Shown one piece after another: positions 1 to 35,428 of a stretch of DNA of 35,428 nucleotides (positions are counted from its first letter, which is position 1; each line of letters starts with the position of its first letter). Below the pieces are notes generated by a model. It was not told the DNA's origin. It was given only the letters and a program-made list of their open reading frames with translations, and made no database searches. The DNA is from Planctomycetota bacterium (GTDB taxonomy: Bacteria > Planctomycetota > Phycisphaerae > Phycisphaerales > SM1A02). The DNA is taken from contig JADFKZ010000009.1 in the NCBI GenBank assembly GCA_022564665.1, forward strand, positions 1 to 35,428, given 5' to 3'. Made by a program: the position numbers and the translations under genes.

Positions 1-2470
1 GGTCACACGTGGTGCCGGGCGTCTGGGGACCGCCCCATGCGCCCAGCAACGCCAGCAGGTCAGGAACATCGACGGAGCCGCTTCGGGGAGCCGTCTGGCA
101 ATCCCACGGACAGCACAGGAGCTGGTTGATCTGGAACGCATCGACTCCCGCCTCCACAATACTCTGGGGGTCGGCGTCGTTGGCGGTGAAGCGGACCTTC
201 ATGTTCGCCGTCAGCGTCACCCCCACCGCCTCGATCTGGGACTGGGTGATCTCGTGGGACCGCCAGGACGTTCCCCCGTCGGTGGCGTGGACGGCGATGA
301 TCGTCCAGGGGCCAATGTCACCGTTGCTGCTGATCTCGACGAGCAGACGGTCGACGCCGGCTGCGTTGGTCATCCGGAGATAGTAGAGGTAGCTGACCGT
401 GACGTTCCCTCCGGTGAGGTCCAGGAAGGGCGAGGTCAGCCGCACGGCGCCGTTGTCGACGTCGGTGTTGGAGGGATCCGGATAGGCGGGATTGTTCAAG
501 TTCTCCGTCAACCAGCACTGCCCGCTGCCGTCACCATCGCTGAGGGGATCGTAGGCCCACCCCGGGTCATTGATGGGAACCCCGCGCTGCCAGTCGCCGC
601 TGGATGCGCCGAGGTTGGTCGCGACCCAGCCCAGGTCAGCCTCGAAATCGTCCTCGAAGACCACGGTTGTTCCGCTGAAGGCCTCGCCTGAGTAGGTCGT
701 GGCCGGCGCCAGCGGCGGGTTGACCACCTGCTCCGCGGCCTGTGTCTCGGCGCTGAAGTAGTAGTTGACGGTCGCGCCGCAGGCAAAGCTCGGAAAGACG
801 GCGTCGTACTCGTTTGGCTGCACCTGGGCCATGGACACCTGGGTGAAGGGCCCGCCCGTCGAGTAATGCAGGAGGCCGGACCCAGGCTGGGGAACCTCTA
901 CCTGGCCGCTGACGACGACGCGGATCGTCGTTCCACCGGTGGGCTCGATGAAGTCGGGCCGGCCGTTGGGGAACGAGAAGGTCAGGGTGATCGTCGCAAG
1001 CGCCGCCTGGACGGCCTCGAAGGCGTCGACCATTCCCCACCCGTAGCTGTTGTCCTCGCCTGCGGCACCGAGGTCGAAGGCAGTGTCGTACAGGATCTGC
1101 TTGACCTGCTCAACGCTGAGGTCGGGGTTGGCCTGGCGTATCAGCGCGACCACGCCGGCGACATGCGGCGAGGCCATGGAGGTGCCGCTGAGCAGAGCGT
1201 AACGGCCCCCGGGGCCGCCCCCGGGGACCGATGAGCGAACGCTGACGCCCGGGGCGGCAATGTCGGGCTTGATCGCCGGCGTGCCGCCGGGGGTGCAGTT
1301 GGTCGGGCCGCGCGAGGAGAAGGACGCGATCGGAAAGCTTGGCGTGTTGCCGTCGACCGCCGCCACCGCCAGGGTCCGGTAGTCGTCCGTGGCTCGATCG
1401 GATGGCCGGCGGAGGCCGGACGTCCCCTCGTTGCCGGCGGAGAAGAGAATCACGATCCCCGCCGCCTCGCAGGCGTCGAGCCAGGACCAGAAGGTCTGGT
1501 CGCAGTCCGGGAACCCGTGGCCGCTGGTCAGGCCCCAGGAGTTGGAGCAGACCGCGGGGACATCGAAGCTCGTGGCCGGATCGCCATCGGGGTCGAGCAT
1601 CCACTCGTACGCGGCGATGGCATCGCTGACCGTCTGGGCAATGCTGACACGGTCGATGACGGCGGCATGGATCCACTGGGCGCCCGGCGCCACGCCGACC
1701 TGATCTCCCGGCGCCCCGCCGCAGACGCTTCCCATGGTGTGGGTGCCGTGGCTGGCGCTGTCGAAGGGGAACGTCTGGTTCGTGACCGGGTCAAAGAACG
1801 CCCACTGGGGGTTGCCGGCGTACGCCGGATCCAGCCCACGCCACCGGCTGGCCAGGGCCGGGTGGTTTCCGTCCACGCCGGTATCAAGCGTCGCCACGAG
1901 GATCCCCTCACCGGTGAACCCCAACGCCCATACCTCAGGGGCCCTCACAGCAAGCACACCGGGCTCGACGCCGCCGGCGATCGCGCCACCGCCCGCTCCG
2001 GCGTCGCCCGCCGCCACCGGGTGAATCCCTTGGATACCGAAGTTGAAATAGACCCGCTGGACATCCCCACGGCGGGCGATCTCGGTGATCGCCGTGGTGT
2101 CGTTGGCAGGTACGTCGACCCTGATGATGTTGCCCACCCAGAACGGCTCAACGTCGATGACACGGCCTGCCAGTTTGAGAGTCTCGAGACGTTGAAGGAG
2201 CGCCGGCTGTGTCGCCTCGGCGGTTGTCCGCAACGCCTGAACCATCTCTTTGTTACGCGTGGCCAGCTTCGCCCCTTCGGCGTCGAGCAGATCGGTGAGG
2301 CCCGCGCTGTTGACCTGCTCGCTCATGTAGACCAGCGTCGACACGACGCCGGCCGCGTCTGCGGCGGGCGCCCTGCGGAGGATCTCGCTGAGGGCGGGAT
2401 CGATCTCGCCCGCGTTGGCCGAGCCCGCCGACACCATGATCAGCGCCGCGATTCCAGCCAGTTGCCTCAT
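1..2470 (-). CDS. Secreted subtilisin-like S8 serine protease with C-terminal GC-type dockerin tail (3' end outside window)
   Basis: The frame is open from the ATG at 2470 to the left edge (823 codons), so the stop lies outside. An AGGAG site sits 7-8 bases before the ATG. Residues 1-21 form a signal peptide. About residues 22-145 look like an I9-type propeptide. The S8 triad is readable: D196 in DTGVDGNHPAL, H241 in SHGTHTMG and S431 in GTSMASPHVAG, with the oxyanion Asn in SAGNEG. After the catalytic domain come beta-rich regions (EDDFEADLGW onward) and then VDVPDLLALLGAWGG, the first half of a GC-type dockerin tail. The layout resembles bacillopeptidase F-like enzymes. By family it should cleave extracellular proteins after autoprocessing. 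The tail suggests surface attachment or sorting in Planctomycetota, which is inferred. Only about 25-30 residues are probably missing. The S8 call is secure. Confidence 0.93.
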   Translation of the reverse strand, partial: MRQLAGIAALIMVSAGSANAGEIDPALSEILRRAPAADAAGVVSTLVYMSEQVNSAGLTDLLDAEGAKLATRNKEMVQALRTTAEATQPALLQRLETLKLAGRVIDVEPFWVGNIIRVDVPANDTTAITEIARRGDVQRVYFNFGIQGIHPVAAGDAGAGGGAIAGGVEPGVLAVRAPEVWALGFTGEGILVATLDTGVDGNHPALASRWRGLDPAYAGNPQWAFFDPVTNQTFPFDSASHGTHTMGSVCGGAPGDQVGVAPGAQWIHAAVIDRVSIAQTVSDAIAAYEWMLDPDGDPATSFDVPAVCSNSWGLTSGHGFPDCDQTFWSWLDACEAAGIVILFSAGNEGTSGLRRPSDRATDDYRTLAVAAVDGNTPSFPIASFSSRGPTNCTPGGTPAIKPDIAAPGVSVRSSVPGGGPGGRYALLSGTSMASPHVAGVVALIRQANPDLSVEQVKQILYDTAFDLGAAGEDNSYGWGMVDAFEAVQAALATITLTFSFPNGRPDFIEPTGGTTIRVVVSGQVEVPQPGSGLLHYSTGGPFTQVSMAQVQPNEYDAVFPSFACGATVNYYFSAETQAAEQVVNPPLAPATTYSGEAFSGTTVVFEDDFEADLGWVATNLGASSGDWQRGVPINDPGWAYDPLSDGDGSGQCWLTENLNNPAYPDPSNTDVDNGAVRLTSPFLDLTGGNVTVSYLYYLRMTNAAGVDRLLVEISSNGDIGPWTIIAVHATDGGTSWRSHEITQSQIEAVGVTLTANMKVRFTANDADPQSIVEAGVDAFQINQLLCCPWDCQTAPRSGSVDVPDLLALLGAWGGPQTPGTTCD

Positions 2471-2684
2471 CTCGTGTCTCCTGTTCCCTCGGGGGGAGCG
2501 CGTTTGCCCATCCCGCTCCTTTCGCCTCGCCGACGACGGCTGTCCGGGCGTCGGGCAACGGTGCATCGAGGCCGTGGTGCGAGACGCTCAAGCCTTCTCG
2601 ACCGTGGGGCCTTGGGCCCCCAAGGTATGGCCAACCGTCGGCCGTGGCAACCAGAATCTCGACTCCATGGAACCGCGGGTTTAG

Positions 2685-2758
2685 TGGGCTGGGTCGGATT
2701 CGAACCGACGTCTGGCCGATTATGAGTCGGCGGCTTTGGACCGCTAAGCTACCAGCCC
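2685..2758 (-). tRNA. tRNA with CAT anticodon (elongator Met or lysidine-type Ile2)
   Basis: The minus strand folds into a full 74-nt cloverleaf. It has a 7-bp acceptor stem GGGCTGG/CCAGCCC, D arm GCTT/AAGC, anticodon stem GCCGA/TCGGC with loop CTCATAA, T arm GTCGG/CCGAC with loop TTCGAAT, and discriminator A. The 3' CCA is not encoded (CT follows the discriminator). The anticodon CAT fits elongator Met or Ile2, where TilS modifies C34 to read AUA; the sequence alone does not separate them. It lies about 215 bases upstream of the S8 protease gene on the same strand. Confidence 0.93.
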
Positions 2759-2785
2759 GCGACGATTGTACGGTCCGGCGGGCTC

Positions 2786-2993
2786 GGGTTGTGGGGGTGT
2801 CGGAGAGCCGACGAAGCCACGGTTGGTCCGACGACGAGAAGACCGGGGCTTCGCTTCGCTCAACCCCAGCCACCCGAGCTCAGCCCCAGCCACCCAGCGG
2901 AGCGCACAGGGGTTCGGGGTTCGGGAAACCAGCGAGCTCCCACTCCTGAACCCTGAACCCCTGTCTTTTCTCCGCGGTCCTCCGTGGTGAATC
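2786..2993. repeat. Composite intergenic repeat, copy 1 (hairpin unit, GGGGTTC heptad inverted repeat, tail)
   Basis: This fills most of the 303-base gap between the tRNA and the M14 gene. From 2786 to 2875 runs a hairpin unit closed by gggttg (2786-2791) and caaccc (2861-2866), with an inner hairpin GTCGG/CCGAC (2799-2812) and the shared word cttcgcttcgctca. From 2909 to 2961 two GGGGTTC-type runs are inverted and can pair over 17 bases with two G-T wobbles. From 2969 to 2993 is the tail ttctccgcggtcctccgtgg. Related units occur at 18011-18281, 27879-27957 and 35252-35380. No gene is seen here. Confidence 0.8.
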
Positions 2994-3061
2994 TTCGCCT
3001 CTTTCGGCGGTCGGCACACGTCCGGCTGACAGCTCATGGCTGCAAGCTGACAGCCTCTTGT

Positions 3062-5932
3062 TTACTTCTTGTCTTGTTTCTCGTTCTCCCGTGTGCGCAT
3101 CTCGTCCTCGGTCGGCGTCGGCGGAAAGTCGTTGTAAAAGAGCAGCGCGTTGGTGAGGAAGGGGATATCGTGGTGGTTCTGGTAGCGGTGCAGGGGGTTG
3201 AAGGTGTACATGAGCACCCGCCCCTTGCCGACGGGAACATCCAGGATCGCCGGCCGGCGCTGAAGGAGATCCGGGTCCTTCACCAGCCCCGAGAGGGCGA
3301 GCAGCCCTTCTGATTGACTTGGGGTCGGTGATTCGGGGTCCCCGGGCTCATCAACTGGGATGTCCGCCTTCTTGTCCGCTTCACGCTCCGCTTCGGCCAT
3401 GGTCTGTGTGCCGTACTGCATGACGACCATCCCCTGGCGGTACTCGCGGACACCAAAGCCCGGCAGATCGCCGTGGAACACGTAGCTGTTCGCCTCGTCG
3501 AAACCCCATGCGACCGGGTGCTCCGCCCGGAGGATCCTGGTCTTGACGTGAGATCCCGCCATGCCTTCGGGCGCGTCGCGCGAGACCTCGCGTGCGATTC
3601 CGCTTTCCGAGACCAGCGCCCCGGCGGAACCCAGTGTGATCAAGAGACCGCCATCTTCGACGAACGCCTGCAGGTTCTGAAGCCCCCCGAAGCCCATCCC
3701 GCCGGTGATGTCCGGTGATGAGTCGATGACACCATGGGAGGGGTACTGTGGCGTGTTCGTGTAGGGCATCGGCCCCCACTTGCGATCGATGCCGTGCACC
3801 ATGTCCTTAAACCTCAACCGGCTCTGGCTGGGCACGACGACGACGTCAAACCTTTCCAGAAGCCCGCCCGCCCGCAGGTCATCCTTGTTGATCAGCGTGA
3901 AGGGGATCGCAAGCTGCTCGAGCGTGTACCGCGCCCAGCCGGAATCCTGGGTGTAACGCCACGTGTGGTAGATCGCGATGCGCGGCAGATCGACGTCGAG
4001 CGTGAAAACCGCGGGTTCTTGGGCAAGGGCGATGAAGTCCAGGTGAAGCTCCCGGGCGAGGCGATCGGCAAGGGCTTGATCGATCCCCTCGATGAGGAGC
4101 GAGCCCGCCGGATGGCCCTCATGGGCCTCGGCCAGGGCCCGCACCCGCACATCCCCCAGCGCCCAGCACAAGCTCGCGAGCGATGTTTGCGCGCGGTGCT
4201 CGATCAGCCACCGCCGCCCGGGCTCGGCCGAGCCGGGCAGGTCGGGCAGCTCCGTCATGGGGCGCATTTCAACCTCCAGAACGCTCCTGTCATCAATCGG
4301 CTTGATGTCGAGACCGAGCATGTAGTCCAGGCTCCAGGCGATGTCGTCGTAGGGGTCCAGCGCCGCCGTCTTGGGAAACGCCTGCTTTGCCAGAAGCGTC
4401 TTTGCGAAGTTGCGGTAGGGCTGATCCATCCGAACGATGTAGTCGCCCTCCTTGAGCGTGACGTCGGCGTTGAGGTCCGTGGTGTAGCTCGCCTCGTGCA
4501 CCTCGATCCGGTGCTGTTTCAAGAGCCACAGCAGGTGGCGCAGGTTGCCCCGGTCGCGCTGCTCGCGCGGGATGACGAACGCAAAAGGCGGCTCTGTCTT
4601 CCCCTTGCTCAACGAGTTGAAGCTCTTCTGCCAGAAGTTCAAAAGGAGCGTGTCGCCGTTGCGGGCGGCAAGCTTCAGAGCGGCGAGAACGCCGGTCTGC
4701 ATGTAGTTGGTATTGTTCCGCAGGCTCCACTTCAGCTTCTTCTGGGGTGGCCACGGCCGGTACCACTGACGCGAGTTGAGCCGCTGGTCGGCATATGTGG
4801 CGTTCTTCAGGTCGCGGGTAAACGTCCCGGGGTTGCTGTTGCCGAAGGTTTCGTAGAAGCGGCCTACCGCGTTGTGGTTGTTGGTCACCCACAGCAGATA
4901 GCCCGGGTACCACCCGGTGTAGAAGCCCCACGTCCACACTCCGCGCAGGCCCAGCTTCGTCGCCTGGCTGATGTCGTAGGACGAGAGCCACTGCCACTCC
5001 GTAATCGTGATGGGGTCGATCGTGTCGTTGTAGGGGCCCGTCCCCATCGAGGCGTAGAGCAGCGGCACCGATTCGTGCAGATCGAGCGACACGGTGGGCA
5101 GGAACTCGTGGTAGGTCTCGGTGTAGTTCCGCGTCAGCGGCTGGCTGACCTGGAGGCCGTCGCGGTTGTTGTCATGGGCGGTGTAGTCGCCCCAGTAAGG
5201 GGCCATCGACGGCGGGCTGTCTTTGAGGTCGGTGACGCCGGTCAGGAACCGGTTGTACCAGTCCACCATGCGAGCGCGGCCGTCCATCTCCAGGATCGGC
5301 GAGATCAGTGTCAGGACGTTGCGCCGGATCTCGCGGATGTGCTCCTGCTCGCTGACGGCCAGGCGATAGGCCAGCTCCATCACCATCTCCGGGGGGCCCG
5401 TCTCCGGCGAGTGCAGGCCGGCGGTGATCCAGTAGGTCACAGGCGTCGCGTTGGCAATTCGCGCGGCTTCTTCGCGACTCGTTTCCCGCGGGTCGGCGAG
5501 GGAGCGGTTGGCCTGCTTTATTTCCGCGATCCGCGAGAGGATTTCGCGGTCGGCGATGGCGGCGATGATCATCTCCCGGCCACCGTGTGACCGTCCCATG
5601 GAGAAGACCTCCACACGGTCCGTCGTCTCGGCGAGCTTCCGGAAATATGCGTTGATGGTCTGGGGCCTCGTCAGCTGCTTTGGTGTCCCGATCACGTACC
5701 CGAGGAAGTCCCGGGGCGAGGGGACCGTCTCCGATTGCGGCAGGTAATCGACCCAGGGCGTGAGAAAAGATGGATCGGTCGTGTATTGACGGATCCGCCG
5801 GGTGCTTTCGACGTCGACGGGATCGGGGCCGCGGCGAGCCTCGATCGCGTCACCCGCCTCTGCGTGCGGGGCTGCGGGAACGAGAGTCCAACTGATCGCG
5901 ACCCACCACGACAGCACCTTCACCTTTTTCAT
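3062..5932 (-). CDS. Exported M14-family zinc carboxypeptidase-like protein with C-terminal amidotransferase-like domain
   Basis: The chosen start at 5932 has a CAGGAG site about 8 bases upstream and opens directly with a signal peptide (MKKVKVLSWWVAISWTLV); the frame continues 23 codons further upstream without one. The product has 956 residues. The M14 zinc ligands are visible as H174 and E177 in GLHSPETGPPE and H286 in SLDLHES. Family members remove C-terminal residues from peptides using this zinc site. Beyond about residue 640 the chain changes to an alpha/beta region (IYHTWRYTQDSGW, then FDVVVVPSQ and a GGMGF segment) resembling a class I glutamine amidotransferase or BPL_N-like fold without a clear catalytic Cys. 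The protein is longer than simple M14 enzymes for this reason. The methyltransferase gene lies 74 bases upstream on the same strand and is probably co-transcribed. The substrate is unknown. Confidence 0.88.
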   Translation of the reverse strand: MKKVKVLSWWVAISWTLVPAAPHAEAGDAIEARRGPDPVDVESTRRIRQYTTDPSFLTPWVDYLPQSETVPSPRDFLGYVIGTPKQLTRPQTINAYFRKLAETTDRVEVFSMGRSHGGREMIIAAIADREILSRIAEIKQANRSLADPRETSREEAARIANATPVTYWITAGLHSPETGPPEMVMELAYRLAVSEQEHIREIRRNVLTLISPILEMDGRARMVDWYNRFLTGVTDLKDSPPSMAPYWGDYTAHDNNRDGLQVSQPLTRNYTETYHEFLPTVSLDLHESVPLLYASMGTGPYNDTIDPITITEWQWLSSYDISQATKLGLRGVWTWGFYTGWYPGYLLWVTNNHNAVGRFYETFGNSNPGTFTRDLKNATYADQRLNSRQWYRPWPPQKKLKWSLRNNTNYMQTGVLAALKLAARNGDTLLLNFWQKSFNSLSKGKTEPPFAFVIPREQRDRGNLRHLLWLLKQHRIEVHEASYTTDLNADVTLKEGDYIVRMDQPYRNFAKTLLAKQAFPKTAALDPYDDIAWSLDYMLGLDIKPIDDRSVLEVEMRPMTELPDLPGSAEPGRRWLIEHRAQTSLASLCWALGDVRVRALAEAHEGHPAGSLLIEGIDQALADRLARELHLDFIALAQEPAVFTLDVDLPRIAIYHTWRYTQDSGWARYTLEQLAIPFTLINKDDLRAGGLLERFDVVVVPSQSRLRFKDMVHGIDRKWGPMPYTNTPQYPSHGVIDSSPDITGGMGFGGLQNLQAFVEDGGLLITLGSAGALVSESGIAREVSRDAPEGMAGSHVKTRILRAEHPVAWGFDEANSYVFHGDLPGFGVREYRQGMVVMQYGTQTMAEAEREADKKADIPVDEPGDPESPTPSQSEGLLALSGLVKDPDLLQRRPAILDVPVGKGRVLMYTFNPLHRYQNHHDIPFLTNALLFYNDFPPTPTEDEMRTRENEKQDKK

Positions 5933-6006
5933 TGGAGATCTCCTGACCGACACGAGAGTCGGCGGCTTCTTCATCAACCGGCGGCACGAGGATGCGAGCA
6001 CCGCGT

Positions 6007-6774
6007 CTATTCCTCGGCCTCCACCTTGCGAAACCGCAGCACGTAGTTTTCCTTGAGAGCCGGCACGTCGTGGGCGTTGATCAGCTCGAAGCCGAACTCG
6101 GCGATCTCCCGGATGAAGACGTCCTTCGCCGCCCGCACGTGCCGGAGTATGAACGGCCGTGAGACACCTGGTATTCGGCGGAACTCCACGAGCACGATCT
6201 GCCCGCCCGGCCGGAGGGCGTTGTGAATCGACCTCATCGTGCTCCTTGGATATTCAAAATGATGGTATGTGTCGCATATGAAGATGAGGTCAACCGAGTC
6301 GGGAGGAAGATCAATTGATTTCTCGCCGCACACGACGGTCTCGATGTTCTTGATACCCTTTCGCTTCGCCTCTCTTGCCACCCGCTCCATCATGTGAGCG
6401 TTGATGTCCACGGCGTACACCTTGCCGGCCGGGCCGACCAGCTTCGAGAACTCTTGGGCCATAAACCCCGACCCCGCGCCGATATCGGCAACGACCGTGC
6501 CGGGCCTCGGACCTGCAACCGCGGCCAGCAGCTCCCGGTTGGCGTAGATCTCCCGGCTCTCGGCGTCGAGTGTCGCGACCAGGGGCTCGATGTCGGTGCT
6601 CATCCATCGCGTGTTGATACCCGGCTTGACGCTCTCTTGCCGCGCCAGATCCTCGGGTTGCGCCGAGTGGGCGGGTTCGTGCTGCCGGGTTGTGGCGCAG
6701 CTGACCAGAAGCAGCATCGACCAGACGGCAAGCCGGAAGCTGACTCGGAGCCGGCTTCGTTTGCATTGAACCAT
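6007..6774 (-). CDS. Class I SAM-dependent methyltransferase carrying a lipoprotein signal
   Basis: The chosen start is the ATG at 6774, preceded by a weak GGAAAG site; another in-frame ATG at 6789 is possible. The 255-residue product begins with a basic stretch, a hydrophobic run and a lipobox LVSC with Cys at residue 26, so it is predicted to be a lipoprotein. The class I methyltransferase motif I is VVADIGAGSGF (about residues 94-104), followed by KVYAVDINAHM and an IFCDTYHHF segment typical of the methyltransferase 11/25 group. Such enzymes move a methyl group from SAM to a small molecule or protein; the acceptor is not evident. A lipoprotein signal is odd because SAM is cytosolic. It precedes the M14 gene on the same strand. 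Confidence 0.85.
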   Translation of the reverse strand: MVQCKRSRLRVSFRLAVWSMLLLVSCATTRQHEPAHSAQPEDLARQESVKPGINTRWMSTDIEPLVATLDAESREIYANRELLAAVAGPRPGTVVADIGAGSGFMAQEFSKLVGPAGKVYAVDINAHMMERVAREAKRKGIKNIETVVCGEKSIDLPPDSVDLIFICDTYHHFEYPRSTMRSIHNALRPGGQIVLVEFRRIPGVSRPFILRHVRAAKDVFIREIAEFGFELINAHDVPALKENYVLRFRKVEAEE

Positions 6775-7012
6775 TGCGAAGCTTTCCATCGACGGCTGAC
6801 CGAGCCTGCGTGTTGGAGGGGTGATTGTCCAGCGGCTGCAACCGCTTGGGGCCTGATCCTTTACCATAAGTGTACCATCCAGCCCAGCGCACACGTCTAG
6901 GCTCTGTCTGACAACCCCACCTGGCTTCGACCGGCCGCCACGCTTTGACGCAACATGCGCCAGCTTCAGTCGCTATGCTGCCCGCCATCAAATGGTCTTA
7001 AGGAGCACACCG

Positions 7013-7429
7013 ATGGACACACGGCATCGACGGCTGATCGGCCTTTCAGCCCTGCTCGCAATCGTCTCGCTCACCGCGTTGGCCGGTTGTAGTGGCACGA
7101 CGCGTCAGGGCACCCTGTACTCGATCTTGCCCAGTCGCGAGCTGGAGACGTTCTTCGCCGCTGATCTGGAGACGGTCCACAACATAGCGCTGGCCGCGAT
7201 CCTGGATGATTTCGGCTACACCCTGGAACACGCGGCACTGGACGCGCAGGAGGGGATCATCACGGCGCACACCGCCAGGGATCACCCGGTCCGCGTGGAG
7301 ACCTACAAGCACGGAGCGCACGTCACGCGAATCGAGCTGTATGTCGGGCCGCAGGGTGGAGGACCATCCGCGGTTGCTCTGCTGGACATGATCGAGTCTC
7401 GTCTGGAGGCAGCGGGCGCCGGAAAGTAA
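7013..7429 (+). CDS. Small lipoprotein, DUF3568-like
   Basis: The ATG at 7013 has AGGAG at 7001-7005, seven bases upstream. The 138-residue product has a signal ending in a lipobox LAGC with Cys at residue 26. The mature part (HNIALAAILDDFGYTLE, then GIITAHTA and VRVETYKHG, ending in LLDMIESRLE) has the alpha-beta pattern of DUF3568 lipoproteins: a helix, a strand pair with a charged turn, and a closing helix. Members sit in the outer membrane or periplasm and have no known activity. It faces the malic enzyme gene tail to tail, with 28 bases between stops. The lipoprotein nature is well supported; the DUF assignment comes from pattern only. Confidence 0.8.
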   Translation: MDTRHRRLIGLSALLAIVSLTALAGCSGTTRQGTLYSILPSRELETFFAADLETVHNIALAAILDDFGYTLEHAALDAQEGIITAHTARDHPVRVETYKHGAHVTRIELYVGPQGGGPSAVALLDMIESRLEAAGAGK

Positions 7430-7457
7430 GCGCCCCGGGCAGGATTGGGTCGCCGGC

Positions 7458-9161
7458 TCAGCAAGCAAGCGTCATTCGCCGGTATTCCGGGCTCCACATG
7501 GTCCGGTCGAGGCGCTCTTCGAGCTCCTGCGGCGAGCACGCCTCGGCGACGCCGTCGCGCTGGGCTTCGGTTGCGACCGCACGGGCGATGTGTCGTGAGA
7601 CGGTCCGGATCTCCCGCAGCGGCGGGAGCAATGACGCCGTGGGATCGTCGAGGGCGGGCGACATCTCCTTCAGCGCGGTGGCCGCGACCATGAACATCTC
7701 GTCGGTGACGCGGTTCGCGCGGGCTGCGCGAACGCCGAGCCCAATCGCCGGAAAGACATAGCTGTTGTTGCACTGGGCGATCACGTGTGTCTTGCCTTTG
7801 CGCTGAACGGGATCAAAGGGACTGCCGGTCGCGAGAAGGGCTCGGCCGTCGGTCCATTTGAGCAGGTCGTCCGGGGTTGCCTCAGCCCGCGACGTCGGGT
7901 TGGACAGAGGAAATATGATCGGCCGGTCGGTGTGAGCGGCCATCTCGCGGATAATCGGCTCCGTAAACGTCCCCGCCCGCCCGGTGACCCCGATCAGCAC
8001 GGTCGGTCGGGCGTTGCGGATGACGTCGGCGAAGGTGATGGATCCGGAGACATCCCAGCCGCTGAGCCACTGGGACCGGTGGATCAACCGTTGTTTGGTC
8101 GGGGATAGGCCGCTTCGGCCGTCGTGGATGAGCCCTTTGCTGTCGATGACGTAGAAACGCGAGCAGGCATCGGGCTCGCTCATGCCGTCCCGCAGCAGCG
8201 TTCTGATGAGTTGGGCACGGATGCCGACGCCGGCCGACCCGGCCCCCATCAGGACGAAACGCTGGTCCGAAAGCTTGCCGCCGCTGGCGGACACCCCCGC
8301 CAGAATGGTGCCTGTCGTGACTGCCGCCGTGCCCTGGATGTCGTCGTTGAACGTACACATCCGGTCGCGGTAGCGCTGGAGGATCGGCCGGGCGTTGTCG
8401 GAGGCGAAGTCCTCCCACTGCAGCAGCACGTCGGGAAAGCGTTGCATGACCGCCTGGACGAAGAGTTCGATGAAGTCGTCGTACTCGCTGCCCCGGACGC
8501 GCTCGCGCCGCCAGCCGATGTAGGAGGGGTCGTCGAGGCGCTCCTGGTTGTTCGTGCCCACGTCGAGGAGGATGGGCAGCGTTCGGGCCGGATCGCTGCC
8601 GCCGCAGAGCGTGTAGAGCGACAGCTTGCCGATGGAAATGCCCATGCCGCCGGCGCCCTGGTCTCCCAGGCCGAGGATGCGCTCCCCGTCGGTGACAACG
8701 ATGACCTCGATGTTCCGGCGCACGTTGGCGAAGATCGTCTCCATCTCGTTGCGCTGTGGGTACGAGATGAACAGGCCCCGCGGCCGCCGGTAGATGTGGC
8801 TGAACTGCTGGCACGCCTGCCCCACGACGGGTGTGTAGACGATGGGCATCATCTCATCGATGTATTCCAGCAGCAGCCGGTAGAAGAGCGTCTCGTTCTC
8901 GTCCTGGAGCTGGCGAAGATAAATGTGCTTCTCCAGGTCGGTCGGCTTGGCACCGAATGCCTTGTGGCAGCGGGCGACCTGGTCCTCGATGGTTTCGACC
9001 TGTGGTGGCAGGAACCCCAGCACGCCCAGCTCGCGCCGCTCCCGGAGCGTGAACGCCGTGCCCTTGTTCAGCAGCGGTGTGTCGATGAGCGCTCGTCCCG
9101 TCCGCTCGACGGAAATGGTGGCCGGAGTTGTGCGGGTGGTGGTCACGGCATTCGGTGTCAC
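7458..9161 (-). CDS. maeA: NAD-dependent malic enzyme (malate dehydrogenase, oxaloacetate-decarboxylating)
   Basis: The 567-residue product matches the length and motif order of E. coli MaeA/SfcA. TPLLNKGTAFT lies near residue 28, the catalytic Tyr is Y109 in YTPVVGQACQQF, the catalytic Lys is probably K179 in GGMGISIGKLSLY, and metal ligands are E250/D251 and D273/D274 in FNDDIQGTAAV. A dinucleotide-binding GAGSAGVG lies at 307-313. It oxidises and decarboxylates malate to pyruvate with NAD in the cytoplasm. The start is a GTG at 9161 without a clear ribosome site; a GTG at 9146 is also possible. It is the last gene of a minus-strand run sdhC-sdhA-sdhB-flavoprotein-maeA, 61 bases after the flavoprotein, which fits a shared role in dicarboxylate metabolism. 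Confidence 0.95.
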   Translation of the reverse strand: MTPNAVTTTRTTPATISVERTGRALIDTPLLNKGTAFTLRERRELGVLGFLPPQVETIEDQVARCHKAFGAKPTDLEKHIYLRQLQDENETLFYRLLLEYIDEMMPIVYTPVVGQACQQFSHIYRRPRGLFISYPQRNEMETIFANVRRNIEVIVVTDGERILGLGDQGAGGMGISIGKLSLYTLCGGSDPARTLPILLDVGTNNQERLDDPSYIGWRRERVRGSEYDDFIELFVQAVMQRFPDVLLQWEDFASDNARPILQRYRDRMCTFNDDIQGTAAVTTGTILAGVSASGGKLSDQRFVLMGAGSAGVGIRAQLIRTLLRDGMSEPDACSRFYVIDSKGLIHDGRSGLSPTKQRLIHRSQWLSGWDVSGSITFADVIRNARPTVLIGVTGRAGTFTEPIIREMAAHTDRPIIFPLSNPTSRAEATPDDLLKWTDGRALLATGSPFDPVQRKGKTHVIAQCNNSYVFPAIGLGVRAARANRVTDEMFMVAATALKEMSPALDDPTASLLPPLREIRTVSRHIARAVATEAQRDGVAEACSPQELEERLDRTMWSPEYRRMTLAC

Positions 9162-9222
9162 TGCTGCGGATGAAGAGAAAACTAAGCCGGCTGCGAAGGC
9201 CAGTCAAGGTCCGACCCACGCG

Positions 9223-10755
9223 CTATCGGCGCCACCGGAGAAACCGGGCCAAGGCCTTTTGAACCCACGGCGTCAGGCGCGAGCGGTTGTGGAGATCGCC
9301 GATCTTCCGGATGGCTTCGGCCTGAGTCGGATAGGGATGAACCGCCCTGGCGATGTGCCCGAGCCGCAGCCCGCTGGTCATTGCGAGTGAGATCTCGCCG
9401 ATGAGATCACCGGCATGGGCGGCGACGACCGTTGCTCCGAGGATGCGCCCCTTCGGGTCGGCGTGGACCTTGATGATGCCCTCGGTCTCCCCATCGAGGA
9501 TGGCCCGGTCCACCTCGGTCAGGGGCAGGACATGCGTCCGGTAGGCGATGCCTTCTTCGTCCAGCTCGCGCGGATACCTGCCGATGTGGGCCAGCTCCGG
9601 TTCGGTGTAGGTGGCCCAGGGGAAGGTCAGTGCGCTGGCTTTGGAGCGGCCGAAGAACAGCGCGTTGCCGATGACCATTCGAGCCATGAAGTCGGCGGCG
9701 TGCGTGAACTGGTACTTTGAGGCCACATCGCCGGCGGCAAAGATCCGCGGGTTGGTCGTGCGGAGCCGGTCGTCCACCTTGATGCCGCGCTGATCGAATT
9801 CCACGCCGGCCTGCTCGAGGCCCATATCTTCCACGTTCGGCGAGCGCCCCGCAGCGACGAGCAGCGAGTCGACGGCGATGTCGTGGCCCTCGTCGTGCGA
9901 ATCAAAGACCAGCCGTATCGCGCCGCCGTCGGCGACGATCCGCGTCTTGCGCCCGCAGCAGTAAATCCGCACCCCGTCGCCCAGCAGCGACCGCTTGACG
10001 ATCTCGGAGGCGTCGGGGTCCTCGCGCGGAAGGATGCCGTGCTCCGCCTCGATCAGGTGGACTTCGCTTCCAAAGCGTCGAAACGCCTGAGCAAGCTCGC
10101 ATCCGATCGGGCCGGCCCCGATGACGCCCAGACGGCGTGGCAGCGTCGTCAGCGTGAATATGGTCTCGTTGGTCAGGTAGTGGACTTCCTGGATTCCCGG
10201 AATCGACGGCGCGGCAGCCCGTGCACCGGTCGCGACGCACGCCCGGGCGAATCGGATCTCCCGGCCGTCGATCTGGAACCGATCGCGGCTCGTGAACCGG
10301 CCGTCGCCGATGAACACGTCCACGCCGAGACCGGTGAACCGCTCGGCCGAATCGTGCCCGCTCAGGTCCGCCCGCAGTCGTCGGAGACGTTCCATCACCG
10401 CGGGGAAATCGACATCGACGCCGTCGGGCACGCGGACGCCGAACTCACCCGCGTCCCGCACCGCGGCATATCGCCGCCCGGCGGCGATCAGCGCCTTGGA
10501 GGGGACGCACCCGACGTTGAGGCAATCGCCGCCCAACAGGTGCTTCTCGGCCAGCGCCACCTTTGCCCCAAGCCCGGCCGCCCCGATCGCGGCGACGAGC
10601 CCCGCCGGCCCCGCGCCCACCACGAGCAGGTTGTACCGCCCGGCGGGTTCGGGGTTGCGCCATCCCGCCGGCCGGACATGGCTCACCCAGCGCTGGTTGT
10701 GCTCATCCCAAGGATGGACGGGCGGCAGATCAGGCGGCGCTGATTTCGGTAACAC
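9223..10755 (-). CDS. MerA/Lpd-type FAD pyridine-nucleotide disulfide oxidoreductase
   Basis: The preferred start is the GTG at 10755, which has GGAG six bases upstream and gives 510 residues; a TTG at 10818 would add 21 residues and start 7 bases after sdhB. The FAD motif VVGAGPAGL (about 46-54) is followed by the redox pair C78 and C83 in GGDCLNVGCVPSK, an NAD(P)-binding GAGPIGCELA and the second FAD motif IFAAGDVA. The C-terminal dimer segment carries HPYPTQAEA with the family's catalytic His. There is no N-terminal metal-binding HMA domain and no C-terminal Cys pair, so true mercuric reductase activity is doubtful although such proteins are often named that way. It lies between sdhB and maeA on the same strand. 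Its disulfide or quinone substrate is unknown. Confidence 0.9.
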   Translation of the reverse strand: MLPKSAPPDLPPVHPWDEHNQRWVSHVRPAGWRNPEPAGRYNLLVVGAGPAGLVAAIGAAGLGAKVALAEKHLLGGDCLNVGCVPSKALIAAGRRYAAVRDAGEFGVRVPDGVDVDFPAVMERLRRLRADLSGHDSAERFTGLGVDVFIGDGRFTSRDRFQIDGREIRFARACVATGARAAAPSIPGIQEVHYLTNETIFTLTTLPRRLGVIGAGPIGCELAQAFRRFGSEVHLIEAEHGILPREDPDASEIVKRSLLGDGVRIYCCGRKTRIVADGGAIRLVFDSHDEGHDIAVDSLLVAAGRSPNVEDMGLEQAGVEFDQRGIKVDDRLRTTNPRIFAAGDVASKYQFTHAADFMARMVIGNALFFGRSKASALTFPWATYTEPELAHIGRYPRELDEEGIAYRTHVLPLTEVDRAILDGETEGIIKVHADPKGRILGATVVAAHAGDLIGEISLAMTSGLRLGHIARAVHPYPTQAEAIRKIGDLHNRSRLTPWVQKALARFLRWRR

Positions 10756-10825
10756 GTGTTGCTCCAGCCTCGAATCTTCAAATCCACGGAACTGCAAATT
10801 TCTTCCGGAAAGTTCCAAAGCGCAT

Positions 10826-11602
10826 CTACTGAGAGTCCATCGTGCCTCGGGGATTGACGGGCTCGGCGAGCGTGGCCCGGAGGAAGTCCCGGTTCATCCG
10901 CGAGATGAAGCTGATGCTGATCTTCTTGGGGCAGGCCGCCTCGCACTCGGCGTAGTTGCGGCAGGCGCCGAAGCCCTCGGTCTCCATCTGCGCGACCATA
11001 CTCTGCACGCGCTGGTAGCGCTCGGGCTGGCCCTGGGGCAGCAGCCCGAGGTGGGAGACCTTGGCCGCCGTGTAGAGCATGGCGGCGCCGTTGGGACACG
11101 CCGCGACGCACGCGCCGCAACCGATGCACGTCGCGGCGTCCAGCGCCAGCTCGGCCACCTCCGGCTCCACCGGCAGCGCGTTGGGATCGGGCTTGGGGCC
11201 GGAGTGAACGGTCACGTAGCCGCCGGCCTGCATGATGCGATCAAACGCCGACCGGTCGACGACGAGATCCCGAATGACCGGGAACGCCTTCGCCCGCCAG
11301 GGCTCGATGGTGATCCGGGCGCCGTCGGAGAAATGTCGCATATAGAGCTGGCAGGTGGCCGTGCCCCTGGACGGCCCGTGAGGCCGGCCGTTGATGACCA
11401 TCGAGCATGTGCCGCAGACCCCTTCCCGGCAGTCGGAGTCGAAGGCGACCGGGTCCTCGCCGCGCTGGTTGAGCTGCTCGTTGAGCAGGTCCATCATCTC
11501 CAGGAAGGACATGTCCGGGCGGACGCCGTCGATCCGGTAGCGGGCCATCCGGCCGGCGTCGTCGGCGTTGCGCTGTCTCCAGACTTGAAGTGTGAGCTTC
11601 AC
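10826..11602 (-). CDS. sdhB: Succinate dehydrogenase/fumarate reductase iron-sulfur subunit
   Basis: The start is the GTG at 11602, overlapping the sdhA stop in GTGA, with a GGAGG-type site 11 or more bases upstream. The product has 258 residues. The 2Fe-2S ligands are C58, C63, C66 and C84 ([19 protein letters not shown]). The second cluster motif is C159, C162, C165 and C169 in [12 protein letters not shown], and C214, C220 and C224 in [14 protein letters not shown] complete the 4Fe-4S and 3Fe-4S sites. It passes electrons from the flavoprotein to quinone through the membrane subunit. The sequence resembles three-subunit (type B) complexes of Bacteroidota and Deltaproteobacteria. Translation is probably coupled to sdhA. 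Confidence 0.95.
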
Positions 11603-13521
11603 TTCTTGTAGTCCCTCCGCGCCGGCGGCAGCGCCTCGAAGTGAAGCGGTTCCTTGTACAGCACCGGGGTCCGACCCTCCCCGGTGTATTCCCAGACCGC
11701 GACGTGGGCGAACTCCTCGTCGTTGCGCAGCGCTTCGCCGTCCCGGGTCTGGTACTCCTGGCGGAAGTGGCAGCCGCACGACTCCTCGCGGGTGAGTGCG
11801 TCGATACACATCAGCTCGGCGAACTCCAGGAAGTCCGCGACGCGTCCCGCGTGCTCCAGGCTCTGGTTGAGCTCGGCGCTGCCGCCGTTGATCGCGAGAT
11901 CGTTCCAGAATGCCTCGCGGATCTCGGGAATGTTCTTGAGCGCTTCCTGGAGACCGGCCTCGTTGCGTGAGATGCCGCAGTGATCGGTCATGAGCTTGCC
12001 CAGGTCGCGGTGAAAGGATTCCACAGATCGGGTGCCGTGGATGGACAGCAGCCGAGCGGTTCGCTCGCGCAGCGTCTGCTCGGCCTCCTTGAATTCGGGG
12101 TGCTCCGTGCCGATCTCGCCGTTGGGATGCCGGCTGATGTAGTCGCCGATCGTGAGGGGAATGATGAAGTACCCGTCGGCGAGGCACTGCATCAGGGAGC
12201 TGGCGCCGAGCCGGTTGGCACCGTGATCGGAGAAGTTCGCCTCGCCGATCGCAAACAGGCCCGGCAGGCTCGTCATGAGGTTGTAGTCGACCCACAGGCC
12301 GCCCATCGTGTAGTGCGGGGCCGGGTAGATCAGCATGGGCGTCTGCCGGGGGTTCTCGCCCGTGATCCGCTCGTACATTTCGAAGAGGTTACCGTACCGG
12401 GACTCGATGACGTCGGCGCCGCGGTCCCCGATGGCGTCACGGAAGTCAAGGTAGACGCCGAGGCCGGAGGGGCCGACGCCGAACCCCTCGTCGCAGACAT
12501 CCTTGGCATTGCGCGAAGCGACGTCGCGCGGCACGAGATTCCCGAATCGCGGGTAGCGCTCTTCGAGGTAGTAGTACCGTTGGTCCTGGGGGATCTCCGC
12601 GGCGCGGCGAGTGTCGCGCTTGGTGCGCGGAACCCAGATGCGACCGTCGTTGCGCAGCGACTCGCTCATGAGGGTGAGCTTCGCCTGGTGCTCCCCGGCC
12701 GCGGGGATGCACGTCGGATGGATCTGGCAGAAGCAGGGGTTGGCGAACCCAGCGCCCTTTTTGTGCGCCCGCCAGGTGGCGGTGACGTTGCATCCCTTGG
12801 CGTTGGTTGAGAGGTAGTAGACGTTGGAGTAGCCGCCCGTAGCGAGCACCACCGCGTCGCCGGCGAACGAGCTGATCTCGCCGGTGACGAGGTTCCGCAC
12901 GACGATTCCCCGGGCGCGACCGTGCACGACGACGATGTCCAGCAGCTCCGTCCGCGTGTGCATGCGCACCCGGCCGTCGTGGATCTCCCGGGCCAGTGCC
13001 GAGTTTGCGCCCAGCAGGAGCTGCTGTCCCGTTTCGCCCCGGCAATAAAAGGTCCGCTCCACGAGCACGCCCCCGAAGGAGCGGTTGGCCAGCAGGCCGC
13101 CGTACTCTCGGGCGAAGGGGACGCCCTGGGCGACCGCCTGGTCGATGATCCCCATGCTCAGCTCGGCGAGCCGATAGACGTTGGCCTCGCGCGACCGGTA
13201 GTCGCCGCCCTTTTGGGTGTCGTAGAACAGCCGGAACACCGAGTCGCCTTCGTTGCGGTAATCCTTGGCCGCGTTGATCCCGCCCTGGGCGGCGATGGAG
13301 TGCGCCCTGCGGGGGCTGTCTTGGAAGCAGAAGCACTCGATCTTGTAGCCCATGGCCCCCATCGATGCCGCGGCCGCTGCGCCGGCGAGGCCTGTCCCGA
13401 CCACGATGATCGTGTACTTCGGTCGGTTCCGCGGTCCCACCAGACGGATGTGATCGAGGTGGGTAACCCACTTCTCCTCGATGCGGCCGTGCGGAATGCT
13501 CGCTTGAAGCTCGATCGTCAT
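11599..13521 (-). CDS. sdhA: Succinate dehydrogenase/fumarate reductase flavoprotein subunit
   Basis: The ATG at 13521 overlaps the sdhC stop in ATGA and has a GGAAG site upstream. The product is 640 residues, normal for type B Sdh[14 protein letters not shown] (41 onward) binds FAD, and H74 in [11 protein letters not shown] is the covalent flavin ligand. HPTCIP, the R/H substrate region and [17 protein letters not shown] near the C-terminal half are the expected active-site and FAD signatures. It oxidises succinate to fumarate, or the reverse. Direction cannot be told from sequence. It is the middle gene of sdhCAB with overlaps on both sides. Confidence 0.96.
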
Positions 13522-14267
13522 GGACTTTCTTCCGGCGGCGTTGCCAACGCGGCGGTCTGGCCGGGCGGCTCGGGCATCGTGCCCATGACAAAGAGCAGCG
13601 GGACCGAGCAGAACCCCAGGAACAGGATGACCGCCGTCATCACCGCGGTCAGACGCAGGCCGCGATTCCGGTCCGGGTTGTCGATCCCCAGGGTCTGGAA
13701 GAGGCTCCACACGCCGTGGTAGAGGTGCAAGCCCAGCAGCCCCATTGCGATGACGTAGAAGAGCGCGATGAACCACACGGTGAAGGCGTTGTAGAGGTTG
13801 GTGTAGACCTGCTCAGGCTCGATCGGCGTGACCTGGATGGTGCCGGTCGTGAACTGGAGTACGTGGATGACGATGAATACCAGCAGCAGCATCCCGGTGA
13901 CGAGCATCGTCCGGGCCGCCACGGTCGATTCCACCAGGACCAGGCGGTGGTGGTAGCGGATGGGGCGTGCGGCCCGGTTTTGCGTCTCGAGGCGCATCAC
14001 CATGCCGACATGGAGCACCAGCGCCACCAGCAGCACGATCCGCACGGACCACAGCGCGAACCCGTGCGGGAGCAGCGGCTCGCCCATCGTCCGCAGGAAC
14101 CGGCCGTAGGTGTCGATGTGGGGGACGCCCTGGGCGTCCTTGCCGGTAAGCGCCTTGAGATTGCCGAGCATGTGCAGGAGGACGAAGCCGAACAGGATGA
14201 CTCCTGTGACGGCCACCACAGCCTTCATGCCGAGCGTGCTGCCGAGGAACCTTGAAGCGCGACCCAT
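13518..14267 (-). CDS. sdhC: Succinate dehydrogenase/fumarate reductase cytochrome b subunit
   Basis: The start ATG at 14267 gives 249 residues and places the typical segment [20 protein letters not shown] at residue 14. Five membrane helices are visible, the layout of single-chain type B cytochrome b subunits that carry two hemes and reduce or oxidise menaquinone. Candidate heme ligands are H32, H86, H135 and H181/H184. AAAAGGGA lies just upstream as a close ribosome site. It heads the sdhC-sdhA-sdhB operon, and a sigma70-like promoter lies about 55 bases upstream at 14322-14350. A small anchor gene sdhD is absent, as expected for this type. Confidence 0.93.
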
Positions 14268-14321
14268 TCCCTTTTGACCATGCCCGAACGGGCGGCGAGC
14301 CTCCAGTGCGCCGGTCGCAAA

Positions 14322-14350
14322 GGTATAACAGGTTGGGTCATCGGCATCAA
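14322..14350 (-). promoter_or_regulatory. Sigma70-like promoter for the sdhCAB operon
   Basis: On the minus strand TTGATG (14345-14350) is followed after exactly 17 bases by TATACC (14322-14327), with TG one base before the -10 (extended -10). It ends about 55 bases before the sdhC ATG. It is inferred from consensus only. Confidence 0.5.
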
Positions 14351-14387
14351 CTCCGTCAGCCGCCGATCGGCTACAATCGAGCCGGCG

Positions 14388-14888
14388 GTGTTCGAGCTCC
14401 AGCGCATCTCGAAGGACTCGATCCCGGGTGCCCTGGAAAAGGCCCAGCGCTATCGCCTGCTCAACGAGCCGGTCATGGCCGAGAGCATCTGCCTCGACAT
14501 CCTGGAGGTCGATGAGCACAACCAGCAGGCGCTGGTGATGCTGATCCTGGCGCTGTCCGATCAGTTCGGTCATTCGGCGCCCTCGGAGCTGGCGAAGGCT
14601 CGCGACCTGCTGCGGCGGCTGACCGACGAGTACGAGAGGGTGTACTACGCCGGCATCCTCGCCGAGCGCCGGGCGACGGCGCTGCTGGAGCAGGGAGGCG
14701 GCGGGCGCGGGTACGTCGCCTACGACCTGTACCGCGAGGCCATGCAGTGCTACGAGCAGGCGCGAAAGCTCGCTGCGGCGGGCGTGGACGATCCGATCCT
14801 GCGGTGGAATACCTGCGCCCGGCTCATCAAGAAGAACCCCCACGTCCGGCCGGCGCCCGAGGATGCCGGCGAGCACATGCTGGAGTGA
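14388..14888 (+). CDS. TPR-like helical protein of unknown function
   Basis: The frame is open from 14274, but that start would sit 6 bases from the divergent sdhC start. The GTG at 14388 is preferred because the protein then opens with VFELQRISKDSIPGALEKA, and TACAAT at 14372-14377 would place transcription just before it, nearly leaderless and without a Shine-Dalgarno site. The 166-residue product is all helical: RYRLLNEPVMAESICLDIL, NQQALVMLILALSDQF, and AYDLYREAMQCYEQARKLA read as TPR-style helix pairs. It is soluble, has no signal peptide and probably binds proteins. It is convergent with tRNA-Arg. The gene is well supported; the start and role are not. Confidence 0.75.
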   Translation: MFELQRISKDSIPGALEKAQRYRLLNEPVMAESICLDILEVDEHNQQALVMLILALSDQFGHSAPSELAKARDLLRRLTDEYERVYYAGILAERRATALLEQGGGGRGYVAYDLYREAMQCYEQARKLAAAGVDDPILRWNTCARLIKKNPHVRPAPEDAGEHMLE

Positions 14889-14946
14889 TCAGATCCCCCG
14901 GTGTTCGCGCCGGACAGGCGCTTCCCGAGGGCCTCTTCGTTTCAAG

Positions 14947-15019
14947 CCCGCGCGGGAGGACTCGAACCTCCGACCTGCCGGTTAGAAGCCGGCTGCTCTA
15001 TCCGCTGAGCTACGCGCGG
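14947..15019 (-). tRNA. tRNA-Arg(TCT)
   Basis: The minus strand forms a 73-nt cloverleaf: acceptor CCGCGCG/CGCGCGG, D arm GCTC/GAGC, anticodon stem GCCGG/CCGGC with loop CTTCTAA (anticodon TCT, reading AGA), T arm GGAGG/CCTCC with loop TTCGAGT, discriminator G. CCA is not encoded. It begins 17 bases after the stop of the zinc-ribbon membrane protein gene on the same strand. Confidence 0.95.
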
Positions 15020-15036
15020 AGACGCACAGATTGTAC

Positions 15037-15981
15037 CTAGAATGCCACCCAGATTCGTGCCGCCACCGTCAACGGCAGCAACGCACCAATCATCACGACG
15101 GCGATTCCAACGCCCCAGGCGTGCGGCATCCGCAGGTACGTTGAGGTGGCCACCGACCACCAGCAGATCTCCCACGGCACGAACAGAATCCAGGTAAAAA
15201 TCGCAAGGGACATGGGGATGCCGCTTGGCAACGGAGCCTCCTGGGCGCCCACCGCCAAAATGGTCATCGCAAACGGGCCGAATAACAGGGCGTAGCCGTA
15301 CAGGTTCACCCGCACAATGTGGGACCAGCGCACCTTGCACCGCCGCCGCGTGACCGGAAGGGCGGCAAAGGCCAATCCGCAGCATGCATGCATGGCCAGG
15401 GGCAACAGTAGGCTCGGAGGCAATTCGCGCCAGTAGACCTTCACGAGCGTCAGCGGTGTCTGGTACGGCCACCGCCCCAGATTGGACGCCTTGAAAAAGC
15501 CGACGGACCGGTTCGAGAACGGCGTCAGCCCTGCCTGCATCACGACCGGCCATCCGGACGTGGTGACGGTGTATGACCGGTTGCTTGCGAGACGGTGCCA
15601 GTAGCTCCAGGCGAGAATCGCATGCGACCCTGCAAACATCAGGTACAGGATGACGAGCAAGAGTCCGTAGTAAAGGGCCAGCCGCCGCCACCGGGTCAGG
15701 TGCGTCATGTGCAGGCCCGACCAGAAGGCCCACGGCCACCAGGTGCGAGCCGCCGTGCCCGCGACCTGACGGGGCACCGCCAACGCGCCCCGTTTCGCTT
15801 CGATGCACCAATGGGGCATGGTGAACCGCGAGCTGAGAATCTCGCGCCATGCGAAGCGGAGGCCGCACTCGGTGCAGATCCCCTCGATCGGGCATGCTTC
15901 CTGCCAGGTGTCAATTGCGCCGCGGAGGTCATAGCCGCACCGCGGACACGCTGGCCCTCCATGCTTGGGATCGTTGGGCAT
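15037..15981 (-). CDS. Multi-pass membrane protein with N-terminal zinc ribbon
   Basis: The ATG at 15981 has a GGGGA site upstream; the product has 314 residues. The N-terminus carries a probable zinc-binding ribbon: C12 and C15 (CPRCGYDLRG), C30, and C36 and C39 (CTECGL). Five hydrophobic segments follow, including LALYYGLLLVILYLMFAG, LLLPLAMHACCGLAF, LLFGPFAMTILAVG, LAIFTWILFVPW and VGIAVVMIGALLPL, so it is an inner-membrane protein with a cytosolic zinc ribbon. This architecture is frequent and uncharacterised in Planctomycetota. No enzymatic motif is visible. It lies directly upstream of tRNA-Arg on the same strand. Confidence 0.85.
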   Translation of the reverse strand: MPNDPKHGGPACPRCGYDLRGAIDTWQEACPIEGICTECGLRFAWREILSSRFTMPHWCIEAKRGALAVPRQVAGTAARTWWPWAFWSGLHMTHLTRWRRLALYYGLLLVILYLMFAGSHAILAWSYWHRLASNRSYTVTTSGWPVVMQAGLTPFSNRSVGFFKASNLGRWPYQTPLTLVKVYWRELPPSLLLPLAMHACCGLAFAALPVTRRRCKVRWSHIVRVNLYGYALLFGPFAMTILAVGAQEAPLPSGIPMSLAIFTWILFVPWEICWWSVATSTYLRMPHAWGVGIAVVMIGALLPLTVAARIWVAF

Positions 15982-16135
15982 GCGCGTTCCCCGTTCGAAC
16001 TCGCGCTTGGGGCTGCTTACCGAAACGTGGCTCGGCGGGCCCAGTTGTGTACTTCAGCACCTGGGTCAGAATCAGGCACGGTGATTTCGTGTCTCCGTCG
16101 ACGCTGGGCCGGAGGTCAGCGATCATTGCTCCCCC

Positions 16136-16164
16136 TTGCCAGAGGCGCAAGCTCGGGCGATAAT
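16136..16164 (+). promoter_or_regulatory. Sigma70-like promoter for the FHA/permease pair
   Basis: TTGCCA (16136-16141), a 17-base spacer and GATAAT (16159-16164) lie 28 bases before the FHA gene ATG. Both boxes differ from consensus at one position and the spacing is ideal. Confidence 0.6.
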
Positions 16165-16191
16165 AGCGGCCGCGGGAAAGGACGGTGCTCG

Positions 16192-16563
16192 ATGCCCTTT
16201 TTGCTTGTCGTCTCCGGTCCCAACGAAGGGGACTACCATCCGCTGGAGAAGCGGAGCATCACCGTCGGCCGCAACGAGGACCGCACGATCCAGATCGTTG
16301 ATCCGCAGGTTTCTCGCAAGCACTTGCGCGTGCGGTATGACGACTCGAGCGGCGTCTACCGCGCCCTGGACGACGAGAGCGTCAATGGCGTATTCATCAA
16401 CGAGAAACAAATCGCCGACGAGACTCCGCTCACCAACGGCGACATCATCCGGATCGGCAACTCCGAGCTGATCTATTCCGAGCAGGACTTCATCGACCGG
16501 GCGACAGCGCTGGAGCACTATCGACGTCAAACAGAGCATGGCCGTGACACGTTGGCCAAATGA
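16192..16563 (+). CDS. Small FHA-domain protein
   Basis: The ATG at 16192 follows an AAAGGA site about 11 bases upstream and the promoter at 16136-16164; the 123-residue product is a single FHA domain plus a short charged tail. FHA signatures are visible: G26-R27 in ITVGRNEDRTIQI, S41-R42-K43-H44 in QVSRKHLRV, and N65-G66 in SVNGVFIN. FHA domains bind phosphothreonine peptides, so it probably acts in Ser/Thr kinase signalling, which Planctomycetota use widely; no kinase is in this window. The permease gene begins 18 bases downstream on the same strand, so the two are probably co-transcribed. Confidence 0.9.
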   Translation: MPFLLVVSGPNEGDYHPLEKRSITVGRNEDRTIQIVDPQVSRKHLRVRYDDSSGVYRALDDESVNGVFINEKQIADETPLTNGDIIRIGNSELIYSEQDFIDRATALEHYRRQTEHGRDTLAK

Positions 16564-16581
16564 GCGAATCTGGGACGCTTC

Positions 16582-18009
16582 GTGACGACAGCGCGCGGGG
16601 AAGAGATCGGCGGCGAGGGGACGGCGGAGGGGGTGGGGGGGCTGAAGCGCGTGCTGGGCCCGATCGACGCGACCTGCGTCGTTGTGGGTGCCATCATCGG
16701 GGTGGGGATCTTCTTTACACCCAGCCAGGTCGCCGAGATTGCCGGCTCCGGGAGGGTTGCGCTTCTGGCATGGGCGGTCGGCGGCGCCATCGCGCTGGCG
16801 GGTGCGCTGACCTTCGCGGAGCTGGGCGGCCTCTACCCGCGCACCGGCGGGCAGTATGAGATCCTGCGGGACGCCTACGGTCCGCTGCCGGGCTTCCTCT
16901 ACGTGTTCTGCAACGCGACGGCGATCCAGGCGGGCGCCATCGCGATCATCGCGATGGTCTGCTCAAAGCATCTCGCTGGGGCTCTTGGAAAGGAGATCAC
17001 GGGCACGGTGCACCTGATATCGATCTCGTCGATTCTGATCGTCGGGCTGACGATGGCCAACGCCGCGGGCGTCAGATGGGGGGCCCGGATCCAGAATCTG
17101 ACGGTCTTGGCAAAGGTGGCCACGCTGCTTGTGGTGACGCTTCTGGCCGCCAGTGCCGAACCGGCTGCGTTCGAGACCGCCGCGGAAGCGACTGAGGGAG
17201 GTGCCGAGAGCCCCGGGCTCGTTCGATTGATCTTCATGGCCCTGGTACCGGCGTTCTTTGCCTTCGGGGGCTGGCAGCACGCCCTGTGGATCGCGGGAGA
17301 GGTCCGTCAACCGCGACGGAACGTGCCGCTTTCAATTGTCGGTGGAGTGATGGTGGTCGTGATCGTGTACCTTCTCGTCAACTGGGCGTATCTGCGGCTC
17401 CTGGGGTATGAGGGCGTGACGGGAAGCACGTCGCTTGCGGCGGATGCCGTGGCCAGGGTCTGGCCGGGTACGGGACGCCAGATCGTCGCGGCCGCGGTGG
17501 CGATCTCCGCCTTCGGCGTTCTCAACGCCCAGCTCCTTGCCGGACCGCGCTTGATTCATGGCATGGCGCTGGACGGTCGATTCTTCAGCCTTTTTGCGCG
17601 CGTCAGCGCACGGTTCGGGACCCCGCTTCCCGCGATCCTGCTGCTGGGCAGCACGTCGATCGCCCTCCTTGTCGCCGCACTCGCAGCGAAGGAACAGCAA
17701 GCCCTCGGTTTGTTGCTTACCGGCGTTGTCTTCATCGACGGGGTGTTTTTTGCAATGACCGGGTGTGCCCTCATCATCTTGCGCCGCAAGCGACCGGATG
17801 CCGACCGTCCAGTTCGCGTCCCGGGGTATCCGTTCGTGCCGCTCCTGTTTGTCCTGGGAGAGGTGGGCATCGTCCTGGGCGCCTATCTCGAACCCGAGGC
17901 TCGCAAGGCGGCCATCATCGGCGCTGTCTGGATCGTCGTGGCGGCGGTCTTCTTTTTTGCGTTCTTCCGAGACGGGAGCAGGCGTAAGGAGTCAGGCATC
18001 AGGGAGTAG
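16582..18009 (+). CDS. APC-superfamily amino acid permease
   Basis: The GTG start at 16582 gives 475 residues with only a weak site before it. About twelve membrane helices are visible. The first, IDATCVVVGAIIGVGIFFTP, contains the APC signature GxxIGxGIF that binds the substrate backbone, and the second runs LLAWAVGGAIALAGALTFAELG, also typical. The C-terminal part continues with RVPGYPFVPLLFVLGEVGIV. Members of this LAT/AAT-like group import or exchange amino acids with protons or other amino acids; the substrate cannot be assigned. It lies 18 bases after the FHA gene. The C-terminal 14 residues are polar and end next to the intergenic repeat. Confidence 0.92.
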   Translation: MTTARGEEIGGEGTAEGVGGLKRVLGPIDATCVVVGAIIGVGIFFTPSQVAEIAGSGRVALLAWAVGGAIALAGALTFAELGGLYPRTGGQYEILRDAYGPLPGFLYVFCNATAIQAGAIAIIAMVCSKHLAGALGKEITGTVHLISISSILIVGLTMANAAGVRWGARIQNLTVLAKVATLLVVTLLAASAEPAAFETAAEATEGGAESPGLVRLIFMALVPAFFAFGGWQHALWIAGEVRQPRRNVPLSIVGGVMVVVIVYLLVNWAYLRLLGYEGVTGSTSLAADAVARVWPGTGRQIVAAAVAISAFGVLNAQLLAGPRLIHGMALDGRFFSLFARVSARFGTPLPAILLLGSTSIALLVAALAAKEQQALGLLLTGVVFIDGVFFAMTGCALIILRRKRPDADRPVRVPGYPFVPLLFVLGEVGIVLGAYLEPEARKAAIIGAVWIVVAAVFFFAFFRDGSRRKESGIRE

Positions 18010-18010
18010 A

Positions 18011-18281
18011 GTCACAAAGTTACCGCTGGGACGCAGAGGACGCAGAGAAAACTGAACAACAGATACTTGCAATAGCCGAAAGCCAACAGCCCGTTTCCGG
18101 GTGGCTGTGACGGAGTCCGCCGTAGGCGGACGACGCCACGGTTGGTGCGTCGACGAGAAGACCGCGGCTTCGCTTCGCTCAGCCCCAGCCACCCAGAATT
18201 TGCCGTACTCCGACAGCGGGTCTACTGAACTCTGAATGCTGCTCTGTTCTCCGCGGTCCTCCGCGTCCTCCGCTGTGAATC
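18011..18281. repeat. Composite intergenic repeat, copy 2, with imperfect terminal inverted repeats
   Basis: The region between the permease and IS110 holds no gene. Its outer arms, 18011-18050 (ccgctgggacgcagagga) and 18248-18281 (ttctccgcggtcctccgcg), are imperfect inverted repeats. Inside is the 96-base hairpin unit 18099-18194. It is closed by a perfect 9-bp pair gggtggctg (18099-18107) and cagccaccc (18186-18194), and contains the perfect hairpin GTCCGCC-gta-GGCGGAC (18115-18131). The words accgcggcttcgcttcgctc and tctccgcggtcctccg recur in the copy at 2786-2993. Confidence 0.8.
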
Positions 18282-18287
18282 CGGCCT

Positions 18288-18540
18288 AGCCCCTATGGGT
18301 TACTGTCCGCTGGAATAACGAGGAGCGGGTGCGTGCTCCCGCCCCTCGTCAGGCCGTGTGCGACCGTGTCAGGACTTCTTAGCCCCAGCTCCATCGTCGA
18401 GAGCCAGAACTGGACCGTCCGGCACGGTACGCCCATTCGCGTAGGGTCGTTACGCAGTCGCCCATCGTCAACTCGATAGGGCCGCCATAGGGGAACCGCC
18501 ACAGAATGGGAACCGGCGAACTCCATACATAAGCGCACGC
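18288..18540 (+). ncRNA. Candidate IS110 bridge RNA in the noncoding left end
   Basis: IS110-subgroup elements encode a bridge RNA in the noncoding end upstream of the recombinase, with one loop pairing to target and one to donor DNA. The position and the roughly 250-base length fit. A strong stem-loop is visible: 18318-18329 pairs with 18338-18349 (ACGAGGAGCGGG against CCCGCCCCTCGT, one mismatch, 8-nt loop), as expected for the 5' stem-loop. TCCGGC at 18418-18423 repeats the bases next to the proposed CT core. The guide loops were not resolved and the exact RNA ends are unknown. Confidence 0.4.
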
Positions 18541-18553
18541 AAGGAGGCGTCTC

Positions 18554-19753
18554 ATGCTTATCGTCGGCATTGACTGGTCAAAAAGCAAGCACGACGTGGC
18601 TCTGATGGAGCCTGACGGAAGTGTGCTGCAGCACTTGGTGGTGGAGCACTCGCTCGAGGGCCTGGAGGCCCTCGGCGGCGCCATCGGGCGTCACGAGAGC
18701 GATCGGGGCGAGGTCCACATCGCGATCGAACAGCATGACGGTGCGCTGCTCGCCTGGCTCCGCGCACAGGGCTACATCGTCCACGGGATCAATCCCAAGA
18801 GCGCCCAGCGCGCCCGAGACCGCTACCGGCCCGCCGGGGCCAAGGACGATCGGTCCGACGCGTACATCCTGGCCGACATGCTTCGCCAGGATCGCGGCAA
18901 CCTCCGGCCGCTGGGCCGGGAGAGCCAGACGCCCGCGGAGCTTCGCACGCTGGGCCGGTTGCGGGCCCAGCGGGTCCAGGAGCGTACGTCCCCGATGCAG
19001 CAGCTGCGGGCGCTGCTGGACGACTGGTGTCCGGAACTCGGCACATTGTGCAACGACTTCGGGAACGTCGCCTGGCAGCGTGACTTCCTCAGACGCTTCC
19101 CGCTGCTCGAGGATCTGGCGACGGCGCATGGTCGAACCGTGAATGCCTTTATCCGCCGACACCGCATGCGTGCGGCCACGGCCGATCGCATTCGTGAGCT
19201 TCGCAAGTGCCGCGGGCTTCCCATCCCGGCCGGGCGGGAGGCGGCGCTGCGACTGGACATTGCCTTCCTGGTTGACCAGGTGGAGCGTCTCACCGAAGCC
19301 ATCCGGAGCATCGAGCTGCAACTGCAGCGGCTGATCGACCAGCACCCGGACGCCGAGATCTTCCAGTCACTGCCCGTGAAGGGACTGGTCAGCATCAGCG
19401 GTCTGCTGGGAGCGTTCTCCGGGCAGGACGCCCCGCGTCACACCGAGCTCGCAGCACGCTGGGGCGTCGCCCCGGTCACCGTCGCCTCGGGCCGCAGCCG
19501 ATTCGTCAAGTACCGCCGGGCCTGTGACGGATACATGCGCGAGGTTCTCATGTTCTTCGCCTTCAACACCGCTTTCCGATCCGACTGCTGGGCGCACGAC
19601 TACTACCGCCGCAAGCGAGCGGCCGGCGCGACGCACTACGGTGCGCTTCGATGCCTCGCCCAGCGCTGGCTCAAGATCATCTGCCGGATGTGGACGGACA
19701 AGACAACCTACGACGAGCAGTTCCACCGACGTCGCCTGTCGCTCGTGCCTTGA
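18554..19753 (+). CDS. IS110-family transposase (DEDD recombinase)
   Basis: The ATG at 18554 has a strong AAGGAGG six bases upstream. The 399-residue product is full length. The N-terminal RuvC-like DEDD domain shows D7 (VGIDWSKSKHDVA), E59 (VHIAIEQHDG), and D99 and D102 (KDDRSDAYILADML). A central coiled region is followed by the C-terminal Tnp20 domain (LPVKGLVSISGLLGAFSG, then LAARWGVAPVTVASGRSRF), where S312 is the candidate catalytic serine. These enzymes cut and join DNA in RNA-guided recombination through a circular intermediate. No frameshift or missing key residue is seen, so it may be active. No second copy lies in this window. Confidence 0.95.
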   Translation: MLIVGIDWSKSKHDVALMEPDGSVLQHLVVEHSLEGLEALGGAIGRHESDRGEVHIAIEQHDGALLAWLRAQGYIVHGINPKSAQRARDRYRPAGAKDDRSDAYILADMLRQDRGNLRPLGRESQTPAELRTLGRLRAQRVQERTSPMQQLRALLDDWCPELGTLCNDFGNVAWQRDFLRRFPLLEDLATAHGRTVNAFIRRHRMRAATADRIRELRKCRGLPIPAGREAALRLDIAFLVDQVERLTEAIRSIELQLQRLIDQHPDAEIFQSLPVKGLVSISGLLGAFSGQDAPRHTELAARWGVAPVTVASGRSRFVKYRRACDGYMREVLMFFAFNTAFRSDCWAHDYYRRKRAAGATHYGALRCLAQRWLKIICRMWTDKTTYDEQFHRRRLSLVP

Positions 19754-19820
19754 TCCGCTGATACGCGCGTACCAATGTGTTTCCGGCCTGACAAAGCCCT
19801 TTCGGGGGGAGCCAGGGGGT

Positions 19821-19848
19821 CCGGGGGGCTGGCGGCGAAGCCCCCCGG
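19821..19848. other. Perfect 10-bp hairpin between IS110 and the beta-helix gene
   Basis: ccggggggct (19821-19830) and agccccccgg (19839-19848) are perfect complements around the 8-nt loop ggcggcga. There is no T-run on either side, so it is not a standard intrinsic terminator. It lies between two convergent genes (transposase and beta-helix protein) and may still slow polymerase, or be a repeat remnant. Confidence 0.6.
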
Positions 19849-19864
19849 TCGGTCGGGTATTGAC

Positions 19865-21076
19865 TTACGCAGTCCAGTTGGCCAGCAGGACCAGTAGGTC
19901 GGGCACACCCACGAGGCCGTCGAGGTCAAAGTCGGCCAGCTGACAACCGCTGGCGGGCCCCCAAGCAGCAAGCAGCGTGAGCAAATCGGGAACGGCCACA
20001 ACACCATCGCCATCGATGTCGCCGAGCTTGACTGTCGCCGGGCTGCCCTGAAACTCGTACGCCCCCATGTCCACGATGATCGGCACGCCGCAGCCGGTGT
20101 CTACCGTGGCTGGGTCGTCGGCGAAGCGGGGATTGCCGTCGAGGTCGGTGTCGGCGATCCCTGCGATCGCCCAGTTGTGACCGGCGTCGATCAGCGGTGA
20201 ATTCGCCTGAAGGTGATAGTCTCCGTTGGCCGGATCGACGAAGAGCGGGTCGGCGTCGATGTTCCCCTGCCCTTGCACGGCGCCACCGATGTCCTGCACG
20301 CACGTGTAGTCGATGTTCTCGGTGCTGCTCGTGCTGAGGATCTGCACGGAGAAGCCTTCGCCCGTATCGGCGTGGTTGTTCCAGACGATGCAGTTGCTCA
20401 GCCCCATCTCCACCCCGGCGTAGTTGCAGATGGCGCCGCCGCCGAAGGCTGCATTCCCGCTGAGCGTGCAGTTGACCAGGCTCAAAAAGGCCAGGTCGCT
20501 GAAGATCGCCCCTCCGAGCTGGGCGGCGCTGTTGTCCACCATCAGGCAATCGACCAGCACCGGGCTGCCGTAGAGGTTGTAGAGGGCGCCGCCGTCATTG
20601 ACCTGGGCGCGGTTGCCGACAAAGGTGCAACCGATGATCGTCGGGCTCGAGCCGAGAACGAACAGCGCGCCGCCGCCGTCGGCCGTGCACTGTTCGAACA
20701 CGCAATCGACGACCGTCGCGTCGCCGTCGATGAACATGGCGCCGCCGAACGTGCCCTGGCCGTTGCGGACCGTGAAGCCCTCCACCCGCGCGCCACCGGA
20801 AACGACGAAGGCGTAGTCCTGGGCCTCGCAGTCAATGACGCACGCGCCCGGCCCGCCGGCCGAGCGCACTGTGATGAGCTTCGTGCCCGTGTTGATCGTG
20901 CGATTGCCGGCGCCGGTGTACACGCCGTCCGCGACGACGACCTCGTCGCCATCCACCGCCGCGTCGACGCCCGCCTGGATCGTCGGCTGATCACCTGGCA
21001 CGTTGATGATGCCAGCGACAGCCTGACCGCCCAACCCCACCACCACCACAGCAACGCAGAAGCTCAGCGTATGCAT
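19865..21076 (-). CDS. Secreted parallel beta-helix protein with GC-type dockerin tail
   Basis: The ATG at 21076 has AAGGAGG five bases upstream, the clearest ribosome site in this region, and begins a signal peptide (MHTLSFCVAVVVVGLGGQAV). The 403-residue product continues with VPGDQPTIQAGVDAAVDGDEV, the usual opening of right-handed beta-helix proteins. Rungs such as GGAMFIDGDATVVDCVFEQC and GGALFVLGSSPTIIGCTFVG repeat about every 22-24 residues, like polymorphic outer membrane protein repeats. A calcium-rich region (DTDLDGNPRF) and the tail GDIDGDGVVAVPDLLTLLA with FDLDGLVGVPDLLVLLA (about 349-403) form a two-part GC-type dockerin. It is probably a cell-surface or secreted protein; no enzyme motif is visible. 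Confidence 0.9.
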   Translation of the reverse strand: MHTLSFCVAVVVVGLGGQAVAGIINVPGDQPTIQAGVDAAVDGDEVVVADGVYTGAGNRTINTGTKLITVRSAGGPGACVIDCEAQDYAFVVSGGARVEGFTVRNGQGTFGGAMFIDGDATVVDCVFEQCTADGGGALFVLGSSPTIIGCTFVGNRAQVNDGGALYNLYGSPVLVDCLMVDNSAAQLGGAIFSDLAFLSLVNCTLSGNAAFGGGAICNYAGVEMGLSNCIVWNNHADTGEGFSVQILSTSSTENIDYTCVQDIGGAVQGQGNIDADPLFVDPANGDYHLQANSPLIDAGHNWAIAGIADTDLDGNPRFADDPATVDTGCGVPIIVDMGAYEFQGSPATVKLGDIDGDGVVAVPDLLTLLAAWGPASGCQLADFDLDGLVGVPDLLVLLANWTA

Positions 21077-21183
21077 ACCAACCTCCTTGCTGACACAACG
21101 GCCCACCATTGGCCTTACTTCAAACCGCCAGCATACCCGGCTCAGGGGCTGGGCGAAACACGTTGGAGGTCGGATTCGGACGG

Positions 21184-21276
21184 CTACGGACAAGGCCCGC
21201 ACGCCGCCAACAACGTCAGCAGGTCGACGACGCCCACGTTGCCGTCGAAGTCGGATGGTGCGCCAGGGTCACTGGT
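21184..21276 (-). pseudogene. Orphan C-terminal dockerin-tail fragment (gene relic)
   Basis: In the frame ending at TAG 21184-21186 the minus strand reads DPGAPSDFDGNVGVVDLLTL followed by LAACGPCP, the second half of a GC-type dockerin with its normal C-terminus. Directly upstream in the same frame are two TGA stops, so it has no body or start. It is the remains of a deleted exported protein, about 110 bases upstream of the beta-helix gene, which has the same type of tail. Confidence 0.65.
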
Positions 21277-21322
21277 TCAAGTTCAGTAGGGCCCACTTCC
21301 CAAACTGTTACGGGCCGGGGGC

Positions 21323-21736
21323 TCATGCGTGAGTTGTGCCATAGGACCAGCCGCACGCGGGACATCTGTCGGTGTCGGCGGGGATCATCTGCCTGCAGGA
21401 GAGACATTCCGTGGGCTCGGCGCGCGCCACCACCTGGGTATTGTTCTGTGGTGGCATGTCCGGAAGTTCCAGATCCGGCTTCTCGATCGTGAGCGCTCCA
21501 CAGCCAAGACACAGGTGCGCCCGCTTGTACGCCTCATGCCAGAGCCCGGTCTGGAGAATCGTGGCCTCAGGTTCATACCCCGTCTCAGAAGGATGGCTTC
21601 GCTCGTCTTTGGCCCATTCCAGACGTATCTTCCAAAGGGGAGAGCGCGCATCCGAAGAAAGCCAGACATAGCCCTCGACGATTGAATCGCCGCAGCAGAG
21701 GCATGTGTGCGTGGGACGACCGGCGGAGTCAGACAC
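21323..21736 (-). CDS. Small cytosolic protein with three Cys-rich zinc-knuckle motifs
   Basis: The GTG at 21736 starts a 137-residue product; a GGAGG lies too far upstream (about 17 bases) to be decisive. Three Cys pairs are spaced through the chain: CLCCGD near residue 12, CLGCGAL near the middle, and CLSCRQMIPADTDRCPACGW at the C-terminus. The last is a standard zinc ribbon. The middle portion has many Trp and charged residues (WLSSDARSPLWKIRLEWAKDE). No signal peptide or membrane segment is present. The function is not recognised. The regular Cys pattern and intact frame support a real gene despite its short length. Confidence 0.75.
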   Translation of the reverse strand: MSDSAGRPTHTCLCCGDSIVEGYVWLSSDARSPLWKIRLEWAKDERSHPSETGYEPEATILQTGLWHEAYKRAHLCLGCGALTIEKPDLELPDMPPQNNTQVVARAEPTECLSCRQMIPADTDRCPACGWSYGTTHA

Positions 21737-22092
21737 CTCAGCTATTCTACTTCCTCCAAAATAGAATGAGGCAACCCCGATTACCGCTGCGCGCCCGAAG
21801 CGTAACCGGGATTATTCATGACCATCTACTGCGCCGGGGCGACGACGTTCATGAATAGCCCGGGTTGGATGGCCCTGCGGTCGGGGAAGGTCTGGGAACT
21901 CACCGGCTACGGTCGCAGATGACGTCATCGGCGGCCGAGCACCCGGGCAAACCCAGATAACCCAAGACAAAAATAGCACAGCCCGCAAGAGACCGGCGAT
22001 ACGCTCCCGATACACCGCCTGCGATGGATTGGCTTATTCGCGGCGAGACCCTGGCCGATAGGCGGATATCAGGGCTTCGGGAGGGGGTCGCC
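21737..22092. other. 356-base gap without a convincing gene
   Basis: Between the divergent zinc-ribbon and PilZ genes this stretch holds the inverted repeat at 21804-21866 and several A/T-rich patches (agctattctacttcctccaa and caagacaaaaatagcacagc) that may carry the divergent promoters. Short open frames on the minus strand here lack coding character. Confidence 0.5.
21804..21866. repeat. Imperfect inverted repeat, MITE-like hairpin
   Basis: aaccgggattattcatga (21804-21821) and ttcatgaatagcccgggtt (21848-21866) are inverted copies of one another with small indels around a 26-nt loop. It has no coding content. It may be a mobile palindrome or a regulatory hairpin upstream of the PilZ gene. 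Confidence 0.55.
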
Positions 22093-22515
22093 ATGCCGCT
22101 ACGCTGGGTCAACCCGTCGAATCCAGTTCACATGATGGCCAGGGGCATCAGGGCCCGGGCTCAAGAGCTGCGCGCCGCCTCGGATCAGAGGAAATTCGGC
22201 CGCCTCAAGGCGGGGGATACGCTGGCCTGCAGCCGCGGCAAGGTCCTGGACCTCTCAGCCGGCGGGATGCGGCTTCTGAGCCGTCGCAAGCTCAAGGGGT
22301 TGGTGGGAATGGCCCTGTGGGATGTCAATGGGGGCCTGAAGCTCTACGCGGAGGTCGTCTGGTCGCGACGTCTGGGGTTCCGGCGACACGAGATCGGCAT
22401 GCGCTTTGTTGACGTGACTCCGGAGCTCGCCGCCGACCTGACCACCCTCGCCACCGAAAACAGGGTCCAAAGAGATTACCTCCGCGAGCCTGCCCCGCCC
22501 GGCGATTCAGCCTAG
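22093..22515 (+). CDS. PilZ-domain protein, probable c-di-GMP receptor
   Basis: The ATG at 22093 is preferred because GGGAGGGGG lies five bases before it; an ATG at 22024 is in frame but has no such site. The 140-residue product shows both PilZ c-di-GMP motifs: RxxxR as R33-KFG-R37 and DxSxxG as D53-LSAGG. The beta-barrel continues through LYAEVVWSRRLGF and HEIGMRFVDVTPE. PilZ domains bind the second messenger and alter motility, exopolysaccharide or partner proteins. With no attached output domain this is a stand-alone receptor. It converges on the membrane protein at 22532-22825. A second PilZ gene lies 540 bases downstream. Confidence 0.88.
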   Translation: MPLRWVNPSNPVHMMARGIRARAQELRAASDQRKFGRLKAGDTLACSRGKVLDLSAGGMRLLSRRKLKGLVGMALWDVNGGLKLYAEVVWSRRLGFRRHEIGMRFVDVTPELAADLTTLATENRVQRDYLREPAPPGDSA

Positions 22516-22531
22516 GCCGGATGGGGACGGC

Positions 22532-22825
22532 TCAGGCGACCAGGCGCCACTGGTCGCTCGACCGCCGCCACAGGCCACACGCGGCGCCTGCCAGCAGCCA
22601 GCTCGCGCTCGTATAGTAAACCGAGTTGAGGATGAAGCAGAGCACGGTCTCCCTCTGGCGGAAGACCCCCAACGCCGCCCGGTGCTGCTGGTCGAGATAG
22701 GCCAGACCCCTCGCCCGTCCAAGGGACGCGTGGACCGGCCAGCCCCCCCAGTTCAACGTCACGGCGGCAGCGACCGTCACCCCGAGGGCCAGAATGATCG
22801 TCCTGAGGAGGATGCGGCGGTCCAT
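22532..22825 (-). CDS. Small two-helix membrane protein of unknown function
   Basis: The ATG at 22825 (MDRRILLRTIILALG) is chosen because it opens directly into a membrane helix; the frame extends 39 codons further upstream as basic residues. The 97-residue product has helices RTIILALGVTVAAAVTLNW and VLCFILNSVYYTSASWLLAG with a charged loop between (RQRE). It has a basic C-terminus (LWRRSSDQWRLVA). No family is recognised. It lies between two PilZ genes on the opposite strand, with its stop 16 bases from that of the first. It may be a real small gene, with moderate support only. Confidence 0.55.
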   Translation of the reverse strand: MDRRILLRTIILALGVTVAAAVTLNWGGWPVHASLGRARGLAYLDQQHRAALGVFRQRETVLCFILNSVYYTSASWLLAGAACGLWRRSSDQWRLVA

Positions 22826-23054
22826 GGCGAACGTATTCGATTGGGCGCTCCCAGGTGTTGCTCTGTGCGCCGCGATGATTCCCGCCGGGCGCGGGTTCCG
22901 CCGCACCGGGCGCGTCACCGCCTTTTTTTTGGGTCCTTTCACCCGGACGGGGCGGGCGGAGGCTGCCAGGGACGTTTCAGAATCGGCTCAATCGCGCCGA
23001 TAGTGAAGCAAGTCCACAGCGGTCCGAGAAACCCGCCAGCTCAGGGAGCACACG

Positions 23055-23492
23055 ATGCCGCCTTCAATCTCCAGCATGATCGACCACATCATCGATGTTG
23101 CCCGAGGGGTGGCGCCCCACGGCCCAACCAACCGGGAAAACCGCGAAGCGACGCGGATACCCTACAACGGCCACGTCTCCCTGATCCAGTTCACGCCGAT
23201 GGGCAAGAAGACCAAGCCGCTGCTACTGGAAAGCGAGAACATCAGCTCCGGCGGCCTCTGTGTCCACCTTCCGGAGGAGTTGCCAGTGGGCCGCCGGGGA
23301 GCCCTCATGCTGTCCCGCTCCGACGGCGAACGGGTGATCCTGCCTGCCAAGGTGGTCTACTGCAACGCCCGCGATACCTTCAGCTATGAATGCGGCCTCG
23401 AGTTCGAGCCCCCGTCGGTTGCGGTCTCCATTGAGGACTTCAAGGACGATCAGGGCAACATGCCCGAGGTCGGGCTGAGCCGGGCCGCGTAA
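23055..23492 (+). CDS. PilZ-domain protein, probable c-di-GMP receptor
   Basis: The ATG at 23055 has GGGAG about six bases upstream. The 145-residue product carries RxxxR as R30-EAT-R34 and NxSxxG as N62-ISSGG, followed by barrel strands LCVHLPEELPVGRRGAL, RVILPAKVVYCN and YECGLEFEPPS. Both c-di-GMP contact motifs are intact, so it should bind the messenger. Sequence outside the motifs differs clearly from the PilZ protein at 22093-22515, so this is not a recent duplicate. A short N-terminal helix (SSMIDHIIDVARGV) could be a partner-binding extension. Confidence 0.88.
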   Translation: MPPSISSMIDHIIDVARGVAPHGPTNRENREATRIPYNGHVSLIQFTPMGKKTKPLLLESENISSGGLCVHLPEELPVGRRGALMLSRSDGERVILPAKVVYCNARDTFSYECGLEFEPPSVAVSIEDFKDDQGNMPEVGLSRAA

Positions 23493-23655
23493 GCACCGCA
23501 CCATCAGCAACAGGACGAAACGTGGCGATCGCTGACGACTTGCGGCGCCGAACCGCCGCGCCCGAGGGCGGACCCCTCATCTGACAGCCCAGTATGATGG
23601 CTTCAGGCCGGGGCTCACCGGCTGCGTTCCCCGTGCCTCCGCAACGGACCCTGCT

Positions 23656-24552
23656 GTGAGCGTCATCGTCGCTGAGCAACTCACCAGACGCTACGGGAGC
23701 CGCAGGGGCATCGAACGGGTGAGCCTCAACGTGCCGGAGGGCGTGCTCTTCGGCTTCCTCGGTCCCAACGGCTCCGGCAAGACAACGACCATCCGCGTGC
23801 TGATGGGGTTTCTGCGGCCCACCACGGGGACCGCCCGCATCCACGGGCTCGACTGCTGGAAAGAGTCTCACCGCATCAAGAGCGAGGTCGGATATCTGCC
23901 CGGCGACCTGCGTCTGTACCCGGGCGCCAGCGGCAACGACCTGCTTCGGATCTTCGGCACCATCCGCGGGCGGGATCTGCGGGCGGCTGGGACCGACCTC
24001 GCCGAACAGTTCATCCTGGATCTCAGCGTCAGCGTGCGGAAGATGTCGCGAGGGATGCGGCAAAAGCTCGGCCTGATCCTGGCCCTCGCCCACCGCCCCA
24101 GGCTGCTGATCCTGGATGAGCCGACCGCGTCGCTCGACCCGCTCATGCAGGACATCCTGATCCGACACCTCAGGGAGCTTGCCGCGGCCGGCCACACAGT
24201 CTTCTTCTCCAGCCACTCACTCAGCGAGGTGGAAAGGCTCTGCGACCGGGTGGCGATCGTGCGCGAGGGAAGGCTGGTGGCCGACGAGACGCTCGCCGGA
24301 ATGCGGGAAAAGGCCAAACGCTTGATCACGATCAAGTGGCAGCAAGGCGTCGACCTATCCGCGATCAGCGTCCCCAATTTCCTCGAGATTCATGAACGCG
24401 ATGGTCGCACGTGGAGTGGGAGCCTCCATGGCACCGCCGGCCAACTCATCGAATGGCTGCATGCCAAGCCGGTTGCGGACCTGGTCCTGGGCCGGCCCGA
24501 CCTGGACAGCCTCTTTCGACGCTACTACGAGCATGGGGCCACAGAGCCGTGA
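23656..24552 (+). CDS. ABC-2 type exporter, ATP-binding subunit
   Basis: The GTG at 23656 gives 298 residues. Walker A is GPNGSGKT (36-43), Walker B LLILDEPT (150-157), and the switch His is H187 in SSHS. The signature motif is degenerate (MSRGM at 130-134 instead of LSGGQ), as is common in the CcmA/bacitracin-type group. The C-terminal 80 residues (LITIKWQQGVDLSAISVPNF onward) form the small regulatory domain seen in ABC-2 ATPases. It energises the permease encoded next, with which its stop overlaps in GTGA. The substrate is unknown; drug, lipid or peptide efflux is usual for this group. Confidence 0.93.
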   Translation: MSVIVAEQLTRRYGSRRGIERVSLNVPEGVLFGFLGPNGSGKTTTIRVLMGFLRPTTGTARIHGLDCWKESHRIKSEVGYLPGDLRLYPGASGNDLLRIFGTIRGRDLRAAGTDLAEQFILDLSVSVRKMSRGMRQKLGLILALAHRPRLLILDEPTASLDPLMQDILIRHLRELAAAGHTVFFSSHSLSEVERLCDRVAIVREGRLVADETLAGMREKAKRLITIKWQQGVDLSAISVPNFLEIHERDGRTWSGSLHGTAGQLIEWLHAKPVADLVLGRPDLDSLFRRYYEHGATEP

Positions 24553-25373
24553 TCCGCGGACTGCTATTGAAGTCGTTTCTCGAATCCTGGGTGACCACGG
24601 TGCTCCTGGCCTGTGCCCTGATGGGTATCGAGGCGATCCTGGCCTATGCGCTGCCCACGTTCCTCCAGCAGTTTTCTCCCCAGCTGCTCCAGCTTGAGTT
24701 CTTCCGGTCGATCATCCAGGCGCTCCTGGGAACGGACGTTGGCGATATGCTCAGCCCCGACGCGCTGCACGCGATCGCATGGGCCCACCCGGTGGTTCTG
24801 ACGATCCTCTGGGCCCATGCGATCGTCTTCTTTACCCGTCTGCCCGCGGGCGAAATCGACCGGGGAACGATCGACGTCTTTCTCGGTCTGCCCGTGTCGC
24901 GATGGCGTGCGTACGCCTGCGACCTGGCTGTCTTCCTGACCTCGGGGCTTGTCGTGATCAGCCTGGGTCTTCTGGGCTGCTTCCTGGGCGGCCTTGCGGT
25001 CGGGCCGGAGAATCGTCCGCGTCCGCAGCACATTCTGCTTGTCGTGGTGAACCTCTACTGCCTGTACCTGGCGGTGGGGGGGTTGTCGGCGCTCGTGTCA
25101 TCGCTCAGCGAAAACCGGGGCCGGGCGGTGGCACTCGTCTTTGGGATGTTGGTAGCGTCCTTTCTCTTGAACTTCCTGGCCCAGCTCTGGCCACCGGCGG
25201 CCCGCGTGGCATTTCTGAGCCTGATGAACTACCACCAACCCCTGCTGGTGCTGCGGGAAGCCGGCTCGGGCATCTGGCCGTTGGCGGACATGACGGTGCT
25301 GACGCTCACCGCCGCCTTCACCTGGACCGCGGGCGGGGTCTGCTTCGCGCGGCGCGATATATGTACTTGCTAG
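24549..25373 (+). CDS. ABC-2 type exporter, permease subunit
   Basis: The GTG at 24549 overlaps the ATPase stop (GTGA), indicating coupled translation, and opens with IRGLLLKSFLESWVTTVLLA, a usual start of ABC-2 permeases. The 274-residue product has about six membrane helices, including WAHPVVLTILWAHAIVFF, FLTSGLVVISLGLLGCFLGG and LALVFGMLVASFLLNFL-like segments. The loop GEIDRGTIDVFLGLPVSR matches the conserved coupling region of ABC-2 permeases. The two genes form one exporter. Frames opening further upstream at 24411 overlap the ATPase gene and were not used. Confidence 0.9.
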   Translation: MIRGLLLKSFLESWVTTVLLACALMGIEAILAYALPTFLQQFSPQLLQLEFFRSIIQALLGTDVGDMLSPDALHAIAWAHPVVLTILWAHAIVFFTRLPAGEIDRGTIDVFLGLPVSRWRAYACDLAVFLTSGLVVISLGLLGCFLGGLAVGPENRPRPQHILLVVVNLYCLYLAVGGLSALVSSLSENRGRAVALVFGMLVASFLLNFLAQLWPPAARVAFLSLMNYHQPLLVLREAGSGIWPLADMTVLTLTAAFTWTAGGVCFARRDICTC

Positions 25374-25382
25374 GACTTTTTA

Positions 25383-25507
25383 GAGCGCTTCGTACGGCCT
25401 CCGGCCGACACTCGCTCTGGTACGCGGCGGCGAATTCATCCGCCGCCGCTGATCGAACGCTCTCTTGAGTACTCCGTAGCGGCCTCGAATTCATTCGCGG
25501 CGGCTAA
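25383..25507. repeat. Hairpin repeat family B, two units (one full, one shortened)
   Basis: Ten bases after the permease stop a full unit (25383-25455) reads gagcg, then cggcc-tcc-ggccg, then cgctc, so the outer gagcg/cgctc pair encloses an inner hairpin. It continues with gcggcggcgaattc and its complement ccgccgccgc. A shortened copy lies at 25467-25507 (agtactccgtagcggcct joined to cgaattcattcgcggcgg). A second full copy is at 33470-33545 behind another gene. It may end transcription of the exporter operon. Confidence 0.75.
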
Positions 25508-25553
25508 CCGGACGTTGCATTGCTGTGGCGGCTACGCTTGGACGCAAACTGCA

Positions 25554-26741
25554 CTAGCTCTTGGCGGCCAGATACTGCTGAATCATGGCCTCCAGTCGTG
25601 CTTCCGAGTCGCTGCCAAAGCCCACCGACTGGTACATGAGCCGGCCATCCGGCCCGATGACAAAGAACGCAGGGATTCCCCGGATCTGGTACTGCACAGT
25701 GATCGAGTCGCCATCGATGAGCTGGGGGAAGGTGATCCCATACTGTCGGGCGAAGGCGACGGCATCCACGTCCGGCCTGTCCCGACAATGGACGCCGAGG
25801 AAGACCACGTCCTGGTCGCGGTATCGGGTATGCAATCTCTGCAGCGAGGGCATCGAGTTCTGGCAATTCGGGCACCGGCTGGCCCAGAAGTCCAGTATCA
25901 CCAGCTTACCGCGGTAGTCCGAGAGCGAGTGTTCCCTGCCGTCGCCTCCCAAAAGCGTGAACTCCGGAGCGAATGTGCCAACGTTCATCATCGGCGGCGG
26001 CCGTTTGCCCACCGTCTCGACGCGGTAGTCACGCGGCGGCTCGATCTTGAAGCTCGAATCATCAACGGCAACATCGACCCGGAGCTTTCGAAGTGTCAAC
26101 ACGGACCTGACGGTGATGCCGCTGGCGGAGAGGTACCGCCGCTCGAAACGGCGGGGCAGGTGGTCCTGGACCGAGATGTACCACGTCACCCCTGTTTGGG
26201 ACGTCTCACCGGGAATCACGACGACATGGCAGGGCACGCCGTCGACGCTCTGCGTCGCACCATCAAGGACAGCGGCCGACTGCATCTGAGCGTAAAAGGG
26301 TTCCACCGCAACCAGCTCATCGAGGATCAGGGACCCTCCGGCCCCGCGGAAGAGCGCCTCACCCCCGTAGAGGACGTCAGCGACAAGAGCGGTCCGAGCC
26401 TTGGGCCGAAGCCTGACAACGGTCTGCCCATCGTAGGCGACCTGGAACGGCTCGCTGTCACCGCGATCTGATCGGCTGATTTGTCCGGACACCGCAATGC
26501 GTCCACCGATGGGATCCGTGTAATCGAACCTGGCGAGCACGACGTGCCCGGTCACAACTCGATGGGAGGTGCCGCCGCGGATCTGGGCCTCCGCCTCATA
26601 GCGTGCCGACCGGAGGGCCAGCGTCGCTTCCGCCGCGTCCCGCAGGACCTCGCGGGCGTCGTCAACTGATTGGGCGGTGGACGAAGACCCGAGGACCAAC
26701 GGACCCACCGCCGCCGCCAAAAAGAGAGTCGTTCGTTTCAT
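25554..26741 (-). CDS. Exported TlpA-like thioredoxin protein with N-terminal DUF2092/LolA-like domain
   Basis: The ATG at 26741 opens a signal peptide (MKRTTLFLAAAVGPLVLGSS); the product has 395 residues. Residues about 27-245 are beta-rich (RSARYEAEAQIRGG, then VAYDGQTVVRLRP and WYISVQDHLPRRFERRY), like DUF2092 or LolA-type lipoprotein-binding folds. From about 255 a thioredoxin domain follows (APEFTLLGGDGREHSLSDY) with active-site C290-PN-C293 in FWASRCPNCQNS and the cis-Pro region in IRGIPAFFVIGPDG. CPNC differs from the usual CGPC and would alter redox potential. It probably acts outside the cytoplasm in thiol reduction or disulfide exchange. It is divergent from the TPR gene at 26844. 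Confidence 0.85.
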   Translation of the reverse strand: MKRTTLFLAAAVGPLVLGSSSTAQSVDDAREVLRDAAEATLALRSARYEAEAQIRGGTSHRVVTGHVVLARFDYTDPIGGRIAVSGQISRSDRGDSEPFQVAYDGQTVVRLRPKARTALVADVLYGGEALFRGAGGSLILDELVAVEPFYAQMQSAAVLDGATQSVDGVPCHVVVIPGETSQTGVTWYISVQDHLPRRFERRYLSASGITVRSVLTLRKLRVDVAVDDSSFKIEPPRDYRVETVGKRPPPMMNVGTFAPEFTLLGGDGREHSLSDYRGKLVILDFWASRCPNCQNSMPSLQRLHTRYRDQDVVFLGVHCRDRPDVDAVAFARQYGITFPQLIDGDSITVQYQIRGIPAFFVIGPDGRLMYQSVGFGSDSEARLEAMIQQYLAAKS

Positions 26742-26843
26742 TGAAGTATGAGCCTCTGCGAGCGGATGGAACCCGGACACTTCTGCGGCCGGGGACGGGC
26801 GTTTCCTCCACATGACACCAGCGATCGAGTATATCCTCTGCCA

Positions 26844-27878
26844 ATGTCGCAGGCCCTCAATCATCTGCTCATCGGAGGTGTTCTTGCCGCCGCCGGGGCG
26901 TGTTGGGGTTGCCGTTTAGGCGCTGGCGGCCAGCGCAGCGCCGAACCGTTTAAGCGAGCCGGTTCTGGCGAGCTCACCGCCGCCTCGCGGATCCCGGAAG
27001 CAATATCACTTCTCGCCACGCCGCTTTTTCGACCGCAACTGGGGCCTGCGTCCCGTGCCCATCGCGACGAGGAGCTGAAGCTGGCCGGGACGCGTTACCG
27101 GCAGACGCCCCGGGATGAGGGGACGATCATCTGGCTCGGCCGGCGGCTGGCCTATCTCGGTCGCTACCACCAGGCGATCGCTGTCTATACCGACGGACTG
27201 TCCCGCCACCCCGACAGCTACAAGCTGCTTCGGCATCGCGGGCATCGATACCTCACGGTCCGCCGTCTCGATGACGCCATTTCGGACCTCACTCGCGCAG
27301 GCCGGCTCATCCAGGGCGTACCGGATGAGTTCGAGCCCGACGGTCTGCCCAACCCCCGCAACATCCCCAGAAGCACGAGCCACACGAACATCTACTACCA
27401 CCTCGGACTCGCCTGGTACCTCAAGGGCCGGTTCGAGCAGGCATTGGTGGCATACCGCCGGTGCCTGGAGTACTCAGCAAACGACGACATGCGTTGCGCG
27501 ACCTCTTATTGGCTGTACGTGACCCTCCGCCGTCTGGGGCGCGATCGGGAGGCCGCGGCCGTGCTCGAGCCCATCGGCGCCGACATGGACATCATCGAGA
27601 ACTTCACCTACCACGAGCTCCTCCTGATGTTCAAGGGCGCCCGATCAATCCCGCAGGTGCTCGGCTCGCTTTCGGCAGAGTCCATCGATGACGCCACCGG
27701 ACGTTACGGCGTCGGCGCGTGGCACCTCGTCAACGGCGAGCAGGAGACGGCGCTTGAGATCTTCCAAGGGATTACCTCGGGGCCGTCCTGGCCCGCCTTC
27801 GGCTACATCGCCGCCGAGGCGGAGCTCGCCCGCTCTGGGCAAGAGAATGCGGTCGGCACACCTGCGGCTGACAGCTGA
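26844..27878 (+). CDS. TPR-repeat protein, probably exported
   Basis: The ATG at 26844 opens the hydrophobic run ALNHLLIGGVLAAAGACWGC, a possible signal peptide with a weak lipobox. The 344-residue product contains TPR-type helix pairs: RLAYLGRYHQAIAVYTDGLS, YKLLRHRGHRYLTVRRLDDA and YYHLGLAWYLKGRFEQALVA. TPRs bind partner proteins. The shared 102-base region with the divergent thioredoxin gene has TATATC at about 26830, but no convincing -35. The last codons (AADS and the stop) fall within the intergenic repeat word gctgacagctgatagctgac, so the original C-terminus may have been replaced. Confidence 0.82.
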   Translation: MSQALNHLLIGGVLAAAGACWGCRLGAGGQRSAEPFKRAGSGELTAASRIPEAISLLATPLFRPQLGPASRAHRDEELKLAGTRYRQTPRDEGTIIWLGRRLAYLGRYHQAIAVYTDGLSRHPDSYKLLRHRGHRYLTVRRLDDAISDLTRAGRLIQGVPDEFEPDGLPNPRNIPRSTSHTNIYYHLGLAWYLKGRFEQALVAYRRCLEYSANDDMRCATSYWLYVTLRRLGRDREAAAVLEPIGADMDIIENFTYHELLLMFKGARSIPQVLGSLSAESIDDATGRYGVGAWHLVNGEQETALEIFQGITSGPSWPAFGYIAAEAELARSGQENAVGTPAADS

Positions 27879-27957
27879 TAGCTGACAGCCCGTTTCTGGG
27901 TGGCTGTGACGGAGTCCGCCGCAGGCGGACGACGCCACGGTTGGTCCGTTGACGCCA
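27879..27957. repeat. Composite intergenic repeat, copy 3, cut short by a group II intron end
   Basis: gctgacagcccgtttc and the hairpin unit from 27898 (gggtggctg, then GTCCGCC-gca-GGCGGAC at 27914-27930, then gacgccacggttggt) match copy 2 closely. The match stops after ttggtccgttgacgccaag, where the intron domain VI begins at 27961. The right half (cttcgcttcgctca... ccaccc) is missing. Confidence 0.75.
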
Positions 27958-27960
27958 AGC

Positions 27961-28032
27961 GGCGAGTAGGCCCGGAGGCTTGCGCCCCCAGGCCTCTCAC
28001 AGAACCGGACTTGTGGACCACACATCCGGCTC
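27961..28032 (-). mobile_element. Group II intron 3' terminus (domains V and VI), relic
   Basis: On the minus strand a domain V-like hairpin (28032-28002) reads GAGCCGGA... TCCGGTTC with the catalytic AGC triad; the terminal loop is shortened, 31 nt against the canonical 34. Domain VI follows (28000-27961): 11 pairs, GGCCTGGGGGC with GCCTCCGGGCC including two wobbles, closed by a GCAA tetraloop, then TACTC, which holds the expected bulged branch-point A. The 3' splice end would be near 27960. No reverse transcriptase or 5' domains are present nearby, so it is a fragment. Confidence 0.7.
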
Positions 28033-28122
28033 TTCAGGTCAAGATCTCGGTCAGCCGAACAGCGCAAGCTGCTCGCCCGAGACCCGCAAGGGCGGATTGA
28101 GACTGCCCGGGCGGCCGGTTCA

Positions 28123-28190
28123 TGCACTTCCGTGAACCGCTTCCGTTTCATCCTGATCGACCTCCAAAAAGAGGCCGAATTTTCGCCCAA
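28123..28190 (-). pseudogene. Left-end scrap of an IS3-family element (OrfA start only)
   Basis: The minus strand has GGAGG nine bases before an ATG at 28151 that reads MKRKRFTEV, the usual opening of IS3-family OrfA proteins (helix-turn-helix transposase subunit). The similarity stops after nine codons and runs into unrelated sequence leading to the group II intron fragment. This is recognition of a short N-terminal signature with its ribosome site, so confidence is moderate. Confidence 0.45.
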
Positions 28191-28223
28191 TCCCTCGCCT
28201 TCTGCCTGGATCAGGATTCGGGT

Positions 28224-28577
28224 CTAAGCGCAGATGACGGGGCTCGCGGCGCGTCGTGCGGGTGTGCTGACGGCTGCCTGGAACGGTCGACGGTCGAGCG
28301 CAACGGCCATCGGGCGGCGGACGCCGGAGACCGCGAAACGGTTGTGACCAACGACGTGCCGGAGCCCCGTCCGAATGTCGTCGTCGGTGACCTCGGCTCC
28401 CAAGAGGCGAAGCGCCAGGTTGCACCCCGGCGTCCGCATCGCCCACCCCTTGGGCCTGTTGACGCCCATCAACGGCAGGTACTTCAGGTGCGTGCCGTAG
28501 ATGTAGGAGCCGTCCGCCTTGCGGCAGGCGCGGACGCACCTGAACCCCAGGGTCCTCCGCAGTCCTCGGCAGGACAC
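28224..28577 (-). pseudogene. Broken gene fragment of unknown family
   Basis: A 117-codon frame reads TLGFRCVRACRKADGSYIYG, then KGWAMRTPGCNLALRLLGAE and VTDDDIRTGLRHVVGHNRF, which has normal protein composition, and then becomes Arg/Pro-rich. LGFRCVR resembles the C-terminal motif of formylglycine-generating (SUMF1-type) domains, and DGSYIYGTHLKY recalls the repeats of terpenoid-cyclase-like proteins. Neither match is enough to name it. The start (GTG 28577) has no ribosome site, and the fragment sits amid mobile-element debris. It is most likely a decayed C-terminal piece. Confidence 0.35.
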
Positions 28578-28924
28578 TTCCTGCGGCCGGCGGACCCGGA
28601 TAAGACCCTAGTGGTGCCCTGGCCAGGGGCGGGCAGGCTAAGACTTGCTCCGGGCCGTGTGAGTCCTGAGGGGCGTGGCCGTGGGACCCGGGGGCGCGGA
28701 GGTGTGACAGTTGCTGTTGAGAACCGATTCGGGTGAATCCCGGAGCCTCACCGCCGGTGAAACCTTCCAGGGCCTGCTAGAATAAGCGACCCCATCCGAG
28801 GAGTTGAGATCTGGAAAGGAGTGGACCGGGCCGAGATTTCCCCGCCCCAGGTGACGATCGGCCGTTGGACCTCCCCGCCGTAGCTTCCGCTGCATCACCC
28901 CGCCCCGTTTCCAAGGAGAGCATC
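28578..28924. other. Long untranslated stretch and promoter region upstream of the thioredoxin gene
   Basis: No gene is seen. TAGAAT at 28778-28783 is a plausible -10 box, giving a leader of about 135 bases, but the -35 region is poor. The stretch from 28600 to 28740 is G-rich with several short self-complementary words (gccctggccaggggc). The leader ends with the strong AAGGAGAG ribosome site at 28913-28920. Confidence 0.4.
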
Positions 28925-29998
28925 ATGTTGTTTAGCAGGACTGCAATCGCGGGCGTCCTCGCCCTGTTGATTCCGACCGTCTGTATGGCCGGTGACGACG
29001 AGACCCTCACCATCGGCGACAAGGCCCCCGACATCGACATCGCCCACTGGCTGAAGGGCGACCAGGTCAAGGCCTTCGAAGACGGCAAGGTCTACGTGAT
29101 GGAGTTCTGGGCGACCTGGTGCGGGCCGTGCCGGGCCAGCATGCCCCACATCAGCGAGCTCCAGGAGAAGTACAAGGACTACGACGTCACGGTCATCGGC
29201 GTGAGCGACGAGGACCTCCAGACCGTCGTCAAGTTCCTCTGCGAGACCGGCAAGGAAGAGACCCTCTGGAACGACAAGATCCAGTACACGCTGGCGACCG
29301 ACCCCGATCGCTCGGTGTACAAGTCGTACATGAAAGCGGCCGCGCAGCGCGGCATCCCCACCGCCTTCATCGTCGGCAAGGACCAGCGGATCGAGTGGAT
29401 CGGACACCCGATGGGAATGGACGAGCCGCTGGACGACGTGGTCCGCGACAACTGGGACCGGGAGGTGGCCAAGGTCAAGTTCGAGGAGCAAATCGCCAAG
29501 ACCCGGGAGATGATGAAGTACCAGCGCCGCATCAAGGAGGCGACCGACGAGGGCGACTGGGACGGGGCAATCAAGGCGGTCAACGAGCTGACCGAGATCA
29601 ACGAGAGCCACTTCCAGTACAAGGCCTCGCTCTTCCGCTCGATGCTCATCAAGTGCGAGGACACCAGCCGCACCTATGGCTTCGGCCGTGAGATTGCGAA
29701 ATCGCACTGGGACGAGGCGATGTTCCTGAACCAGATCGCCTGGTTCACCGTCGATGAGAAGGAGGTCAAGAAGCGGGACTTCAAGTTCGCCCTGGAGACC
29801 GCCCTGCGGGCCAACGAGCTGACCGAGGGCAAGGACGCCGCGATCCTCGACACGGTGGCCCGGGTCTACTACGAGAGCGGTGTAGCGTCGGCGATCAATT
29901 GGCAGAAGAAGGCCGTCAAGCACGCCGAGGAGACGCCCTTCGAAGAGGAGCTCAAGAAGACGCTCGAGAAGTACGAGGCGGAAGCCGAGGACAACTGA
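28925..29998 (+). CDS. Exported TlpA-family thioredoxin-like protein with helical C-terminal half
   Basis: The ATG at 28925 has AAGGAGAG four bases upstream and opens a signal peptide (MLFSRTAIAGVLALLIPTVCMAG). The 357-residue product has a thioredoxin domain: GDKAPDIDIAHWLKG, the CGPC active site at C66-C69 in EFWATWCGPCRAS, and the cis-Pro segment RGIPTAFIVGKDQ. From about residue 175 a charged helical region (KVKFEEQIAKTREMMKYQRR) continues with TPR-like helices (GDWDGAIKAVNELTEIN, AINWQKKAVKHAEE). It is probably a periplasmic thiol-disulfide oxidoreductase that binds a partner through the helical half. An intrinsic terminator follows at 30026. Confidence 0.9.
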   Translation: MLFSRTAIAGVLALLIPTVCMAGDDETLTIGDKAPDIDIAHWLKGDQVKAFEDGKVYVMEFWATWCGPCRASMPHISELQEKYKDYDVTVIGVSDEDLQTVVKFLCETGKEETLWNDKIQYTLATDPDRSVYKSYMKAAAQRGIPTAFIVGKDQRIEWIGHPMGMDEPLDDVVRDNWDREVAKVKFEEQIAKTREMMKYQRRIKEATDEGDWDGAIKAVNELTEINESHFQYKASLFRSMLIKCEDTSRTYGFGREIAKSHWDEAMFLNQIAWFTVDEKEVKKRDFKFALETALRANELTEGKDAAILDTVARVYYESGVASAINWQKKAVKHAEETPFEEELKKTLEKYEAEAEDN

Positions 29999-30025
29999 CG
30001 CGCCCACCCGACACCAAGAACACGA

Positions 30026-30055
30026 GGTCCGCCCCACTGGGGCGGGCCTTTTCTT
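30026..30055 (+). terminator. Intrinsic terminator of the thioredoxin gene
   Basis: GGTCCGCCCC and GGGGCGGGCC pair over ten bases (one G-T) around the loop ACT, followed by TTTTCTT. It lies 28 bases after the stop codon. Confidence 0.88.
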
Positions 30056-30060
30056 ACGCG

Positions 30061-30261
30061 ATCTCGACCTCCCGGCGGTCGGCGGCGGCCCAACTCCTGG
30101 TCGAGCGGCGGGTGGATCTGGTTGGTCTGGACACTGCCAGCCTCGAGAACGTCGCCTACCTCCAGACGCTTCCTCCCCGCGGGCCCACTGTGCTTGCCCT
30201 GCTCCCCAAGATTGACGGTGGAACAGGGGCGCCCTGCCGCATCATCGCGATCCTTCCCTGA
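30061..30261 (+). pseudogene. C-terminal relic of a cyclase/arylformamidase-family hydrolase
   Basis: Immediately after the terminator the frame reads AAQLLVERRVDLVGLDTASL then ENVAYLQTLPPRGPTVLALL then PKIDGGTGAPCRIIAILP and a stop at 30259. The order LVERxVDLVGLDTAS, ENVAxLxxLPPRG and KIxGGTGAPxRI is that of the end of cyclase-family (KynB-type) metal-dependent hydrolases. The roughly 20 residues that normally lie between DTAS and ENVA are absent, and no N-terminal metal motif or start is present. It is a fragment with an internal deletion. Confidence 0.6.
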
Positions 30262-30485
30262 ATCAGGGCGAGAAACAGGAACAAAAAAGCTCCGATAGTC
30301 ATTGCGCCCTCAACGATGGTCGGATCGTATCGCGTATGCTGTCCCCCCCGGGATCGGGAAGAGACAGCCGACCCCGCCTATTGTTGCTTGATGGCCCGTT
30401 CCGCCGGCGGAACGTCCCCGTGCAAGGGCGTCAGTGCCGGTGCCCCCGCTTGGGCGCGAAGTAGAAGCATAAGGAGAAGCCAGCC
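30262..30485. other. Upstream region of the metalloprotease gene
   Basis: No gene is seen in these 224 bases. Together with the relic and terminator they fill the 487-base gap between coding genes. AAGGAGA at 30471-30477 is the ribosome site of the next gene. ttccgccggcggaa near 30401 is a short perfect palindrome that could bind a dimeric regulator. Confidence 0.4.
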
Positions 30486-33404
30486 ATGATGCCGATGGTC
30501 GAGTACCGCCTGACGAGAGTGCCCGCCGCGATCGCGGTGATGGTCGCACTCGGTGTGGCCACAGCCACTGCCCCCAGCCAAACCGAGGTCCCGGCCGAGC
30601 TTGCCAAGAAGATGGACAAGGCCAAGGACGAGGCGAAAAAAAAGGACAAGCCCGAGTTTCCCAAGTTCGAGGATGTCGCCAAGGACTACAAGAAAGTCAT
30701 CTCGACCGTGGACGGCAAGAGCCTCTACACACTCTACACGAGGAAGAAAGATGGGCAGGTCCTCGCCGAGCTGCCCAGCGGCTTCGCGAACCAAAAGCTG
30801 TTCATCGCCTACAACATTGCAGGCGGGAGCCTCTTTGCGGGCATCCAAGTCAACGATCAGTACGCCTACTGGAAGCGGTTCGACAAGAAGCTCGCCCTGA
30901 TCGAGCCGAACTTCGCGGTCCGCACCTCCGGAGACCTGGAGTCCCAAAAGGGCCTTGCCCGCGTCTTTACCGACCGCGTGCTGCTGGAGGTGCCGATCGA
31001 GTGCATGGGTCCCGGCGGCGGGCCGGTGATCGACATGGACGCCCTGCTTGTGGGGCAGGCCTCCAAGTTCTTCGGCCGCAGATTGCGCGGCTTCAACAAG
31101 GGCCTCATCAACATCACCAAGGCCAAGGCGTTCCCCGAGAACGTGGAGCTGGCCTTCGAGGTGCCCGACAAGTCGGGACGGCTGGTGACATTGCGATATT
31201 CGATCAGCCTGCTCCCGGAGAAGACCGGCTACACGGTCCGCAAGGCAGACGCCCGCGTGGGGTACTTCACGACCACCCATCTGGATCTGGCCAAGCCCGG
31301 CGAGTACGACCCCTACGTCCGCTACATCAACCGCTGGAACCTGGAGAAGGCCGACCCGAAGCTGAAACTCAGCCCTCCCAAGCGGCCCATCGTTTTCTAC
31401 CTGGAGCACACGGTACCGGTCCGCTACCGCCGCTGGGTCAGAGAGGGGCTGCTGGAGTGGAACAAGGCCTTCGAGAAGATCGGCGTCATCAACGCCATCG
31501 AGGTCTACCAGCAGGATGCCCGGACCAAGGCCCACATGGACAAGGACCCGGAGGACGTACGCTACAACTTCCTCCTGTGGACCAACGCTCCGATCGGCTT
31601 CGCGATCGGCCCGAGCCGCGTCGATCCGCGGACCGGCCAGATCCTCGACGCCGACATCGTGATGTCCGAGGCGTTCATTCGCAGCTGGGCCCGCGCCTGG
31701 CGGGAGATGATCCCCGAGATCGCGATCGAGGGGTTCGGTCCGGAGACGCTCACCTGGCTGGCCGAGCATCCCAACTGGGATCCCCGGGTGCGGCTGGCAC
31801 CTCTGATTGAGCGACGGCAGGTCATGGAGCGCATCGCACGGCAGGCCGCCAACGGGGCCGTCCACCCGGCCCAGACGGCGGACCCGACGCTTCTCGGTGA
31901 CGAGGCCTTCGACGGCCTCAGCGACCGGATCAGCCAGGTCAACGGCGCGTGCATGTATACCCAGATGAGGACGCTGGACCTGGCGATGTTCCGGTTGCAC
32001 CGTGACTTCTTCACAGAGCTTGCCAGGGGTGACAATGGCCCGGGCGAGGAGGACGAGGAAGAGGGTGATCTCCTGGACGGCGTGCCGGAGTCGTTCATCG
32101 GACCGCTGCTCAAGGATGTGATCATGCACGAGGTCGGCCACACGCTCGGCCTGCGGCACAACTTCAAGGCCTCGACCATCCACTCGATCCAGGAGATCAA
32201 CACCGAGGAGTTCAAGGGCCGTCCCCAGACCGGCTCGGTGATGGACTACAACCCCATCAACGTGAACTTCGACGACGGGCCCGTCCAGGGTGACTGGACG
32301 ATGGTCACGATCGGGCCCTACGACGAGTGGGCGATTCAGTACGGCTACAGCCTCGAGAAGGACCTCAAGCCGATCCTCGCCAGGGTTTCGGAGGGCACGC
32401 TTCCCTACGCGACCGACGAGGACACCTGGGGCCCCGACCCGCTGGCGAGGCGGTTCGACTACGGATCGGATCCCCTGGATTTCGCCGATAGCCAGATGCG
32501 GCTCATTGCCCACTTGCGGAAGGACATCCTCGAGCGCGTCGTCAAGGAGGGCGACAGTTGGCAGAAGGCCCGGAATGCGTACCTGCTCCTGCTCCACCGG
32601 CACATCGGCGCCGTCAGCATCGCGGCCAACTGGCTCGGCGGGTCCTACGTAAACCGTGACCGCAAGGGTGATCCGGGCGACCGCGATCCGGTGATCACGG
32701 TGCCTGCGGCCAAGCAGCGTCGCGCGCTGAAGTTTGTGATCGACAATGCCTTCAGCGACGAGGCTTTCGGACTTACACCGGAGCTGCTGGCCAAGATGAC
32801 CGTCGACAAGTGGTGGGACCCCGGGGGAAGACACTTGATCTTCGAGGACCCCAGCTGGCCGGTGCACGACCGCATCATCGCCATCCAGGCCGCGGCCATC
32901 ACCATGATCATGAACCCCACCACGCTGCGGCGGGTCTTCGACAACGAGTTCCGCCTCCCGTCCAACGAGGACGCCTTCACGCTCCCTGAGATCATCCACG
33001 GGGTGACCGATTCGATCTGGTCCGAGCTCGACAATACCTACAACGGAACCTACACCGTCCGCCAGCCGATGATCTCGAGTTTGCGGCGCAACCTTCAGGC
33101 GGAGCACCTCGAGCGGCTGATCGACCTGACGATGACCGATACCTGGTTCGGGGCGTCCGCCAGGCCGATCTCGAACCTGAGCCTCTTCAAGCTGCGCCAG
33201 CTCAATGGCAAGATCCAAGAGACGCTGGATCAGGCCGGCTACCGGATCGACCTTTACAGCCTCGCCCACCTCACCGAGGCCAAGGTGCTGATCGAAGAGG
33301 TGCTCAACGCGCAGTACATTCGCAACCTCGACGACATCCGGATCCGGATGACGCTGCCGTCATTCTTCTTTGAGCCGCAGGGAGGCGAAGATCCGGATCA
33401 CTGA
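30486..33404 (+). CDS. Large exported zinc metalloprotease (metzincin type, DUF5117/DUF4953)
   Basis: The ATG at 30486, about 9 bases after AAGGAGA, opens a signal peptide (YRLTRVPAAIAVMVALGVAT) and a Lys-rich linker; the product has 972 residues. Residues about 80-290 (YTRKKDGQVLAELP, RTSGDLESQKGLARVFTDRV) match the DUF5117 region. The catalytic DUF4953-type part holds HEVGHTLGLRHNF with zinc ligands H548, H552 and H558, catalytic E549, and the Met-turn SVMDY (M586), so it is a metzincin. An acidic loop (GEEDEEEGDLL) precedes the zinc helix and may bind calcium or act as a propeptide-like plug. Family members are exported proteases of Bacteroidota and Planctomycetota, with undefined substrates. 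An intrinsic terminator follows. Confidence 0.92.
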   Translation: MMPMVEYRLTRVPAAIAVMVALGVATATAPSQTEVPAELAKKMDKAKDEAKKKDKPEFPKFEDVAKDYKKVISTVDGKSLYTLYTRKKDGQVLAELPSGFANQKLFIAYNIAGGSLFAGIQVNDQYAYWKRFDKKLALIEPNFAVRTSGDLESQKGLARVFTDRVLLEVPIECMGPGGGPVIDMDALLVGQASKFFGRRLRGFNKGLINITKAKAFPENVELAFEVPDKSGRLVTLRYSISLLPEKTGYTVRKADARVGYFTTTHLDLAKPGEYDPYVRYINRWNLEKADPKLKLSPPKRPIVFYLEHTVPVRYRRWVREGLLEWNKAFEKIGVINAIEVYQQDARTKAHMDKDPEDVRYNFLLWTNAPIGFAIGPSRVDPRTGQILDADIVMSEAFIRSWARAWREMIPEIAIEGFGPETLTWLAEHPNWDPRVRLAPLIERRQVMERIARQAANGAVHPAQTADPTLLGDEAFDGLSDRISQVNGACMYTQMRTLDLAMFRLHRDFFTELARGDNGPGEEDEEEGDLLDGVPESFIGPLLKDVIMHEVGHTLGLRHNFKASTIHSIQEINTEEFKGRPQTGSVMDYNPINVNFDDGPVQGDWTMVTIGPYDEWAIQYGYSLEKDLKPILARVSEGTLPYATDEDTWGPDPLARRFDYGSDPLDFADSQMRLIAHLRKDILERVVKEGDSWQKARNAYLLLLHRHIGAVSIAANWLGGSYVNRDRKGDPGDRDPVITVPAAKQRRALKFVIDNAFSDEAFGLTPELLAKMTVDKWWDPGGRHLIFEDPSWPVHDRIIAIQAAAITMIMNPTTLRRVFDNEFRLPSNEDAFTLPEIIHGVTDSIWSELDNTYNGTYTVRQPMISSLRRNLQAEHLERLIDLTMTDTWFGASARPISNLSLFKLRQLNGKIQETLDQAGYRIDLYSLAHLTEAKVLIEEVLNAQYIRNLDDIRIRMTLPSFFFEPQGGEDPDH

Positions 33405-33436
33405 ACGATTCGGCTCTGCATTAAGATCAACGACAG

Positions 33437-33461
33437 GCCGCCCCGGAGGGGCGGCTTTTTT
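33437..33461 (+). terminator. Intrinsic terminator of the metalloprotease gene
   Basis: GCCGCCCC and GGGGCGGC form a perfect 8-bp stem around GGA, followed by six T residues. It lies 32 bases after the stop. Confidence 0.92.
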
Positions 33462-33469
33462 GTTATTTC

Positions 33470-33545
33470 GAGCGCTCCGTAGCGGCCTCCGGCCGCACAC
33501 TCGCTCTGGTACGCGGCGGCGAATTCGATCCGCCGCCGCTGATCG
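33470..33545. repeat. Hairpin repeat family B, full copy
   Basis: It begins just after the terminator and reads gagcg, agcggcctccggccgc (inner hairpin), cgctc, then gcggcggcgaattc with ccgccgccgc, and gatcgg. It matches 25383-25455 across most of its length, with differences mainly in loops. It lies between the convergent metalloprotease and FapA-like genes. Confidence 0.75.
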
Positions 33546-33574
33546 GCTCCACTCATTAATCGCCGAATCCCCCC

Positions 33575-35017
33575 TTACGCGGCACGATCGATGAACCCGG
33601 TCTTGAGTGTCCTCGTCTCACCGGTGTGAAGGATTATGGCGACAAGGTCGCCGGAGTGCTCGCCCCTGCCCATCTCAATGCGGACTGGTCCGTCCATATC
33701 CTTGTGGAAGATGGTCCGGGCGGTGTCAAGGATGATCTCGACGCTACTAAAGATCTTCTTGCGCACCTCGAGGGTGAGTGGCGTGGAGTCGGGTTCCACC
33801 GCAAGTAGCTCGCGGATTTCGGCCTGCCGCTGCTCGATTTCGGAAGTCAAATCCTTGATCTGGCCGGCAATCCGGAGCGCGGCCTCGCGGGCGCTGCCAC
33901 GTATGCTCTTGAGCCGGCCCTGAAAGGGCCGAAACGCCTCGCTGTGCTCCTGAAGCTGCTCCCGTGCCCGGATGATCCGGGCCTCCATGTCCGCGACCGC
34001 CTGCGCCCGGCCGTCTCCGGAGCGAACTCGGATGACGGTTCGCTTTTGTCCGTTGCTGCCCAGCGTACCCACAACAGATCCGCCACCACAGGTGATCTCG
34101 CCACCCGCGACCACGCCCTGGGGTATCAGAAACTTCCCCCCGCAGCGAATCTCACTGTCGAAGCAGTACTTCGCAATGGAGATGTCGCCGCCGGCCTCGA
34201 GCCGGCACCCGTTGGCGAATCGGCAGCTTATCTGATCACCCGCAACCACCCGTCCCTTGTGCTGCCCAAGGATTCCGGTGCGGACGGTCACGCTCTTGCC
34301 CGCCTCGATCGTCGCGCCTTCGACCGCACCGTTGATGAGGACGTTCTTGGGGGTCACCAGCTCAAAGCCAGTGACGACATCCTTGTCGACGACGATATCC
34401 CCTTCGAAGTCGATGTTGCCCGATCGGAAGCTGACATCGCTTCGCACGGTGAGCTGAGGATCAACGCGAACGCTGCGGTTCTTGTAGTGGTACTGTCCCG
34501 CCTCAGTCGCGCTGAGGGTAAGACCGTCCTGGGACTTCAGGACGTTGGGCCCAAGCGTGATATCCGGCCATTTTCCGGGCGTCGCGGAGACTGTATGGCC
34601 CAGGACATCGCGACCGTCCTTATGCGGGGTGGGCGGCACGATCCGGAGAATCGCCTCCCCCTTCTTGACCATCCCCAAGACGTTGCGATCGTAGTGGCTG
34701 ACGTTTCCCTGCTCGTCCACGCTCAGGGCGTTGGCCGCAACGAGGTCCACCACGCTCCCGTCGGTCCCGTGAACCGGCGGGACCCCTTTGACGATGACCA
34801 CCGGGCCCTCCGGAACGTTTCCGGTCCGCAGGGCCTGGATCAGCCGCCCGATCCGTTCGTCATCGGCCTCATCGCACACGATCGATTCCGCCTCGAAGGC
34901 GGCGGCGATCTCGGGGCCGGTGATCTCATCGGCGCCGGCTGGACGCACGGTCAGGAGCACGCTCATCTTGTCAGGAGCGATGGTGATCGAGAAGGGAGCT
35001 TGGCCTGCCTGTTCCAT
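33575..35017 (-). CDS. FapA/DUF342-domain polymer-forming protein
   Basis: The ATG at 35017 gives 480 residues without a clear ribosome site. The chain follows the FapA (DUF342) pattern. An N-terminal alpha/beta region (EITGPEIAAAFEAESIVCDE, VIVKGVPPVHGTDG) leads to a right-handed beta-helix core with repeats such as DVSFRSGNIDFEGDIVVDKD and ISCRFANGCRLEAGGDISIA. A coiled coil follows from about 345 to 410 (MEARIIRAREQLQEHSEAF, IKDLTSEIEQRQAEIRELL). Family members form scaffolds; some affect flagellar assembly or localisation, others have no flagellar link. No flagellar genes lie nearby, so the role here is open. It is cytosolic with no signal peptide. Confidence 0.88.
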   Translation of the reverse strand: MEQAGQAPFSITIAPDKMSVLLTVRPAGADEITGPEIAAAFEAESIVCDEADDERIGRLIQALRTGNVPEGPVVIVKGVPPVHGTDGSVVDLVAANALSVDEQGNVSHYDRNVLGMVKKGEAILRIVPPTPHKDGRDVLGHTVSATPGKWPDITLGPNVLKSQDGLTLSATEAGQYHYKNRSVRVDPQLTVRSDVSFRSGNIDFEGDIVVDKDVVTGFELVTPKNVLINGAVEGATIEAGKSVTVRTGILGQHKGRVVAGDQISCRFANGCRLEAGGDISIAKYCFDSEIRCGGKFLIPQGVVAGGEITCGGGSVVGTLGSNGQKRTVIRVRSGDGRAQAVADMEARIIRAREQLQEHSEAFRPFQGRLKSIRGSAREAALRIAGQIKDLTSEIEQRQAEIRELLAVEPDSTPLTLEVRKKIFSSVEIILDTARTIFHKDMDGPVRIEMGRGEHSGDLVAIILHTGETRTLKTGFIDRAA

Positions 35018-35251
35018 GGGTGCGTCGTGGGCTCCCGAGTCGGTTCTTGAGCGACCCCGCCGCCGGTACGCCGGTCGGCCGGGACAGCCTCTGGCGTGCG
35101 GCCGCAGCCGCCCCTGTCCACGTCGACCTTTGTGAGAAGGTGAATGAGCGTAAACGCGACGGCGGTCTACAAGGCCGGGTGCTCGCGCGAAGCAGGCAAT
35201 CCGGGCGTGGCGCCGATGCGATTATCGGAAAGAGATTGGCTGCAGTTGAAA
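35018..35251. other. Upstream region of the FapA-like gene
   Basis: No gene is seen. The first 100 bases contain ccgccgccggtacgccggtc and other short palindromes. A promoter for the minus-strand FapA-like gene is expected here but no convincing pair of boxes was found. Confidence 0.35.
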
Positions 35252-35380
35252 GGGGATCAGGGGTTCGGGGTTCGGGGTTCAGGGGTAGATGTTCATCGCT
35301 TTCCCGAACCCTGAACCCCGAACCCCCCTCCACCGATCGACCGACCGGGGCTTCACTTCGCTCAGCCCCAGCCACCCGCA
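35252..35380. repeat. Composite intergenic repeat, copy 4, with G4-tract array and long hairpin
   Basis: Five GGGG tracts separated by 3-4 bases (35252-35285) face an inverted run of CCC(C)GAAC/TGAAC heptads (35303-35326), so the two arms can form a 24-bp hairpin with two mismatched or wobble positions. The piece gaccggggcttcacttcgct then cagccccagccaccc (to 35380) is the right half of the hairpin unit found at 2786-2875 and 18099-18194. The word agctgacagcc follows. The repeat has no coding content. Confidence 0.75.
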
Positions 35381-35428
35381 GCTTGTCGACAGCTGACAGC
35401 CTCTTTCAGGGGCACGGACCCCAGTTGG

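What the first reader, a model, noticed from the sequence alone, without database searches (positions are those of the whole stretch)
18099..18194. Dispersed structured repeat whose inner hairpin is preserved by different bases in different copies
Seen directly: this 96-base unit is closed by a perfect 9-bp pair and holds GTCCGCC-gta-GGCGGAC. The copy at 27898 has the same stem with loop gca. The copy at 2786 has an unrelated stem of the same kind at the same place (GTCGG/CCGAC) and a different closing pair (gggttg/caaccc). The copy at 35340 keeps only the right half. All lie in gaps, three of them behind gene 3' ends. Paired changes suggest that a fold is selected, either as RNA or as DNA for a mobilising enzyme (REP/TnpA-REP or MITE style). 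This could be an undescribed structured element of this lineage.
Basis: partly seen in the sequence, partly recalled or inferred. Interest (0 to 1): 0.72.

Follow-up and report, generated by a model that had tools for sequence, protein, structure and literature searches.

The report
Planctomycete REPIN family with its RAYT
The repeat is one of over 100 copies of a short cloverleaf-shaped mobile DNA element (a pair of inverted REP hairpins, or REPIN) that sits in gaps at gene ends in this genome and is very probably spread by a REP-associated tyrosine transposase whose single gene is flanked by the same element.

Summary
The 96-98 nt unit occurs at least 106 times in this 3.06 Mb draft genome, 97% intergenic, mostly within ~50 bp of gene 3' ends; no close copy was found elsewhere. 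It is a pair of inverted REPs (REPIN/BIME). Each half has a GTGG foot (GGGTGGCT), a short lower stem, a near-invariant unpaired GA/GA step and an exchangeable hairpin tip. The genome's one close RAYT gene (HUH + Y; passes the NCBIfam REP_Tyr_transpos cut-off) has a full copy of the element 59 bp upstream and 30 bp downstream. All 30 RAYT loci examined (29 in other genomes of the order) carry shared repeats on both sides, mostly with a GGGTGSC-type foot and genome-specific hairpins. There are no target-site duplications. The 'paired changes' are mostly swaps of whole palindromic tips; base-by-base covariation is nearly absent (0 of 33 pairs in 27 copies). Verdict: new member of a known kind (RAYT/REPIN). 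By-product: 9 of 11 group II intron 3' ends, and all five 5' ends found, sit at one site inside this element.

The parts
18099..18194 (+). Complete REPIN copy: two inverted REPs, outer stem GGGTGGCT/AGCCACCC
   Evidence: 98.6 bits
18099..18139 (+). Left REP (REP-A): foot GGGTGGCT 18099-18106, lower stem GTGACG/CGCCAC (18107-18112 with 18134-18139), GA/GA step (18113-18114, 18132-18133), tip GTCCGCCGTAGGCGGAC 18115-18131
   Evidence: Read from sequence; scheme
18164..18194 (-). Right REP (REP-B), read on the minus strand: foot GGGTGGCT 18194-18187, lower stem 18186-18181 with 18169-18164, GA/GA step, tip GCGAAGC 18178-18172
   Evidence: Read from sequence
2785..2876 (+). Degenerate REPIN copy: left foot damaged, arm-1 tip GTCGG-agag-CCGAC, right half intact
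   Evidence: 62.5 bits
27897..27956 (+). Left part of a REPIN copy, cut off in the arm-2 loop by a group II intron 3' end
   Evidence: exact junction base approximate
27961..28034 (-). Group II intron domains V-VI (RF00029, 39.3 bits, just under the gathering score of 40) joined to the REPIN copy
35340..35378 (+). Right half (REP-B) of a REPIN only

Best explanation
The element is a REPIN/BIME: two REP sequences in inverted orientation, mobilised in trans by a RAYT (TnpAREP-type HUH/Y1 transposase) encoded once in the genome at G000:C142:255-824. Inferred mechanism, by analogy with E. coli TnpAREP: when one strand is exposed as single-stranded DNA it folds into the cloverleaf; the RAYT binds the GTGG foot, the lower stem and the unpaired GA/GA step of each REP, cuts with its tyrosine, and moves or copies the doublet without target-site duplication; copies survive in gene-free gaps, mostly behind genes. 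Shown here: anatomy, copy number, placement, RAYT linkage, absence of TSDs, tip exchange. Inferred: binding, cleavage, active strand and transposition itself.
For: At least 106 copies in the genome, none comparable in 60 relatives. RAYT gene with full elements on both sides at C142:86-195 and 855-954; a random flanking on both sides is expected with probability about 0.001 (rough). RAYT passes the NCBIfam NF047646 cut-off, 83.3 vs 80 bits; only PDB match is TnpAREP 4er8, weak, E=0.001; H65, H67, W122, Y144 and N148 invariant in 14 relatives. All 30 RAYT loci examined have flanking repeats above shuffled controls, and G023's RAYT is flanked by that genome's own elements. Closest RAYTs (55% and 50% identical) go with near-identical REP-B sequences. 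95 of 98 copies intergenic, 84 of 95 nearest a 3' end. No TSD in 57 copies. Tip swaps with conserved lower part match the in vitro finding that the unpaired step matters and the upper hairpin is non-specific (PMC8266576).
Against: No transposition was observed, and no same-genus genome was held to show empty sites. The copies' near lack of compensatory changes means folding selection rests on architecture and tip swaps alone. The parser requires GA on both sides of the tip, so the GA/GA statistic there is partly circular (the alignment is independent of it). Strand polarity is only weakly visible.
Confidence: 0.93

Rival explanations
1. A MITE: terminal inverted repeats GGGTGGCT/AGCCACCC recognised by a DDE transposase from an unseen parent insertion sequence, leaving target-site duplications.
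For: Short size, inverted ends, high copy number.
Against: No target-site duplication in 57 copies with intact ends; the internal hairpins and foot match REP architecture, and a RAYT is flanked by the element.
Confidence: 0.02
2. A structured RNA element (3' UTR stabiliser, terminator or small RNA) selected for its fold and spread by selection rather than by mobility.
For: Placement behind genes and between convergent genes; strong predicted folds, z about -3 to -4 for intact copies. REPs are known to act secondarily on mRNA ends.
Against: No Rfam match; no compensatory base pairs in 27 copies; copies lie in both orientations relative to genes (36 same, 48 opposite at 3' ends); flanks do not show a T run after the hairpin. 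A secondary RNA effect is not excluded.
Confidence: 0.03
3. A REPIN that is no longer mobile: the RAYT is domesticated, and the present mosaic is shaped by recombination, gene conversion and other mobile elements.
For: Group II introns use it as a site; flanks are mosaics of other repeats; tip swaps look like local conversion. RAYTs are described as not self-propagating (PMC6006769).
Against: The RAYT ORF is intact with invariant catalytic residues, and many copies are near-identical. This is compatible with the best explanation for the past and differs only on present activity.
Confidence: 0.3

Closest known systems
REPINs of Pseudomonas fluorescens SBW25 (PMC3116915)
   Same: Inverted REP doublet, hairpin and clover fold, extragenic, high copy, linked to a cognate RAYT; compensatory changes were reported there too
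   Different: Here the two REPs have different lower stems, the variable part is mainly exchanged as whole tips, and base-by-base compensation is nearly absent
E. coli REP/BIME with TnpAREP (PMC8266576; PDB 4er8)
   Same: GTRG foot, stem interrupted by a conserved unpaired step, non-specific upper hairpin; two REP types combined in BIMEs
   Different: GTGG instead of GTAG, GA/GA instead of AA/GC mismatch, unrelated stem sequences; RAYT only weakly similar to 4er8
Tagged REPs and 'double foot' REPs (PMC3733652, PMC6006769)
   Same: Tagged REPs were already reported in Planctomycetes/Verrucomicrobia; GT[AG]G at one end and its complement at the other
   Different: This exact family was not seen in the passages read; assignment to a TnpAY1 subclass was not tested with those authors' profiles

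Membership tests
RAYT-associated REP / REPIN | Short palindromic repeat, high copy, extragenic | tested here: met
   At least 106 copies; 95 of 98 intergenic against 81% coding coverage
RAYT-associated REP / REPIN | 5' GT(A/G)G foot before an imperfect hairpin | tested here: met
   GGGTGGCT foot plus stem with near-invariant unpaired GA/GA step in both halves
RAYT-associated REP / REPIN | Two inverted REPs forming one folded unit (REPIN) | tested here: met
   Cloverleaf folds; halves parsed
RAYT-associated REP / REPIN | Cognate RAYT gene flanked by the same REPs | tested here: met
   C142: elements 86-195 and 855-954 around ORF 255-824
RAYT-associated REP / REPIN | RAYT with HUH and catalytic Y motifs | tested here: met
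   NF047646 over cut-off; H65, H67, W122, Y144 invariant in 14 sequences
RAYT-associated REP / REPIN | RAYT cleaves single-stranded REP | not testable with these tools
   Needs purified protein
DDE-type MITE | Target-site duplication | tested here: not met
   None in 57 copies with intact ends
Structured RNA family (Rfam) | Match to a described RNA family | tested here: not met
   No match
Structured RNA family (Rfam) | Covarying base pairs | tested here: not met
   0 of 33 pairs in 27 copies; 5 double-change cells in 79 copies

The most novel reading that the evidence does not exclude
The hairpin tips of these REPs are free, interchangeable modules above a fixed foot / lower stem / GA-GA recognition unit, so one RAYT serves a mosaic population of REPINs; and the REP-B hairpin is in turn the homing site of a second selfish element, a group II intron lineage that inserts at one site in the REPIN.
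Probability: 0.6. Interest if true: 0.5.

Novelty: new member of a known kind. Interest (0 to 1): 0.36.

Why it matters
This agrees with the in vitro finding that the upper hairpin is non-specific. It also offers a natural case of a group II intron that appears to have specialised on a REPIN.

Tried and rejected
Pfam PF01797 search of the own genome found only another Y1 protein on C213 with no element nearby, which at first looked like evidence against a RAYT; a protein query from a relative's RAYT found the real one. RNAalifold's consensus gave a rod-like alternative and one covarying pair at the flank; not used. Strand polarity from wobble pairs looked strong on parsed halves (35 vs 5 single-change cells), but the parser's filter favours it; unfiltered it is weak, so it is not claimed. 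IS110 as the cause: the window's IS110 gene is single-copy and starts 360 bp from the element, so no link is claimed. A 19-mer of the element in 84,980 GTDB genomes gave two hits in unrelated taxa, taken as chance (records of the window's own genome may be left out there). Structure prediction of the RAYT was not run, because loci from the genome search are not among the stated permitted inputs.

Full report
CHECK OF THE OBSERVATION. The four window copies are as described, and the core motifs are not expected by chance. The unit is one of many: a covariance model from 27 copies (R1) finds 106 places at E<=2e-5 in the 3.06 Mb assembly (only 150 of 3889 first-look candidates were scored, so this is a lower bound). 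Sixty relatives, 36 of them from the same family, hold no copy at comparable score; the best relative scores 38 bits against 124. The window is contig C190 of a 226-contig draft, 91% complete.

ANATOMY. Consensus: GGGTGGCT-GTGACG-GA-[tip]-GA-CGCCAC-GGTT-GGTC-N12-GACC-GGGGCT-TC-[tip]-TC-AGCCCC-AGCCACCC. It folds as a cloverleaf (some copies prefer an alternative rod-like fold): outer stem, arm 1, a small arm 2 with the most variable sequence in its loop, and arm 3. Read from the outside in, each half is the same thing: a GGGTGGCT foot, a six-base lower stem, an unpaired 5'-GA/GA-3' step, and a hairpin tip. Arm 1 shows this on the top strand and arm 3 on the bottom strand, so the element is two REPs in inverted orientation. 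The mismatched bases are nearly invariant although they never form Watson-Crick pairs.

THE 'PAIRED CHANGES'. In 98 copies, 151 halves fit the scheme (the parser requires GA on both sides of the tip). Tips fall into three main classes: GTCCGCCGYAGGCGGAC (13, left arm), GTCCCGATNNNATCGGGAC (52 left, 21 right), GCGAAGC (64, right arm). The lower stems stay arm-specific apart from a few chimeras. The change is therefore a swap of whole palindromes. Base-by-base covariation is nearly absent: no pair with a change on both sides in 27 copies and 5 Watson-Crick double changes among 79 copies. One linked two-sided change in arm 3 (G-C to T.G on the bottom strand, 23 halves) looks like one inherited subfamily.

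THE ENZYME. A Pfam search missed the RAYT. In relative G023, a Y1 transposase gene proved to be flanked by that genome's own elements. Its protein finds exactly one homolog in the window's genome, at C142:303-779. The ORF is 255-824, 189 aa, and full elements lie at C142:86-195 and 855-954. It passes the NCBIfam REP-associated tyrosine transposase cut-off, its only PDB match is TnpAREP 4er8, weak, and HUH, W, Y and N residues are invariant in an alignment of 14. In the order, 78 of 301 genomes searched have a relative. All 30 loci examined, the own one included, share repeats between their two flanks that score above shuffled controls; most have a GGGTGSC-type foot, and the hairpins differ between genomes. 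The closest RAYTs (55% and 50% identical) go with nearly the same REP-B sequence in five or six copies per genome. This indicates an inherited RAYT-REP pair that expanded in this lineage.

PLACEMENT AND MOBILITY. With a codon-usage gene caller trained on the window, 95 of 98 copies are intergenic against 81% coding coverage; the nearest gene end is a 3' end in 84 of 95 cases (median 50 bp), and 49 of 75 gaps with a gene on both sides are convergent. There are no target-site duplications in 57 copies with intact ends, and a TTC just upstream is conserved. This fits Y1 single-strand transposition and not a DDE MITE.

COMPARISON WITH KNOWN SYSTEMS. RAYT genes flanked by inverted GT(A/G)G REPs (PMC2817692), REP doublets as replicating REPINs with a clover fold (PMC3116915), tagged REPs in Planctomycetes (PMC3733652), 'double foot' REPs (PMC6006769) and TnpAREP activity that needs an unpaired step but not a specific upper hairpin (PMC8266576) are all known. 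Every sequence-level defining feature tested was met; biochemical cleavage was not testable. I therefore file it as a new member of the RAYT/REPIN kind. The modular tips are its most distinctive trait.

A SECOND PARASITE. The window copy at 27897 ends in a group II intron domain V-VI. Of 11 such 3' ends in the genome, nine are joined to a REPIN left half at the same arm-2 loop site; the other two are not. Five 5' ends (GTGTGCCGAGCATG...) all follow REP-B plus GGTCTTC or GGTCTTT; these five were met through element hits, so they are not an unbiased sample. C139 holds a whole intron of about 0.73 kb between the two halves of one REPIN, too short for a full reverse transcriptase ORF. In intron orientation the REP-B hairpin stands just upstream of the insertion point, the arrangement described for group IIC introns at terminators and attC sites (PMC7923331). 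The intron's class was not determined. A REP association of group II introns was noted before only weakly (2 of 9 in P. putida KT2440; PMC1525189).

Noticed in passing
window 27897-28034; L189-L191, L193-L195, L197-L203, L068 (C139:16480-17251): Group II introns sit at one site (arm-2 loop) of this REPIN: 9 of 11 intron 3' ends in the genome and all five 5' ends seen; one complete ~0.73 kb ORF-less intron splits a REPIN on C139.
   Followed up: yes
window 18554-19753: Single-copy IS110-family transposase gene (DEDD_Tnp_IS110, Transposase_20) starting 360 bp after the 18099 copy; IS110 elements are known to target REPs, but no junction was identified.
   Followed up: partly
window 2855-2896; L115:955-1015; many own-genome copies: Tandem 20-bp truncated right feet (GAGCTCAGCCCCAGCCACCC) following the right end of many copies.
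   Followed up: no
window 18028-18098, 18195-18290, 35259-35328 and flanks of most copies: The gaps are mosaics of other dispersed repeats (CTCCGCGGTCCTCCGCGGTGAATCTTCGCC; GAACCCTGAACCCC; GCTGACAGCTGATAGC types) abutting the REPINs.
   Followed up: no
L127, L129, L130 (G269); L128 (G098); L062, L065, L066 (G023): REPINs of the same architecture with other sequences in related genomes, some nearly two-fold symmetric; GTAG-type foot in G098.
   Followed up: partly
G000:C213:7364-7477 (L031): A second, divergent Y1 transposase-like ORF (263 aa; NF047646 30.5 bits, below cut-off) with no element beside it.
   Followed up: partly
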